NCBI RefSeq assembly: GCF_014836775.1
Contig: NZ_JACSQD010000006.1
Coordinates: forward strand, 186,001-250,000
DNA from: Arthrobacter gallicola
GTDB taxonomy: Bacteria; Actinomycetota; Actinomycetes; Actinomycetales; Micrococcaceae
Reading direction: 5' to 3'
Length of the DNA: 64,000 bases
This document shows positions 1-64,000 of the stretch, one piece after another. The notes beneath the pieces were generated by a model, which had not been told where the DNA came from, ran no database searches, and saw only the letters and a program-made list of their open reading frames with translations. The position numbers and the translations under genes were made by a program. Each line of letters opens with the position of its first letter. Position 1 is the stretch's first letter.

Positions 1-1
1 G

Positions 2-607
2 ATCCACCGCTCGGGGCTCCCAGCCCGGGACTGGCTAGTCCGTTATCTGGAGGCCTATCTGGTTCCGGTGCTGCACTGCTTTTATGCCTACCGGCTGGCC
101 TTTATGCCGCACGGGGAAAACCTGATCCTTGTCCTGAAGGACGGTGTTCCGGAACGGGTGCTGATGAAGGACATCGGTGAAGAGATCATAGTTATGGCGG
201 ACAAGGTGGAACTGCCGGCCGAAGTGTCCCGGGTGCGGGTGGATGTTCCGGAAGACGAACAGATCCTCTCTGTCTTTACCGACGTGCTGGATTGCTTCTT
301 CCGTTTCCTGGCAGCTGTGCTGCATGAGGACGGACAGCTGCCGCAGGAGGATTTCTGGGCGGTGACCTCGGACGTGATAACCGCGTATCAGGCCGGACAC
401 CCGGAGCTGGCGGAAGACTTTGCCGCACACGACCTTTTCGCGCCGGATTTCGCGCGGTCCTGCCTGAACCGGCTGCAGCTGCGCAACAACCAGCAGATGC
501 TGGACATCAGCGATCCCTCCGGCGGGCTGCAGTTCTCCGGACGACTGGTGAACCCGCTGGCCGGCCGGGGGCGAGAGTCTTCAGGCGAAAGCCGAGGGAC
601 CGCGTAG
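2..607 (+). CDS. NIS siderophore synthetase, IucA/IucC family (3' end only)
   Basis: C-terminal 201 residues of an IucA/IucC-type NRPS-independent siderophore (NIS) synthetase; the 5' part lies before base 1. The motifs seen are HRSGLPARDW, FMPHGENLILVL and VLMKDIGEE, which match the nucleotide-binding core and start of the FhuF-like C-terminal domain of DesD/IucC proteins. Enzymes of this family use ATP to join a carboxylate (citrate, or succinylated cadaverine units) to an amine or hydroxamate, giving a ferric-iron chelator in the cytosol. In actinobacteria the usual member is the desferrioxamine synthetase DesD, but the substrate cannot be fixed from a fragment. The frame is open from base 2 to the TAG at 605-607, so the product is truncated only by the window edge. 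Confidence 0.88.
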   Translation: MHRSGLPARDWLVRYLEAYLVPVLHCFYAYRLAFMPHGENLILVLKDGVPERVLMKDIGEEIIVMADKVELPAEVSRVRVDVPEDEQILSVFTDVLDCFFRFLAAVLHEDGQLPQEDFWAVTSDVITAYQAGHPELAEDFAAHDLFAPDFARSCLNRLQLRNNQQMLDISDPSGGLQFSGRLVNPLAGRGRESSGESRGTA

Positions 608-660
608 GCGGGTCAGCAGGCACGCGGTCCTGCACTGAACCGCCCCTCAGGACCGGCGGT

Positions 661-1890
661 TCAGCGCAGGGCCGAGATCCCGGTGATCTCCCGCCCGGTG
701 ATCAGACTGTTGATTTCAAAGGAACCCTCATAGGTGTAGATGGCCTCGGCATCCGCAAAGATCTTCGCCATCCGGTAGTCGGTGACAAGTCCGTTGCCGC
801 CCAGCAGGCCCCGCCCCAGAGCCACCGTCTCACGCATCAATCGGCTGGCATAGGACTTCGCCAGTGCAGCACGTGCCATCTCCCCGCGCGACGCATCCCC
901 GCCTGCGCTGCCGGCTCCACCACCACCACTACCAGCAGCACCGGCAGAACCGCCGTACCCGCCCTGCTCCAGATCACTGACCCGTGCCAGCATCGCAGTC
1001 GACGCCACCGTGTTTCCCAGCATCCGCACCAGCTGCTCCTGCACCAGCTGGAAACCTGCCAGTGGCCGGCCGAACTGCCGGCGCTCCAGAGCGTAGGCGC
1101 GCGCGACGTCGAACGCCGCCAGCTGCTGGCCCACCGCCTGCCAGCCCACCATGATCCGCGAGCCACGCAGCAGATGCTTGGTGTCCTCGAAACTATCGAT
1201 TCCGGCCAGCCGGTCTCTTTCGGAAACCCGGACTTCGGTGAGTCCGATGTCCGCGTTCTGCACTGTCCGCAGCGCTGTTTTGTGTTCGATCCTGGAACGT
1301 TTGATCCCGGGCAGTGAGGCGTCGAGGAGGAAACCGCGCACCTTCCCGGTGGCCGGTTCCCGGGCCCAGAGCAGCATCCAGTCGCAGAAGGTACCGTTGC
1401 CGATCCAGCGCTTAGTCCCGTTCAGTATCCAGGTGCCGCCGTCGCGCACCGCAGTGGTGGCCATTCCCCCGGCAACATCGGAACCATGGTCCGGTTCCGT
1501 CAGGGCGAAGGCTCCGGTGATCCGCAGGGCCTGCGCATCAGCCAGCAGCCGCTCCTTCTGGGACGGGGAGCCGAAGGCATGCAGCCCTTCCACAAAGAGG
1601 TCATGGTGGACCATGAAGAAGGTGGCAATCGAGGTGTCCGCCCGGGTCATTTCGGCAATCACCAGACCGGCAAACAGCGGACTGTAGCCGCGCTGCACCG
1701 GAGTGGAAAGTTCCAGGCCGGCCAGCCCGGGCAGCAGCTCAGTGGGGAAATGCTCCTCATTCCACCAGCGGACGGCATGCGGAGTGACTTCGGCCGCCAG
1801 GAAAGCCCGAAGCTGGGCGAGTTTGGCTGTTTCCTCCGGACTCAGGAGCTGTTCGAAGGAGAAGAAATCGACGTCCGGAAGCATCAGCAC
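661..1890 (-). CDS. Acyl-CoA dehydrogenase (glutaryl-CoA dehydrogenase-like)
   Basis: 409-residue FAD flavoprotein that oxidises an acyl-CoA to its 2,3-enoyl-CoA and passes electrons to ETF. TEPDHGSD and WILNGTKRWIGNG are the acyl-CoA/FAD-binding middle-domain motifs, RRQFGRPLAGFQLVQ lies in the C-terminal helical domain, and YEGSFEINSLITGR carries the expected catalytic glutamate. The pattern is closest to the glutaryl/short-branched acyl-CoA subgroup. GTG at 1888-1890 is taken as start; ATG at 1882-1884 is the alternative. It begins 3 bp after the SDR gene stop, so the two are probably co-transcribed. An unusual Gly/Ser/Ala-rich insert occupies about residues 305-333 between C-terminal helices. 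Substrate is inferred, not proven. Confidence 0.88.
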   Translation of the reverse strand: MLMLPDVDFFSFEQLLSPEETAKLAQLRAFLAAEVTPHAVRWWNEEHFPTELLPGLAGLELSTPVQRGYSPLFAGLVIAEMTRADTSIATFFMVHHDLFVEGLHAFGSPSQKERLLADAQALRITGAFALTEPDHGSDVAGGMATTAVRDGGTWILNGTKRWIGNGTFCDWMLLWAREPATGKVRGFLLDASLPGIKRSRIEHKTALRTVQNADIGLTEVRVSERDRLAGIDSFEDTKHLLRGSRIMVGWQAVGQQLAAFDVARAYALERRQFGRPLAGFQLVQEQLVRMLGNTVASTAMLARVSDLEQGGYGGSAGAAGSGGGGAGSAGGDASRGEMARAALAKSYASRLMRETVALGRGLLGGNGLVTDYRMAKIFADAEAIYTYEGSFEINSLITGREITGISALR

Positions 1891-1893
1891 ACC

Positions 1894-2670
1894 CTATTTC
1901 GGACCCATCCGGATGGCCCCGTCCAGCCGGATAGTCTCTCCGTTCAGCATGGGATTGGCGATGATGTGGCTGACCAAAGACGCATATTCCTCCGGACGGC
2001 CCAGCCTCGAGGGGTGCGGAATCTGCGCGGCAAGCGAATCCTGGGCGTCCTGCGGCAGGCCTGCCATCATCGGTGTTTCAAAAATCCCGGGCGCAATAGT
2101 CATCACCCGGATCTGGTGCCGTGCAAGCTCCCTCGCCAGCGGCAGGGTCATCGCAGCGACTCCCCCCTTGGAAGCGGCATAGGCAGGCTGCCCAATCTGG
2201 CCGTCGAAGGCGGCCACCGAAGCAGTGTTGACGATGACGCCGCGTTCGGAGGTTCCGCCGTCGTCCGTTACCGGACTGGTCTCCGCCATGGCCGCCGCGG
2301 CCAGCCGGGTCACGTTGAAGGTGCCGATCAGGTTCACTTGAATGACACGGCTGAAGTCCTCCAGCGGGAGGACACCGTTCCGGCCCAGGACCTTGCCCGG
2401 CGTCCCGATGCCGGCACAGTTAACCGCCACCCGCAGCGGCGCCGCCGCCACGGCAGCCTCCACCGCTCCCTGCATCTGTCCGGCGTCAGTGACGTCTCCC
2501 GGAACAAAGTGGGCACTGTCTCCCAGTTCCCCCGCATACGCCAGGCCCTCGGACTGCGGCAGATCCACCAGCACCACCTCGGCTCCGGCATCGATCAGGC
2601 GGCGGGCGGTAGCCCGTCCGAGCCCCGAAGCGGCTCCCGTGACAATGGCCGAAGTGCCGGATAGCTGCAT
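1894..2670 (-). CDS. Type II 3-hydroxyacyl-CoA dehydrogenase-like SDR
   Basis: 258-residue NAD-dependent short-chain dehydrogenase. It has the TGAASGLG nucleotide-binding loop, the NCAG motif (NNAG equivalent) and the YAASK catalytic Tyr/Lys pair, and ends in [11 protein letters not shown] as in human HSD17B10-type (2-methyl-)3-hydroxyacyl-CoA dehydrogenases. It would oxidise 3-hydroxyacyl-CoA esters in fatty acid or isoleucine breakdown, one step beyond its downstream neighbour, an acyl-CoA dehydrogenase. The ATG at 2668-2670 is chosen over an upstream in-frame start because AGGAGGACAG sits directly before it (2671-2680). First gene of a two-gene operon. Confidence 0.86.
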
Positions 2671-2800
2671 CTGTCCTCCTGAGAATCTGGTGCGCGGGTG
2701 CTCGTGCGGTCCCCCGAGCCTACTGTGACGGACAGTACGCCGCACCCCACAGGCGGGTTATCCGGAGCCCGGCCACCGTGACGGCACGGCCCCGCGGGTC

Positions 2801-2806
2801 TAGGGT
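2801..2806 (+). promoter_or_regulatory. -10 element TAGGGT of GH76 gene (leaderless type)
   Basis: TAGGGT ends 7 nt before the ATG at 2814, the distance expected when transcription begins at or next to the start codon. No clear Shine-Dalgarno sequence lies between. Confidence 0.5.
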
Positions 2807-2813
2807 GGTGCGC

Positions 2814-3953
2814 ATGCCTGCCGCACAGACTGTCCGCACCGCCGAACTGCGCGCCGATACGGCAGCCCAATCGGTCACCACCGCTTTTGGCGGCCGGCTG
2901 TTCGGTATCCCGGGCACCCACCTCGGCGCCGTCCGGGCTCCGCAGCCCCTGCCGCGCGGAGCCGGCGCGTGGCACTACTGGTGGCAGGCCCACTACGTCG
3001 ATCTGCTGGTGGATACCGGTCTGCGCAGCCGCACCCCGCTCTCCGGAAAGGACTTCACCGGCGTCGATCCGATCCGGTTGGCGGACACCCTGATCCGCAC
3101 CATCAGGCTGCGCAATGGAGGACGGATCACCAATAGTTTCTACGACGACATGGCGTGGCTGGCTCTGGCGGCGCTGCGCGTGGATTCCCTTCCGGGACCG
3201 CCGCGCGGATCGAAGCCCCGCCATCAGCGGCTGCGGGAGTCACTGGGCTCGGCACTGCGTTCAGCCCACACCCGGGATTTCGGCGGAGGCCTGTTCTGGA
3301 ACCGCAGCCGGACATTCAAGAACACTCCGGCCACCGCCCCTGCCGCCCTGTATTTCGCCCGCGGCGGGGACCGTGAGCGTGCCCAGGCCCTCATCGACTG
3401 GCTCAACACGGTCCTGCTGGACCCGGAGACGGGCCTGTATTTCGACGGCATCAGGATGGACGGTTCCCGGCCGCTCGTCGAAACCCCGATCTACACCTAC
3501 AACCAGGGCCCGGTGCTGGGTGCCCTGCTGGAACTCGGCGGCCCGGCCAACCTGGGCCGGGCCACAGAGCTGATCCAGGCCACGGCCGCACATTTGGTGT
3601 ACGACGACGACAGATACGACACCGACGACGCGCGGCTGCTGCGCACGCACGGCAGCGGTGACGGCGGACTTTTCACCGGCATCCTCTGCCGCTACCTCGC
3701 CGAGGCAGCGGCAGCACCCACCCTGGACCGGAAGACCCGGGAACTGGCGGGCACACTGGTCACCGAACTGGCGGAGAGACTGTGGAAAGGCCGCGCCACC
3801 AGGAACAACCTCGCCGTCTTTTCCGCCGACCCGCGCCAAACCGCAGATGAGAGCTATCCGGCGGGAACCGGCGTCGAACTTTCCACCCAGCTCCAGGCCT
3901 GGATGGTCCTGGAAGCCGCAGTGCGCGTGGCCCGGCTGGACAGTACGGTCTAG
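2814..3953 (+). CDS. Glycoside hydrolase family 76 (alpha-1,6-mannanase-like)
   Basis: 379-residue protein with the GH76 fold signature: WHYWWQAHYVDLLVD near the N-terminus and NSFYDDMAWL with the adjacent aspartates D111-D112, which in this family are the nucleophile and acid/base for alpha-1,6-mannan cleavage. NQGPVLGALLEL and DGGLFTGILCRYL are further family-like segments. No signal peptide is visible, so it would act in the cytoplasm, perhaps on imported manno-oligosaccharides or lipomannan fragments. An upstream in-frame GTG (2778) exists; ATG 2814 fits the TAGGGT box and the start of similarity. Monocistronic and divergent from the SDR gene. Confidence 0.8.
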   Translation: MPAAQTVRTAELRADTAAQSVTTAFGGRLFGIPGTHLGAVRAPQPLPRGAGAWHYWWQAHYVDLLVDTGLRSRTPLSGKDFTGVDPIRLADTLIRTIRLRNGGRITNSFYDDMAWLALAALRVDSLPGPPRGSKPRHQRLRESLGSALRSAHTRDFGGGLFWNRSRTFKNTPATAPAALYFARGGDRERAQALIDWLNTVLLDPETGLYFDGIRMDGSRPLVETPIYTYNQGPVLGALLELGGPANLGRATELIQATAAHLVYDDDRYDTDDARLLRTHGSGDGGLFTGILCRYLAEAAAAPTLDRKTRELAGTLVTELAERLWKGRATRNNLAVFSADPRQTADESYPAGTGVELSTQLQAWMVLEAAVRVARLDSTV

Positions 3954-4086
3954 GCACAGCATGGTCCAGGCACGGCATGGTCTACGCACAGTGAGCTGCG
4001 GGTCCCGGCGCGTGCCGGGACAGCGCTTTCCGGGGCAGGGTCGTCAAGGACGGCGCGTTCCAGCCAGACCGGATAAACGGGTCAGG

Positions 4087-4959
4087 TCAGGCCACCTTCA
4101 GCGGATGCTGCGAGGCGGCGGCATGGGGATCCAGGTCCGCGAGGGTGAGCAGGTGCTGGGGATGCTCCGGCAGCGGAAAAGACCTCTGGACAGCCAGATC
4201 CCGGTCCACATGCAGCACCTCGCCGGCATCCAGCAGCCGCCAGTTGGGATTCTCGTCCATCCGTTCGGTGGCTACCAGCAGCGCGGGAACCTGGTTCTGC
4301 TCCATTTCGTCGCTCTTCACACTGATCCGGGTGGTGTGCTTGCCGTGGTGGGGCGAATCGGCACCCTCCTGCAGGACGTACAGCGGATGGGTATCCGGAT
4401 AGCGGACCGCCCATAGATCCGTCGCCGTCGTCAGCACCAGATTCACCGCATACAGGCGAAGGTTCTGCGCGATCCAGGTCAGCGCCTCCTCGATCGCCGC
4501 TCCCACATCACCGCCGTTCTGCCGGGCCAGGCCGGTGATCAGCGCGAAGACACGTTCGCTGTCCGTTTGGCCTTTGACCAGGTCCATAACCTCAAGCTGC
4601 CGCAGCCGGTCATCCAGCTGATCCAGATCCTCCACCACCCCGTTGTGGGCCAGCAGGCGGTCATCCTGCAGGAACGGATGCGTATTCACCGCGGTGTCGC
4701 CCCCGGTGCTGGCATACCGCACGTGGGCGATGAACGTGGTGCCCCGCAGCTGACGGGCCGCAGCCGCATACGCACGGTCCTCGTAAGCGGCAATCGGAGC
4801 CTTGTCCACCACCGCCTGACCCTCCGGATTGAAAACCCCGAGGCCAAAACCATCCGCCATCCTGCGGCTCTGTTCCGCGAGGCTGTCCGGCGCCGTCAGG
4901 AGCCAGAATGTTGCACTGACAGGGGCAGGACCTGCATGCATTCCAAAAAGCCGGCACAT
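4087..4959 (-). CDS. Class II glutamine amidotransferase (YafJ/EgtC-like)
   Basis: 290-residue protein starting MCRLFGMHAG; Cys2 would be the N-terminal nucleophile that releases ammonia from glutamine. AHVRYASTGG and NTHPFLQDDRLLAHNG are the glutamine-site motifs of the YafJ/EgtC-like Ntn-hydrolase branch. No synthetase domain is attached, so the ammonia acceptor is unknown, and no ergothioneine genes are nearby, so EgtC itself is not supported. The ribosome binding site AGGAGTCC overlaps the stop codon of the upstream YdeI-family gene (9 bp gap), indicating translational coupling. A 3' run of about 85 bp separates it from the convergent GH76 gene. Confidence 0.85.
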   Translation of the reverse strand: MCRLFGMHAGPAPVSATFWLLTAPDSLAEQSRRMADGFGLGVFNPEGQAVVDKAPIAAYEDRAYAAAARQLRGTTFIAHVRYASTGGDTAVNTHPFLQDDRLLAHNGVVEDLDQLDDRLRQLEVMDLVKGQTDSERVFALITGLARQNGGDVGAAIEEALTWIAQNLRLYAVNLVLTTATDLWAVRYPDTHPLYVLQEGADSPHHGKHTTRISVKSDEMEQNQVPALLVATERMDENPNWRLLDAGEVLHVDRDLAVQRSFPLPEHPQHLLTLADLDPHAAASQHPLKVA

Positions 4960-4968
4960 GGTGGACTC

Positions 4969-5562
4969 CTAGTCGGGAAATTGCTTCTGCGGATAGAACG
5001 TCTGCCTGCGGCTGAGCATCTCCACGAAACCGGCAATATTGCGCTCCCGGGCCTCCTGGGTCTTGAGCCGGCTCAGCCGGAAGGCCAGAGCAAAACGGTT
5101 CTGTGAAGTGAGCACGTTGAACATTTCCTGTGCCTGCGGATCGGCAGCAATGGCGTCCAGCAGATCCTGCGGCAGCTCAGTAGCCGCCGGCCCCGCGTAG
5201 GCCGCATCCCAGCGTCCGTCCGCCTTGGCAGATTCGACGGCGTCGCGTCCCGAGGGATGCATCCGGCCCGCGGCTTCCAGCCGGCCAATATGCCCCACAT
5301 TGCGCAGCGACCACATGCTGCGCGGCCCCCGCCGGGTGTAGCGCTGGAGGTAGGATTCTTCATCGCGGCGCGCTGCCTGCCCATCGATCCAGCCGAAACA
5401 AAGCGCTTCGTCGAGAGCGCTCTGGCGGGTCAGGGAGGTGACACTGCCGCCCTGTTTCCCGACGACGAGCCACACTCCGGCCGAGAGCAAATGATGTTCC
5501 TCCAACCAGTCCCGCCATGCTGCTGCATCGGGGAGCAGCAGTTCCGGGAGCTCGGTCTTCAT
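4969..5562 (-). CDS. YdeI/OmpD-associated family protein
   Basis: 197 residues with the family signature: an N-terminal segment WRDWLEEHHLLSAGVWLV, then ALDEALCFGWIDGQ and YTRRGPRSMWS, and a C-terminal SQNRFALAFRLSRLKTQEAR. This family (YdeI of Bacillus, 'bacteriocin-protection' annotations) is widespread but of uncertain biochemical role; links to cationic peptide tolerance have been proposed. First gene of a two-gene operon with the class II amidotransferase. Its TAGGAT box at 5570-5575 lies 7 nt before the ATG, suggesting a leaderless message. A DUF1905 protein, often associated with this family, is encoded separately at 57520. Confidence 0.82.
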   Translation of the reverse strand: MKTELPELLLPDAAAWRDWLEEHHLLSAGVWLVVGKQGGSVTSLTRQSALDEALCFGWIDGQAARRDEESYLQRYTRRGPRSMWSLRNVGHIGRLEAAGRMHPSGRDAVESAKADGRWDAAYAGPAATELPQDLLDAIAADPQAQEMFNVLTSQNRFALAFRLSRLKTQEARERNIAGFVEMLSRRQTFYPQKQFPD

Positions 5563-5569
5563 GCGCCTA

Positions 5570-5575
5570 ATCCTA
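5570..5575 (-). promoter_or_regulatory. -10 element TAGGAT of YdeI-family gene
   Basis: On the minus strand TAGGAT ends 7 nt before the ATG at 5562; leaderless-type spacing. Confidence 0.5.
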
Positions 5576-5678
5576 GGCCCCGGTGGTACCGGCTGAAAGG
5601 TTCGGAGCCAGTTCAGCCCTCGGCCAAAGCAGAGCGCGTCGAATGACTCTCGCTGAGACTTTGCGGTAGAACACTCCT

Positions 5679-6218
5679 ATGAACGTACGCACTCCTGACC
5701 CGTATCCCGGCTGGCTTTCGGAGGAGGACCTGCACGAAGCCAGACAGCGGCTCCCCATGGTTTATGTGGAAGCGGTACCGGTCCGGTGCGACCCCCTCGG
5801 GTACGTCACGGAGGTGGGACTGCTGCTGCAGGCGACGCCGGAAGGACAGATGGTGCGCACCTTCGTCTCCGGCCGGGTCATGTACCGCGAAACGATCCGC
5901 GCGGCTCTGCTGCGCCACTTGGAGAAGGATCTCGGCCCCATGGCGCTGCCACAGCTCCCGCCCAGCCTGGCTCCTTTCACGGTGGCGGAGTACTTCCCCT
6001 CCCCGTCGCAGACCGGGCTGACCGACGAACGCCAGCACGCCGTCGCACTGGCGTACCTGATCCCCGTCACGGGTGAGTGTGATCCACGTCAGGATGCACT
6101 GGAGCTGTCCTGGCTGACACCTGAAGAGGCGCTCAGCCCCGCTGTGTACGCGGAGTTTTCCGGCGGCCGCGGCGACCTGCTGCGCCAGGCACTCGCCTCA
6201 GCCGGCTGGGGCCGGTAG
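5679..6218 (+). CDS. Nudix-fold protein with degenerate Nudix box (DUF4916-like)
   Basis: 179-residue protein resembling the actinobacterial 'NUDIX hydrolase family' group. The Nudix box GX5EX7REUXEEXGU corresponds to residues 65-86. There the spacing of the first G and E is kept, but the REUXEE core reads RHLEKD, removing one metal-binding glutamate and adding a residue. ELSWLTPEEALSP near the C-terminus is the usual Nudix helix/loop. Hydrolysis of a nucleoside diphosphate derivative is therefore uncertain; a binding or regulatory role is possible. The start ATG follows TAGAAC by 6 nt. No operon partner. Confidence 0.72.
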   Translation: MNVRTPDPYPGWLSEEDLHEARQRLPMVYVEAVPVRCDPLGYVTEVGLLLQATPEGQMVRTFVSGRVMYRETIRAALLRHLEKDLGPMALPQLPPSLAPFTVAEYFPSPSQTGLTDERQHAVALAYLIPVTGECDPRQDALELSWLTPEEALSPAVYAEFSGGRGDLLRQALASAGWGR

Positions 6219-6236
6219 GGCGTTACCAAGTCTTTA

Positions 6237-6242
6237 TATACT
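6237..6242 (+). promoter_or_regulatory. -10 element TATACT upstream of the 6277 gene
   Basis: TATACT sits in an AT-rich patch unusual for this DNA, 34 bp before the ATG at 6277. No convincing -35 hexamer is seen. Confidence 0.4.
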
Positions 6243-6276
6243 GGGGGCCGATGCTCCAACCGCAAAGGGAACAGCC

Positions 6277-7149
6277 ATGTCAGAGAGTGTGCCGGAAACG
6301 TATGCGTTCCGGGTCAATGCCGAATTGCTCGTTCCAGGCCAGAAACTGGTGCTGGATGAGCTGACCCTGGCACCGCTGACGGAGCTGCGCATCGAGGAAG
6401 ACGACTTCGGCACCCCTGCTCTGGTTATTGCTGACCTGGAAGACGGTGGCACGGTCCGCATCGCGTACGGTTCGGCAGTGCGCGTGGCTGCCCCGGCACC
6501 GGAACAGAACGCGTCCGAAGCCGTCCGCAGCGTCCCTACGGACGAGGAAACCTATGCCGCGGTGCTGGCCGCTGCCCAGGCTGCCCATCCGGATGACCGC
6601 ACGGTCAAGGAACTCATCACCCGCCTCAGGCGCGGTTTGAACGTCAAAGCCGGCAGCAACCTGCAGGATGTCCGGGATCTGGCCTACACCCTCTACGTCG
6701 ACCTCGGGGATGCACGCAACGCGCTGGCGGTCTGCGGCTTGATCACCGGGCTGGGATTCGACGGAAATTACGGGCGGTGGAACTGGATCCAGGGTGCCCT
6801 GTCACTGGCTGCGCACATTACCCACGAGACCGGCGACTTGGATGCGTCCAACGCGTACGCACAGGCAGTGCGGGCCGGCGACCACGCCGAATCTGATCCG
6901 CTCAAGGCCAAGCTCTCTGCGGAGCTGCTGCAGCGCCAGCTCAACGAACCGAACCTCTATGACCGGGAGGTCCAGCGGGCGGCCGAAGCCAGCGATGAAC
7001 AGGCCGAACGCGACTGGCGGGTGCTTCGGCTGAATACCCTGCTGTACCTGCGCGCGCACGGCGGATCGGAAGCCTACAGCGACGCCGAACTCCAGCGCCG
7101 GATCCGCAACGAACTCAGCGCCATCCGCGGGCTGAATCTGGATCTCTGA
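6277..7149 (+). CDS. Conserved actinobacterial protein of unknown function
   Basis: 290 residues, acidic, no signal peptide or membrane segment. Residues about 1-75 look like a beta-rich domain (LVLDELTLAPLTELRIEEDD, then a short DGGTVRIAYGS hairpin). Residues about 90-285 are helical with repeated Ala/Leu patterns resembling TPR-like helical hairpins (YAAVLAAAQAAHPDD, DLAYTLYVDLGDARNALAVCGLI, SLAAHITHETGDLDASNAYAQAVRAGD). No catalytic motif is recognised. Its own promoter-like TATACT and a weak AAGGGA before the ATG suggest single-gene expression. Confidence 0.7.
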   Translation: MSESVPETYAFRVNAELLVPGQKLVLDELTLAPLTELRIEEDDFGTPALVIADLEDGGTVRIAYGSAVRVAAPAPEQNASEAVRSVPTDEETYAAVLAAAQAAHPDDRTVKELITRLRRGLNVKAGSNLQDVRDLAYTLYVDLGDARNALAVCGLITGLGFDGNYGRWNWIQGALSLAAHITHETGDLDASNAYAQAVRAGDHAESDPLKAKLSAELLQRQLNEPNLYDREVQRAAEASDEQAERDWRVLRLNTLLYLRAHGGSEAYSDAELQRRIRNELSAIRGLNLDL

Positions 7150-7162
7150 GCAGGATCTCTGA

Positions 7163-9748
<2,586 letters not shown>

Positions 9749-9756
9749 GCGGAACC

Positions 9757-9794
9757 GGAACGGGAAGGGGTTGTGCTCAGCCCCTTCCCGTTCC
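9757..9794. terminator. Bidirectional terminator between tgt and the queuine transporter
   Basis: Perfect 14-bp stem (9757-9770 with 9781-9794) and a 10-nt loop between two convergent genes. It can serve both strands; no long T run, which is usual at this GC content. Confidence 0.8.
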
Positions 9795-9798
9795 TCAG

Positions 9799-10530
9799 CT
9801 ACGCGGAAACCTGCCCGTAGGTCGGTTCACGCTTCTTGATCGCCTTGATCACAGCCGACGTCACCGGCACGAAGAGGAACTCGACCGCAGTCTTGTAGAC
9901 AAAACCGAAGATGACATAGTTCGCGAACTGGCCGGCGTCGCTGATGCCGATCACCGGTGCGGCAATCGCGCAGAAAATCAGGGTGTCAGCGAACTCGCCC
10001 GCACCGGTGGAGGCCATCAGCCGGCCAGCAAGCGCACGTTCCTTAAACTTGGCCTTCATGCGGGTCAGAACCAGCGAGTTCAGCAGCTGCCCGGCAAGGA
10101 AACCAAGCAGCGAAGCCACGACAATCTGCCAGACCGGACCGAGTGCCGACTCAAGTGCCGCCTGCTTCTCCAACCCGTAGTCGTCGTCGAAGCCGGGCAG
10201 CGCAATGATCACGGCAAACGCCAGCACCGCAAAAGCGGCCATCGCGAAGCCCATGAAGATGGCCCGCCGGGCGGCCTTGAATCCATACACCTCACTGATG
10301 ACGTCGCCCAGGATGTAGGCCAGCGGGAAGAGGAAGAACCCGCCATCGGTGACAATGCTGAAGTCGCCGAAAATTGGACCAAGGACCACGCCCTTGGTTG
10401 CCCCGATGTTGGAAATGATGATCACCACGCACATGAGGGTGAGGATCAAGTCGAAATGGGAGCTGCCGCGCGAGGCGTAGCTGGGAGCCTGCGCTGCCTG
10501 GACGGCAGCGCCCGGGGTTGGTGAAGACAT
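9799..10530 (-). CDS. Queuosine precursor transporter (QPTR/YhhQ family)
   Basis: 243-residue integral membrane protein with about six hydrophobic segments, the size of YhhQ/DUF165 transporters. Family segments are GFFLFPLAYILGDVISEVYGFKAARR and TGAGEFADTLIFCAIA, and the charged C-terminus ends AIKKREPTYG. YhhQ imports queuine, preQ0 or preQ1 for tRNA modification. ATG 10530 is taken because the region upstream is not protein-like. The location back-to-back with tgt, its direct user, supports the assignment. Confidence 0.88.
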   Translation of the reverse strand: MSSPTPGAAVQAAQAPSYASRGSSHFDLILTLMCVVIIISNIGATKGVVLGPIFGDFSIVTDGGFFLFPLAYILGDVISEVYGFKAARRAIFMGFAMAAFAVLAFAVIIALPGFDDDYGLEKQAALESALGPVWQIVVASLLGFLAGQLLNSLVLTRMKAKFKERALAGRLMASTGAGEFADTLIFCAIAAPVIGISDAGQFANYVIFGFVYKTAVEFLFVPVTSAVIKAIKKREPTYGQVSA

Positions 10531-10700
10531 GGGTATTCCCGTTCGGTGTAGTGGTTCGCCGACGGTCTCGCCGGCTGTATTAGCACTTGCCCGCTGTCCC
10601 GGGCGGCCCAAAAGGGCCAGCGTTCATTCTGCCATGTTTCGCCCCCGCACAACCCTCGGATCCCGTGCCCTGCCACATCTTCGCCCGCCTCGTCACAATT

Positions 10701-10728
10701 CTGAACATGTTCAAAACTGTGTTCTAAT
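10701..10728 (+). promoter_or_regulatory. TetR promoter with overlapping palindromic operator
   Basis: CTGAAC (10701-10706) and TCTAAT (10723-10728) are -35/-10-like hexamers 16 bp apart. The perfect palindrome GAACATGTTC (10703-10712) covers the -35, and a further half site GTGTTC (10719-10724) reaches the -10. The position suggests autorepression by the TetR protein that follows. Confidence 0.55.
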
Positions 10729-10758
10729 CGTCGATGACGAAGTAGGAACAGGAGTTCG

Positions 10759-11538
10759 ATGGCCGCCGGGGCAAAGAGCGAAACCACCCGGCAGCGGCTG
10801 GTCGAGACAGCAACAGCGCTTTTCCGCGCACAGGGATATGAGCGCACCACCATGCGCGGCATCGCCGAGGCGGCGGGCGTATCCGTCGGCAATGCGTACT
10901 ACTACTTCGAGTCCAAAGACGCCCTCGTGGCTGAGCTCTACCGCTCCCTGCAGGACGAACACCGGTCCGCTGCCCTGCCGCTGCTGCGCGAAGGACACAA
11001 CCTCGGTGAGCACCTCCGCGTCATCCTGCTGGCCAACCTCGAGGTGCTTTCGCCGTACCACGGGCTGGGCCACCAGTTCCTGAAGAACGCCGCCCTGCCG
11101 GTTCCGGGCGGCACCCGCTACGCCCGGGGCACAGTGCCACATGCGGCGTCGGCGGCAGTGCCGGGTGCGACGTCGGCGGCAGCGCCGGGTGCGACGTCGG
11201 CGGCAGCGCCGGTTCCAGCCCCGCCCCCAGCCCCGGACGCCGCACAGGTGGGCCGCGGAAAGTCGATTGCCGTCTACCGTCAGGCTGTCCAGGCCGCCCG
11301 CCCGCAACCACCACTCGCCATCCGGGATGACCTGCCGGAGCTGCTGTGGCTTGTGCACATGGGCGTCACCCTGTTCTGGGTCTACGATTCCTCGCCCGGC
11401 CAAATCCGCTCCAAACGGCTGGTGGCGAACACCGCACCCCTCGTCGCCAAGCTTGTGATCCTCTCCCGTCTACCGGTTGTCCGGAATATTGTGGAAGATG
11501 TGGTGAAGCTGCTGCGAGGAGCGCGATCACATGACTGA
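10759..11538 (+). CDS. TetR/AcrR family transcriptional regulator
   Basis: 259-residue repressor-type regulator. Residues about 8-55 are a TetR helix-turn-helix (TRQRLVETATALFRAQGYERTTMRGIAEAAGVSVGNAYYYF segment, of which GVSVGNAYYYFESK is the recognition helix). The ligand-binding part is interrupted by an Ala/Pro-rich stretch of about 45 residues built on a 24-bp tandem repeat, then resumes at VGRGKSIAVYRQAV. A CAGGAG ribosome site precedes the ATG. The gene overlaps the following membrane-protein gene by 8 bp, so that protein is a likely target or partner. The ligand is unknown. Confidence 0.88.
   Translation: MAAGAKSETTRQRLVETATALFRAQGYERTTMRGIAEAAGVSVGNAYYYFESKDALVAELYRSLQDEHRSAALPLLREGHNLGEHLRVILLANLEVLSPYHGLGHQFLKNAALPVPGGTRYARGTVPHAASAAVPGATSAAAPGATSAAAPVPAPPPAPDAAQVGRGKSIAVYRQAVQAARPQPPLAIRDDLPELLWLVHMGVTLFWVYDSSPGQIRSKRLVANTAPLVAKLVILSRLPVVRNIVEDVVKLLRGARSHD
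11143..11214 (+). repeat. 24-bp tandem repeat, three copies, in the TetR gene
   Basis: Copies at 11143-11166, 11167-11190 and 11191-11214 encode AASAAVPG, ATSAAAPG and ATSAAAPV. Copies 2 and 3 differ by one base. In-frame expansion of a linker. Confidence 0.9.
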
Positions 11539-12010
11539 AACTGCGGACGACGACGACGTCGATCCAGCCGGCATGTCGCGCGGCCGCACACCGGAAGGGC
11601 GCATAGTCCTGACCCCGCGCGTGACCTTCGGACCGATCGCCTTTGTCACCGGCTACGCGATTGCCAGCCTGCTCGTGGCGGCTATGGCCACCATCGCGAT
11701 TGGGTGGGGAACCTCGCGTGATTTCTGGGGCTACCTCTGGATCATTGTGATTGCGGCCTTCTACGCCGGAGGCCTGGGCCTGCTGACGGCAGCGCCGGTG
11801 GGACTGACGCTGGGCCTGCTGCTGCGGAACACCCCCAACCAGTGGCTGCACGTACTCGCGTTTTTTGTGGTGCCGTTCCTGCTGGCCTGGCTGGTCATCG
11901 GGCTGATCGCCGGCTCCGTGGGAGTACCGCTGCTTATGGCCCTGGCAATCGGCTGTTCCGCTGCCATCGGACGCCTCGCGGTGTGGCGCCTGATGGACAT
12001 CCGCACCTGA
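11531..12010 (+). CDS. Small integral membrane protein, unknown function
   Basis: 159 residues: an acidic N-terminus of about 30 residues, then four hydrophobic segments (around residues 35-58, 66-90, 95-117 and 122-145). No recognised domain. The start ATG lies inside the 3' end of the TetR gene (8-bp overlap), indicating coupled translation; a role related to the TetR ligand, for example membrane stress or efflux, is only inferred. Confidence 0.75.
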   Translation: MTETADDDDVDPAGMSRGRTPEGRIVLTPRVTFGPIAFVTGYAIASLLVAAMATIAIGWGTSRDFWGYLWIIVIAAFYAGGLGLLTAAPVGLTLGLLLRNTPNQWLHVLAFFVVPFLLAWLVIGLIAGSVGVPLLMALAIGCSAAIGRLAVWRLMDIRT

Positions 12011-12073
12011 CACGTTTGCTTCCGGCCGCGTCGCAGGTGGCAACCCGCACCGCTCAGGGTAGAAGATGGAAAC

Positions 12074-12907
12074 ATGTCTTCACACACACATTCGGCACCG
12101 TCAGTCACGCTCACCATTGCCGGCTCGGAAGCCACCGGCGGAGCGGGCGCACAGGCAGACCTCAAGACGTTCCAGGAGTTGGGCTCCTACGGCATTGCTG
12201 CCCTGACCTGCATTGTTTCCTTCGACCCGAAGGACAACTGGAACCACCGCTTTGTTCCGGTGGATTCACAGGTCATTGCGGATCAGCTCGAAGCCATCCA
12301 GACCGCCTACGACCTGGAGTCCGTGAAGATCGGCATGCTCGGAACGCCGGCAACCATCGACACCGTGGCCAAGGCACTGCAGAGCCAGGACTGGAAGAAC
12401 ATCGTGCTGGACCCGGTCCTGATCTGCAAGGGACAGGAGCCCGGAGCCGCACTGGACACCGACCAGGCACTCAAGGCGCAGATCCTTCCGCTGGCCACCT
12501 TCGTGACCCCGAACCACTTCGAATCCATGTCCCTCTCCGGCATGGACTCCATCGATTCCGTTGAGGACCTGCAGGAAGCGGCCCGCCGCATTCACGAGGC
12601 CTCCGGCGCCGTCGTGCTGGCCAAGGGCGGAGTGCGGCTGGAAGGCGAGGACGCCGTCGACGTTTTCTATGACGGCCAGACCATGGAGGTGCTGCGTGCA
12701 CCCAAGGTGGGCGACGTTGCGGTCAGCGGCGCCGGCTGCACCCTCGCCGCAGCAATCACTGCGGAACTGGCCAAGGGCGCAACGCCGCTGGAAGCTGCCC
12801 GCACGGCCAAGGCCTTCGTCACGGAGGGCATCCGGAACCGGGTTTCCTCCCACACCCCGTTCGATGCCCTCTGGCAGGGCGGCGCCGGGAACGGTCCGGC
12901 ACTCTAA
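12074..12907 (+). CDS. pdxK: Pyridoxine/pyridoxal kinase, ThiD-like PdxK
   Basis: 277-residue ribokinase-fold kinase. LTIAGSEATGGAGAQADLKTFQELG is the substrate-binding N-terminal region of ThiD/PdxK proteins, LDPVLICKG the central strand, and VSGAGCTLAAAIT the anion hole. The glycine-cysteine pattern SGAGC, the FDPKDNWNH segment and the length resemble Bacillus PdxK more than ThiD, so phosphorylation of vitamin B6 vitamers is preferred over HMP kinase activity. Monocistronic, closed by a strong terminator. Confidence 0.82.
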   Translation: MSSHTHSAPSVTLTIAGSEATGGAGAQADLKTFQELGSYGIAALTCIVSFDPKDNWNHRFVPVDSQVIADQLEAIQTAYDLESVKIGMLGTPATIDTVAKALQSQDWKNIVLDPVLICKGQEPGAALDTDQALKAQILPLATFVTPNHFESMSLSGMDSIDSVEDLQEAARRIHEASGAVVLAKGGVRLEGEDAVDVFYDGQTMEVLRAPKVGDVAVSGAGCTLAAAITAELAKGATPLEAARTAKAFVTEGIRNRVSSHTPFDALWQGGAGNGPAL

Positions 12908-12927
12908 CTTTCCCAGACCCTAATGCA

Positions 12928-12965
12928 AACGGACGGACGCACCGAAAACGGTGCGTCCGTCCGTT
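12928..12965 (+). terminator. Terminator after pdxK
   Basis: A 17-bp perfect stem (12928-12944 with 12949-12965) and an AAAA loop, followed by a short T-rich tail. Confidence 0.85.
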
Positions 12966-13062
12966 CTTGTTTACAGACGCCGGATCAGCCTGCGATTCAA
13001 GCCCTGAATAACCCTCCACGTCAAGAGCCTCTGAACGAATCGCGGCCCGAAACCGTGAACCT

Positions 13063-13090
13063 TTGACCTGCCGGAATGCTCGCTTAGGGT
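13063..13090 (+). promoter_or_regulatory. Promoter of the subtilase gene
   Basis: TTGACC (13063-13068), a 16-bp spacer and TAGGGT (13085-13090). A start near 13097 would give a 5' leader of about 185 nt before the ATG at 13283. Confidence 0.6.
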
Positions 13091-13096
13091 ATGCCT

Positions 13097-13282
13097 ACGG
13101 CTGCGGGCAATTGGGGGCCGAAGGTGCATAGCTGACACCCCACAACAACGGGGGTTTGGGGGCACAAACGGAAAGCTGTCACGTGTGTCAGCAGCCGGCA
13201 GGCGGCGGTTCAGGTCTCTAGTGCAACAGGTCTCTGACGGCGTTCCTCCGGCAGCACGCGGCGGGAATGTTCAAGGAGCACA
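13097..13282 (+). promoter_or_regulatory. Long structured 5' leader of the subtilase gene
   Basis: The leader can fold. GCTGACAC (13131-13138) pairs with GTGTCAGC (13185-13192), enclosing a GTTTG/CAAAC hairpin (13154-13158 with 13165-13169) and a C-run/G-run helix. Shorter pairings flank it. No known riboswitch consensus was recognised. An AAGGAG ribosome site lies just before the start codon. It may control protease expression, or it may be only an incidental structure. Confidence 0.4.
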
Positions 13283-16200
13283 ATGAGACGGTCCATTCAT
13301 CGCAGGCCCGGAGTGGTGGCAACTGCCGCCGTCGCCGGCCTGGCACTCACAGCAGGATTGGGGCTTCCGGCCCAGGCCACCGAAGGCACACGCGCCGGCG
13401 GGAACGCGGTCCAGGGTTTTGGGGTCGAGAGATTCGCGGAGCAGAAGGTGTCTCCGAGTCTCCGCGGCGTCAGCGGAGAGGTTTCGGTTTTTGTCCAGTT
13501 CACCGGCGAAGGGGCCTTTGAACAGACGCAGCCGGAGGCCGTGAAGGCAGGTAAACAGGACCCCGTCGTGGATGCGCCGCGGGTCCGCCAGATCAGGGCG
13601 GAGATCGAATCCCAGGCCGAGTCCGTTGCCCGGGAAGCCGCAGCCAACACCATTTACACCACCACCAACTCCCTTCCCGGTGTGGCGATCATCGGCGACG
13701 CCGAGGCGATCAAGGCACTTGCAGAGCGCGGCGACGTCGCCAAAATCACCCGGATCGTTCCGAAGACGATCGACAACAAGGGTGCAGACATCGATACCCG
13801 GGCGCTGAACACCTGGGTGGAACGCCAGCAGACCGGCAAGGGCATCACCATCGCCGTGCTGGACACCGGCATCGACTACACGCACAGCGACTTCGGCGGA
13901 CCCGGAACCATCGAAGCGTTTGAGGCAGCCCAGGCTTCGCCGACCATTCCCGCCGCAGACAGCGGCCTGCTCGATCCGGCCAAGTTTATTGGCGGCTACG
14001 ACCTGGTGGGTGATGACTACAACGCGGATCCGTCCGCGGCCAACTACCAGCCCATCCCGAAACCTGATCTGAACCCCATGGACTGCCAGGGCCACGGCAC
14101 CCACGTGGCCGGCACTGCTGCCGGCTACGGCACCAACACCGACGGCACCACCTTCGACGGGGACTACGCCTCGCTGACTACACAGACTGTCAATGCCCTG
14201 CGGATCGGTCCCGGCTCGGCTCCCGAAGCCCAGCTGGTTGGAATCCGGGTATTTGGCTGCACCGGCTCCTCCGACGTCGTCGGGCAGGCGCTGGACTACG
14301 TCCTGGATCCCAACGGCGACGGCGATTTCTCCGACCGCGCACAGGTGGTCAACATGTCCCTGGGCTCCGACTACGCTCCGGTGGATGATCCCGAGAACGA
14401 CATTGTGGACAAGCTGACCGAGCAGGGCATCCTGTCCGTGGTGGCCTCCGGCAACGCCGGCGACGTTTACAACGTGGGCGGCTCCCCCGGCAACGCGAGG
14501 TCTGCCCTGACCGTGGCCAGCACCATCGGTTCGCAGATTTCGCTGGACCGTGCCGATGTCCTGGCTCCGGCCGGGCTCGAAGGCTCCGCCGCCGGCCAGT
14601 ACTCCGCCAACTTCAACTACTCCGACCCGGCACTCACACCGGAACGGCTGACCGGCGAGGTGGTGGCCGCTCCGGCGGACAACGCCTTTGGCTGCTCGGC
14701 CTTCCCGGCCGGGTCCCTGACCGGGAAATGGGTCTGGATCCAGTGGGAAGACTCCAACGGCGCGTTCCCCTGCGGTTCGGGCGCACGGTTCAACAACGCC
14801 CAGGCCGCGGGTGCCACCGGTGTCGTCCTGGACTCCCCGCGGGATGTGTTCGACGCCGGAATCGGCGGCAACGCCGGAATCCCCGGCATCCAGCTGAACC
14901 GTGAATCCTCTGACCGGCTGCGGCCCGCCGCCGTCGCCGGCACCCTGACAGTCCGCCTGGATCCCGCCTACATGGGCACCGCAGCGGGCCAGTCGAACTC
15001 CCTCGATACGGTGAGCTCCTTCTCCTCCCGCGGGCTGCACGGCTCCAACGGCGTGGTGAAGCCCGACGTCGCGGCTCCGGGTTCCTCGATCGGCTCCGCC
15101 AATGTGGGCTCCGGGAACGGCGCCTCGGTGAGCAGCGGAACGTCCATGGCCACCCCGCATGTGGCCGGACTGGCGGCGCTGCTGTACGCGGCGACGGATT
15201 ACACGCCGTACCAGGTCAAGAACACCATCATGAACACCGCCACCCATGATGTCCTCGCTGCCAACGGCGCCGTGCACGGACCCAACCGGGTCGGCTCCGG
15301 ACGCGTGGACGTCCTGGACGCCGTGAACAACCAGGCCCTAGCCTACGACGCCGAGGACCAGACCCTCACCAGTGTCAACTTCGGAGTCCTGGAACTCGGC
15401 GCCGACGCCCTCACCGTGACCCGCAAGGTGACAGTGCAGAACACCTCGGATTCGCCGCGGACCTTCGCTGTCAGTTACCTGCCGGCGTCGACCATGCCCG
15501 GGGTGGAAATCACCACGGCTCCGAGCGTCAGCGTGGGGGCAAATGCCCAGGCCACCGTGGACGTCACCCTGACGATTGCCGATCCTGCCGCCCTGGCCAA
15601 AACCATTGATCCGGCCGCGGACACCGAGCAGCTGGGCCTGCCCCGCCAGTTCCTGGCCGATGTTTCCGGACGCGTCCAGCTGGCCAGCGACGGCGTTCCC
15701 ACACTGCGCGTTCCGGTGTACTCGGCTCCGAAGCCGACGTCGGACATGACCGCTGGCACCGGCGTCGACTTCGCTGATGCGGAGGCACTGGCAGCGGACG
15801 TAACCCTCACGGGTCGTGACCTGCTGCAGGGTTCGGGTGCTTCCACTTATCTGTCGCTGGTGTCGCCGCTGGTGCTGGGCGGACAAAGTCCCAAGCTGGA
15901 CAACCTCGCGCTGGATTCCATGAAAGCCATGGACCTCTCTGCGGTGGGGGCTTCCTCCACGCTGCCGGCGCTCAAGGCTGCCGGCGGCGACCCTGCGGAC
16001 GCTGCGCTGAACTTTGGCCTGAGCACGTGGGAGAACTGGCCGATCCTCGGTGGACACAACGAGGTCAACGTCGAGATCGACACCAATAAGGACGGCACCG
16101 CGGATTACCGGGTGGTCACCGGCCGCGCCGATGACCTGGACCTGGTGCTGGTAAACACGTACCGCCTGAACCCGGACGGAAGCACGGCCGCCCTGGTGGA

Positions 16201-16918
16201 CCAGACCGGTGCCAACGGCCGGATGGGCAGCACGGACACCAACACCTTCGATTCCAACACGGTGACGCTTCCGGTTTCCGTGGCGGCACTGGGACTGGAT
16301 CCCGCCGCGGAATCCCTGCCCCTGGCGTACAAGGTGGTGACCTGGAGCCTGTACAACGTGGATGACACCGGGACCACCGTTCCGGTGGATTCCACGGACT
16401 TCATCGAGTTCGACGCCGCGGATCCTGCACTGTGGTTCTCCGGCGGCTCCGCGGATGCCCTGTTTGCCGACGTCGACGGCGGCAAGCTCACCGTGAACCG
16501 GAGCATGGACACCACCGGGGCCTCGGCACTGTTCCTGCACCTGCACAACGGCACCGGGGACCTGAGCGGCACGGCCGGGCTGGGGGGACGGGCTGAAATC
16601 CTGCCGGTCACGGTTCCCGCTCCGGCTCCGGTGAGTCCGGTGTCGGCCGTCAGCCAGTGCAATGGATTTAAGGCTGAAATCACCGTAACGCTCACTAACA
16701 ACGGCGACCGCCGTGCGGACATCGACATCAAGTCACCGTACGGCAGCGCGAAAGTGATGAAGCTGCAGCCCAGTGAGAGCACAACCGCTGTGATCAAGAC
16801 GCGCCAGCTTGCTCTTCAGGCAGGCGAGGTGACCGCTTCCTACAAGTTCCTTGGCAAGGGCAAGGCGGAGAAGGTCGATTACACGGCGTCTTACGGCGCG
16901 GTGACGTGCAGCCGCTAA
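13283..16918 (+). CDS. Secreted S8 subtilisin-like serine protease, multidomain
   Basis: 1,211 residues with an N-terminal signal peptide (basic RRSIHRR, hydrophobic core, PAQA cleavage region). Then come an inhibitor-like propeptide (to about residue 165) and a subtilase domain with the triad D194 (IAVLDTGID), H271 (GHGTHVAGT) and S621 (SGTSMATPHVAG). VVASGNAGD carries the oxyanion Asn. The 230 extra residues between Asn and Ser fit a protease-associated (PA) domain. Residues about 690-800 look Fn3-like (TRKVTVQNTSDSPRTFAVSY), and the C-terminal half is beta-rich with no LPXTG motif. It is expected to be released and to degrade extracellular protein. It has its own promoter, long leader and terminator. 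Confidence 0.93.
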   Translation: MRRSIHRRPGVVATAAVAGLALTAGLGLPAQATEGTRAGGNAVQGFGVERFAEQKVSPSLRGVSGEVSVFVQFTGEGAFEQTQPEAVKAGKQDPVVDAPRVRQIRAEIESQAESVAREAAANTIYTTTNSLPGVAIIGDAEAIKALAERGDVAKITRIVPKTIDNKGADIDTRALNTWVERQQTGKGITIAVLDTGIDYTHSDFGGPGTIEAFEAAQASPTIPAADSGLLDPAKFIGGYDLVGDDYNADPSAANYQPIPKPDLNPMDCQGHGTHVAGTAAGYGTNTDGTTFDGDYASLTTQTVNALRIGPGSAPEAQLVGIRVFGCTGSSDVVGQALDYVLDPNGDGDFSDRAQVVNMSLGSDYAPVDDPENDIVDKLTEQGILSVVASGNAGDVYNVGGSPGNARSALTVASTIGSQISLDRADVLAPAGLEGSAAGQYSANFNYSDPALTPERLTGEVVAAPADNAFGCSAFPAGSLTGKWVWIQWEDSNGAFPCGSGARFNNAQAAGATGVVLDSPRDVFDAGIGGNAGIPGIQLNRESSDRLRPAAVAGTLTVRLDPAYMGTAAGQSNSLDTVSSFSSRGLHGSNGVVKPDVAAPGSSIGSANVGSGNGASVSSGTSMATPHVAGLAALLYAATDYTPYQVKNTIMNTATHDVLAANGAVHGPNRVGSGRVDVLDAVNNQALAYDAEDQTLTSVNFGVLELGADALTVTRKVTVQNTSDSPRTFAVSYLPASTMPGVEITTAPSVSVGANAQATVDVTLTIADPAALAKTIDPAADTEQLGLPRQFLADVSGRVQLASDGVPTLRVPVYSAPKPTSDMTAGTGVDFADAEALAADVTLTGRDLLQGSGASTYLSLVSPLVLGGQSPKLDNLALDSMKAMDLSAVGASSTLPALKAAGGDPADAALNFGLSTWENWPILGGHNEVNVEIDTNKDGTADYRVVTGRADDLDLVLVNTYRLNPDGSTAALVDQTGANGRMGSTDTNTFDSNTVTLPVSVAALGLDPAAESLPLAYKVVTWSLYNVDDTGTTVPVDSTDFIEFDAADPALWFSGGSADALFADVDGGKLTVNRSMDTTGASALFLHLHNGTGDLSGTAGLGGRAEILPVTVPAPAPVSPVSAVSQCNGFKAEITVTLTNNGDRRADIDIKSPYGSAKVMKLQPSESTTAVIKTRQLALQAGEVTASYKFLGKGKAEKVDYTASYGAVTCSR

Positions 16919-16938
16919 TTCCCTAAACTGAGCAAACA

Positions 16939-16980
16939 CAAAGCAGCGGTCCCCGGAGCATTCCAGGGGCCGCTGCTTTG
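16939..16980 (+). terminator. Terminator after the subtilase gene
   Basis: A 15-bp stem (one G-U pair) formed by 16939-16953 and 16966-16980. It can also act on the convergent MBL gene. Confidence 0.8.
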
Positions 16981-17029
16981 AGTTTGCCGCGTTCACGTCT
17001 CAGTAAAGCGGGGTTTTCCCAGATGGCAC

Positions 17030-18235
17030 TCAGGCTTTCGCCCCCACACCGAACCGCATCAGGTCCTTCCCCACGATCAGGTTTCCGCTGTAGCCTTTCC
17101 GGGCTTCCTCCCAGCGGCTGTCGGGGTTATTTCCCGGCACCAGATGGGACAGAACGAGGTTTTTCGCTCCGGCAGGCTCTGCGACGTCCCGCCCCACCTG
17201 CTCAATGGTCGTGTGGGAAATCAGAAGATGTTCCTTGACCGCCGGTGCAATCTCTGGCGGCAGCACGGCGGCCAGATCCTCAGCAAATTGCGGGTCGATG
17301 ACTTCGTGGACCAAGTAATCGCAGCCTTGGGCAAGGTCTATGAGGTTGGCACTGACCCCGGTGTCCCCGGAAATGACCACTGAACCATCCGGGGTGTCAA
17401 AGCGGTAGGCAAAGGCCGGCGCTGTCGGGCGGTGATCCACCAGCGTCGCAGTGATCTTCACATCATCGTCTTCCCACACTTCGATCGGTGCTGTCAGCCG
17501 CGGCGGAACGCCTTCCGGATCTACCGTCCACAGAGAAGAGATGTCCAGGTCCTGGACATTGAACGTGGCATCCGGGCTCTCGAAGTTGCTGTCGCGTGCC
17601 CGATCATTGAAATCTGCAGCGAAAGCCTGGCGCAGGTAGGAAGTCATTCCCGAAATACCCGGCGTAGGGTCGTCCGGGTTGAAAACCGGCGGCTCCGCCC
17701 GGTTGGGTGGAAAGACCCGCACGAGACTTCCGCGGTCGCCCGGACCGAAAACTTCAATGGGTCCGTCAATCGTCCGGCCGACGGAATTCATACCTGCCGT
17801 GGCATAGACAGCCGGCCATTCAACGATGTGGTCGCTGTGCAGATGCGTGAAAAAGATTCCCCGAATCCTGGCCATCGAAGTACCGCCAAAGCCCTCCCCG
17901 CCAAGCCCTGCCCGTATGAGATTCATGTGCGACCCGTGCCCTAGGTCGACCAGATAAACCCGGTCCTCGTATGTAACTGCTGTTGCAACGCCGAACCGTT
18001 CGTCGGTCAGAACGGTGGGACCTCCCGCTGTTCCCAGCAGGACAAGACTGGTCCGGGTGTTCCCGCCACCTCCGTCCGAAGCAGACGCACTCGTCTGGCT
18101 GCTGTTCGCTTCCGGTGTTGAACATCCCGCCAGCGCAAGGCCGCTGAGCGCTGCCATCGCTCCGGCACCGCTGAGGAAGCGCCGCCTCGAGGCTTCCGGA
18201 ACTTGGTTCAGGGCTTTTCCTACAACATCGCACAT
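17030..18235 (-). CDS. Tat-exported lipoprotein with metallo-beta-lactamase fold
   Basis: 401 residues from ATG 18235 (alternative ATG 18256). The N-terminus has a twin-arginine motif (SRRRFLSGAG), a hydrophobic segment and the lipobox LALAGC, so it should be folded in the cytosol, exported by Tat and lipid-anchored. The hydrolase core has THLHSDHIVEW (HxHxDH metal site), SGDTG and a late LVLSHLVPGN, typical of tRNase Z/arylsulfatase-like MBL proteins. Tat export fits a metal-loaded enzyme. The substrate is unknown. Divergent from an ABC transporter binding-protein gene, with a 311-bp spacer. Confidence 0.85.
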   Translation of the reverse strand: MCDVVGKALNQVPEASRRRFLSGAGAMAALSGLALAGCSTPEANSSQTSASASDGGGGNTRTSLVLLGTAGGPTVLTDERFGVATAVTYEDRVYLVDLGHGSHMNLIRAGLGGEGFGGTSMARIRGIFFTHLHSDHIVEWPAVYATAGMNSVGRTIDGPIEVFGPGDRGSLVRVFPPNRAEPPVFNPDDPTPGISGMTSYLRQAFAADFNDRARDSNFESPDATFNVQDLDISSLWTVDPEGVPPRLTAPIEVWEDDDVKITATLVDHRPTAPAFAYRFDTPDGSVVISGDTGVSANLIDLAQGCDYLVHEVIDPQFAEDLAAVLPPEIAPAVKEHLLISHTTIEQVGRDVAEPAGAKNLVLSHLVPGNNPDSRWEEARKGYSGNLIVGKDLMRFGVGAKA

Positions 18236-18430
18236 TGTGTAACTCTCTTCCCGCATCCGCAGGCCGCTTTCGGGCAGCACTATCTGGGTGCCTCGGGTGT
18301 GGACATCGGCGTCCAGCACGGCCCATCGGGTCAAGTATGCGATGAGCCGCAGCTGCAGAACGCGGAAGATTCATATACCCCATATCCACCACGGTGATAC
18401 CGCGCCAACCCAGCCGGGTATCAACGGCAT

Positions 18431-18445
18431 GGATAGCAACTATCC
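18431..18445. promoter_or_regulatory. Dyad GGATAG-CAA-CTATCC upstream of the ABC operon
   Basis: Perfect 6-bp arms with a 3-nt centre in the 311-bp spacer between the MBL gene and the ABC operon. It has the size of a regulator half-site pair. The rest of this spacer (18236-18546) has no gene. Confidence 0.4.
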
Positions 18446-18498
18446 CAATTACTCGCTTCCCCAAATATTCAGTCCACCTCAGAGTGGAGGCAGCGTGA

Positions 18499-18509
18499 TG
18501 TGAATCACA
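18499..18509. promoter_or_regulatory. Dyad TGTGA-A-TCACA upstream of the ABC operon
   Basis: Perfect 5-bp arms with one central base, 38 bp before the binding-protein ATG. The arms equal CRP half sites, but the N6 spacing of CRP/GlxR sites is missing, so another regulator is more likely. Confidence 0.35.
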
Positions 18510-18546
18510 GCACTCGCCGCACCCTTTGACTGTCAATGGAGACCTG

Positions 18547-19740
18547 ATGAGAAGCAGAACTTCGAGCACCAAGGCCCGGGGCGCCCTCTGCGCCCTGTTT
18601 ATTGCCAGCCTTGCACTGGCATCCTGTAGCTCCTCCCCCGCGGACACCCCCAGCCCGGAAGCCTCCGCCTCGTCGGGTACGGCTTCGGCGGCAGCGTCCG
18701 CTCCCGCAGGCGGCACCGAAGCCCTCGCCGCAGCATACGAAGGCATCGTCGGAGCCCCGCCCACCGAGTCTGTGGCGGTTCCCGAAGGCCTCTCGGCCTG
18801 GGTCGTCTCCTGCGGACAGTCCCAGGTCACCTGTTCCACTCCGGCCCAGGGCGCCGCAGATGCCGCCGAAGCCATCGGCTGGGAGAGCAACATCTGCGAC
18901 GGCCAGCTCAACCCCAATGGCTGGGCCAACTGCATCCGTCAGGGTGTCGCCGCCAACGCAGATGTCATCTTCGTGATCGGTCAGGACTGCTCCAGCTTCC
19001 AGGGTCCGCTCGAGGAAGCCCGCACAGCCGGAATCACCACCGTTGGTGTCGGAGCCAACGACTGCGACGTCGACGGCGGCGAGCCGCTGTTCACCGGCAT
19101 CACCAAGCAGCTCGAGGGCATGGATAACGAGCAGTGGTGGAACACGCTCGGCGGGCTGCAGGCCGATTGGCTGATCGGACAGACTGACGGCGACCTGAAG
19201 CTGCTGGAAGTCACCTTTGCCGACACCCGGTTCGGCCCCTGGATCAGTGACGGCCTGAACGCGGCACTCGAAGACTGCGAAACCTGTGAAGTGGTTGGCA
19301 CCCTCCAGCTGAGCAACCAGGATACTGCCAGCGGCGCGATGGCACAGAAGCTCTCCACCGCACTCCTCCAGGCCCCGGATGCGAACGCCATTTCCGTTCC
19401 CTTGGACGGCTGGTTTATGGCCGGACTTTCCCAGGCAATCGTCTCCTCCCAGCGCTCTGACGACCTCGCCGTCGTCGGCGCCTTCGGCCAGCGCAGCAAC
19501 CTGGATCTGATTGCCGCCGGCCAGGGCCAGGACGCCTCGGTGGCCTTCAGCCTGGAATGGAACGGCTGGTCGGGCGTGGATACCGCCCTGCGCCTGCTGG
19601 CTGACCAGGAAATCCTGCCGTCCGGCGTCGGAATGCAGGCAATCGATGCGAAGACGAACATGCCGGCAGACGGCGCCGCATTCGCCTACAACCCGGTCAT
19701 CGACTTCAAGCAGGCCTACCTGGAGGCATGGGGCAAGTAG
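18547..19740 (+). CDS. ABC transporter substrate-binding lipoprotein (ribose/sugar type)
   Basis: 397 residues with a lipoprotein signal (LFIASLALASCSS, Cys about residue 24) and a Ser/Pro/Ala-rich linker, then a periplasmic-binding-protein fold of the type-I sugar class (AWVVSCGQSQVTCSTPAQG, then ANADVIFVIGQDC and TVGVGANDCD). It has several cysteines that may form disulfides outside the cell. Start ATG 18547 follows GGAGA. TAG at 18738-equivalent end (19738-19740) overlaps the GTG of the ATPase gene, so the three transporter genes form one operon. The ligand is not deducible; no sugar kinase or isomerase is nearby. Confidence 0.86.
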   Translation: MRSRTSSTKARGALCALFIASLALASCSSSPADTPSPEASASSGTASAAASAPAGGTEALAAAYEGIVGAPPTESVAVPEGLSAWVVSCGQSQVTCSTPAQGAADAAEAIGWESNICDGQLNPNGWANCIRQGVAANADVIFVIGQDCSSFQGPLEEARTAGITTVGVGANDCDVDGGEPLFTGITKQLEGMDNEQWWNTLGGLQADWLIGQTDGDLKLLEVTFADTRFGPWISDGLNAALEDCETCEVVGTLQLSNQDTASGAMAQKLSTALLQAPDANAISVPLDGWFMAGLSQAIVSSQRSDDLAVVGAFGQRSNLDLIAAGQGQDASVAFSLEWNGWSGVDTALRLLADQEILPSGVGMQAIDAKTNMPADGAAFAYNPVIDFKQAYLEAWGK

Positions 19741-21401
19741 TGAGCGCAACAAACAAGTTCCGTCCTCCCGTGTCCGCGGCTTCCGCGGGCACGGGAGGTG
19801 CGCGGACCCCACAGACGGCAGCCGCTCTGGCGGCGCAGGGAATCACCAAAACCTTCGCCGGTGCACCGGCCCTGGCCGGAGTGGACCTGACCGTGGAACG
19901 CGGCAGCATCCACGCCCTCCTGGGCGGCAACGGCTCCGGCAAATCCACCCTGATCAAGTGCCTCGCCGGGGTTTACCAGGCCGACGCCGGAACCATATCC
20001 GTGCACGGGGAAAGCGTTCCCGCACGCCAGATGACTCCGCGCCGGGCCCGCGAAGCCGGACTGCGCTTTGTCCACCAGGACCTTGCGGTGTTCGATTCGC
20101 TGACCGTCGCCGAGAACTTTGCGCTGGATTCCGGCTTCCCCACGAACCCGGTTCAGGGCATCCGTTGGCGGGAACTGCGCAGCCGTGCGGATGAACTCCT
20201 GGATTTCTACGGCATTTCGGCGCGGGCCAGTGATCCTTTGGGATCCCTCCGCCCGAGCCAGAAAACCATGGTTGCCGTGGCCCGCGCCCTGGCGGATCAG
20301 CGGGACAGCGAATTTATTCTGCTGCTGGACGAGCCAACGGCGTCGCTGCCGGAGGACGAGTCCCGGGAGCTGATGGCGGCCCTGCGCACCAGGGCAGATC
20401 TTGGCCAGACGATCGTTCTGGTGACGCACCGCTTCGGTGAGATAGCCGAAGTCGCTGACGACGTGACGGTGTTCCGGGACGGCTCCGTCGCGGGGCTGGG
20501 GCCGGTGGCAGAAATGACCACGCCTGTCATCATCTCGATGATGTCCGGGACCGATCCTTCGCGCCCGCCCGCTCCCGGCACCCCTGCGGCCGGCACCGAT
20601 ACCCGCCCGGCGGCGCCGCCGTCGTCGTCCGATGCCACCGGCGCCCCCGTGTTTACGGGCAGCAACCTGACCCGGCATCCGCTGGCGGGAGTGGACCTGA
20701 CCGTGGAATCGGGGGAAATCGTGGGGCTGGCCGGGCTGGCAGGTTCGGGACGTTCCACTGTGCTCCGCGCCATTTTCGGCGACACCTCCCTCACCTCCGG
20801 CAGCATGACCCTGGACGGCTCACCGCACACCCCGTCCTCACCGGCGGACGCCATCCGCTCCGGAATCGCCTTTGTGCCGGAAGACCGCCACCGCGACGCC
20901 GCGTTCCTGGACCTTGCGGTGCGGGAGAATGCGTCCGCCACCGTGATCGGGCGGTATTGGCGCAGGCTCGTTATGAACCTGCGGCTGGAACGGTCCGACA
21001 CCGAGCATCTCATCACCGAGCACTCCGTCCGGACGGACGGACCGGAAGCTCCGATCGGCCGTTTGTCCGGCGGCAACCAGCAAAAGGTGATCCTCGCCCG
21101 CTGGCTGCGCCGGAACCCCAGGCTGCTCCTGCTGGATGAGCCGACCCAGGGGGTGGATGTGATGTCGCGGCAGGACATCTACCGCACCCTGCGCGGCCTG
21201 ACCGGGCAGGGCTGCGGAATTCTGGTGGCTTCCAGCGACCTGGATGAACTCGTCGAACTCTGCGACCGCGTGCTGGTCCTGGTTGATGGCCGGATCACCG
21301 CAGAGTTCAGCCCCGATCAAGCCGGGCGCGGCGAACTGGCAACGGCCGTGATGTCCGCAGCCCCTGCCCGCCCTGCCCCTCACGAAGGATCTCAAAACTG
21401 A
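19740..21401 (+). CDS. ABC transporter ATP-binding protein, two NBDs (RbsA-like)
   Basis: 553 residues with two nucleotide-binding domains. NBD1 has Walker A GGNGSGKST, Walker B LLLDEPTASLPEDE and switch His VTHR, but its signature motif is degenerate (LGSLRPSQKT instead of LSGGQ). NBD2 has Walker A GLAGSGRST, the canonical LSGGNQQK signature and LLLLDEPTQGVDV. This asymmetry is typical of RbsA/MglA-type importers. An Ala/Pro-rich linker (about residues 270-295) joins the halves. The GTG start overlaps the previous stop (TAGTG), and the stop overlaps the permease ATG (ATGA). Confidence 0.92.
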   Translation: MSATNKFRPPVSAASAGTGGARTPQTAAALAAQGITKTFAGAPALAGVDLTVERGSIHALLGGNGSGKSTLIKCLAGVYQADAGTISVHGESVPARQMTPRRAREAGLRFVHQDLAVFDSLTVAENFALDSGFPTNPVQGIRWRELRSRADELLDFYGISARASDPLGSLRPSQKTMVAVARALADQRDSEFILLLDEPTASLPEDESRELMAALRTRADLGQTIVLVTHRFGEIAEVADDVTVFRDGSVAGLGPVAEMTTPVIISMMSGTDPSRPPAPGTPAAGTDTRPAAPPSSSDATGAPVFTGSNLTRHPLAGVDLTVESGEIVGLAGLAGSGRSTVLRAIFGDTSLTSGSMTLDGSPHTPSSPADAIRSGIAFVPEDRHRDAAFLDLAVRENASATVIGRYWRRLVMNLRLERSDTEHLITEHSVRTDGPEAPIGRLSGGNQQKVILARWLRRNPRLLLLDEPTQGVDVMSRQDIYRTLRGLTGQGCGILVASSDLDELVELCDRVLVLVDGRITAEFSPDQAGRGELATAVMSAAPARPAPHEGSQN

Positions 21402-22471
21402 TGGACGCCACCCACACGCCCCCGGCCCAGTCCCCCGAAACCCGGCAGGTCCCACACCCCGGTGCTGCGGAAAATTCCCGTCCCGCACCGGACCGGCGCA
21501 GGTCAGCCCGCACCCCGCTGGGCTCGCAGCTTGAACGGTTCGCCCTGCCCCTGCTGCTGGTCCTGATCATCGTGTTCTTCGGTGTCTTTCCGGCCAGTTC
21601 CGCCCTGTTCCTCAGCACAGCCAACGTCTCGGTGGTCCTGGCCAACCAGTCCGTGGTGACGCTGGTCGCCGTCGCCCTGATCTTTCCCCTGGTAGCCGGT
21701 CACTTCGACTTCTCCGTGGGCGGCATCGCCGTGATGAGCAGCGTGGTCACTGCCGCCGCGATGGCACATTTTTCGCTTCCACTGTGGCTTTCCTGCCTGC
21801 TGGGGGTGGCCGCCGCCGCGGTGGTGGGCGCCGTCAACGGACTGCTGGTTGCCCGGTTCAAAATGAACGCGTTTGTCTCCACCCTGGGCATGGCTACGCT
21901 GCTGGGCGGACTCATCCAGTGGTACACGGGCGGACTGGCGATTATTGGTGTCGATCCGGCCTTCACCACCTTCGGCAGCAGCACCTGGCTGGGCCTGCCC
22001 CGGGTGGTGTTCGTCGTCGCGGTTTTGGTGTTCCTGGCCTGGTACCTGCTCACCCACACCCCCTTCGGCCGCTCGCTGTACGCCATTGGCTCCAACAACC
22101 GCGCGGCAGTGCTGGTGGGCCTGCCGCTGCGCCGGTACACCCAGACCGCCTTCATCCTTTCCGGAACATTGGCCGGACTAGCGGGAGTAATTCTGGCGGC
22201 ACGCACCGGCGGCGCCAACGCGGACAACGGCACCTACCTGCTGTTCCCCGCACTGGCTGCCGTCTTCCTGGGCGCGACGGCGATCCTGCCCGGCCGCTTC
22301 AACGTGGTCGGCACCGTCTTCGGGGTGCTGTTTGTGGCCGTCAGCGTCAGCGGACTGACCCTGAGCGGCGCGGCGAACTGGGTGGACCAGGTGTTCAACG
22401 GCGCGGCGCTGCTCGTCGCCGTCGGGCTCTCCAGCTACCTTGGCCGGCGCAGGTCCGGGCAGGGAACGTAA
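21401..22471 (+). CDS. ABC transporter permease (RbsC-like, BPD_transp_2)
   Basis: 356 residues: a Pro-rich N-terminal tail of about 40 residues, then 8-10 transmembrane segments. ALIFPLVAGHFDFSVGGIAVMSS and GAVNGLLVARFKMNAFVSTLGMATLLGG are the classic ribose/galactoside permease motifs, and FGRSLYAIGSNNRAAVLVGLP is the cytoplasmic loop that contacts the ATPase. Last gene of the importer operon; its ATG overlaps the ATPase stop. Confidence 0.93.
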   Translation: MDATHTPPAQSPETRQVPHPGAAENSRPAPDRRRSARTPLGSQLERFALPLLLVLIIVFFGVFPASSALFLSTANVSVVLANQSVVTLVAVALIFPLVAGHFDFSVGGIAVMSSVVTAAAMAHFSLPLWLSCLLGVAAAAVVGAVNGLLVARFKMNAFVSTLGMATLLGGLIQWYTGGLAIIGVDPAFTTFGSSTWLGLPRVVFVVAVLVFLAWYLLTHTPFGRSLYAIGSNNRAAVLVGLPLRRYTQTAFILSGTLAGLAGVILAARTGGANADNGTYLLFPALAAVFLGATAILPGRFNVVGTVFGVLFVAVSVSGLTLSGAANWVDQVFNGAALLVAVGLSSYLGRRRSGQGT

Positions 22472-22539
22472 CTGGCTGCCCGGATCAGTCCGGTCCCGCC
22501 CACCGGCGCAACACTGGAGGAACCCGGCAGCTGCTCACC

Positions 22540-22545
22540 TAAGCT
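22540..22545 (+). promoter_or_regulatory. -10 element TAAGCT of the LysR gene
   Basis: Ends 7 nt before the ATG at 22553, matching the leaderless pattern seen at other genes here. Confidence 0.45.
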
Positions 22546-22552
22546 GGCAGAC

Positions 22553-23527
22553 ATGAAGTCCATCGATCTGAACCTGCTGCCGACACTTCAGATCCTGCTC
22601 CGGCTGCGCAACGTTTCCCGGACCGCGGAACATCTGCAGCTCAGCCAGCCGGCTACCAGTGCTGCGCTCTCGCGGCTACGCCGGTATTTCGACGACGAGC
22701 TGCTGGTCCGCTCCGGCAGGCACTACGAGCTGACGCCGCTGGCCCAGGACCTGGTTCCCCTGGTGGATGAGGCGCTGCTGAGCCTGGACCGGGTCACCGG
22801 CATCCGGAACCGGTTCGAACCGGCAACCAGCGACCGGGAATTCGTCATCGCCGCCTCGGACTATGTTGCCGCCATGGTGGCCGAGCCGCTGCGCCGGGTC
22901 CTGCAGCTTGAGGCGCCGGGGGTCAGCGTGGACATCATCCCCACCTCCATGGTGCGGGTGGACCAGTCCGACTTCACCCGCTGGGATCTGATTGTGGGCC
23001 CCACCGGGTACTCCTTTCCCGGCAGCAAAAAAGCAGTGTTCCGCGACAGTTTTGTGGCGGTGGTTGATTCCGGCAACCCGGTCCTGGACCGGGACCCGCT
23101 GCACGCAGCGGATCTGGGCGGACTGCCGCACGCGGTGGGCTACTTCGGGGAGTCCATCAAAACCCCGGCGGACCTCTTCTGGGAAACCCTGGGGATCGAG
23201 CGGAAGGTCGCCGCGCATGTCTCCGGACTGCTGGCGCTGCCGCTGCTGGTCGAGGGGACGGACCTGGTGGCTCTGCTGCCCAAAATGCTTGCCCTGAAAG
23301 CGCAGCGCGGAGCGAACATCTCCCTGATCGAGTTCCCGGTGGAATCCGAACCAGTGCTGGTCGAAGCCATGTTCTGGCATCCCAGCCGCACCGAAGATCC
23401 AGCCAACCTGTGGCTCCGTTCGGTGGTCCAGCGGGCCTGCGCGCAGCTGCACGAAAACCTGGCAATCTCCCACCGGGACAGGTCAGTCATTCGTTCCGCG
23501 ACTATCGACGGCGTCGATACCCGGTAG
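22553..23527 (+). CDS. LysR family transcriptional regulator (NodD-like)
   Basis: 324 residues. Residues 1-65 are the winged HTH (DLNLLPTLQILLRLRNVSRTAEHL, LSQPATSAALSRLRRYFDD), and the rest is the effector-binding domain. SIDLNLL at the N-terminus and a C-terminal HPSRTEDPANLWLR are typical of the NodD/NahR/LinR branch, whose ligands are often aromatic acids. It stands between the ABC operon and the SDR-MFS pair and near the aromatic catabolic operon that converges from the right; control of the latter genes is inferred. Confidence 0.88.
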   Translation: MKSIDLNLLPTLQILLRLRNVSRTAEHLQLSQPATSAALSRLRRYFDDELLVRSGRHYELTPLAQDLVPLVDEALLSLDRVTGIRNRFEPATSDREFVIAASDYVAAMVAEPLRRVLQLEAPGVSVDIIPTSMVRVDQSDFTRWDLIVGPTGYSFPGSKKAVFRDSFVAVVDSGNPVLDRDPLHAADLGGLPHAVGYFGESIKTPADLFWETLGIERKVAAHVSGLLALPLLVEGTDLVALLPKMLALKAQRGANISLIEFPVESEPVLVEAMFWHPSRTEDPANLWLRSVVQRACAQLHENLAISHRDRSVIRSATIDGVDTR

Positions 23528-23576
23528 ATCAAAAACGGCGTTCACCGGATGCCTGAGTGCTGGCAGAGTTGCGCAC

Positions 23577-24386
23577 ATGACCGATTTTCTGCGTTCCGGC
23601 AGACCGGAACGCCGTGGCCGCCTGACCGGTAAAACCGCCATCATCACCGGTACCGGCAGCGGTCAGGGCCGCGCCGCGGCTCTGGCCTTCGCCGCGGAAG
23701 GCGCCGTCGTTATCGGCTGCGATATTGACGCCGACGGCGCCGAAGAGACCGTCCGGCAGGTGCACCAGGCAGGCGGCCGGATGAGCAGCACCCACCCGGT
23801 GGACCTCACCAGCGAGGACGCCGTGGCCGCCTGGGCCGCGCAGGTCTCCACGGAGCACCCGGCCGTGGATATTCTCTACGCCAATGCGGCGGCCACCCGG
23901 TTCGCACCGGTCGAGGATCTCACGTTCGCCGACTGGAAATGGAACGTTGCCCACGAGATGGATGTGGTGTTCCTTCCGGTCAAATACTTCTGGAGGAACC
24001 TTGCGTCCTCCGGGAATGCCGCGGTTGTCCTGGTCGGCTCCACCGCAGGAGTCACCGGGTCCGTGACCAACGGCCGGTTGGCGCACACCGCCACCAAGGG
24101 CGCCGTCGTCGCCATTACCAAACAGCTTGCGGCGGAAGGCGCACCGCTGGGCATCCGGGTCAACACCGTCAGCCCCGGCATGATCCGCACGCCCGCCACC
24201 GAGGGGGACCTGCTCAGTGCAGACCACCCGATGAACGCGATCGCCGGGCACATTCCGCTGGGCCGCATCGGCTCCCCGGAGGAGGTTGCCAGCTGTGCGC
24301 TGTTTCTCGCCTCGGATGAGGCCTCCTACGTCACCGGGGTAAACCTGATGGTGGACGGCGGCTGGTCGGCAGTGCTGCCCGGCTGA
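23577..24386 (+). CDS. SDR family oxidoreductase with His in place of catalytic Tyr
   Basis: 269-residue Rossmann oxidoreductase with TGTGSGQG cofactor loop, D(I)D acidic end of beta-2 favouring NAD, VGSTAG serine region and the PGMIRTP motif. The usual YxxxK is HTATK: H170 (codon 24084-24086) replaces the catalytic tyrosine while K174 is kept. A subfamily with this change is known to occur, but its activity is unclear. The last residues (VTGVNLMVDGGW) are standard. It is followed after 38 bp by an MFS gene, probably co-transcribed, and may act on an intermediate of the neighbouring aromatic pathway. Confidence 0.85.
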   Translation: MTDFLRSGRPERRGRLTGKTAIITGTGSGQGRAAALAFAAEGAVVIGCDIDADGAEETVRQVHQAGGRMSSTHPVDLTSEDAVAAWAAQVSTEHPAVDILYANAAATRFAPVEDLTFADWKWNVAHEMDVVFLPVKYFWRNLASSGNAAVVLVGSTAGVTGSVTNGRLAHTATKGAVVAITKQLAAEGAPLGIRVNTVSPGMIRTPATEGDLLSADHPMNAIAGHIPLGRIGSPEEVASCALFLASDEASYVTGVNLMVDGGWSAVLPG

Positions 24387-24424
24387 CGCCGGGCGGCTTT
24401 CCATTAAAAGAGAGGGTTTCAAGG

Positions 24425-25705
24425 ATGAAACCAGCGTTTCCGCGCACCGATAGCGCGCGGCCTGAATTTACCAGGGGCTGGCCGGCCTTGCTGTTCGCTA
24501 CCGTGGGAGCAGGTGTCGGGTTCAGCTGTCTGGGCTATATCCTCGGCCCGCTGGTGGTCCCGCTGCAGGAGGAGTTCGGCTGGGGCCGCGGAGAGATCAC
24601 CCAAACCAGCCTGTGGAGTTCATTGGGCATGGCCGCTGCCCTCCCGCTGCTGGGCCGGCTCCTGGACCGCTACGGCGTCCGGCGGATTGCCTGGATCTCG
24701 CTGCCCCTCTTCGCCGCAGTGCTGTTCCTGCTCAGCCGGTTCGATTCGACGCTGCTGCTCTTCCTGACGCTCTACGCGCTGGCCGGAATCATCGGCGTCG
24801 GAACCTCGGCAGTGACCTACTCCAAGGCAGTAGTGGAGCGTTTCCATAAGCACCGCGGACTGGCTTTGGGCATCATGGCAACCGGGCTGGGGGCCGCGGG
24901 GCTGCTCCTGCCGCCCCTCATGGGAACCGTGATCGCAGCCTACGGCTGGCGCGGCGCTTACCTCACCATGAGCGTCCTGGCCCTCGCGCCGCTGCTCATC
25001 CTGGCGGTTATCCGGCTCACCCCCTCCGACGCCGGTTCCACCCCGTCGGCCGTTTCCGCTGGTCACCTGCCAGGGCTCAGCCGCGGTCAGGCGCTGCGCA
25101 ACCGGGAATTCTGGACGCTGATCGCCGCGTTTTTCGTTCTCGGGTGGGCGCTGCTGACCATGGTGCCGCACTTCGTGCCGATGCTCATCGACAACGGCGT
25201 CGCCCCGGTGCAGGCAGCACTGCTGTCCTCACTCATCGGCGTGGGAACGGTTATCGGCCGGCCCATTGTTGGCTGGCTCCTGGACCGGTTCTATGCCACT
25301 TATGTAGCAGTGCCGCTCTTCCTGGCAGCAGCAGCCGGGTGCCTGCTGCTCCTCTTCGGCGGTGCCGGGTTCGCTCCCCTGACTGCTGTGCTGATTGGAA
25401 TCGGCTTTGGCGCGGAAATCGATTTGATGTCCTATCTCAGCTCCCGGTACTTCGGTCAACGGGACTTCGGGGCGCTCTACAGCTACGTCTACAGTGCCTT
25501 TATGATCGGCAGCGCCTTCGGGCCGGTTACGGCCGGCTACCTGTTCGATGCCCGGCAGTCCTACAACATTCCCCTGATCATTGCCGCAGCGTTCCTGGTG
25601 CTCGGATCAGCGGTACTGCTGACGCTGCCGCGGTTTGACCGCGTTCCGGACGGCGGCACCGTCGCCGGGCGCGAGGATCAGGCAGCAGTGGCCAGCGGTT
25701 CATAG
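24425..25705 (+). CDS. MFS transporter (monocarboxylate/OFA-like)
   Basis: 426 residues, twelve predicted hydrophobic segments in two six-helix halves with a central polar loop around residues 200-222. The first half has GRLLDRYGVRR (motif A) and a second GWLLDRFYATYVA copy in the second half. GYILGPLVVPLQEEFGWGRGEIT resembles the first helix of monocarboxylate/oxalate-formate type carriers. The context (SDR, LysR, aromatic operon) suggests uptake of an aromatic or short organic acid. Closed by a terminator shared with the opposite operon. Confidence 0.87.
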   Translation: MKPAFPRTDSARPEFTRGWPALLFATVGAGVGFSCLGYILGPLVVPLQEEFGWGRGEITQTSLWSSLGMAAALPLLGRLLDRYGVRRIAWISLPLFAAVLFLLSRFDSTLLLFLTLYALAGIIGVGTSAVTYSKAVVERFHKHRGLALGIMATGLGAAGLLLPPLMGTVIAAYGWRGAYLTMSVLALAPLLILAVIRLTPSDAGSTPSAVSAGHLPGLSRGQALRNREFWTLIAAFFVLGWALLTMVPHFVPMLIDNGVAPVQAALLSSLIGVGTVIGRPIVGWLLDRFYATYVAVPLFLAAAAGCLLLLFGGAGFAPLTAVLIGIGFGAEIDLMSYLSSRYFGQRDFGALYSYVYSAFMIGSAFGPVTAGYLFDARQSYNIPLIIAAAFLVLGSAVLLTLPRFDRVPDGGTVAGREDQAAVASGS

Positions 25706-25713
25706 AACAGATT

Positions 25714-25760
25714 CGAAAAGCGTGGGCCCGCCCCTCTTTGGGACGGGCCCACGCTTTTCG
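25714..25760. terminator. Bidirectional terminator between MFS and SDR genes
   Basis: Perfect 17-bp stem (25714-25730 with 25744-25760), A-rich on one flank and T-rich on the other, between converging transcription units. Confidence 0.88.
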
Positions 25761-25809
25761 GGTTTCCCGGTTACGCCGGGCGGCTGGGGTTCAGCGACCC
25801 TCTACCAGT

Positions 25810-26610
25810 TCAGCGCAGCGCGTCCGAGATGGACTTCGCGCCGCCATGGGAGGTCTGGCCGCCGTCGACCGGTATTTCAGCTCCGGTGACATAAGAGGAG
25901 AGCGGGCTGAGCAGGAAGGCGACCACGCTGGCCACCTCGTCCGGCTGCCCGGTCCGGCCCAGCGGAGTTTCGGCCAAGTTTGCTTCCCGGAACGCCGGTT
26001 TGGCACTGGCAGTCATGGGCGTTTCGATGAAGCCGGGGTGGACCATGTTCACCCGGATGCCGCGCGCCCCCAGCTCCCCCGCTGCCACCTTGGACACTCC
26101 GCGAAGCGCCCATTTGCTGGCGGTGTAGGCCAGCGGATAGTGCGCGGTCAGGCCGGCGGCGGACCCCACGTTAACAATTGAGCTGCCGCTTTCCATCAGC
26201 GGTGCCAGCGCCTGGATTCCCAGCAGCGCTCCGGCCACGTTGACGTCGTAAACCCGGTGCAGATCCGCCGGGGACAGTTCCCCCAGCCGTTTGCGTTCGG
26301 TGATGCCCGCGTTATTCACCAGGCCGTCCACCCGGCCGTACTTCTCCCGCAGGTGCCCGGCGAGCGCCGCCCACCCGCCCTCGTCGGCCACATCCAGCTG
26401 GTGGTAGTCCAGTGTGCCGGGTCCCGGTGAGGGTGCGGCGGCCAGCCCGGCAGCCAGGTCGGTGGCCACCACCTGCGCACCGCAGGCAGAAAGCAGCCGC
26501 ACGGCAGCTGCACCCTGCCCCTGCGCCGCACCGGTAACAACCACAACCCGGCCGTCCAGGCCGAAAGGGTTGGCCCGGACGGCCGGATGCAGCGGGTCGG
26601 ATGGGTTCAC
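25810..26610 (-). CDS. SDR family oxidoreductase (last gene of aromatic operon)
   Basis: 266 residues with [20 protein letters not shown] and the intact YTASK catalytic pair. The N-terminal [16 protein letters not shown] extension is unusual but short. GTG 26610 is the start; it overlaps the stop of the upstream FAH-family gene (GTGA), so the gene belongs to the operon. It could oxidise or reduce an alcohol/ketone intermediate of the pathway; substrate unknown. Confidence 0.86.
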
Positions 26611-27632
26611 TGACCAGCCACCGCGGCGGCGTAGTTCCGCTGCAGCCGCGGCCGGGGGCGGGCCCGGACCAGCGTCTGGGCCTCACGGCGGGCGCCGATG
26701 GTGTTGGTGATGCTGCCGATTCCCTCCACTGTCATGGTGACGGTATCGCCGGTCTGCAGCGGCGGCGGGGTCTGCGCGCCGTTGCGTCCCCACAACTCGG
26801 CCAGGCAGCCGCTGCCGCAGGTGCCGGAACCCAGGACGTCGCCCGGGACCACGCGCGAGTCCTGCGAGGCGTAGGCCACCAGCTCGGCAAACGGCCAGCC
26901 CATGTTGGAAAGCAGGTCCTCCCCGATCCGGACTCCATTGACCTCCACCCTCATCCCCAGGCCCAGGAACCCCTCGGCGTCGTGCCGGTCCTCGAATTCG
27001 TCTGCCGTCACGATCCACGGGCCCAGCGTGCCGGCAAAGTCCTTGCCCTTGCACGGGCCCAGGCTGACCTTCATTTCGCGGCGCTGCAGGTCACGGGCGG
27101 ACCAGTCGTTAAAGATGGTGTACCCGAAGATGTGCCGGTGTGCTTCCTCCACGGTGAGGTTGCTGCCGGAGCTTCCCGGCACGTGGCCGATGACGGCCGC
27201 CACCTCAGTCTCGAAGTCCAGCTGGCTGCAGCCGGCGGGGATGGGAATGTCCTCGCCCGTGGCCCGGATGGTGTGCGGGTTGGTGAAGTAGAAGGTGGGC
27301 GCCTGGTACCACTCCTCCACTACCCCGGCTGCACCATCGATGCTGATCCGCATGCCCTCCACATGCTCTTCGAACGCCACGAAATCGCGGAGAGTGCCGG
27401 GAACCAACGGCGCCAGCAGCACGACGGCGGAAAGCGGCTTGGGTGCAAGGGCACCTCCAGCCGCGCTGGCCACGCCCGCGACGGTGCGCTCGGCGATCCG
27501 CAGGGTTTCCTCCAGCCCGGCGGCCAGCAGATCGTTGGTCGTCTGCCCGTCAGGAAGCGGGTATGCACGGTCCCCGTGGATAAAGCCGGAGCGGACCTCG
27601 CCGTCGTCATTCCAGCGTGCAATCTTGACCAT
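26607..27632 (-). CDS. Fumarylacetoacetate hydrolase family protein (FAH copy 1)
   Basis: 341 residues starting [10 protein letters not shown], after an AAGGAA ribosome site. The FAH C-terminal fold is seen from about residue 95: [13 protein letters not shown] and IFNDWSARD carry metal-site acidic residues, and SGTCGSGC with [12 protein letters not shown] closes the barrel. Members cleave C-C bonds in beta-dicarbonyl-like acids or decarboxylate/hydrate meta-cleavage products. It is paralogous to, but clearly different from, FAH copy 2 in the same operon, so two successive steps may be covered. The gap to the previous gene is 22 bp; it overlaps the following SDR. Confidence 0.88.
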
Positions 27633-27654
27633 GGTGATTCCTTTCCTTCCCGGC

Positions 27655-28794
27655 TCAGGAAGCCGGGGTGTGTTCAGCGGCCAGTCCGGCGCGGATGCCG
27701 AGGGCAGCGGCGTTGCCGGCGAGGATGAGGTGCTCGTCCTCACCGGTCAGGCCGGCAGCACGGACTTCACCCACCGGGTCTTCCGTGCCCATATCGAACG
27801 GGTAGTCGGAGCCGAGCAAAACCCGGCCGGCCCCTGCGGTCTCCGCCAGTACCCGGAGTTCCGCGGGGCTGTGAATGAGCGAATCGAACCAGATCTTCCG
27901 CAGGTAGGACGACGGCGGTGCGGCGCATCCGCGCGCTTCCGGACGGACCTTCCAGGCCCGGTCGGAGCGCCCCAGCGTGGTGGGCAGGTAACCGCCGCCA
28001 TGGGCGGCAATCAGTTTGAGCCCGGGGTACCGGTCCAGGACCCCGGCGAAAATCAGGTGGGACAGTGCCACCGCGTTTTCCGCCGGCTGGGCCACGGTGT
28101 TGGAAAGGTAGAACCGGTCCAGCCGTTCATCGAGCGAGCATCCGAAGGGATGCAGGAAAACAAGCGCCCCAAGTTCTTCGGCACGGGCCCAGAACGGCTC
28201 CAGCCGTGGGTCCGAGAGTTCCACCGTTCCGGCATTCGGTCCGGTATCCGTTCCGGTGCCGGAACTGCCCGGGGCGTAGGAACCCAGTCCCACACCCAGC
28301 AGCCCGCACTCCAGCACCGCGTGCTCCAGCGCAGCCACCATCAGGTCCGGGTGCTGCAGGGGAACCAGTCCCAACCCTGCCAGCCGGTCTGGAGCGGCAG
28401 CCACCAGTTCCTGCACGGCCGTATTGGCACGGCGGGCGATGTCCGCTGCGAGCTCCGGTTCGGCAAAGTAGTAATAGTGGGACGGCGACGGCGAGACCAG
28501 CTGCACGTCAACGCCGGCAGCATCCATGTCCGCCAGCCGGCGGGAAAGATCCACCAGCTGCGGCCAGCGCTGCTTGATCATGGCGCCGGAGGCCGCGAGT
28601 GACTCCGGGCCCTGGCGGCGGGCATCAAGTGCCTGCGCGGCGGCAAATTCCTCCGGCGCGGACTCGGCAGCGTACTGTGCCAGCGCGGGCAGCAGAACGT
28701 GCGCATGAACGTCAACCACCGGGGACTGAGACGCTGACTGAGACTGAGACGTTGGCTGAGACTGAGGCACGGGAGCAGACTGAGTATCGGTCAT
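27655..28794 (-). CDS. Amidohydrolase family 2 (ACMSD-like decarboxylase)
   Basis: 379 residues, TIM-barrel metal enzyme of the amidohydrolase-2 family: VVDVHAHVLLP gives the first metal His pair, FLHPFG and AAHGGGYLP further ligands, and LLGSDYPFDMG the final Asp. Relatives decarboxylate aminocarboxymuconate semialdehyde, salicylate- or resorcylate-type acids, or hydrolyse ring-cleavage products. The first 30 residues are a Ser/Gln-rich tail encoded by a short repetitive stretch. ATG 28794 overlaps the stop of the FAD monooxygenase gene (ATGA). A non-oxidative decarboxylation step in an aromatic route is a reasonable inference. Confidence 0.85.
   Translation of the reverse strand: MTDTQSAPVPQSQPTSQSQSASQSPVVDVHAHVLLPALAQYAAESAPEEFAAAQALDARRQGPESLAASGAMIKQRWPQLVDLSRRLADMDAAGVDVQLVSPSPSHYYYFAEPELAADIARRANTAVQELVAAAPDRLAGLGLVPLQHPDLMVAALEHAVLECGLLGVGLGSYAPGSSGTGTDTGPNAGTVELSDPRLEPFWARAEELGALVFLHPFGCSLDERLDRFYLSNTVAQPAENAVALSHLIFAGVLDRYPGLKLIAAHGGGYLPTTLGRSDRAWKVRPEARGCAAPPSSYLRKIWFDSLIHSPAELRVLAETAGAGRVLLGSDYPFDMGTEDPVGEVRAAGLTGEDEHLILAGNAAALGIRAGLAAEHTPAS
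28722..28785 (-). repeat. CTGAGACT-rich repetitive stretch
   Basis: Imperfect direct repeats based on ACTGAGAC / CTGAGACT encode the SQ-rich N-terminal tail (QSQPTSQSQSASQSP) of the amidohydrolase. Confidence 0.7.
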
Positions 28795-29918
28795 GCCGGA
28801 GAGCTCACAGTGGCGGCAACCTTGCCCATCAGACCCGGTACATCGGCGTCCCGGATCTGCCCGTCCAGCATCCACTGGCCCAGCTGGACCGAGCTTTCAA
28901 CGACAACCCGGGCGCGTTCCAGCCGGCGTTCGGTGAACTCTTCCCACAGCGAGTCGTCCAGCCGCTCATGCTCCACCAGCAGTTCTGCGAGCACGGCACC
29001 GTCTTCCACGGCCATGGCAGCACCCTGGGCGATGGTGGGAGGGCAGCTGTGGGCGGCGTCGCCAATGATCACTGCCCGGCCGCGGTTCCACGGCCCATCC
29101 ACAAAGTGCTTGGTGAACCGGGTGTAGTTGACCCGGGCGCTGTGGTCCAGGCTGGACTGAATCTCCTTCCACGGACCGCCGTAGGCCGCGGCAAGACCGG
29201 CCATAATGCGGGGGCCGTCTTCCACGCTGCGTTCCTGGGCATTTTCCACCAGGTAGGCGTACATGGTGTCCTGGCCGGTGGGACAGTAGCCGGCAATGAA
29301 GCAGGGGCCGCCGTACACCAGGTCCGTGCGGACCACGTCTGCGGGGCGCTCCACGAATGCCCGCCAGATACCCATCCCGGTGGGTTCCGGCGCCACGTCA
29401 ATTCCAATGGCGGAGCGCACCACCGAGTGGAGTCCGTCCGCGCCGATCAGCAGGTCATAGCTGAGCCGGTCGCCGTCGTCGGTGATCACGGTGACCGAAC
29501 CGCTGTCCTGCTCCACCCCCTTGACCGTCCGGCCGTAGCTGATCCGTGCTCCGGCGCTCTCGGCACGGCGCCGGAGTGCCTCGGCCAGGTCCGGGCGGTA
29601 CATACCCAGCGTCGCGGGCAGGTCCGCACCGCCGGTGCGGGCATCATCCATTACCGCCAGTACCGTCCCGGCCGGGTCCGGGGCACGCAGGCCCAGCTCG
29701 CTGAAGGCGAAGCCCTTTGCCGCGATTTCATCCCAGATGCCGAGCTGCCGGAAGATCCGCAGGGCGTTCCCCTGCAAGGTGATGCCGGAACCCAGCGGGG
29801 AGGGACCATCCGCCTTTTCCAGGATTTCGACGTCGACGCCGGCATCAGCCAGCAGCGCGGCCGCCGTCAATCCTGCCGCGCCCGAGCCGACGATGCCTAC
29901 CTTGCTCACAGCTGCCAT
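28791..29918 (-). CDS. FAD-dependent monooxygenase (class A, PHBH-like)
   Basis: 375 residues with the three class A flavin hydroxylase motifs: GSGAAGLTAA (ADP binding) near the N-terminus, LLIGADGLHSVVR (DG motif) around residue 155 and GDAAHSCPP (GD motif) around 290. Such enzymes hydroxylate aromatic acids (salicylate, 3-hydroxybenzoate, 6-hydroxynicotinate) using NAD(P)H and O2. In this operon it would make the diol that the ring-cleaving dioxygenase uses. The stop overlaps the amidohydrolase start; a 32-bp gap separates it from the cyclase gene. Confidence 0.9.
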   Translation of the reverse strand: MAAVSKVGIVGSGAAGLTAAALLADAGVDVEILEKADGPSPLGSGITLQGNALRIFRQLGIWDEIAAKGFAFSELGLRAPDPAGTVLAVMDDARTGGADLPATLGMYRPDLAEALRRRAESAGARISYGRTVKGVEQDSGSVTVITDDGDRLSYDLLIGADGLHSVVRSAIGIDVAPEPTGMGIWRAFVERPADVVRTDLVYGGPCFIAGYCPTGQDTMYAYLVENAQERSVEDGPRIMAGLAAAYGGPWKEIQSSLDHSARVNYTRFTKHFVDGPWNRGRAVIIGDAAHSCPPTIAQGAAMAVEDGAVLAELLVEHERLDDSLWEEFTERRLERARVVVESSVQLGQWMLDGQIRDADVPGLMGKVAATVSSPA

Positions 29919-29950
29919 GGTGCAAACTCCTTTGTTTTCAGTCCGGCGGA

Positions 29951-30964
29951 TTATTTGACGGCAATGGGGTTGACCGGTGATCCGACTGCCCCGGTGATGG
30001 GCAGCGGTGCCGCGGTCAGCAGAAAGTCGTACTGCCCGTCAGCGGCGCAGGACGCCGCCAGCTCTTCCGGGTCCCACATTTCCCCGAGGAACAGCCCAAG
30101 GTTGGGGATGGCGATCTGGTGCAGCGGCTGGAATGCGGTGTCGAATTCGTTCGGCCGGACTTCGAAGCCCCATGTGTCAGTCGCGATCCCGGCAATTTCA
30201 CTGCGGTGCAGCCAGGGCGCGGTGGTGAAGGAAAGCCCGGGTGCGGCTCCGCCGGCGTAGTCGCCCCAGCCTTCCCGCAGCGTACGGGCATACTGGCCGG
30301 TGCGCAGCACTATGACATCCCCGCGGCGGACCGCTGAGCTGGCTCCCTGTTTTTGAATCGTTGCCTCCAGGTGTTCGGCGGTGATCGCGAATCCGTCCGG
30401 CAGCTCGCCGTCGCCGTTGCCCAGTTCAGGTCCCAGCGCACGGCCGACGTCGAGCAGCACGCCCCGGGTCACGATCCGTGAGGCCGCGGTCTGGATGCCG
30501 GTGACCTGGTCTCCCTCGCTGGTTACCACCTGGCCGGCGCGGCGGCCGTTCCAGGCCTTGCCGCGGTCGAAGATGTGGCCCAGCCCGTCCCATTGGGTGG
30601 AGCACTGCAGCGGCATCGAGATGACGTCATCCGCGCCGCCAATGCCGTGCGGGAAACCCTGGTCGCCGAATTCCGCATCTGTGCCGGTATCGGTCATGGT
30701 GTGCACCGGGTTAGTACGGCGGCGCCAGCCCTTCTGCGGACCGTTGGTGTCAAAAGGCTGGGAGAGGGAAAAGCTCTGGCCGGAGCGGACCAGCCGGGCT
30801 GCCTCGACGCGCTTGGCCTCGTCGATGAAGTTCAGCGTGCCCAGCACGTCGTCCGGACCCCACCGGCCCCAGTTGTTGTGCGCGGCAGCCATGGCTTCGA
30901 TGCTGGCCAGGGCGTTACCGCGCTGGATCACCGTCTCGCCGGCCTGGTCCTGGATTTCAGTCAC
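29951..30964 (-). CDS. Cyclase family protein (kynurenine formamidase/isatin hydrolase fold)
   Basis: 337 residues of the cyclase family (PF04199-type) that includes KynB and isatin hydrolase. The metal motif HxGTHxD is represented by TQWDGLGHIFDRG, a form common in a longer subfamily that also carries WNGR after it. NNWGRWGPDDVLGTLNFI at the N-terminus is characteristic of this subgroup. It would hydrolyse an amide, lactone or similar bond. GTG 30964 overlaps the stop of FAH copy 2 (GTGA). Substrate not known. Confidence 0.85.
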   Translation of the reverse strand: MTEIQDQAGETVIQRGNALASIEAMAAAHNNWGRWGPDDVLGTLNFIDEAKRVEAARLVRSGQSFSLSQPFDTNGPQKGWRRRTNPVHTMTDTGTDAEFGDQGFPHGIGGADDVISMPLQCSTQWDGLGHIFDRGKAWNGRRAGQVVTSEGDQVTGIQTAASRIVTRGVLLDVGRALGPELGNGDGELPDGFAITAEHLEATIQKQGASSAVRRGDVIVLRTGQYARTLREGWGDYAGGAAPGLSFTTAPWLHRSEIAGIATDTWGFEVRPNEFDTAFQPLHQIAIPNLGLFLGEMWDPEELAASCAADGQYDFLLTAAPLPITGAVGSPVNPIAVK

Positions 30965-31947
30965 TGGGCCACCTCGTCCTTGCAGCGGACCAGCTGCGTG
31001 CCGAGTCCGGTGATCTCGCCTTCCATCACGTCGCCGTCGCGGAGCAACCGGCCCCAGTGCGCGCCATTACCGGCCGGGCTGCCGGTCAGGATTAGGTCCC
31101 CGGGCAGCAGAGGCATCTGCTGCGAGGCGTGGGACACCAGCTGGGCGACGGTGAAGATCATGTCCGACGTCGACTCGTCCTGCATGGTTTCGCCGTTGAG
31201 CCGGAGGGTGACCTTCAGATCCTGCGGGTCCTCAACGAACTTCGCCGGCAGCACCAGCGGTCCGGTCGGCAGGAAGCCCGGGGCGTTTTTGGCCCGGAAC
31301 CAGTCGCTGCCAATGGCGGGCATGTCCTTCCGGAAGACGAACTCCCGGGTGGTGATGTCATTGACCATCGTGTAACCGAAAACGTGGTCGAGGGCTTCCT
31401 CCGGGCTGACCCGGAAGGCGCGGCTGCCAATGACGGCGGCAACTTCCAGTTCCCAGTCGTGGCTCTTGCCGGAGGCGGGCAGGATCAGGTCCTCGGTGGC
31501 TGACGCCATGGCCGTCGGCAGCCCGATGAAGAAGTAGGGTGTGCCCTCGGCTGCCCGCTTGTCCATGATCTCGGCGGTCCGTTCGCGGATTTCCTCATCG
31601 GTTCCGCCGCCGTCGCGGTGCGCCACCGCCAGGTCGATCACGTGCTTGCGGTAGTTGGCGCCGGCCTGCAGGATCTGCTGCGGCCGCAGCGGGACCAGTA
31701 CCTTCAGTTCCGCGAAATCGAGCCAGCCCGCCGCGGCGGTGCCGGCTTGTCCGGCCTCTCCCGCGAGTCGGTCCAGCTGAGGCTCAGCCGTGTCCCAGTG
31801 TTCAATGATGGTTTCGATGCTGACCGGTATGCTTCCGGGCAGGGCCAGGTTCTCCGCTGTCAGCGGCAGGACGCGGCCGCCGGTTTCCAGGCCGGTCAGG
31901 GACTCCCCGCTGGCGGGGTCGGCGAAGGTAATCAGTGCGTAGGTCAT
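30961..31947 (-). CDS. Fumarylacetoacetate hydrolase family protein (FAH copy 2)
   Basis: 328 residues. VLVPLRPQQILQAGANYRKHVIDL starts the catalytic domain, HDWELEVAAVIG provides the Glu ligands, and GYTMVNDITTREF and LTGSPAGNG follow in order. Compared with copy 1 the N-terminal domain is longer and the core closer to bacterial 2-hydroxyhepta-dienedioate isomerase/oxaloacetate-type FAH proteins. It starts 4 bp after the dioxygenase stop, so it probably processes the ring-cleavage product directly. Confidence 0.88.
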   Translation of the reverse strand: MTYALITFADPASGESLTGLETGGRVLPLTAENLALPGSIPVSIETIIEHWDTAEPQLDRLAGEAGQAGTAAAGWLDFAELKVLVPLRPQQILQAGANYRKHVIDLAVAHRDGGGTDEEIRERTAEIMDKRAAEGTPYFFIGLPTAMASATEDLILPASGKSHDWELEVAAVIGSRAFRVSPEEALDHVFGYTMVNDITTREFVFRKDMPAIGSDWFRAKNAPGFLPTGPLVLPAKFVEDPQDLKVTLRLNGETMQDESTSDMIFTVAQLVSHASQQMPLLPGDLILTGSPAGNGAHWGRLLRDGDVMEGEITGLGTQLVRCKDEVAQ

Positions 31948-31951
31948 CGGA

Positions 31952-32971
31952 TTAGCCCCGGCCCTGCTCGGCGTACGGGTTGAGCAGGGCCTGCTTCATT
32001 TCTTCCGAGGCACCCTCTTCGGTGGCGGTGAATCCTTCCGCGGCCGGGAAGGACTCGGTCATCGAGTGCGGCATGGCACCGTTGCGGTAGAAGTTGTTGG
32101 AGCCCTCGGACGGCTTCCAGGTCTTGGCTTCCCAGTCCGGCACGTAGTTGCGGTAGCCGCCGGAGTTCAGCTCAACCCGCAGGGTGCTCGGCTCACGGAA
32201 GTACAGGAAGTTCTGCTCGCCGATGCCGTGGATGGAGGGACCGTATTCCATCGGGGTGCCGTTTTCCATCATCACGTCAGCGGTCCGCAGCAGGTCTTCA
32301 TGCGTATCAACCCAGAACGCGATGTGGTTGACGCGGCCGGCACGGTCCGAGGTGTCCAGGACAACCCCGAGGTCGTGCGACTTCTCGTTGGTGGTCAGCA
32401 CGGAGAACACAGTGATCGGAGCCTCGTCCAGATCGGTGAATGCCATGATGCGGAAGCCCAGCGCCCGGTTGTACCAGTCGGCGAAGCCGCGCACGTCGCT
32501 GGTGGCCACGGTGACGTGGTCCAGGAAGCGGGGTGCCGCGGCATGGCTGCTGCGGCGTTCGGGGCGGTCTGGGTAGACGGATTCGAAGCCGGGTTCCGCC
32601 ACGTACTTCTCCACCTCGTAGAACAGCTTCATCGAGTGTCCGTAGGGGCCGGTGAACTGGTAGGCCTTGCCGTGGGCGTGTCCGCCGGGGACCCATTCGC
32701 CCTGAACACCGGCAGCTTCAATGCTCGCCGCCGCGGCGTCGAGGGCCTCGGCGGAAGCGGTGCGCCAGGCCATGTTCGCCAGCGACGGTTCGTCCCCGTG
32801 GCGCACTACCAGGCTGTAACGGTAGTGATCACCCCAGCAGCGCAGGTAGGACGCGCCGTCAATGGAATCGACCAGCCGCATGCCGAATTTCTCCACGTAG
32901 AAACGGGTGGACGCTTCGACGTCGGGGGTGGTGATTTCCAGGTGTGCCAGGTGGGAGAGGAGTTTTTCCAC
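31952..32971 (-). CDS. Extradiol (catechol 2,3-) dioxygenase, VOC family
   Basis: 339 residues with two glyoxalase-type (VOC) modules. The Fe(II) ligands are visible in the second: His of FLDHVTVATSD, His of VNHIAFWVDT and Glu of LRVELNSGG. The first module starts LSHLAHLEITTPD. This is the meta-cleaving dioxygenase that opens a catecholic ring next to the hydroxyls. GTG 32971 (VEKLLSHL) is chosen over an upstream TTG since similarity starts there and AAGGCGAG precedes it. First gene of the seven-gene operon. Confidence 0.9.
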   Translation of the reverse strand: MEKLLSHLAHLEITTPDVEASTRFYVEKFGMRLVDSIDGASYLRCWGDHYRYSLVVRHGDEPSLANMAWRTASAEALDAAAASIEAAGVQGEWVPGGHAHGKAYQFTGPYGHSMKLFYEVEKYVAEPGFESVYPDRPERRSSHAAAPRFLDHVTVATSDVRGFADWYNRALGFRIMAFTDLDEAPITVFSVLTTNEKSHDLGVVLDTSDRAGRVNHIAFWVDTHEDLLRTADVMMENGTPMEYGPSIHGIGEQNFLYFREPSTLRVELNSGGYRNYVPDWEAKTWKPSEGSNNFYRNGAMPHSMTESFPAAEGFTATEEGASEEMKQALLNPYAEQGRG

Positions 32972-33076
32972 GGTGGATGCTCGCCTTCGAGTAGTTGCCA
33001 AGTTGATCTGAGATAACTGTGGCGCGTGTCACCTATCCGGGGAAGGCGTATTTTTTGATGTCAGGTATTTGCGTAA

Positions 33077-33086
33077 CCGATATCGG
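33077..33086. promoter_or_regulatory. Palindrome CCGATATCGG upstream of the dioxygenase operon
   Basis: Perfect 10-bp palindrome about 105 bp before the operon start, abutting the end of the MutM-family gene. Possible operator; no regulator can be assigned. Confidence 0.35.
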
Positions 33087-33088
33087 AG

Positions 33089-33976
33089 CTACTTCAGCAG
33101 CCTCGACATCCTGCGGTCCGCGAGCAGCTTCCCGTTGGTCTGGCAGGTCGGGCAGTACTGCAGTGAGGAGTCGGCAAAGGACACCTCCCGGACGGTGTCG
33201 CCGCAGACCGGGCAGAGTTCGCCGGTCCGGCCATGGACATTCATTGCCCGCCGTTTGGAATCCTTCAGCTCGGCAGCCGGGCGTCCGCTGGCGTTAGCCA
33301 TGGCCGATTCCAGCACTGCCCCCATGGCTTCGAATAAGCGCTGGACTTCCTCCGGTTTCAGCTTGGCAGCATTGGCGAAGGGGGAAAGATGCGCAGCGTG
33401 CAGGATTTCGTCGCTGTAGGCGTTCCCGACGCCGGCGATCACCGACTGGTCCCGCAGCAGGCCCTTAATCTGGCCCCGGTGCGCGGCAACCAGCCCGGCG
33501 AAGGTGTCGAAGTCGACGTCGAACGCTTCCGGTCCCAGCCGGGCAATACCGGGCACCTCACCGGGCTCCTTGACCACGTACACGGCCAGGGATTTTTTGG
33601 TGCCCGCCTCGGTGAGATCGAAGCCGGGCTCGTCACCGCCGGGTTCCCGCGGTTCGAACCGCACGCGCAGCGCCATCCTGCCCTTGCCCGGCCGAAGCCG
33701 ACCGGGTTTCAGTGCATCAGACCAGCGCAGCCAGCCCGCCTTGGCCAGGTGCATCACCAGGCACACTCCCCCAGCGGTGATGATCAGGAACTTTCCGCGG
33801 CGCTCGACGGCGGTCACCGGACCGGCTTTCAAAGCATCCAGCGGCACGCCGGCGGTTTTCAGGACCGAAAAGGACAGCACCTCGACGTCGGAAATGACCG
33901 CAGGCGGCGCATCCTCCGGGATCAGCTTGCTCCGCAGGAAGTCGGCGAGTCCCTGCACCTCGGGCATCTCAGGCAT
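33089..33976 (-). CDS. Fpg/Nei family DNA glycosylase
   Basis: 295 residues beginning MPEMPEV, giving Pro2 and Glu3, the Schiff-base nucleophile and acid of formamidopyrimidine/8-oxoguanine glycosylases. VIAGVGNAYSDEILHAAHLSP is the helix-two-turn-helix, and CPVCG with CPTC forms the zinc finger at the C-terminus (residues about 255-282). It removes oxidised bases and nicks the abasic site. It differs from classical MutM in several spacer lengths, so a second Fpg-like paralogue of the genome is likely. Only 34029-34325 (XRE) follows on the same side. Confidence 0.9.
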   Translation of the reverse strand: MPEMPEVQGLADFLRSKLIPEDAPPAVISDVEVLSFSVLKTAGVPLDALKAGPVTAVERRGKFLIITAGGVCLVMHLAKAGWLRWSDALKPGRLRPGKGRMALRVRFEPREPGGDEPGFDLTEAGTKKSLAVYVVKEPGEVPGIARLGPEAFDVDFDTFAGLVAAHRGQIKGLLRDQSVIAGVGNAYSDEILHAAHLSPFANAAKLKPEEVQRLFEAMGAVLESAMANASGRPAAELKDSKRRAMNVHGRTGELCPVCGDTVREVSFADSSLQYCPTCQTNGKLLADRRMSRLLK

Positions 33977-34028
33977 GGCTACACCCTAGACGCTGCGGTG
34001 GGCTCAGGGCAGGACCCGGGCTGGGATG

Positions 34029-34325
34029 CTAGGAGACCAGCCGTCCACGCCCGAGGCGATCTGCGGGATCTAAGCCCGGCTCGGGCTGACGGACTTCAGC
34101 CCATACCTCGTCGAGAGAGAGCCCCAGGACTTCGGCGAGCGCCGCGATGGTTGGGAAGGACGGCGTTGCCACGCGGCCGGATTCGATCTTCCGCAGCGTT
34201 TCCGGGGAGATCCCGGCGTCCAGGGCGGTTTCGAGCATCGTGCGCCCACCTCTGGCACGGCGCAGCAGGGCCCCTAAACGCTGTCCGCGCTGGACCTCTT
34301 CTGCTGTAAGCGGCAGTCTGACCAT
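34029..34325 (-). CDS. XRE-family helix-turn-helix regulator
   Basis: 98 residues; LGALLRRARGGRTMLETALDAGISPETLRKIESGR is the HTH (residues about 17-52), followed by FPTIAALAEVLGLSLDEV, a classic Cro/CI domain with no effector domain. ATG 34325 is used: TAGAGT (34333-34338) is 7 nt upstream, so the message is probably leaderless. Divergent from a methionine aminopeptidase gene with only 60 bp between, containing one symmetric operator that covers both -10 boxes. Confidence 0.87.
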   Translation of the reverse strand: MVRLPLTAEEVQRGQRLGALLRRARGGRTMLETALDAGISPETLRKIESGRVATPSFPTIAALAEVLGLSLDEVWAEVRQPEPGLDPADRLGRGRLVS

Positions 34326-34336
34326 AGCGCCCACTC

Positions 34337-34358
34337 TACCGGGATAATATGGCCGGTA
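34337..34358. promoter_or_regulatory. Shared operator TACCGG-N10-CCGGTA between xre and map
   Basis: Perfect inverted repeat (34337-34342 with 34353-34358). One arm overlaps the xre -10 TAGAGT (34333-34338, minus strand), the other the map -10-like TATAGT (34357-34362, plus strand). A single bound dimer could block both promoters. Confidence 0.6.
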
Positions 34359-34385
34359 TAGTTATTGGAAACCGGAAGGTACCGC

Positions 34386-35159
34386 ATGATCGAAATCTTG
34401 AATCCAGCCGAAGTAGCCAAGGCACGCGTCACGGGCGCCCTGGTTGCTGACATCCTGCAGTCCCTCAAGCAGCGGGCGGTGGTCGGGACGAATCTCCTGG
34501 ACATCGACGGCTGGGCTAAAGAGATGATTCACGACGCCGGCGCCACCTCCTGCTATGTCGACTATGAGCCGTCCTTCGGCCGGGGTCCGTTCGGCCACTA
34601 CATCTGCACAGCCGTGAACGACGCCGTGCTCCACGGACTTCCCCATGACTACACCCTGGCCGACGGCGACCTGCTGTCCCTTGACCTCGCGGTCCTGAAG
34701 GGCGGCATCGCGGCGGACTCGGCCATCAGCTTCGTCGTGGGAGATTCCCAGCCGGCGGAGAGTCTCGCTTTGATCAGCGCGACCGAGCGTGCGCTGGCCG
34801 CGGGCATCGCTGCCGCCAAGCCGGGTGCCCGGATCGGCGATCTGTCCTACGCCATTGGGTCGGTCCTGGCCGAGGCGGGCTACCCCATCAACACCGAGTT
34901 CGGCGGGCACGGCATCGGCTCCACCATGCATCAGGACCCGCACGTACCGAACACCGGACGGCCCGGCCGGGGCTACGAGTTGCGCCCGGGACTGCTGCTC
35001 GCCCTGGAACCGTGGGTCATGGCGGATACCGCCACGCTCGCCATGGACCCGGATGGATGGACGCTCCGCAGCGCAACGGGTGCCCTCAGTGCGCACAGCG
35101 AGCACACGATCGCCATCACGGAGGACGGCGCGGAGATCCTCACCCTTCCGTCCCGGTAA
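34386..35159 (+). CDS. map: Methionine aminopeptidase, type I
   Basis: 257 residues. Removes initiator Met from new proteins. The metal ligands are in order: Asp of LLSLDLAV, Asp of AADSAIS, His of GGHGIGSTMH, Glu of LLALEPW and Glu of HSEHTIAI. ATG 34386 follows AAGG; an upstream in-frame ATG (34365) lies inside the operator region and is less likely. There is no N-terminal extension. It is paired with an XRE regulator rather than with ribosomal genes (where housekeeping map usually sits), so it is probably an additional regulated copy. Confidence 0.93.
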   Translation: MIEILNPAEVAKARVTGALVADILQSLKQRAVVGTNLLDIDGWAKEMIHDAGATSCYVDYEPSFGRGPFGHYICTAVNDAVLHGLPHDYTLADGDLLSLDLAVLKGGIAADSAISFVVGDSQPAESLALISATERALAAGIAAAKPGARIGDLSYAIGSVLAEAGYPINTEFGGHGIGSTMHQDPHVPNTGRPGRGYELRPGLLLALEPWVMADTATLAMDPDGWTLRSATGALSAHSEHTIAITEDGAEILTLPSR

Positions 35160-35185
35160 ACCGCTCCGGGAGATTTGGGGCCGAC

Positions 35186-36682
35186 TCAGTCCCCGGCGTG
35201 CGCCTGAAGGAACGAGTACACCTCGGTCTCATCCACGCCGGGGAACGCACCCGGGGGCAGCGCCGCGAGCAGATGCGAGTGCGCCCGGGCACTCGGCCAG
35301 GCCATCCCCGACCATTCCGAGGCCAGCTCCTGCGGCGGTGTGCGGCAGCAGTCCGGATCCGGACAGCGGGACTTGGACCGCTCGGTGGTGTCCCGGCCGC
35401 GGAACCACTTCACATGCGCGTACGGCACCCCGATGCTCAGCGAAAAGAGTCCACCGGAGCTGCGCTCGGTCCGGGCGGTGCACCAGAAGGTGCCGGCCGG
35501 GGTGTCCGTGTACTGGTTGTAGGCACTGAACTTATCCGGCACGGAGAACACTTCGCGGCTGGTCCAGTACCGGCAGATCGGCTGGCCCTCGATGGCGCCG
35601 GTGTGATCGGAAGGAAACGTCACGCCGTCGTTCTCATAGGCCTTGTAGACAATGCCGCTCTCGTGCACCTTCTGGAAGTGCGTCCGGATGTCCAGGTGCC
35701 GGGTCGCCAGGTTGGTGAAGCGGTGCGCGGCGGTCTCATAGGAGACGGCGAAGGCATCGCGGATGTCCTCGACGGCGATTTCCTTGGCGGCCTTGGCCCG
35801 CTGCAGGAACTCCACCGTGGCTTTTTCCGGCAGCAGCAGCGCAGCGGCAAAATAGTTGGTGGCCACCCGCTGGCTGAGGAACTCACCGTAGCTGCGCGGC
35901 GTCTGGTGATCCAGCACAAAGTGCCCCAGCGCCTGCAGCAGCACCGAGCGGGGATCATGTTCCGAGCGCTGTGACTGGGTGAGGTAAATCCGCTTGTTCT
36001 TCAGGTCCGTGACGGAGCGGGTGGAGTGCGGCAGGTCGGAGACGTGGTGCAGGCTGAAGCCCAGGTGCGCGGCGATATCCGCAATCACGTGCTGGGACAG
36101 CGGCCCGGTGGTGTGGCCCACTGAATCCAGGACCTGCTGGGCCGCCTGCTCATACTCCGGAAAGTAGTTGTCCCGCTCCCGCATCATGGCCCGCAGTTCG
36201 CCGTTCGCCCGCCGGGCCTCCTCCGGCGTGGCCACCTGTTCATTGAGCCGGCGCTCCAGTTCGGACTGCAGACCCACCAGGGACTCGAGCACGTCCAGGG
36301 GCAAACGCGAAGAAACGCGAACCTTCGGCAGGCCCAGGGACTGGTAGAGCGGGCCGCGCTGGGCGCGTTCCAGTTCGATTTCCAGGGCTGCCCGGCGGCT
36401 CGGCGGCTCCGCCCCCAGCAGCTGGTCGATGCTCACATCCAGTGCCTTGGCCAGGGACTGCAAAAGCCCCAGTTTCGGCTCCCGCTTGCCGTTTTCAATC
36501 AGCGACAGCTGGGAGGCCACGGTCCCGACGGCGGCCCCCAGGTCATCGAGTGTCATGCCTTTGCCCTTGCGCAGGTGGCGGACCCGGCGGCCCAGGCTGA
36601 TGACGTCCAGGGCGGGCTCCGCACCGCCGTCGTCCTCTGTTCTGCCGGCGGGAACGGGCCGGTTCCATGTTGCGCTGGTCAC
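35186..36682 (-). CDS. ramB: RamB-like regulator of acetate/glyoxylate metabolism
   Basis: 498 residues. An N-terminal XRE helix-turn-helix (LGRRVRHLRKGKGMTLDDLGAAVG, residues about 30-85) is followed by the ImmA/IrrE-like central region and the short-chain fatty-acyl regulator C-terminal domain (CRYWTSREVFSVPDKFSAYNQYTDTPAGTFWC), as in Corynebacterium RamB, which represses aceA/aceB. The start is GTG 36682, since TATTGT (36689-36694, minus strand) lies 6 nt upstream and similarity begins there; the frame stays open to 36913. It is divergent from aceA, its expected target. Cysteines in CPDPDCC near the C-terminus may bind metal. Confidence 0.85.
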   Translation of the reverse strand: MTSATWNRPVPAGRTEDDGGAEPALDVISLGRRVRHLRKGKGMTLDDLGAAVGTVASQLSLIENGKREPKLGLLQSLAKALDVSIDQLLGAEPPSRRAALEIELERAQRGPLYQSLGLPKVRVSSRLPLDVLESLVGLQSELERRLNEQVATPEEARRANGELRAMMRERDNYFPEYEQAAQQVLDSVGHTTGPLSQHVIADIAAHLGFSLHHVSDLPHSTRSVTDLKNKRIYLTQSQRSEHDPRSVLLQALGHFVLDHQTPRSYGEFLSQRVATNYFAAALLLPEKATVEFLQRAKAAKEIAVEDIRDAFAVSYETAAHRFTNLATRHLDIRTHFQKVHESGIVYKAYENDGVTFPSDHTGAIEGQPICRYWTSREVFSVPDKFSAYNQYTDTPAGTFWCTARTERSSGGLFSLSIGVPYAHVKWFRGRDTTERSKSRCPDPDCCRTPPQELASEWSGMAWPSARAHSHLLAALPPGAFPGVDETEVYSFLQAHAGD

Positions 36683-36688
36683 AAATTC

Positions 36689-36694
36689 ACAATA
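36689..36694 (-). promoter_or_regulatory. -10 element TATTGT of ramB
   Basis: Ends 6 nt before the GTG at 36682; supports that start and a leaderless message. Confidence 0.45.
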
Positions 36695-36725
36695 AGCGAA
36701 GAAGTGCATTTCTTTCCAGAGAAAA

Positions 36726-36739
36726 CCCCTAGAAAGGGG
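36726..36739. promoter_or_regulatory. Dyad in the ramB/aceA intergenic region
   Basis: CCCCT-AGAA-AGGGG (36726-36730 with 36735-36739) in the AT-richer centre of the 148-bp divergent spacer. Possible regulator site; it does not match the corynebacterial RamB box I recall. Confidence 0.35.
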
Positions 36740-36830
36740 GTTGTTATTGCCGGAGTGTTGATTCCACAGCAAGGAAGCGCCGGATTCACCTAGCCCGGAG
36801 CTCGCACCGCAACCGAGGAGACCAACGGCC

Positions 36831-38141
36831 ATGACGCAGGAACAGAGCAACGCAGCACGCACCGCCGAGCAGCTCGCCCAGGAATGGGCCACCGATCCCC
36901 GCTGGGACGGCATCGAACGGGACTACACCGCCGAGGACGTCGTCAAGCTCCGGGGCCGGGTCCAGGAAGAGCACACGCTGGCCCGCCGCGGCGCGGAGAA
37001 GCTCTGGGACCAGCTCCGGAATGCCGGCGACGAGGGCTACACCAACGCGCTGGGTGCCCTCACCGGCAACCAGGCCGTGCAGCAGGTCAAGGCTGGGCTG
37101 AAGGCCATCTACCTCTCCGGCTGGCAGGTCGCCGCCGACGCCAACAACTCCGGCCACACCTACCCGGACCAGTCGCTCTACCCGGCCAACTCGGTGCCCA
37201 CCGTGGTCCGCCGGATCAACAACGCCCTGCTCCGCGCAGACCAGATCGAATTCGCCGAGGGCATCCAGTCCGTTGACGACTACCTGGTGCCGATCGTGGC
37301 CGACGCCGCCGCCGCCGAAGCCGGCTTCGGCGGCCCGCTGAACGCCTACGAGCTGATGAAGTCCATGATCCAGGCCGGCGCTTCCGGCGTTCATTGGGAA
37401 GACCAGCTCGCTTCGGAGAAGAAGTGCGGCCACCTCGGCGGCAAGGTCCTGATCCCCACCAGCCAGCACATCCGCACCCTGAACGCTGCCCGTTTGGCAG
37501 CCGACGTCGCGGGCACACCCACCGTGGTGATCGCCCGGACCGACGCCGAAGCGGCCACGCTGATCACCTCCGACGTCGATGAGCGGGACCAGGAATTCAT
37601 CACCGGCGAGCGCACCGCTGAAGGCTTCTACAAGGTCCGCAACGGCATCGAGCCCTGCATCGCCCGGGCCAAGGCCTACGCACCGTACTCCGACCTGATC
37701 TGGATGGAGACCGGCACCCCGGACCTGGAACTGGCGCGTAAGTTCTCCGAAGCCGTCCGTTCCGAGTTCCCGGACCAGATGCTCGCCTACAACTGCTCGC
37801 CGTCGTTCAACTGGAAGAAGCACCTGGACGATGACACCATCGCCAAGTTCCAGCGCGAGCTCGGTGCCATGGGCTTCAAGTTCCAGTTCATCACCCTCGC
37901 CGGCTTCCACGCCCTGAACTACTCCATGTTCGACCTCGCCCACGGCTACGCCCGCAACGGCATGAGCGCCTACGTGGAACTGCAGGAACGCGAGTTCGGT
38001 TCCGAGGACCGCGGCTACACCGCCACCAAGCACCAGCGCGAAGTCGGCACCGGCTACTTCGACGCCATCGCCACCGCCCTGAACCCCGAGGGCAGCACCC
38101 TGGCACTGGCCGGTTCCACCGAAACCGCCCAGTTCCACTAA
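36831..38141 (+). CDS. aceA: Isocitrate lyase
   Basis: 436 residues; cleaves isocitrate to glyoxylate and succinate. The catalytic [14 protein letters not shown] motif is intact, with Cys about residue 199. [20 protein letters not shown] and [15 protein letters not shown] are conserved family segments. ATG follows a GAGGAGA ribosome site at 9 nt. Followed after 91 bp by aceB; probably one operon under the divergent ramB product. Confidence 0.97.
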
Positions 38142-38232
38142 ACCCACCGGGCCGGTCCGGGTGCCGCGGTTTACCCGCGGTACCCGGACCAGCCAGCACC
38201 CCAGAGTTTTGACACCCGCCAAGGAGCACGCC

Positions 38233-39864
<1,632 letters not shown>

Positions 39865-39906
39865 CCGGTCTCCAAGGCGGGGCACGGCAGGATCTCCCGC
39901 GACGAG

Positions 39907-39940
39907 GCCGGGGCTGGACGCACAGGCGTCCAGCCCCGGC
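39907..39940 (+). terminator. Terminator after aceB
   Basis: Perfect 15-bp stem (39907-39921 with 39926-39940), ACAG loop and the following TTCTTT. Confidence 0.9.
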
Positions 39941-40041
39941 TTCTTTGCTGTGCAGGCTGCGGGGTCCGGCACCAGTGCGTGCCGGGTCCTGCGGCATCAG
40001 GACCCGGACCGGCAGCATCAGAACACCCCGGTGGCAAGGCG

Positions 40042-40047
40042 TAGAAT
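40042..40047 (+). promoter_or_regulatory. -10 element TAGAAT of the amino-acid permease gene
   Basis: TAGAAT 48 bp before the ATG at 40096; the 155 bp between the aceB terminator and this gene holds no other gene. Confidence 0.45.
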
Positions 40048-40095
40048 GGGTGCGCCGCCATTCCGGCGCCTCCCCCACCCCCAAGGTGTTCTTGC

Positions 40096-41520
40096 ATGTC
40101 TTCATTTGCCCAGGCTTTGGCCCGCGGGCTGAACGTCCGGCACATCCGTTTTATGGCACTCGGCTCGGCCATCGGCACGGGCCTGTTTTATGGATCCGCC
40201 GCAGCCATCCAGGCCGCCGGCCCCGCAGTTCTCCTCGCCTACATCATCGGCGGAGCAGCCGTTTTCCTGGTCATGCGGGCGCTCGGGGAAATGGCAGTGC
40301 GGCATCCGGTCTCCGGATCCTTCGGCCAGTACGCCAGCCGCTACCTTGGCCCGTTCGCCGGCTTTATCACCGGGTGGACGTTCGCCTTTGAAATGGCCAT
40401 CGTCGCCATCGCGGACGTCACGGCCTTCGGCATCTACATGGGGTTCTGGTTCCCGGATGTTCCACGCTGGATCTGGATCCTCGCCGTCGTGCTGTTGATT
40501 GCAGCACTGAACCTGATGCGGGTGAAGGTGTTCGGGGAGACCGAGTTCTGGCTCTCAATCATCAAAGTCGCCGCGATCATCGCGATGATCGCCGGCGGTG
40601 CGGTGATTATCATCTTCGGCTTTGGCCTGCCGGGCGGGGCGAACCCGGGCCTGGACACTCTGCTGGGCTCCGGCGGCTTCTTCGCCAATGGGTTCTGGGG
40701 TCTGCTGGCCTCCTTCTCGGTGGTGATGTTTGCCTTTGGCGGCATCGAGACGATCGGCATCACCGCGGGTGAGGCAGACAACCCCAAGAAAGCCATCCCG
40801 GCCGCGGTGAACACCGTGCCGGTACGCATCCTGCTCTTCTACATCGGCGCGCTCTCCGTCCTGATGATGATCTTCCCGTGGCAGGACATTAATGGCGAGA
40901 CCAGCCCCTTTGTGCAGATTTTCGATGCCCTGGGCATTCCGGCGGCGGCACACATCCTCAACGCCGTGGTCATCACCGCCGCACTCTCTGCCATCAACTC
41001 AGATACCTTCGGCGCAGGCCGGATGATGTTCGCCCTGGCCAAACAGGGCCAGGCACCGGCTGGATTTGCGCGGATCTCCCGGCACGGGGTGCCCTGGATG
41101 ACGGTCCTGGTGATGGCAGCCGTACTGCTCGTCGGCGTCGTGCTTAATGCTGTGCTGCCCGAGTCGCTGTTCCTGGTGATCGCGTCGATCGCGACCTTCG
41201 CGACCGTCTGGGTCTGGCTGATGATCCTGCTCTCCCACATCGCGATGAAACGCGACATCAAGCGGCGCAACCTGCCGGCGTCGGAATTCGGCGTACCGTT
41301 CTGGCCTGTGGCGTCCTACGCCGCGCTGGGGTTTATGGTCTTCATCGTGGTGCTGCTCGGCGTTATGCCGGATACCCGGATCGCACTGGTTGTCGGCCTG
41401 GGCTGGATCGTGCTGCTCTTCGCGGCCTACCGGCTCTGGATCCGCGGCGCCGGCCGCGAACGCGCCGTGCTGGCCGATGAAACCGGAGTGGAGCTGGACG
41501 CGGCGGACCTGCACGGCTGA
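40096..41520 (+). CDS. Amino-acid permease (APC superfamily)
   Basis: 474 residues, twelve hydrophobic segments. [21 protein letters not shown] is the N-terminal consensus of the AAT group (GabP, ProY, AroP-like), [22 protein letters not shown] is the TM6 region, and [24 protein letters not shown] is the TM8 motif. Proton symport of an amino acid; the substrate cannot be read from sequence. Monocistronic; converges on the pls operon with a 13-bp gap, so the transcripts may overlap. Confidence 0.92.
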
Positions 41521-41533
41521 CGTACCGGCCGTG

Positions 41534-42889
41534 TCAGGGACAGGGCGGCAGCGCCTTGTCCACCAGCCAAGGCGCCAGCACCGCAGCGGGATCTATTCCG
41601 GTTCCGGCATATCTCCGGCCGGCCAGTTCCAGAAACTCGGTCGTAGAGGCATTCCCGTACCGGAACTCTTCGGTCCAGGAACGCACCAGCCCAAAAAACA
41701 GGCTGTCCGGAGCCGAGCGCCGCAGCGCGTGCAGTGCCAGTCCCCCGCGGACATACAGACGGTCATCGAACATCCGCTCCGGTCCTGGAGAGACCAGGCA
41801 GAGGTTCTCCGACCGGCGTGAGAGCCATTGCCAGGCCTCCATGCCCAGCTCGTCCGCGGATTGCCGTCCGGCCGCTTCAGACCACAGCCACTCCGCATAG
41901 GTGGCAAACCCCTCGTGCAGCCAGATGTCCTGCCAGCCAGCCGCAGTGACCGAGTTGCCAAACCACTGGTGAGCCAGCTCGTGGGCCAGCAGCCGCCGGG
42001 ATTTGCGGCCAAGATGGTTCCGTCCCAGGACGGTGACGGTCTGCGCTTCCAAGGGGATTTCCAGCTTGTCCTCGGTGACCACCACCGTGTAACTGCCGAA
42101 TGGGTACGGCCCGAACCAGTGCTCGAAGGCCGCGAACATCCGGTCCTGCTCCGCCAAAGCTGCCCGGGCTTTGGATAACAGCCGGTCTGGAGCGGCGAGC
42201 AGCTGCACCGGGCTCGTCAGTTCTGGGCCCGGGGTGCCAAGGCGCACCTGCTCATATCTACCGATCTGCACCGTGGCGAGGTACGCGGGCATAGGCTCGG
42301 GCTGATCGAAGATCCAGGTCCGCCGCCCGGCCTGCGCCGTTTCACCGCTGCAGGTGCCGTTGGCAATCACCCGGTATTCCTCCTCCACCGTTACCGCAAA
42401 CCGGTAGGACGCCTTGTCTGCCGGGTGGTCATTGCAGGGAAACCAGGTGGGTGCGCCTGCCGGCTGGCCGGCGGTCAGCGCGCCGTCGGTCAGTTCCTCC
42501 CAGCCGATGCTCCCCCACGGACCGTCCAGCGGCTGGGGAAATCCGGTGTAGCGGATCCGCAGCGCGAATACCGCGCCGGAGGTGAGCCGGGCCGGCAGCG
42601 TGATCTGCAGGTGCTGCCTGTTCTGGGTGAAGGGGAGCTGCATACCGCCGGCTTCGACCTGGCTGACTGCCAGCTGGGCCTGGAGATCAAGGACGACGCC
42701 GGCCAGCGGCTCCCGCGCCACCAGCTCAAGATCGGCTGTCCCGGTCAGGAGGTTGGCGGTTACTGAGTAGTCCAGATCAAGGCTGTACCTGGTGACAGCA
42801 TATTCAGTGTGCCCGTGGCCGGGCGCATAGTCGATGTCAGCGGACTGTGCCTGCTGAAAATGTTCAAGGGAGGGGTCGGCGGCGCGCAT
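41534..42889 (-). CDS. M1-family zinc metallopeptidase (possible polylysine-degrading/self-protection peptidase)
   Basis: 451 residues, cytoplasmic (no signal). HELAHQWFGN (residues about 303-312) and downstream WLHEGFATYAEW supply the HEXXH-X18-E zinc ligands. The exopeptidase GXMEN motif is not canonical: the corresponding stretch reads LEIPLEAQTV. The protein lacks the large C-terminal helical domain of aminopeptidase N and is close to short actinobacterial M1 enzymes. M1-type aminopeptidases have been linked to degradation of epsilon-polylysine in producing Streptomyces (recalled, not checked), and its place as last gene of the pls operon fits that role. Separated by 78 bp from the small gene upstream. 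Confidence 0.85.
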   Translation of the reverse strand: MRAADPSLEHFQQAQSADIDYAPGHGHTEYAVTRYSLDLDYSVTANLLTGTADLELVAREPLAGVVLDLQAQLAVSQVEAGGMQLPFTQNRQHLQITLPARLTSGAVFALRIRYTGFPQPLDGPWGSIGWEELTDGALTAGQPAGAPTWFPCNDHPADKASYRFAVTVEEEYRVIANGTCSGETAQAGRRTWIFDQPEPMPAYLATVQIGRYEQVRLGTPGPELTSPVQLLAAPDRLLSKARAALAEQDRMFAAFEHWFGPYPFGSYTVVVTEDKLEIPLEAQTVTVLGRNHLGRKSRRLLAHELAHQWFGNSVTAAGWQDIWLHEGFATYAEWLWSEAAGRQSADELGMEAWQWLSRRSENLCLVSPGPERMFDDRLYVRGGLALHALRRSAPDSLFFGLVRSWTEEFRYGNASTTEFLELAGRRYAGTGIDPAAVLAPWLVDKALPPCP

Positions 42890-42967
42890 GGGGCCTGATC
42901 CTGCCAGCCCAGCGGGCTTTTGTCAGCCGTAGTAACTGACTGGTTGCCCCGGTTCCAACGCCGGCGC

Positions 42968-43012
42968 TTATTTATCTGCGTCTTCGGCGGTTTTATCTGC
43001 GTCTTCAGCGGT
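42968..43012 (-). repeat. 21-bp duplication at the end of the 72-residue gene
   Basis: Two copies differing by one base encode TAEDADK twice at the C-terminus. Confidence 0.75.
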
Positions 43013-43186
43013 GCGCTGCCAGCGCGCCTGAGTCGCCTCCGGGAGCTCCTCCCACGGCGGAGCCGGGGGCATCCAGAGTCCCGGAAGCAGCTGCATCCGT
43101 TCCTCGTACAAGGCTTTTCCCTCCGGGTAACCTGCCGAAGAGTCACTCTGGCCCGTTCCCGGGAGGTCTCCGAAGCTGTTTCCCAT
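42968..43186 (-). CDS. Small acidic/proline-rich protein in the pls operon
   Basis: 72 residues from ATG 43186 (MGNSFGDLPGTG). The minus-strand box TAGACT (43195-43200) lies 8 nt before it; an in-frame GTG at 43246 would give 92 residues. GYPEGKALYEERMQLLPGLWMPPAPPWEELPEAT is followed by a perfect C-terminal duplication TAEDADK-TAEDADK. No transmembrane segment or known domain. It may be a regulatory partner or an independently transcribed short gene. Coding likelihood rests on codon use and on its place in a tight operon. Confidence 0.6.
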   Translation of the reverse strand: MGNSFGDLPGTGQSDSSAGYPEGKALYEERMQLLPGLWMPPAPPWEELPEATQARWQRTAEDADKTAEDADK

Positions 43187-43194
43187 GATGTAAA

Positions 43195-43200
43195 AGTCTA
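43195..43200 (-). promoter_or_regulatory. -10 element TAGACT before the 72-residue gene
   Basis: Minus-strand TAGACT, 8 nt from ATG 43186; suggests an internal leaderless promoter inside the operon. Confidence 0.4.
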
Positions 43201-43255
43201 GCCGTGCCGCTGCCGGTGCCGAACCGGTCGGTTGCGGGTGGGTCACAGAAGGAAG

Positions 43256-44359
43256 CTATTGGGGCACTTGGGCTTCCCGTTCGGCTGCTTCAGCCCGTTC
43301 CGCCCGTTCCGCCCGTGACGAGCGCAGCTTGGCAACGAGGTAAGCCGCGAAGAGGGCAACGGAGAACCCGGCGACGGCGTACGGTTCCCAGTGAGGATCT
43401 GCCGCTTCGGCCTCCCGTGCCGCAGCGGCTTTGGCCGCTGCGCGTTCCTCCACTGCCCGCTCTTCCGCTGCTTGTTTCGCTGCCTCGCGGGCTGCTGCAG
43501 CGGCGTCGGAGCGTGCGGTGGAGGCGATAAACACGTCGTCCTGGATTCCCATGACCATCCGGTCCCCCGGGACAGCGCTGCGCAGGAAGGTTGTCACCGT
43601 CGCAAGATCGGTGGAGATGCATCCCCAGGTTTTGGCGTTGCCGGCATGCAGAAAAATGGCGAAGGAGGCTCCCTGGGTGACGGGCATGTCCGGCGGCCGG
43701 TTCCAGTTGATGACCGCCGCCTGCTCGTAGAGCCCGCTGTTCATATACCGCCACAGGTTCTCATCTGCCGGACCTCCAGTGCCCTCAAAATACTGGTTGT
43801 ACGTTGGCCCTTTTTCACCGCCCCAGCGTGATGATTCGTTTACGGTGTAGTACGCCAGTTCGGTTCCCGGATTCTTCCGGCCAAGTGCCTCGGTAACAGT
43901 GAAGGTCCCGGTGGGCGAGTACAGCGTGTTCTCCCACATCCGGCCTGCAGGGGCGAACCCGCTGCGGCCGGCGAACCCGGTGGCCTGCCACTCCTGCTCA
44001 TACCCTCCGTCCCCGTCTGCAACGCACCCGGTGATCAGCACCTCCGACTCACCGTAGGCGCGGGCGGTGGCGAACGTGACCCTGTCGGCCGTACCGACGT
44101 CGAACTTCACTTCATCTGCAGCCAGCCGGGCACAGGGATTGGGCGACACACCGCTGATTGCGGCTGCTGTCGGGGACGGCACAGCCGCTGGTGCAGTTGC
44201 TGCGGCGCCCGCCGTGGCCGTTGTTGTCACACCAGCAGTGGCCGTTGCTGTTTTCTCCGGGGGCAGCGCAAGAACCGGCGCCGCCCCCGGAAGGAGCAGC
44301 GCCGCAGCGGCACTCAAGGCCGCACTGATGCGCGGAATCCCGCGCAGTTCCGCTTTCAC
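43256..44359 (-). CDS. L,D-transpeptidase-like (YkuD) protein with C-terminal membrane anchor
   Basis: 367 residues. An N-terminal hydrophobic signal segment (AALSAAAALLLPGAAPVLA) and an Ala/Thr/Pro linker lead to a YkuD-type domain with FAIFLHAGNAKTWGCIST (Cys about residue 245 the nucleophile, His upstream). Then come an Ala/Glu/Arg-rich coiled stretch, one hydrophobic helix (YAVAGFSVALFAAYLVAKL) and a charged tail, a layout unlike standard peptidoglycan L,D-transpeptidases. L,D-transpeptidases form 3-3 cross-links or attach molecules to diaminopimelate. Placed in the pls operon, attachment or exclusion of a lysine polymer at the wall is an idea only. Its GTG overlaps the previous stop. Confidence 0.85.
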   Translation of the reverse strand: MKAELRGIPRISAALSAAAALLLPGAAPVLALPPEKTATATAGVTTTATAGAAATAPAAVPSPTAAAISGVSPNPCARLAADEVKFDVGTADRVTFATARAYGESEVLITGCVADGDGGYEQEWQATGFAGRSGFAPAGRMWENTLYSPTGTFTVTEALGRKNPGTELAYYTVNESSRWGGEKGPTYNQYFEGTGGPADENLWRYMNSGLYEQAAVINWNRPPDMPVTQGASFAIFLHAGNAKTWGCISTDLATVTTFLRSAVPGDRMVMGIQDDVFIASTARSDAAAAAREAAKQAAEERAVEERAAAKAAAAREAEAADPHWEPYAVAGFSVALFAAYLVAKLRSSRAERAERAEAAEREAQVPQ

Positions 44360-45750
44360 GGACCGGGGAGGGGTGGGTCGGGATCCCCGTCGCCGGTCCG
44401 GTGCTGGCCGGGTTCAGGGGTACGTGTGCCGGTGCTGTGCTTAGCGCGGCCCGCACGGTCAGTGGCCGGAGCGCCCGCACGGTTGGTGGCCTGGGTGCCT
44501 GCACGGTCGGTGGCCGGAGCGCTGCCAGCGCGGGCGAGCACGGTCTTACGCGTGCGGTTCACTGCCGATGAGACCAGATGCTCCAGCGGCCCCTGCCCCC
44601 GCTTCCGCGCCCAGACGAGCGCGAAGGCCGTGAACAGGCCAACCTGCACCAGCATGGAGATCTCCGGAGCGTCTGCCAGCAGGCCGGTGGCCAGCAGAAG
44701 CAGGTGCGCGGTGTAAAGCGTGAGTGTCATCGACCCCATAGCCGCCAGGGGGAAGAAGACCGGGCGTGCCCACTGACCCAGCAGGAGCAGCGCCGCCAGC
44801 ACGGCAACGGAGATGCCGATGGTGTTCAGGATGACCAGCGGGGTGCTGGAATACGGCGCCAGTCCGGCCAGCCACCACCAGGAATCTGTGGGCAGGGTTG
44901 TTCCCGGTCCCCACGTCAGAGTGTCGCTCACCATTACCGGATCGCCATAGAGCGCTTCCAGGCTCTTCCGTCCCCCGCCCGGTCCCAGCAGGAACGCGGA
45001 GACCAGGGTGGTGAGGAGCGCCAGTCCGCAGCCGCCGGCGAACAGGCCGGTCTGCACCCGGCGGCTGCGCAGATCCAGCCTGCCGATTGCCAGGCCCGCA
45101 CAGATAAACGCCATCCATGGCAGGGCCGGGTACACACCGGTAAGCAGAAGCTGGGCGGCCGTAACGTCAAAATGGGTGACCAAACCGGAGATGGTGGGTT
45201 GGTCCACCCCCGGGTCGGGAAGGTAGTCGCGCAGCCCCTGCATCAGGAAGGGCATCAGCAGTGCGGTCAATCCCGCCAGACACATCAAAGCACGCGCTGA
45301 AAGCCTCAGCAGCGGCAGCGCCAGCAGGAACATCACGCCGTAGTACGCGAGGATCACCTGGGCCTCAATGTCCAGGTATCCCAGCAGCAGCCCGATCACT
45401 GCGATGATGCCCGCACGGACCGCAATTCCAGCCCGGGTGGCGGTCATGGCCGGCCCGTTCAGGCGGCGGACACCTCCGGAGGAGAGCGCAAGCGACAGCC
45501 CGGCCAGTAAGGCAAAGAGGGCGACGCCGCGCCCGGCGAAGAGTGACCAGGCCCAGGTCGGCTCTAACTCATCATTCACGGACGGCAGAATGTGGATGGC
45601 CATCATGGCCAGCAACGCCAGCCCACGGGCCGCGTCCACCCCCAACAGCCTGGTCTTAGCCGGAACCGTGCCGGTTGCCGCACCTGCCCGGTGACCGGGC
45701 AGGTGTCCCTGTGCTGTTCCTGTGGGAGAACGCTCCGGATCCGCTGTCAT
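44356..45750 (-). CDS. DUF1624/DUF418-type membrane protein (copy 1, in the pls operon)
   Basis: 464 residues. About ten hydrophobic segments. LLGVDAARGLALLAMMAIH is the HGSNAT-like (DUF1624) N-terminal signature, and GSMTLTLYTAHLLLLATG the DUF418-like C-terminal part. Such proteins are suspected acyltransferases or transporters; a substrate is not known. The C-terminal 60 residues are cytoplasmic, basic and repetitive (ATDRAG units). ATG overlaps the dapA stop (ATGA) and its own stop overlaps the LDT start. Closely similar to the divergent copy at 51165. Confidence 0.82.
   Translation of the reverse strand: MTADPERSPTGTAQGHLPGHRAGAATGTVPAKTRLLGVDAARGLALLAMMAIHILPSVNDELEPTWAWSLFAGRGVALFALLAGLSLALSSGGVRRLNGPAMTATRAGIAVRAGIIAVIGLLLGYLDIEAQVILAYYGVMFLLALPLLRLSARALMCLAGLTALLMPFLMQGLRDYLPDPGVDQPTISGLVTHFDVTAAQLLLTGVYPALPWMAFICAGLAIGRLDLRSRRVQTGLFAGGCGLALLTTLVSAFLLGPGGGRKSLEALYGDPVMVSDTLTWGPGTTLPTDSWWWLAGLAPYSSTPLVILNTIGISVAVLAALLLLGQWARPVFFPLAAMGSMTLTLYTAHLLLLATGLLADAPEISMLVQVGLFTAFALVWARKRGQGPLEHLVSSAVNRTRKTVLARAGSAPATDRAGTQATNRAGAPATDRAGRAKHSTGTRTPEPGQHRTGDGDPDPPLPGP
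44453..44524 (-). repeat. 24-bp tandem repeat, three copies, in the DUF418-type gene
   Basis: Copies at 44453-44476, 44477-44500 and 44501-44524 encode APATDRAG, TQATNRAG and APATDRAG-like units in the C-terminal tail. Confidence 0.85.
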
Positions 45751-46694
45751 TGGACTTGTGCGGGCAGGAGCACTTCGGAAAGCCCGGAGGTCTCCACGTC
45801 CTGCAGGAAGAGAGCCAATTCCGGCCCGGTGAGGTCCACCAAGGGAAGCCGCACCGGTCCGGAGGGAAGGCCAAGCCGGTTCAGCAGGGCCTTGATGGAG
45901 GCGGCTGCGGGGGCGCGGAAGGCACCGGTGTAGACGGGCAGCAGGCTGCGGTGGATCTGAAGTGCATCCTTGACCCGTCCCTCACTGTAGGCGGCGAGGA
46001 GTGCTGAGAGGCGGTGCGCAGCGACATGGCCAACCACGGAGACGAATCCTGCCGCCCCCACGGAGAGCAGCGGCAAATTGAGCGCGTCGTCCCCGGAGTA
46101 GTAGGCCAGGCCGGTTTCGGCAATGACCTTGGACGTGGATTCCAGGTCACCCTTAGCGTCCTTCACGGCCACGATCCGGGGATGCCTGGACGCGGCTGCC
46201 AGCGTCTCGGGGCTGATCGCCACCCCGGTCCGCTTCGGAATGTCATAGAGCATCACCGGAAGGTCAGTGCTGTCAGCAACTGCCAGGAAGTGACGCAGCA
46301 GCCCGGCCTGGGACGGACGGGAGTAGTACGGCGCCACGACGAGCAGGCCGTCGGCGTACTGGGCCGCCGCTTCCTGTGCCAAGGCAATACTGTGTGCCGT
46401 GTCTCCGGAGCCGACGCCGGCAATCACCTTTTTACCGGTTCCCTGCAGAACGCTGGAGGCGGCGTGCACCATGGAGGCCTTCTCCCAGTTGGAAGTGGCG
46501 AAGGACTCTCCTGTGGTGCCGTTGACCACCACCCCGTCGTTCCAGCCGTCCCGGCACAACCAGCGGACCAGTTCTGCTGCGCCCGGCTGGTCCAGTTTGC
46601 CGGCGGCGTCGAACGGCGTCACCATGGCCGTGAGCACGCGGCCGAAAGCAGCTTCCGCCACCGGGGATTCCTGGAATGCTGTTTCGCTGAACAT
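45747..46694 (-). CDS. dapA: 4-hydroxy-tetrahydrodipicolinate synthase (DapA) in the pls operon
   Basis: 315 residues, class I aldolase fold. GTTGESFATS is the pyruvate/ASA-binding loop, YDIPKRTGV holds the catalytic Tyr, and VAVKDAKGD the Schiff-base Lys. It condenses pyruvate with aspartate semialdehyde, the first committed step to diaminopimelate and lysine. ATG 46694 follows AGGAGAG; the gene starts 13 bp after pls. Position directly behind a lysine-activating NRPS indicates a dedicated precursor supply; the genome's housekeeping dapA should be elsewhere. Residual doubt: some DapA-fold enzymes act on other keto acids. Confidence 0.86.
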   Translation of the reverse strand: MFSETAFQESPVAEAAFGRVLTAMVTPFDAAGKLDQPGAAELVRWLCRDGWNDGVVVNGTTGESFATSNWEKASMVHAASSVLQGTGKKVIAGVGSGDTAHSIALAQEAAAQYADGLLVVAPYYSRPSQAGLLRHFLAVADSTDLPVMLYDIPKRTGVAISPETLAAASRHPRIVAVKDAKGDLESTSKVIAETGLAYYSGDDALNLPLLSVGAAGFVSVVGHVAAHRLSALLAAYSEGRVKDALQIHRSLLPVYTGAFRAPAAASIKALLNRLGLPSGPVRLPLVDLTGPELALFLQDVETSGLSEVLLPAQVQ

Positions 46695-46707
46695 CTTCTC
46701 TCCTGCT

Positions 46708-49700
46708 CTATCGTGATTCGGTGAGGGCGCGCCTGCGGCCGTGTGGACGGCGCGGATCAGCATCTGGGGTCAAAGCATCCCGGTGGACCGGAGCGGCGGC
46801 TGATCCGGCGACGGCGTCCCAGTGGGTCAGTGGGTTTCCGTACCAGGTGCTGTGGGCCGGCACGCTTTCTTCGCGCATGACCAGCGAGCAGCTGCCGACG
46901 GTCGCCCCGTCCTCGATGGTGCTGCCGGGAAGCACAATGCTGTTCGGTCCCAGGGTTGCCCCGGCTCCGATCCAGACGGAATCCATCCGCATGATCCGTT
47001 CGTGGAACAGGTGTGTCTGCAGCACGGTGCCCCGGTTGATGCTTGCACCCTTACCGATTTCGATGAGATCGAATTCCGGCAGCCACCAGGTCTCGCACCA
47101 CACCCCGCGCCCCACGTTCGCGCCCATCCAGCGCAGCCAGGCGTTGAGCATGGGCGTGCCCAGAGACATCCGGACGAGGCCGGGAACCGCAAGCGATTCA
47201 GAGAAGACATCCGCCAGTTCATTGCGCCATACGAAGGAGCTCCAGAGCGGATGTTCCGAAACCTTGAACTGTCCCAGCAGCAGCCACTTCGCCGCGATTG
47301 CCACCAGGGACGCCGCGATTCCGCTCGCAAGCAACACCGGACCGGACCACAGCACGGCTGCCCACAGACCGGCTTCATCAGAGATGAACGCCAGGACAAA
47401 AACAGTGGCCAGCGCCAGCCAGACCGTGATGATTGCCGGAATAATGCGGCACGCCTCCACGGCGGCGCGGGCCAGTTTCAGCCGCAGCGGCGGGTCATAG
47501 GTCCGTGACGAGTCGCCTTCCTCAACCGGGCGGGGGAGTTCGACCGGCGGCCGTCCGAAGAAGGAGGAATATTCCGGCATGTCAGCCGGAGCTGAGGACA
47601 GCACGGCGATGAGCGAGTTGTCCGGCACGCTGACACCGCCGCCCACAATCGCGGAGTTACCAACGAAGGACTTCTCCCCCACCTGTGACGGGCCAAGGGA
47701 GAGCCAGCCCTGCCTGACCTTCGCCACGGAGACCATGGAGTGGTCAGCCAGGAAGGCGCGGTCGCCGACGTCGGTGAGGTGCGGAAGGGTTTCCACGGTG
47801 GAGATTTCAACGTTTTTGCCAACCTTGGCGCCAAGCCATTCCATCCACACCGGAGTCAGCAGACCAGCGTACAGCGGGTACATGGAGATCAGGTTCTTCG
47901 CCAGCAGCTGGTTCGTCAGCCACGCTGCCCAGCCGGTCGGACCGTCCAGGGGATGCATCCCCGCCGGCAGCAGCGATCGGAGCATGCGGACGGAAAAGAC
48001 TGTCAGTGCCAGGTAGGTGCCCATGGTCAGCACCACAAAGACGGGGGCCCAAAGGGCCAGTTCAAACAGCGCCGGTCCAAGGTCCCGGGCGTCCTGAAGC
48101 AGCAGGAGGACCAGCATCGAGCCGGGGAGTACCGCCAGCAGCGTCATGATGGTGAGCCAGGACAGGCCCGCCGTGTACAGCAGGTTCATCCCCGCCGGGC
48201 CCTTGGCTCCGTGGTTCTGGGGCCAGCCTTCACCGGCCGAGCCGAGGTATTCCATCGGGGATCCGGACCACTTTTCGCCCGGGGGCACCTGCCCTGAGAC
48301 AAAGGTTCCCGGTTCAATCTCACTGCCGGCACCAATCCGTGCGTCTCCCGTGACCGTGGAGCGCGCCCCTACCCGGCTGTGCGCGCCGATCCGGACGTGC
48401 CCAATGTGCAGAAGGTGGCCGTCGAGCCAGTGCCCGGCGAGGTCCACTTCATATTCTACGGCGGCACCGTCATCAATCTGCGCCAGCCCGGTCACCGGAG
48501 GCATGGCTTCCAGGTGCACGTTTCGCCCGATGCTGCAGCCCAGTGCGCGGGCATACCAGAGTCCGAGCGGGGTTCCCATGATGGGTTCGAGCTTGCCGTA
48601 CGTGACAATGCGTTCCGCTGCCCAGAGCCGTAGATGGGTTCCTCCGCCGCGGGCATAAACGCCGGGCCGTATCCGGAACAGCAGCGTCCGGCACGCAAGG
48701 ATGGCGCCCAGCATGCGGGCCGGAAGGCTGTAGAGCACAAACCAGGCGGCCACCAGCGGCAGCAGCGGCGGATTAGGCGTCCATGGCGTGGCCAGCACGT
48801 TGCTCATGACCCAGCAGACGATCGCGATCCCGGTGACGTAGCGCAGTCCGGTGATTGCGTAGAGCCCGGCGATCAGCGGGGCTTGAACCAGTCCGGTCCA
48901 CCAGGGGGTGTTCGGGACCTCGCGCTTGGCGGCGCCGTTGTCCGTGGTCTGGCGAAGCCGCTCGGCCATCGCGAGGAGGGAGGGATTGGCATAGATATCG
49001 GCAATGGAAACCTTCGGGTAGCGTTCCCGCAGCGCCGAGACAAGCTGCGCGGCCGCGAGGCTCGCGCCGCCCAGGGCGAAAAAATCGCTGTCCTTGGTCA
49101 GTGGCTGCGGGCCGAGGAGGTCCGTCCAGCGCTGAGCGAGCCAGCGGAGGTCAGCGTTGAGCTCCACCTCGACGTCCAGCTGCTGCTCCACCGCTTTTTC
49201 GGGGACGCTGAGCGCGTTGCGGTCCACCTTGCCGGAGGATTTCATCGGCAGCTCGTCGATGATCCGCAGGGTGGGAACCAGTGTGGCCGGCAGCCGGGTA
49301 CTGAGTTCGGTCCGGGCGCCTGCCAGGTCCACCTCCCCCGGTGCGGATTCAACCAGGTAGCCCACCAGAATCTCGTTGCCGCTGGCCGTAACCTGCACGG
49401 CGGCTGCGGCGCTGGTGACTCCCGGCAGGGCCGTCAGCGCGTGGTCGATCTCCCCCAGTTCCACCCGCCGGCCGGCGAGTTTCACCTGTTCGTCCAGGCG
49501 GCCGGCGAAAATGAGTCCTTCGCGCTCGGCCCGCACCTTGTCTCCGCTGCGGTACGCGCGGTTCCAGCCCAGGGAGGGCAGCGGCGCGTACTTCACGGCG
49601 CTGATCTCAGGGTCCAGGTAGCGGGCCAGGCCGACGCCGCCAATCACCAGTTCGCCTTCCTCGCCCCAGGCCACCGGGTTGCCGTCCGAATCCACGACGG

Positions 49701-50796
49701 CGAGGTCCCAGCCTTCCAGCGGAAGGCCGATGCGGACGGGATCGGTGCCGTCCAGCGGCGCAGCGCAGGCGATGACGGTGGCCTCGGTGGGCCCATAGGT
49801 GTTCCAGACTTCCCTGCCCGGCCCCGAAAGCCGGGCACCGAGTTCCACGGGGCAGGCTTCGCCGCCGAAGATCAGCAACCGGATTCGGCTGACGATCTCC
49901 GCCGGCCAGACTGAGGCCAGGGTCGGCACGGTGGAGACCACCGTGATTTTGCGTTCCAGGAGCCATGGACCGAGGTCAATGATGGAGCGGACCACTGAGC
50001 GGGGTGCCGGGACCAGGCAGGCACCGTGCGCCCAGGCCAGCCACATCTCCTCGCAGGAAGCATCGAATGTCACGGAGAGTCCGGCGAGGACCCGGTCTCC
50101 CGGGCGGAGCGGTTCGTCAACGCAGTAGAGACGGGATTCCGCGTCAACCAGCGCGGCAGCGGAACGGTGCGTCACCGCAACACCCTTGGGCTTGCCGGTG
50201 GAGCCGGAGGTAAAGATGATCCACGCGTCGTCCTCGGGATGCGGTTCCGGACCGCTGCCGTGGATGGGCACACCCTGCCGTACGGTCAGCTGCAGTCCTT
50301 CACCGATCACGGCGCAGACTCCGCCTTCGGCCCAGACAACGTCCGCGCGGCCCGAGGGCTCGTCGGCGTCGACCGGTACATAGGCAGCGCCGGAAAAGAG
50401 GACTCCCAGGATGGCGATATACAGATCCATGGTCCCGGAAGGAACCAGGATCCCTACCCTGTCTCCGGCACCGATGCTCGCTGACCAGAGTTTCCGGGCC
50501 AGGGTGTTGACCCGGTCGTGGAGCTCGGCATAGGTCAGCGTTTCCGTTCCGTCATCGAGAGCCGGCGCCGATGGATACGCTGCTGCCGTTTCGGTGAAAA
50601 TGTCGACCAGTGTGCGCTGCTCCGGCGCGGGGCCGCCGTAGTAGACGGCCCGGTCCGGCGCGAGCGTGGTGCGGCTGAATACCCGCTCCCGGTCGGCTTC
50701 CGTCCGGGCCGGCGCCGTGGTGCTGCCTGTGCGGGTGCTTTGACGGATTCCCTTCGTTGTACTCAGTGGTTCGGACCGGTCTTCGGACAGCGTCAT
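46708..50796 (-). CDS. Pls/PosA-type single-module NRPS (poly-lysine synthetase-like)
   Basis: 1,362 residues. An adenylation domain (about 50-540) with IIFTSGSTGKPKG (A3), FDASCEEMW (A4), NTYGPTEAT (A5) and MKSSGKVDR (A10 Lys) is followed by a thiolation domain with DFFALGGASL (Ser about 575). The long C-terminal part (about 640-1340) alternates hydrophobic helices with hexapeptide-like blocks (VRIGAHSRVGARSTVTGDARIGAGSEI). No condensation or thioesterase domain in the standard sense; this is the architecture and length of epsilon-polylysine and related isopeptide synthetases. By alignment with GrsA the pocket reads D-A-E-S-I-G-T-V-I-K, close to the lysine code. GAAGGAAG precedes ATG 50796. 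Membrane-bound; needs phosphopantetheine. Confidence 0.87.
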   Translation of the reverse strand: MTLSEDRSEPLSTTKGIRQSTRTGSTTAPARTEADRERVFSRTTLAPDRAVYYGGPAPEQRTLVDIFTETAAAYPSAPALDDGTETLTYAELHDRVNTLARKLWSASIGAGDRVGILVPSGTMDLYIAILGVLFSGAAYVPVDADEPSGRADVVWAEGGVCAVIGEGLQLTVRQGVPIHGSGPEPHPEDDAWIIFTSGSTGKPKGVAVTHRSAAALVDAESRLYCVDEPLRPGDRVLAGLSVTFDASCEEMWLAWAHGACLVPAPRSVVRSIIDLGPWLLERKITVVSTVPTLASVWPAEIVSRIRLLIFGGEACPVELGARLSGPGREVWNTYGPTEATVIACAAPLDGTDPVRIGLPLEGWDLAVVDSDGNPVAWGEEGELVIGGVGLARYLDPEISAVKYAPLPSLGWNRAYRSGDKVRAEREGLIFAGRLDEQVKLAGRRVELGEIDHALTALPGVTSAAAAVQVTASGNEILVGYLVESAPGEVDLAGARTELSTRLPATLVPTLRIIDELPMKSSGKVDRNALSVPEKAVEQQLDVEVELNADLRWLAQRWTDLLGPQPLTKDSDFFALGGASLAAAQLVSALRERYPKVSIADIYANPSLLAMAERLRQTTDNGAAKREVPNTPWWTGLVQAPLIAGLYAITGLRYVTGIAIVCWVMSNVLATPWTPNPPLLPLVAAWFVLYSLPARMLGAILACRTLLFRIRPGVYARGGGTHLRLWAAERIVTYGKLEPIMGTPLGLWYARALGCSIGRNVHLEAMPPVTGLAQIDDGAAVEYEVDLAGHWLDGHLLHIGHVRIGAHSRVGARSTVTGDARIGAGSEIEPGTFVSGQVPPGEKWSGSPMEYLGSAGEGWPQNHGAKGPAGMNLLYTAGLSWLTIMTLLAVLPGSMLVLLLLQDARDLGPALFELALWAPVFVVLTMGTYLALTVFSVRMLRSLLPAGMHPLDGPTGWAAWLTNQLLAKNLISMYPLYAGLLTPVWMEWLGAKVGKNVEISTVETLPHLTDVGDRAFLADHSMVSVAKVRQGWLSLGPSQVGEKSFVGNSAIVGGGVSVPDNSLIAVLSSAPADMPEYSSFFGRPPVELPRPVEEGDSSRTYDPPLRLKLARAAVEACRIIPAIITVWLALATVFVLAFISDEAGLWAAVLWSGPVLLASGIAASLVAIAAKWLLLGQFKVSEHPLWSSFVWRNELADVFSESLAVPGLVRMSLGTPMLNAWLRWMGANVGRGVWCETWWLPEFDLIEIGKGASINRGTVLQTHLFHERIMRMDSVWIGAGATLGPNSIVLPGSTIEDGATVGSCSLVMREESVPAHSTWYGNPLTHWDAVAGSAAAPVHRDALTPDADPRRPHGRRRALTESR

Positions 50797-50940
50797 CGGG
50801 TTTTTCTTCCTTCGTGGCACGGCATGGCATGGCTTTTGTGCCGCATTGCCCTGTCTTTCAGAAGACACTCGATCAAGCGGCCTCAAGTAGCCTAGGGACG
50901 GCTTTCAGACCTGAACATGAGTACCGCGGCCTGCCCTCTA

Positions 50941-50963
50941 CGGTCCGGTACGTAGCCGGACCG
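50941..50963. promoter_or_regulatory. Inverted repeat CGGTCCGG-N7-CCGGACCG upstream of pls
   Basis: 8-bp perfect arms (50941-50948 with 50956-50963) in the 368-bp spacer between pls and its divergent DUF418-type paralogue. Operator or leader hairpin of the pls transcript. A second hairpin, CGGCGG-N6-CCGCCG (51122-51139), lies before the paralogue's ribosome site. No gene is seen in the spacer. Confidence 0.5.
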
Positions 50964-51164
50964 GAAGCCATTACTGGTGCTCTACTCGTTCCTCCGCCGC
51001 TGACCTCGTGATACTCAAGGTTCACAGGCAACTCCCAGAAAGCGCATAGCCTCAGCACAGTCCACATTGTTTGCCTCAGACCAGCCGTCCAAGGCAAAGT
51101 GACGGGCAAGCGGCGCTCAACCGGCGGAAAGAACCGCCGTCGACGCAGCATTTGAAGGGGATCC

Positions 51165-52364
51165 ATGAGCACTTCCGGCACCACGCCAAAAGTTAGGTTT
51201 ACGGGAATTGATGCGGCGCGGGGAATCGCTCTGATCGGCATGATGGCGATCCATGTGCTCCCGGAGGTGTCGGACGATTACGGCCCTACCTGGTCCTGGT
51301 CTCTGTTCGCTGGAAAGTCGGCTGCACTGTTCGCTCTGCTTGCCGGAGTCACCCTGGCACTTTCGGCTGGCGGAGTGCGTCCCAAGCGGGGCCTGGATCT
51401 GGCGGCGGTACGCCGGGGAACCGCGGTGCGGGCGGTGATCGTCGGCGCGATCGGACTAACAGTCGCCTATATTGATATGCCCGCTTTCATCATCCTGGCC
51501 TACTACGGCGTGATGTTCCTGCTGGCGGTTCCCCTGCTGGGTCTTTCCGCGCGGACGCTCTTTGCAGCGGCGGCGGGCTTCGCCATCCTGGGCCCAACCC
51601 TGATGGCACTCCTGCGCGGCTACCTGCCCGCACCCGGGTTCGACCCAACGTTTACGGCCCTGTTCACGGACCCGTGGCAAACCGTGACCCAGCTCCTGCT
51701 GACCGGGACTTATCCGGCCATCCCCTGGATGGCGTACATCTGTGCCGGGCTCGCCATCGGGCGGCTGCGGCTCGGGGAATGGAAAACCCAGACGGCGATC
51801 CTGGTGGCGGGCGCCGGCACCGCCCTCGCCGCTGCCTTGGTCTCTGCCTTGCTGCTGGGACCGCTGGGCGGCCTCGAACAGATAGTGGCCGCCACCCCGG
51901 ACATGGACACCGAAGCGGTCCGTGATGTCCTCATCTGGGGACCATCCGGATACCTGCCGACGACGACGTTCTGGTGGTTCGCCATCCTTGCTCCGCACTC
52001 CACCACTCCACTGGACCTCCTGTACACCATTGGAGTTGCCGCGGCCGTGCTCGGTGCCATGCTCCTGCTCAGCCGGGTTGCCGAACGCTACCTGCTTCCG
52101 CTCGCTGCGGCAGGCAGTATGACGCTGACCCTGTACACGGGCCATCTGCTGATCCTGGGCAGCGGCTTCTACGAGGACCAGCCGGAAGTTTCCCTGGTGC
52201 TGCAGGTTGCTGCGGTGATCGCATTCGCCCTGATTTGGCGGAGGTTCCACAGCCAGGGGCCGCTGGAAGAGCTGGTGGGAAAGGCCGCCGGCGCGGCCCG
52301 CCGGCGGGTGCTGGAACGGGGCAGGCAAGTGCCCACAGCTGAAAACGGACCGGGGACATCCTGA
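51165..52364 (+). CDS. DUF1624/DUF418-type membrane protein (copy 2)
   Basis: 399 residues, about ten transmembrane segments, paralogous to the protein at 44356 over its whole membrane part (GIDAARGIALIGMMAIHVLP; AYYGVMFLLAVPLLGLSAR; GSMTLTLYTGHLLILGSGF). It lacks the long repetitive tail of copy 1. Family members are considered integral membrane acyltransferases or carriers; function unknown. The ATG follows a GAAGGGG ribosome site. Divergent from pls and convergent with the phosphopantetheinyl transferase gene (27-bp gap); probably controlled by the shared upstream region. Confidence 0.82.
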   Translation: MSTSGTTPKVRFTGIDAARGIALIGMMAIHVLPEVSDDYGPTWSWSLFAGKSAALFALLAGVTLALSAGGVRPKRGLDLAAVRRGTAVRAVIVGAIGLTVAYIDMPAFIILAYYGVMFLLAVPLLGLSARTLFAAAAGFAILGPTLMALLRGYLPAPGFDPTFTALFTDPWQTVTQLLLTGTYPAIPWMAYICAGLAIGRLRLGEWKTQTAILVAGAGTALAAALVSALLLGPLGGLEQIVAATPDMDTEAVRDVLIWGPSGYLPTTTFWWFAILAPHSTTPLDLLYTIGVAAAVLGAMLLLSRVAERYLLPLAAAGSMTLTLYTGHLLILGSGFYEDQPEVSLVLQVAAVIAFALIWRRFHSQGPLEELVGKAAGAARRRVLERGRQVPTAENGPGTS

Positions 52365-52391
52365 GCTGGAGCCTGATCATGGGGGCCGGGG

Positions 52392-53159
52392 TTAGGCTCG
52401 GCTGCGGTACTCGACCCGGACCTCCCCAGCGGCCGGCACGGCCGCGGCAGCGAACAACCCGGGTGAAAGCATCCGGGTATCCAGGTCCATGACTGACATT
52501 CGTCCCCCGGACGGCCCGGCGGCCACGGTGGAATCCGCGGTGAGCTCCACTCCCACGTCAACCAGGTGCGGCGCGATCCGCAGCCCGTCCCCCGAGGCTT
52601 TAAGGACCGCTTCTTTCCGGGTCCACAACCGAGCCTGGCGCACTGCCCGCTCAGCCGGCCCAACGGCGTCGTACTGTGCCTGTTCGGCCTCCGTAGCAAT
52701 CACCGCGTCCAGGCGGGGATCACCGAACCCGGTGACATCCGCCAGATCCACTCCCACAGGCCCGGTGGCGCTGGCTCCGGCGAGCAGCCACGGTCCGCAG
52801 CGGCTGAAGCTGACCTGGAACGGCACTGGCTTTCCGTGCACCAGGTAGCGCGGAATTCCGTGGCTCTGTGTCGAGGCAGCACGGCACTGCGGGCATTGGT
52901 AGTCGGCGGCGGCCACCGCAGGGTCGACGCCGGCGAGCGCGGCCACGAACCGGCGGGCTGCCTGCCGGGAGGCGACAAAACGGCGCTGCACCGCCGGTAT
53001 TGCGAAGGCCCGGGCGCGCAGCAGTTCGGCCGGAGTCAGCGGAGCTTCCGCCGGGTCAGGTTCCTCCAGCGGTAAAACGGCGACCGTCAGCAGCACCGCG
53101 GGCGCGCGTGCTGCGGTTCCCCCGGTTGCCTCAGTTCGTGCCCCAGTCCAGGTTGTCAT
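52392..53159 (-). CDS. 4'-phosphopantetheinyl transferase (Sfp-type)
   Basis: 255 residues. GVDLADV and WTRKEAVLKASGDG are the Mg2+/CoA-binding motifs P1 and P3 of Sfp-type transferases, which convert apo carrier proteins to the holo form. An N-terminal extension of about 50 residues (ARAFAIPAVQRRFVASRQAARR) matches family start regions. A cysteine pair CPQC in the middle is unusual. It is adjacent to the pls locus and is the obvious candidate to activate its thiolation domain. TAGGGT 8 nt before ATG 53159 suggests a leaderless message. Confidence 0.88.
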   Translation of the reverse strand: MTTWTGARTEATGGTAARAPAVLLTVAVLPLEEPDPAEAPLTPAELLRARAFAIPAVQRRFVASRQAARRFVAALAGVDPAVAAADYQCPQCRAASTQSHGIPRYLVHGKPVPFQVSFSRCGPWLLAGASATGPVGVDLADVTGFGDPRLDAVIATEAEQAQYDAVGPAERAVRQARLWTRKEAVLKASGDGLRIAPHLVDVGVELTADSTVAAGPSGGRMSVMDLDTRMLSPGLFAAAAVPAAGEVRVEYRSRA

Positions 53160-53167
53160 CCCGCCGC

Positions 53168-53173
53168 ACCCTA
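53168..53173 (-). promoter_or_regulatory. -10 element TAGGGT of the PPTase gene
   Basis: Minus strand TAGGGT, 8 nt before ATG 53159. Confidence 0.5.
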
Positions 53174-53262
53174 CCTGCTGGCGGCGTTTCGGGGAATCCC
53201 CGCCGCGGCAGCCCCGAGCAGTCCTGGATGGCGCTGAGGAATAAACCGGAGGGTTCCGGACG

Positions 53263-53991
53263 TTGCGGACCTTTGTGTTGGTTGAAATCTGGTCCGATAT
53301 CGGATGTCCCTGGTGTTTTATTGGCAAGCGGCGCTTTGAGACCGCCCTGTCCCGCTTCGAGCATGCGGCGGAGGTGGAGGTCCGCTGGCGCAGCTACCAG
53401 CTGGATCCCTCCGTGCCCGAGCATTTCGACGGCAGCGAGGTGGACTACCTCAGCAAGGTCAAGGGCATGGACCCGGCCCAGGTGGCGGGAATGCTGGAGC
53501 ATGTTTCGTCCCAAGCCGCTGGCGAGGGCCTGAACTACCGGTTCGACGAGCTGGTGGTGGCCAACAGTTTCACCGCTCACCGGCTCATTCACCTCGTACG
53601 GGACTCCGGTGGCGAGAAGGCCGCGGCGGCCGTCAAGGAGGCGCTGCTCTCCGCGCACTTTGAAAAGGGCCTGGACATCGCCAGTCATGATGTCCTTGCA
53701 GAGATCGGCGCCCAGGCGGGCCTGGATCCGGAGACCGTGCGCTCCACGCTCGCCGGCACCGGCTACACCGAGGCGGTGGAGCAGGACGTAGCCGAGGCCC
53801 GGGCCCTGGGTGTCAGTGGTGTCCCGTTCTTTGTGCTGGACCGCAGGTACGGCATTTCCGGAGCGCAGCCCGCCGAGCTATTTGAACAGGCGCTGGCCCA
53901 GGCATGGGAAGCCGGGCACCAGCCGCTGCAGCCCGCAGCGGCGGCCGCATCTGCCGACGGCGCCGCCTGTTCAGCGGACGGCTGCAGCTAG
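53263..53991 (+). CDS. DsbA family oxidoreductase (FrnE-like)
   Basis: 242 residues. EIWSDIGCPWCFIGKRRFE carries the CPWC redox pair (Cys15, Cys18), and GVSGVPFFVLD is the cis-Pro loop. The helical insertion and HDVLAEIGAQAGLD segment are of the FrnE/2-hydroxychromene-2-carboxylate isomerase-like group. No signal peptide, so cytoplasmic. TTG 53263 is chosen because GGAGGG lies 9 nt before it; GTG 53275 is possible. The C-terminus ends in an Ala-rich tail with two cysteines. Confidence 0.86.
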   Translation: MRTFVLVEIWSDIGCPWCFIGKRRFETALSRFEHAAEVEVRWRSYQLDPSVPEHFDGSEVDYLSKVKGMDPAQVAGMLEHVSSQAAGEGLNYRFDELVVANSFTAHRLIHLVRDSGGEKAAAAVKEALLSAHFEKGLDIASHDVLAEIGAQAGLDPETVRSTLAGTGYTEAVEQDVAEARALGVSGVPFFVLDRRYGISGAQPAELFEQALAQAWEAGHQPLQPAAAAASADGAACSADGCS

Positions 53992-54067
53992 CGCCAGCCT
54001 GGTTTCTCCGTTGTCTGCGGGCACAGGAGGCTGCAGTGCTCCGGTGTCTACAGTGCTCCGGGTCAGG

Positions 54068-54748
54068 CTACTGCGACTCCGCTGACGGGGAACTGGTGGC
54101 CCACGGACAGCTGATGGGGCCGGGAATGGCTGCCTGCGCCTTTTCCACCGGCACCAGGCCGTCATACGTGGAGCCCAGGACCACGTCCACCGAGGAGTCT
54201 CTTCGGTCGTCCTGGATGTAGTGCGTGGAGGGGATCTGCTGCTGCACGGTGAAGGCAGCCGCTTCACCGCCGGGTCCGGACAGGATGATCGCTGTCATGC
54301 CTTCCCGGTTCACCGTGCTGTTCCCCGTTTGCTGCACGTTGAAACCGCGCGCTTTCAAGGCTTCGGCCACTTCGGTGGCCAGCCCGGGAGTCGGCGTCGA
54401 ATTGTAGACATTTACCGTCACGGTATCCGGCGCCTGGTAAAGGTACGGTCCGGCCGGACAGTCGGTCTGCGCCGCCGGCCGGATGTCCGGACGCGGGAGA
54501 TTGATCCAGCCTGCGGCGATGCCCTGCACCACAATGGCTGCTGCGATCACGACGGCGATCAGTAGTCCCAGGACCACCCCGTGGAAGGCGCGCCGCCGTT
54601 TCGCGCGGCGCTCCGCGGCGTCGTCTTCTCCGTCATTGAAGACCGTGCCAAGGTCCTCCTCGGTCACGATCCTGTGACCGTGCCATTGTGCCGGGTCGCC
54701 CTTTGCATGAGCGCCGTCAGGTTGCCCGCGAGGGGGCTGGTTAGTCAT
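54068..54748 (-). CDS. LytR C-terminal domain membrane protein
   Basis: 226 residues: basic cytoplasmic N-terminus (RRAKRRRAFHG), one membrane helix (about 57-78) and an extracellular LytR_C domain (VTVNVYNSTPTPGLATEVAEALKARGFNV). This domain occurs at the end of LCP wall-ligase proteins but here is free-standing, as is common in actinobacteria. A possible role is in cell-wall polymer handling. Its start overlaps the end of the upstream VapB-like gene by 8 bp. Confidence 0.84.
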   Translation of the reverse strand: MTNQPPRGQPDGAHAKGDPAQWHGHRIVTEEDLGTVFNDGEDDAAERRAKRRRAFHGVVLGLLIAVVIAAAIVVQGIAAGWINLPRPDIRPAAQTDCPAGPYLYQAPDTVTVNVYNSTPTPGLATEVAEALKARGFNVQQTGNSTVNREGMTAIILSGPGGEAAAFTVQQQIPSTHYIQDDRRDSSVDVVLGSTYDGLVPVEKAQAAIPGPISCPWATSSPSAESQ

Positions 54749-55040
54749 CGATCACGAGCACGCGTGCGTGCAGGATAGTGCGCTGGTGCAGCGCGGTCCG
54801 TACGGCCCGGTGCAGTCCGTCTTCCAGGTACATAGTGCCCCTCCATTGCACGACGTGCGGGAACAGGTCTCCAAAGAAGGTGGAATCCTCGGCCAGCAGC
54901 GCGCCGAGATCAAGGGTGGCTTTGGTAGTCACCAACTCATCCAACCGAACCTGCCGGGGAGGTACCGCTGCCCAGTCCTTGGGTGTTACGTATCCGTGGT
55001 CGGGGTAGGGGCGTACATCGCCAACAGCTTTGAAGATCAC
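54741..55040 (-). CDS. Conserved actinobacterial protein annotated elsewhere as VapB-like
   Basis: 99 residues beginning MIFKAVGDVRPYPDHGYVTPKDWAAV and ending RAVRTALHQRTILHARVLVIDD, the pattern of a conserved actinobacterial family usually labelled 'VapB family antitoxin'. No PIN-domain toxin is adjacent, so a toxin-antitoxin role is not supported here. First gene of a two-gene operon with the LytR_C gene, an association I recall as common in this phylum. Confidence 0.75.
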   Translation of the reverse strand: MIFKAVGDVRPYPDHGYVTPKDWAAVPPRQVRLDELVTTKATLDLGALLAEDSTFFGDLFPHVVQWRGTMYLEDGLHRAVRTALHQRTILHARVLVIDD

Positions 55041-55163
55041 TAACCCAGACTAGAGAAGTTAAGCACCCAAGGAAACAGGACTCCCCGGCGGCAGGCCCGG
55101 TATTACGCGGCTTTGAGGTGACTGGATGCCGGTGGAAGCCCCCGGAACGGGAATACTGGAGGG

Positions 55164-56063
55164 GTGAACCCATCTGTCTCCCGCTTTGGCCTGCTCCTCG
55201 ATGTGGACGGCCCCATCGCTTCCCCGGTGTCCCGAACTGTCACCCCCGCCGTGGTCCGCCACCTGGTTTCGCTGGCGTCCGCCGGCTGGCCCGTGGTCTT
55301 TAACACCGGGCGCTCCGACGCGTTCATCCGCACTCAGGTGATGGAACCGATGATCGCCGCAGGCCTTCCCGGCGATGTGCAGGTGCACGCCGTCTGCGAG
55401 AAGGGAGCGGTGTGGTTCACCTTCGACGGCACCGGACCGGGTGCGGTTCAGGTCGATAAGGCGCTGGCCCTGCCTGAGCCGTACGCCGATGCCGTGCGGG
55501 AGCTGGTGACACGAAAGTATGCCGCCCACATGTTCTTCGACGAGACCAAGCTCGCCATGGTCTCGGTGGAACAGAACGTCGACGTCGCGAACGCCGACTA
55601 CCTTACGGAACAGGAAACGTTCGACGCCGATGCCCTGGCGCTGATGTCCAGCTTCGACATGGGTGTGTGCCGCCTGGACCACCACGCTCCTGATTCAGAC
55701 GATTCCGTGGACTACCGGATCGATCCCACCATCATTTCCACCGATATCGAGGCGCTCGGCGTGGGCAAGGACCTCGGCGCCAGGCGGGCGCTGTCCCTGC
55801 TGGAAGCTGCCGGGACGCCGGTTCCCCGGACCTGGCGGACCGTCGGAGACTCCCGGACGGACTACGCGATGGCCGATGAGCTGCATACCCTGGGCTTCGA
55901 CGTCGCGCACGTGGATGTCCGGCCAGCCGACGGAGTGCCCGCTAAGCCGTACCCGGTGCTCTCGGCGCCCGGACTGATCCACGACGACGCCGGAGAGGCG
56001 TTCCTGGCCCGGTGGGTTGCGATGGCTGCCGGGCTGGCGAAGGACGACGCCGGCGTCGTGTAG
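55164..56063 (+). CDS. HAD-superfamily hydrolase (type IIB-like)
   Basis: 299 residues. GLLLDVDGPI is HAD motif I with DxD, FNTGRSD follows as motif II, the Lys lies in VGKDLGARRAL, and GDSRTDYAMADEL is motif IV. The cap between motifs II and III fits type IIB. Substrate, perhaps a sugar phosphate, unknown. GTG start with GGAGGG immediately before it. The 247 bp after it hold a long imperfect hairpin. Confidence 0.8.
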   Translation: MNPSVSRFGLLLDVDGPIASPVSRTVTPAVVRHLVSLASAGWPVVFNTGRSDAFIRTQVMEPMIAAGLPGDVQVHAVCEKGAVWFTFDGTGPGAVQVDKALALPEPYADAVRELVTRKYAAHMFFDETKLAMVSVEQNVDVANADYLTEQETFDADALALMSSFDMGVCRLDHHAPDSDDSVDYRIDPTIISTDIEALGVGKDLGARRALSLLEAAGTPVPRTWRTVGDSRTDYAMADELHTLGFDVAHVDVRPADGVPAKPYPVLSAPGLIHDDAGEAFLARWVAMAAGLAKDDAGVV

Positions 56064-56091
56064 GTTCCGGGGGCGCCGGCCGACCGTCGAT

Positions 56092-56138
56092 GTGCAGATA
56101 TGGCGACCTTCCGGCGATTTTGGTCGCCATACCTGCAC
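56092..56138. repeat. Long imperfect inverted repeat (REP-like or terminator)
   Basis: 17-bp arms with one mismatch (56092-56108 with 56122-56138), 13-nt loop, between a HAD gene and an oxygenase gene. Additional CCGGCGA-type repeats follow to 56190. It may be an intergenic repeat family member. Confidence 0.6.
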
Positions 56139-56310
56139 GTCCAGCGGGGGTCCGGCGAGCGGAAGTCGCCGGCCAGTTTCCTGCGAGGAACCCCGAATAT
56201 GACGCGCAGCAGGCTGGCGGAATCAACAAACCCGCAGGTCACAGCCTTATGACTCCATGTTGCGTAACATTTGATTCCCAGTTGACAAGCTCCGGTGCTA
56301 ATTTGCGGGA

Positions 56311-57342
56311 ATGAGCGATCACCCCACATCGATTCCCGTCCTGGACCTCAGCACCGCCCGCTCCGCGGACGGATCCTTCAATCCGCAGTTCATTGACCAG
56401 CTGCGCGAAGCGACCCATAAGATCGGGTTCTTCCAGCTGGTGGGCTACGGAGCCGGCGAAGAACGGGTAAAGGACCTCTTCGATGTCACCAAGCGCTTTT
56501 TCGACCTGCCGCTGGAAGACCGGCTGGAGCTGGATAACCGGAAGTCGCCGAACTTCCGCGGTTACACCCGGCTCGGCACCGAACTGACCCAGGGCCGCCC
56601 GGATGCCCGCGAGCAGGTGGACTTCGGTCCGGAGCGGGACGCCGTGGCGGACTATCCCGCTGATCAGCCGTTCTGGCTGGTGCAGGGGCCCAACCTCTTC
56701 CCGGACACCGTCCTGCCGGAGCTGCGCAAAACGGCAATGGAGTGGGCCGAGCTGATGTCCGCGGTGGGTGCGGAGCTGCTGTCCGCCATCGCGGTCTCGC
56801 TTGAACTGCCCGAGGACCACTTCGCGGAGCCGTTCGAGGGCACCCCGGCCTGGATGTCCAAGCTCATCCACTACGTGGGCGGCGTGGTGAAGGAAGCCGG
56901 AACCCAGGGAGTCGGCGCTCATGCCGACTACGGTTTTGTCACTCTGCTGCTGCAGGACGAGGTGGGCGGCCTGGAAGTGAAGCCCCACGAGTCCGAGGAA
57001 TGGCTGCCGGTCGAACCGATCCCCGGCGCCCTGGTGGTGAACCTGGGCGAGATGCTTGAGGTCGCGACGCAGGGCTACCTCTCCGCCACGATCCACCGCG
57101 TGCAGGCTCCGCCGCCCGGCGTGGACCGCTACGCCATCCCGTTCTTCTGGTCCCCGCGCCTGGATGCGGTGATCGATCCGGTGCAGCTGCCGCCGGCCCT
57201 CGCAGCCCAGTCCCGCGGCATCTCCGATGATCCGCAGAACCCGATGCTCGCTTCCTACGGCGCCAACGTGCTCAAGGGCTGGCTGCGTGCCCACCCGCAG
57301 GTCGCCTCGATCCATCACCCGGAACTGGTCTCCGCAAAGTAG
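56311..57342 (+). CDS. Isopenicillin N synthase-like 2-oxoglutarate/Fe(II) dioxygenase
   Basis: 343 residues. GAHADYGFVTLLLQDEVGGLEV holds the HxD of the Fe(II) triad; the distal His is in SATIHRVQAPPPG, and R in VDRYAIPFFWSP binds the co-substrate carboxylate. N-terminal IPVLDLSTAR and GFFQLVGYG match the DIOX_N region. Such bacterial enzymes oxidise small metabolites; no pathway link here. No obvious Shine-Dalgarno sequence directly precedes the ATG. Confidence 0.87.
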   Translation: MSDHPTSIPVLDLSTARSADGSFNPQFIDQLREATHKIGFFQLVGYGAGEERVKDLFDVTKRFFDLPLEDRLELDNRKSPNFRGYTRLGTELTQGRPDAREQVDFGPERDAVADYPADQPFWLVQGPNLFPDTVLPELRKTAMEWAELMSAVGAELLSAIAVSLELPEDHFAEPFEGTPAWMSKLIHYVGGVVKEAGTQGVGAHADYGFVTLLLQDEVGGLEVKPHESEEWLPVEPIPGALVVNLGEMLEVATQGYLSATIHRVQAPPPGVDRYAIPFFWSPRLDAVIDPVQLPPALAAQSRGISDDPQNPMLASYGANVLKGWLRAHPQVASIHHPELVSAK

Positions 57343-57399
57343 CGCTTATGTCCGCGCAGTGCCGGCGCTGGCACAGGCACAGGCACAGCCGCGGATTAT

Positions 57400-57456
57400 G
57401 ACGACGGCGGCACGGCAGCAGGTGCTTTTGGCACCTTCCGCCGGGCCGCCGTCGTC
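57400..57456 (+). terminator. Branched hairpin after the oxygenase gene
   Basis: 11-bp outer stem (57400-57410 with 57446-57456) with an inner 6-bp AGGTGC/GCACCT hairpin (57420-57425 with 57431-57436). Likely transcription end. Confidence 0.6.
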
Positions 57457-57519
57457 GTTGCCCGGTTCTTCCTGAACGAAACGGTAGGGTTGGCCCACCG
57501 ATAGAAACAGGAGAACACG

Positions 57520-57807
57520 ATGGCTGAAGTCCCGGGTCCCCTCGATCACACGTTTACCGCCCCCATTGGGGTGAACATCAAGGGTGATGTCTGGTCCTGC
57601 GTGGAGATGCCCGGATCCGCCGGGTTTTTCGGCACCGGAAAGACCGTCAAGGTTGTTGCCACAGTGGACGATGAGCCGGTACGGGGCGGAATGATGCCCA
57701 CCGGAACGGGCGGCCACATGCTCTCCATCAGCGCCAAGCTGAGGAAAAAGCTCGGCAAGGACATCGGTGACAACGTGACCGTCCACCTGATTGAGCGTCT
57801 GACCTAA
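57520..57807 (+). CDS. DUF1905 protein
   Basis: 95 residues: GTGKTVKVVATVDDEPVRGGMMPTGTGGHMLSISAKLRKKLGKDIGDNVTV is a typical DUF1905 beta-barrel-like domain with KxxGDxVxV end. Function not known; often fused to or near YdeI-family proteins, one of which is encoded at 4969. AGGAG precedes the ATG by 7 nt. Convergent with nagA (1-bp gap). Confidence 0.85.
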   Translation: MAEVPGPLDHTFTAPIGVNIKGDVWSCVEMPGSAGFFGTGKTVKVVATVDDEPVRGGMMPTGTGGHMLSISAKLRKKLGKDIGDNVTVHLIERLT

Positions 57808-57808
57808 G

Positions 57809-59110
57809 TCAGGCCTGCTGCGGAACGAGCCACTGGCCGCGGCGCATCACGCGGGCAGCTTCAAGCGCCGGTGTCAGCACCAGCAGATCAGCGGCGGCGC
57901 CGGCGGCGAGAACACCAATCTCCCGCCCGCGGCCCAGAACCCCGGCCGGAACCACCGCAGCCGAGGTGATGGCGTCCTCAAGGCTGGCTCCGGCGCGGAC
58001 GGTATTGCGGACCAGATCCAGCATGGTGGCCGTACCGCCGGCAATGGATCCGGTGGAAGCCAGCCGGGCAACCCCGTCCCGCACCGTAACCTCGGAAGGA
58101 CCCAGCTGGTACTGTCCGTCAGCCAGCCCAGCCGCGGCCATGGAATCGGTGACCAGGGCAATGTTCTGCGCGCCCAGCAGCTCGAACATGGTGCCCACGA
58201 GGTAGGGATCCAGATGCGTGTTGTCGGTGATGAGCTCCACCGCCGCACCGCCGGCTTTCGCTGCCCGCAGGCAGGCCGACAATGCCCCGGGGGCCCGGTG
58301 GTGCATGGGGTCCATCCCGTTGAACAGGTGAGTGACCGTGGGACGCGCCGCCGGCAGACCGGACGTGACCAGGAACTCCCTGGCCAGCTCCAGGGACTGG
58401 CCGGCTTCGGCCGGTGAGCAGGCGGTATGACCCAGGGACGGAACCACACCGTTCTCGGCCAGCAGCTCCACCAGCGCTGCCGCCCCGGGCAGTTCCGGTG
58501 CGTAGGTCATGGTGCGCAGCTGGCCGCGTGCTGCGCTGATGAATTCCCGGGCCAGTCCGAGGTCCGGATCCCGCAGCCACCGGGGGTCCTGGGCACCGCA
58601 GCGGGCTTCAGCGAGGAACGGGCCCTCCAGATGCAGCCCCGCTACCAGGCCTTCCTCCGCCAGGTCCGCGAGCAGGGCAAGCTGCCGCAGGAGAGTCTGC
58701 GGAGCAGAAGTCACCAGGCTGGCCATCACCGTGGTGGTGCCGGTGGCGTGCAACGCTTCGACAGCCCGGCGGGCCTCCTGCGCATCCGCCCCGGAAAAGT
58801 CGACGCCGTAGCCTCCGTGGCAGTGCAGATCGATCAGTCCGGGGATCATCACCTCACCGGCAGCAAGCTCCACGGTGACATCGCCCGGACGCGGTGACAC
58901 TGCGCTGCCTGGTCCCACATAGCTGAACTCTTCGCCGTCCACCACAACCGCGGTGTCCCCCAGGAGCCGGGCCCCGTTAACCCCGTCTCCGCGCAGCGCA
59001 GTCCCCCGCAGGATAGTGCGCGCACGGTCGCCGGCAGGGTGCCCGTGCTGCGCGGAACTACGGTCCGCCTCTGCCTGGGTGCGGTGAGGCTGCGCGGGGT
59101 TGATGGTCAT
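57809..59110 (-). CDS. nagA: N-acetylglucosamine-6-phosphate deacetylase
   Basis: 433 residues. IPGLIDLHCHGGYGVDF begins the metal site, GLHLEGPF holds the Glu ligand, LGHTACSP and THLFNGM the two His ligands, and DSMAAAGL the catalytic Asp. It removes acetate from GlcNAc-6-P to give glucosamine-6-P for nagB. An N-terminal 30-residue His/Gln-rich segment is extra; a later start is possible. It begins 30 bp after the nagB stop, so nagB and nagA share an operon with the GntR gene. Confidence 0.93.
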   Translation of the reverse strand: MTINPAQPHRTQAEADRSSAQHGHPAGDRARTILRGTALRGDGVNGARLLGDTAVVVDGEEFSYVGPGSAVSPRPGDVTVELAAGEVMIPGLIDLHCHGGYGVDFSGADAQEARRAVEALHATGTTTVMASLVTSAPQTLLRQLALLADLAEEGLVAGLHLEGPFLAEARCGAQDPRWLRDPDLGLAREFISAARGQLRTMTYAPELPGAAALVELLAENGVVPSLGHTACSPAEAGQSLELAREFLVTSGLPAARPTVTHLFNGMDPMHHRAPGALSACLRAAKAGGAAVELITDNTHLDPYLVGTMFELLGAQNIALVTDSMAAAGLADGQYQLGPSEVTVRDGVARLASTGSIAGGTATMLDLVRNTVRAGASLEDAITSAAVVPAGVLGRGREIGVLAAGAAADLLVLTPALEAARVMRRGQWLVPQQA

Positions 59111-59140
59111 TCGGTGCCCTTTCGGTGGGAGCTGGCTCGG

Positions 59141-60615
<1,475 letters not shown>

Positions 60616-60699
60616 GGATCCTCCTGAGACAACGGAAAGGTGGGCGCGCGGGCTGGGCGGCATGTACGCCAGAGAACTACCCGCTTCATCCACAGGATA

Positions 60700-60721
60700 T
60701 AGGATGTCCTACGTTTAGGAC
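60700..60721. promoter_or_regulatory. GntR operator candidate 1
   Basis: Two overlapping dyads: TAGGA-TG-TCCTA (60700-60711) and GTCCTA-CGTT-TAGGAC (60706-60721). They lie about 85 bp before the gntR start. They share (G/A)TCCTACGT with site 2. Confidence 0.6.
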
Positions 60722-60792
60722 AGGCTGGCTGAGTCTTAATTGTGATTCGCTTGACGTGCTGTTGTGAGGAACCTTACAGTTCTGAACAAGCA

Positions 60793-60811
60793 TCGGACAT
60801 CCTACGTCCGA
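60793..60811. promoter_or_regulatory. GntR operator candidate 2
   Basis: TCGGAC-N7-GTCCGA with core ATCCTACGT, 27 bp before the binding-protein ATG. It would overlap the promoter or leader of the importer operon. Confidence 0.6.
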
Positions 60812-60838
60812 TAAGTGACATGGATGGCGAGGCAACAG

Positions 60839-62449
60839 ATGAGCAACTCTTTTGAACCAAGCGCGCTGCTGAACGACTCAAGCCGCCGCAACTTCCTCAA
60901 GCTGGCGGGCGTCATGGGTGCCGCCGCAGCTTTCGCAGGTTCCCTTTCGGCATGCAGCCCCGGTGGAAGCCCAGCCACGGGCGGCAGCGCTGCCGCCGCT
61001 GAAGGCACGGGATCGATCGAGGCCGGTATTTCCTACCAGCTCTCAACCGGGTTTGACCCCATGCTCTCCACGGGAGCCACCCCCCTGGCCGCGAACCTGC
61101 ACGTGTTTGAGGGCCTGACCGAACTTCACCCGGCAACCCGGGAACCGTACCTGGCACTGGCGGCAGCAGAGCCGGTCAAGGTCGATGACACCACGTACGA
61201 GGTGAAGCTCCGCAGCGGCGCGAAGTTCCACAACGGCGATCCGGTCACCACGGAAGACGTTGTCTTCTCCTACGAGCGGGTCCTCGACCCGGCGAACAAG
61301 TCGCTGTTTGCAGGGTTCATCCCCTTCATCGACGCTGTGACCGCCAAGGACGATTCCACCGTCCAGTTCAAGCTCAAATACCCGTTCCCGGGTTTCAGCC
61401 CCCGTATTTCCGTCATCAAGATCGTGCCGAAGGCCGTTGTGACCGCAGATCCCGCGGGCTTCGACCTCAAGCCGGTCGGCTCCGGACCCTACAGCCTGGT
61501 TTCCGCGGTCAAGGAAGACCGGATCGTCTTCAAGAAGTTCGACGACTACAACGGCAAGTACCCGGCCCGCGTGGCGGACATGACCTGGCTGCTGCTGGCC
61601 GATCCGGCCGCCCGTGTGGCTGCCGTTCCGTCCCGGACCCAGGCCATTGAGGACGTCCCGTACCTGGATGTGGACCAGCTTGCCGGCAAGGTCGAGGTGG
61701 AGTCCGTTCAGTCCTTCGGCCTGCTGTTCCTGATGTTCAACTGCCAGAAGTTTGCCGACAAGCGCGTCCGCCAGGCACTGCACTACGCCATCGATACCGA
61801 GGCCGTCATTACCAAGGCGCTGCTGGGCAACGCCACCCCGGCGTCGTCCTACTTCCAGGAGGGCCACCCCTCCTACACCAAGGCTGCCGGTGTGTACGGG
61901 TACGACGCCGAGAAGGCCAAGTCCCTGCTCAAGGAGGCCGGCACGGAGAACATCAGCATCACGCTGACCTCCACCGACACCGGGTGGGTAACCCGCGTGG
62001 TGCCGCTGATCAAGGAATACTGGGACGCCATCGGCGTCACCACCACCCTGGAAATCCTGCAGTCCGCGGCGGTCTACGCCCCGGAGAAGGTGGGCGGCAA
62101 GAACTTCGATGTGCTCTGCGCACCGGGTGACCCCTCGGTCTTCGGCAACGACGGCGACATCCTGCTCAGCTGGTTCTACCGCGGTGCCACCTGGATGGAA
62201 AACCGCGCCGGCTGGAACACCACCCCGGAGTACGCGGATGTCCAGGCCAAGCTGGACGAGGCCGTGCAGCTCGATGCCGACAAGGCCAAGGCCATCCACG
62301 GCAACGTAGTGGACATTGTCTCCGAGGAAGTCCCGCTGTACCCGCTGTTCCACCGCAAGCTGCCCACCGCCTGGGACGGCAACGCGCTGGACGGCTTCCA
62401 GCCGCTGCCCACGACCGGTGTCTCCTTTGTTGGAGTCGGCCGCAAGTAA
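60839..62449 (+). CDS. ABC transporter substrate-binding lipoprotein, family 5
   Basis: 536 residues. Twin-arginine type signal (SSRRNFLKLAGVMG) with lipobox SLSAC, so Tat-exported and lipid-anchored. The SBP_bac_5 fold is shown by STGFDPMLSTGATPLAANLHVFEGL, the YEVKLRSGAKFHNGDPVTTEDVVFSYERV signature and VRQALHYAIDTEAV. Family 5 binds peptides, nickel or oligosaccharides. Divergence from nag genes with common operators suggests a GlcNAc-containing ligand such as a chito-oligosaccharide or muropeptide (inference). ATG 60839 is chosen over 60815. Confidence 0.87.
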   Translation: MSNSFEPSALLNDSSRRNFLKLAGVMGAAAAFAGSLSACSPGGSPATGGSAAAAEGTGSIEAGISYQLSTGFDPMLSTGATPLAANLHVFEGLTELHPATREPYLALAAAEPVKVDDTTYEVKLRSGAKFHNGDPVTTEDVVFSYERVLDPANKSLFAGFIPFIDAVTAKDDSTVQFKLKYPFPGFSPRISVIKIVPKAVVTADPAGFDLKPVGSGPYSLVSAVKEDRIVFKKFDDYNGKYPARVADMTWLLLADPAARVAAVPSRTQAIEDVPYLDVDQLAGKVEVESVQSFGLLFLMFNCQKFADKRVRQALHYAIDTEAVITKALLGNATPASSYFQEGHPSYTKAAGVYGYDAEKAKSLLKEAGTENISITLTSTDTGWVTRVVPLIKEYWDAIGVTTTLEILQSAAVYAPEKVGGKNFDVLCAPGDPSVFGNDGDILLSWFYRGATWMENRAGWNTTPEYADVQAKLDEAVQLDADKAKAIHGNVVDIVSEEVPLYPLFHRKLPTAWDGNALDGFQPLPTTGVSFVGVGRK

Positions 62450-62460
62450 CGGCACATCCC

Positions 62461-62497
62461 CGGCGGGGCGCCCCCAACGGCGCCCCGCCGGACTTTT
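62461..62497 (+). terminator. Intra-operon terminator/attenuator
   Basis: A 12-bp perfect stem (62461-62472 with 62479-62490) followed by TTTTTT, between the binding-protein and permease genes. It should let more binding protein than permease be made. Confidence 0.88.
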
Positions 62498-62520
62498 TTC
62501 CTGCGCATTGGAGTAATCGA

Positions 62521-63480
62521 GTGACAATGTTTATCCGCCTGCTTGGGCGCCGGCTTGCTGCCCTGCCGATCATGCTGCTGGGCGTGACGGTCATGGTGTT
62601 CATCGTGCTGTCCGTGGTTCCAGCAGACCGCGCCACCGCCGTTCTGGGCGAGAACGCCAGCGAGGAAGCCAAAGAGGCCTGGCGCGAAGAACGCGGCCTT
62701 AACGCTTCACTGGTCGTCCAGTTCCTGCGCTACCTGGGCGGCGTTATCCGGCTGGATTTCGGCGTCACCAATCCGCCCGAAGAGTCCGTGGCCACCAAAA
62801 TCGCCTCCGCCTTCCCGGTCACCCTGCAGCTGACCTTCCTGGGCATCGTGCTGGCCGTTGTCCTGGCCCTCACGCTCGGCATCACCGCCGCCCTGTACCG
62901 GGACCGCTGGCCGGACCAGGCCATCCGCATCTTCTCCATCGCGGCCATCGCCACCCCGTCCTTCTGGCTGGCGATCCTGCTGATCCAGTGGTTCGCCCTG
63001 CCTGAGGGATCCATCTTCCCCACCGGCGGGCTGGCCTGGGCAGAACAGTACGGGTTCGTGGGCTGGCTCTACTCCATGGCCCTGCCGGCACTGGCCCTGG
63101 GCATTCCCGTCTCGGCGTCACTCATCCGCGTGGTGCGCACCTCCATGGTGGAGGAGCTGGACCGCGACTATGTCCGCACCGCCATCGGCAACGGAGTCCC
63201 CTACCGCACCGTGGTGGCCCGCAACGTCCTGCGCAACGCCCTGGTCACCCCGGTCACCGTGCTGGGCCTGCGCGTCGGCTACCTGCTCGGCGGCGCCGTC
63301 GTCATCGAAAAAATCTTCAGCCTCAACGGCATGGGCGACCTGATTGTGGTGGGCCTGACGACGTCGGACACCAACCTGGTCCAGGGCGCGGTGCTCACCA
63401 TCGCCGTCGCCTTTGTCCTGGTCAACATTGTGGTTGACCTGCTCTACCTGGCCATCAACCCCCGAATCCGGACGGTGTAA
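62521..63480 (+). CDS. ABC transporter permease, DppB-like
   Basis: 319 residues, six hydrophobic segments. FIRLLGRRLAALPIMLLGVTVMVF is the N-terminal consensus and DYVRTAIGNGVPYRTVVARNVLRNAL the EAA-type loop that meets the ATPase. GTG 62521 follows GGAG at 7 nt; ATG 62527 is the alternative. The next gene starts 2 bp after its stop. Confidence 0.92.
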   Translation: MTMFIRLLGRRLAALPIMLLGVTVMVFIVLSVVPADRATAVLGENASEEAKEAWREERGLNASLVVQFLRYLGGVIRLDFGVTNPPEESVATKIASAFPVTLQLTFLGIVLAVVLALTLGITAALYRDRWPDQAIRIFSIAAIATPSFWLAILLIQWFALPEGSIFPTGGLAWAEQYGFVGWLYSMALPALALGIPVSASLIRVVRTSMVEELDRDYVRTAIGNGVPYRTVVARNVLRNALVTPVTVLGLRVGYLLGGAVVIEKIFSLNGMGDLIVVGLTTSDTNLVQGAVLTIAVAFVLVNIVVDLLYLAINPRIRTV

Positions 63481-63482
63481 CC

Positions 63483-64000
63483 ATGCGCAACTCACTGGCC
63501 GAACGGCTCAGCAATACCGGAGCACGCTTCACCGCTCTGAACCTCAGTTCCAAACTCGCCCTCGGATTCCTGGCGTTTATCGTCCTGGTCGCGATCGTCG
63601 GGCCCTTCTTTGCCCCGTTCGGCGAGAACGAATCCAGCGCACCCGTGCTCCCGCCGAGCAGCGAGCACCTCTTCGGCACCGACGGCTCCAGCTACGACGT
63701 GTTCTCCCGCCTGCTCTACGGAGCCCGGGTGTCCATCGCCATCGGCCTCGGCGCCGTCGCCCTGGCCCTGATCCTGGGCTCCATCCTCGGCGCCGTCGCC
63801 GCGACGTCGCGCAAGGCCGTGAGCGAAACCGTGATGCGCATCCTCGACATCATGATGGCCTTCCCCGGTATCGCTCTGGCCGCCGCCCTGCTGTTCGCGC
63901 TGCGCGACCACTCACTGAACCTCTTCGGCTCCACCGTTCCGGTGATCATCCTCGCGATCGCCATTGTTTACACCCCGCAGCTGGCCCGCGTGGTCCGGGC
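63483..64000 (+). CDS. ABC transporter permease, DppC-like (3' end outside the window)
   Basis: First 172 codons of the partner permease. It has an N-terminal cytoplasmic stretch, a first membrane helix (LALGFLAFIVLVAIVGPFF), the HLFGTDGSSYDVFSRLLYGAR signature of OppC/DppC proteins, then two more helices and AAVAATSRKAVSETVMR-type loop sequence. The frame is open to the last base. ATPase gene(s) should follow. Confidence 0.9.
   Translation, partial: MRNSLAERLSNTGARFTALNLSSKLALGFLAFIVLVAIVGPFFAPFGENESSAPVLPPSSEHLFGTDGSSYDVFSRLLYGARVSIAIGLGAVALALILGSILGAVAATSRKAVSETVMRILDIMMAFPGIALAAALLFALRDHSLNLFGSTVPVIILAIAIVYTPQLARVVR

Follow-up and report, generated by a model that had tools for sequence, protein, structure and literature searches.

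The block of eight genes considered here, a pls gene and seven partners, occupies positions 41534–53159 of a 64,000-nt stretch of Arthrobacter gallicola DNA (the window) and was delineated from the ORF list and from Pfam and NCBIfam searches. On the minus strand, pls itself (46708–50796) is followed by a dapA gene (45747–46694), a gene for a transmembrane acyltransferase (TmAT1; 44356–45750), a gene for a putatively membrane-anchored, outward-facing protein of L,D-transpeptidase fold (LDT; 43256–44359), a gene for a conserved small protein of 72 residues (42968–43186) and an M1 metallopeptidase gene (41534–42889). On the other side of pls lie a second acyltransferase gene on the plus strand (TmAT2; 51165–52364) and a minus-strand gene for a 4'-phosphopantetheinyl transferase (PPTase) that is not AcpS-sized (52392–53159). 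Computed with the start codons of a first-pass annotation made from the sequence alone, pls and dapA are 13 bp apart, the dapA/TmAT1 and TmAT1/LDT junctions each overlap by 4 nt, and spacers of 69 and 78 bp precede the small gene and the M1 gene, respectively. The genes, coordinates and spacings given in that annotation were all borne out by the ORF list, the recomputed gaps and Pfam.

Adenylation and thiolation domains (PF00501, PF00550) followed by the terminal domain TIGR02353 (NRPS_term_dom; 600.6 bits, cut-off 423.1), besides hexapeptide matches, place the synthetase in the Pls/PosA family, as had been proposed. Its closest solved structure is the epsilon-polylysine synthase 7wew; at the ten alignment columns that we take to form the specificity code, the window Pls reads DAESIGTVIK versus DAESIGTVVK in 7wew, a single V to I exchange, and we regard this as a lysine-type code. 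PosA, which makes delta-polyornithine in Acinetobacter, and other CHPA synthetases are enzymes of the same kind with the same pocket layout, but PosA has the code DMEHNGTVSK and, in the portions of the literature accessible to us, is described as a single-gene operon, unlike the window Pls with its seven partners.

The earlier assignments of the soluble partners were confirmed as well. The dapA product scored 252 bits with the Pfam DHDPS family and 246.4 bits with the equivalog model TIGR00674 (cut-off 206.15), identifying it as a second 4-hydroxy-tetrahydrodipicolinate synthase that is 42% identical to the dapA copy at C10. The idea that this DapA is feedback-resistant and so points to overproduction of lysine was considered and dropped; the structures closest to it are presumably actinobacterial and lysine-insensitive anyway. 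The PPTase matches PF01648 (ACPS). The M1 peptidase (PF01433, 80 bits; PF17900, 60.2 bits) carries the HExxH-x18-E motif, kept in all 86 M1 rows compared, and a LEIPLEAQ-type variant of the exopeptidase motif that is common to peptidases encoded directly 3' of pls elsewhere; the enzyme appears PldII-like, with hydrolysis of epsilon-polylysine as its putative activity. The 72-residue protein, modeled as two helices (mean pLDDT 69), matched no Pfam family and has homologues in the same cluster of other genera.

The two paralogous membrane genes, previously described as DUF418-type/DUF1624, are indeed present, but their kind had to be revised: TmAT1 and TmAT2 match HGSNAT_cat (PF07786) with 49.8 and 51 bits, respectively (cut-off 22), whereas DUF418 was matched in TmAT2 alone and under the cut-off (21 versus 23.6 bits). 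Both contain the signature DxxR-x10-H, found in 84 of the 85 TmATs compared; the accessible part of the TmAT paper presents it as the form that the conserved residues take in the AT3 family. The PF07786 match and this signature rule out that the two are membrane proteins of an unrecognised kind. The two proteins share 56% identity, and in a TmAT tree TmAT2 clusters as a diverged duplicate of TmAT1 within the genus. The Pls-linked TmATs split from the 13 generic TmATs compared, a kind carried by all 29 genomes of the genus. A simple hydropathy analysis yielded 8 (TmAT1) and 7 (TmAT2) strong membrane spans versus about 10 helices in the TmAT superfamily.

The L,D-transpeptidase-like protein kept this label in fold and catalytic residues, but not as a Pfam family member. 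Structure comparison matched its model to L,D-transpeptidases with Z up to 11.5; the first 47 matches (Z at least 8.8) are by title mostly L,D-transpeptidases, YkuD, Csd6 or Pgp2, and H238, G240, G246 and C247 are invariant in all 22 homologues. The YkuD model (PF03734) scored 13.9 bits versus a cut-off of 23.4, so we name the protein LDT-fold and do not file it in PF03734; 20 of 22 members match this family at E ≤ 1 (best 0.0006). Foldseek alone gave E 0.037 and no match at E ≤ 0.001 for the model, and a search of the alignment against the sequences of solved structures returned only three chance-level matches, all chitinase A. Its motif is spaced HxG-x5-GC, unlike that of usual L,D-transpeptidases, in which the spacing is longer. 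Hydrophobic spans lie at residues 14–32 and 327–345.

For comparison across relatives, Pls rows were chosen by similarity to the window Pls (the best 80 of at least 594 relatives plus 20 regions), to which 40 regions drawn from the leading entries of the family list and 21 short-flank loci were added; merging 12 identical sequences reduced 141 Pls to 129, or 150 with the short-flank loci, and the tree comprised 149 rows without the truncated Pls L065. A row was assigned to the TmAT class if a same-strand TmAT gene lay within 1.3 kb of the pls end, and to the M1 class if a same-strand M1 gene lay within 2.2 kb of pls and no TmAT fell under the former rule, so these adjacencies are not themselves a finding. 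By the next gene after pls, 87 rows fell into the M1 class and 53, the window included, into the TmAT class, with 10 in neither, sizes that reflect the choice of rows by similarity and are not frequencies in nature. Among these 10, a weak TmAT match lies downstream of pls in L175, and one lies upstream on the opposite strand in both L056 and L175. The class label requires a single change on the Pls tree. Named TmAT-class rows belong to Arthrobacter, Nesterenkonia, Citricoccus, Zafaria, Paeniglutamicibacter, Kocuria and Corynebacterium, and the neighbourhood, whose conservation the first-pass annotation had proposed to check, is kept in several Micrococcaceae. DapA, the LDT-fold protein and the small protein occur near none of 67 M1-class pls genes, and a TmAT near one. 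PPTases are found near 9 of these 67 and are therefore not special to the TmAT class. An M1 gene is also present in 20/53 TmAT-class clusters (on the pls strand in 17), so the TmAT is not a simple M1 replacement; in 21/53, neither DapA, LDT-fold protein, small protein, M1 nor PPTase was found nearby.

Of the 29 genomes of the genus, 12 have pls along with both extra TmATs, the LDT-fold protein, the small protein and the PPTase, and the remaining 17 have none of these; the cassette-free site was seen in 16 of the 17. A. pullicola is one carrier of the cassette within Arthrobacter. PPTase-like matches of 18–36 aa in four pls-negative genomes, antisense to the dsbA start, were left uncounted. A tree of one flanking gene implies at least three gains or losses of the cassette (five by parsimony). 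Together with the class split on the Pls tree, this co-presence argues that the grouping is more than a chance neighbourhood. Outside the genus, linkage of the cassette parts is looser; one genome (G167) has a small-protein match but no Pls at the cut-off.

In the characterised pls-pldII systems of Streptomyces albulus and Corynebacterium variabile, which share with the window the Pls architecture, the lysine code and a PldII-like M1 peptidase, the peptidase gene adjoins pls; according to the accessible parts of these reports, PldII is self-protective and, in S. albulus, translationally coupled to pls. In the window, by contrast, M1 does not directly follow pls but comes last, after dapA, TmAT1 and the LDT and small genes. 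Since TmAT and dapA thus occupy the place of pldII, chemical modification of the polymer is predicted, and we give an even chance to the reading that the eight genes form a cassette for making and exporting epsilon-polylysine, with acylation following synthesis. DapA would raise the lysine supply and the PPTase would arm the carrier domain of Pls, which, as in its family, would activate lysine, link it via epsilon-amide bonds at the membrane and release the chain outward. TmAT1 from the operon and the divergently encoded TmAT2 would take acyl groups from acyl-CoA in the cytoplasm and transfer them across the membrane to the alpha-amino groups left free in the exported chain, analogous to HGSNAT, which acetylates an amino group of glucosamine across a membrane. 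Acylation may tune charge, length or toxicity of the polymer and take over or share the self-protection role of PldII, while the M1 peptidase may trim or recycle chains. In the weakest step, the LDT-fold protein would act, on the outer membrane face, on peptidoglycan or a peptidoglycan–polymer bond. This reading draws on the lysine code, the single TmAT/M1 switch, the DxxR-x10-H signature, the HGSNAT precedent, the PldII coupling, and the co-presence and cassette-free sites in the genus. Precursor synthesis, polymerisation, carrier activation and turnover, as proposed before, fit the families and the code, but the acyltransferase step had been missed. Against acylated polylysine, loss of charge would weaken an antimicrobial, and a polyamine polymer is a putative TmAT acceptor, a use that the accessible passages of the HGSNAT/TmAT papers do not mention for HGSNAT/YeiB enzymes. 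The generic TmAT in 29/29 genus genomes, the deficit in hydropathy spans, the looser linkage outside the genus, the M1 genes within the TmAT class and the PPTases within the M1 class likewise count against it.

A possible, though somewhat doubtful, alternative is that plain epsilon-polylysine is secreted and that the TmATs and the LDT-fold protein alter the envelope of the producing cell itself, by acylating wall or lipids and forming 3-3 cross-links, and so make it tolerant of the polycation. YeiB-type enzymes are envelope enzymes, as are L,D-transpeptidases, and the Pls code is nearly identical to that of the polylysine enzyme. In line with this, the C. variabile Pls, from a cluster including a peptidase, produced epsilon-polylysine in a foreign host, S. 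coelicolor M145, when driven by the pls promoter of S. albulus (Jiang 2021, accessible part). Taken alone, envelope modification leaves the tie between TmAT and pls in one Pls clade unexplained, including the 21 clusters with none of the other partners found nearby.

Attachment of the polymer to peptidoglycan, or its release, by the LDT-fold protein would yield a wall-bound polyamide and is compatible with acylation, but we consider it unlikely. Besides the fold and the invariant His and Cys, it is favored by the distribution of LDT-fold proteins, which occur near 27/53 TmAT-class pls genes (17 on the pls strand, 10 on the other) versus 0/67 of the M1 class, and in 12/12 pls-positive versus 0/17 pls-negative genomes of the genus. 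However, 26/53 TmAT-class clusters are without one, donor and acceptor are putative, and homologues, present in 91 of 395 family genomes, are also found outside pls loci and in genomes that gave no Pls match at the cut-off (e.g., G347 and G374). Quite unlikely, in our estimate, is the combined form, a wall-attached, externally N-acylated polylysine that would be a new kind of NRPS-made Gram-positive envelope polymer, in place of a secreted antibiotic, with an LDT-fold anchor and acyltransferases setting its charge. Another monomer (beta-lysine or another diamino acid) or a silent cluster is improbable: compared with the 67 M1-class rows, the code is changed at one position in 46/53 TmAT-class rows and at two positions in 2 others, and C. 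variabile grown in the laboratory yielded no product (Jiang 2021, accessible part), but Ala at the second position and the Glu and Thr side-chain contacts fit lysine, Pfam revealed no aminomutase among the cluster's genes, and all eight frames are open.

Epsilon-polylysine is a natural food-preservative polymer. The role of such polymers for their producers has been called unclear, as far as the accessible texts go (Jiang 2021; PMC9606270). The first-pass annotation did not recognise the present combination as described; this holds insofar as the open-access literature, judged mostly from abstracts and partial texts, turned up no account of pls flanked by a TmAT, LDT or dapA gene, whereas pls homologues in Arthrobacter and pls adjoining an M1 peptidase (pldII) gene were already in print (Jiang 2021). 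The apparent novelty is thus that pls operons come in a second class, where pls is accompanied by a predicted membrane acyltransferase as it is by a self-protective hydrolase in the first; this class poses the question of whether polymers are capped rather than cut. If acylated polylysine is indeed the product, it would mean that modified polylysines exist that differ in charge, toxicity and material properties, and that self-protection can work through N-acylation at the outer membrane face. To our knowledge, few acceptors of bacterial YeiB/HGSNAT proteins have been identified, and the exported polymer would provide a candidate substrate. Products of the TmAT class may also escape screens aimed at plain cationic polymer.

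The open reading frames of the cassette (41534–53159) bear out the arrangement proposed in the first-pass annotation: six minus-strand genes, namely pls, dapA, TmAT1, the gene for an L,D-transpeptidase-fold (LDT-fold) protein, that for a 72-residue small protein and the M1 peptidase gene, are spaced by 13 bp or 4-nt overlaps and then by 69 and 78 bp, with TmAT2 and the PPTase gene beyond pls. Family profiles detect adenylation, carrier and Pls/PosA terminal domains in Pls, the dapA equivalog in DapA, HGSNAT_cat in both transmembrane acyltransferases (TmAT1 and TmAT2), and one M1 peptidase and one PPTase. The window is situated in contig C11 of a 3.65-Mb genome that contains, outside the cassette, one further dapA-like gene (42% identity) plus two more distant relatives, one further PPTase-family match within a 127-codon open frame, and its single YkuD-family match. 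Among the matches listed, the best named record for Pls was that of Arthrobacter pullicola (93%), and its best solved relative was the epsilon-poly-L-lysine synthase 7wew (604 bits). The ten positions of the pocket code, which we take to be those of the GrsA scheme, were read off the 7wew alignment and gave DAESIGTVIK for the window Pls versus DAESIGTVVK for 7wew. The PosA paper reports that alanine at the second position accompanies lysine, whose side-chain amine is contacted by Glu, Thr and Ser; the window Pls keeps the contact Glu and Thr and has I (V in 7wew) at the Ser position. Judging from this pocket, the monomer is likely lysine.

Pls neighbourhoods were compared for 141 proteins (129 distinct) and for 21 more with short flanks. 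Sorting by the gene after pls (a TmAT gene within 1.3 kb, an interposed dapA being allowed, or an M1 gene within 2.2 kb) yielded 53 TmAT-class rows, 87 M1-class rows and 10 of neither class, sizes that do not represent natural frequencies, as rows were picked by similarity to the window Pls. In a FastTree phylogeny comprising 149 Pls proteins, a single change of the TmAT/M1 label is needed among the 140 labelled rows; with the rows of neither class scored as others, the TmAT group takes 3 changes and the M1 group 4 on the same tree. The pocket code divides the rows almost as the class label does: DAESIGTVVK is found in all 67 M1-class rows among the 129 with wide flanks, while the 53 TmAT-class rows carry DAESIGTVIK (46), DAESIGTIIK (2) or the M1-class code (5), the last five being two named Nesterenkonia and three rows grouping with those. 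DapA, the LDT-fold protein and the small protein occur near 29, 27 and 32 of the 53 TmAT-class pls genes, respectively, and near none of the 67 wide-flank M1-class ones; a DapA piece is present in one row of neither class (L078). Near 21 of the 53 TmAT-class pls genes, including those of named Kocuria (4) and Corynebacterium (2), none of DapA, LDT-fold protein, small protein, M1 and PPTase was found. Of the 67 M1-class rows, L052 alone has a nearby TmAT, located 2.6 kb upstream of pls. A TmAT on the opposite strand, some 0.4 kb upstream, also accompanies a Pls-like synthetase whose code is different, DFEYNGTVTK (L056, G045:C63); the TmAT link may therefore extend beyond polylysine.

Conservation of the neighbourhood in relatives, a check proposed in the first-pass annotation, was found within the genus, where pls, the LDT-fold protein, the small protein and the PPTase are co-present in the same 12 of 29 genomes. 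The latter three were not found in the 17 pls-lacking genomes, each of which has exactly one TmAT as against three in each pls-bearing genome (E up to 1e-8). In 16 of these 17, the flanking malate synthase and LytR_C genes share a contig with no pls between them, at a distance of 0.9 kb in four and 2.4 to 14.7 kb in twelve, compared with 12.2 to 14.7 kb where the cassette is present; the seventeenth (G010) gave no LytR_C match. Presence changes five times on the LytR_C protein tree, a tree of one gene only, with at least three changes forced by well-supported branches. The cassette is gained or lost whole within the genus. The PPTase side of the cassette holds a DsbA-like gene (53263–53991, plus strand; PF01323) in the window and in two relatives; in eight genomes this gene is on the M1 side, and one cassette-bearing genome gave no match. 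Because the side of this gene varies, the block from M1 to PPTase is the unit, and the two placements suggest either that the cassette inserted at two points or that a single site was rearranged. The shared block does not itself show that every gene acts on the polymer. Five pls-lacking genomes (L218, L223, L224, L225 and L226) have 7.1 to 14.7 kb at this site, only part of which is filled by a permease gene and dsbA. The cassette site may be an insertion hot spot. Outside the genus, linkage of the parts is looser: LDT homologues occur in 91 of the 395 genomes of the family, some lacking Pls at the cut-off used, and 37 of the same 395 encode the small protein, one of them (G167) without a Pls match.

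The cassette M1 peptidase carries the zinc motif and an LEIPLEAQ-type variant, as do peptidases immediately 3' of pls elsewhere; in TmAT-class clusters, the M1 gene is on the pls strand in 17 cases and on the other in 3. PldII, the M1 peptidase of S. albulus, has been reported outside the membrane, whereas the cassette M1 has no hydrophobic span. A PPTase also lies near 9 of the 67 M1-class pls genes. The small protein (42968–43186) is conserved (for example, L140:3223-3456), and some genomes have a second match elsewhere. For the LDT-fold protein, no Pfam family scored above cut-off (YkuD, 13.9 bits); the weak YkuD match recurs in 20 of 22 alignment members, the window protein included, and His and Cys are invariant in this alignment. 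Its AlphaFold2 model (mean pLDDT 80.8; residues 1–48 below 50) matched L,D-transpeptidase structures with Z up to 11.5, and in Foldseek alone these enzymes topped the list, with a best E of 0.037. Simple patterns revealed a hydrophobic span near the C-terminus in 12 of the 22 members and a lipobox-like N-terminus in five others (L062, L137, L141, L143 and L155). The protein is likely an outward-facing, membrane-held enzyme.

Jiang et al. (2021) already reported Pls homologues in Arthrobacter and relatives, argued for lysine as their substrate and described C. variabile pls as occurring with a peptidase; our literature search found no report of the acyltransferase class. The polymer-making machinery has thus been described before, and the tailoring set, so far as this search shows, is new. 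In the TmAT superfamily, which includes HGSNAT/YeiB, acyl-CoA is reported to reach across the membrane to an outside acceptor, and human HGSNAT acetylates an amino group. The motif DxxR-x10-H, given in the TmAT paper for the AT3 branch, is present in 84 of the 85 TmATs compared, TmAT1 and TmAT2 included. In the TmAT tree, TmAT2 groups with other divergent copies located upstream, in a clade of 12 rows adjoined by a clade of 32 downstream copies, and 13 generic TmATs form a separate clade. The other dapA of the source genome (G000:C10:58704-60888; L004) has a divergent generic TmAT gene 0.1–0.2 kb away, a pairing shared by eight of the nine congeneric genomes examined (L004, L227 and L229–L234); L228 has no dapA within its 4.5 kb. 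TmAT and dapA are therefore found side by side at two distinct loci. S. albulus has pldII coupled to pls, and this gene is reported to be required for self-protection. That a TmAT accompanies pls in a second Pls clade is our core argument for acylation of the polymer outside the membrane. The residues of epsilon-polylysine have free alpha-amines available for acylation, and the TmAT is predicted to acylate the polymer outside the membrane.
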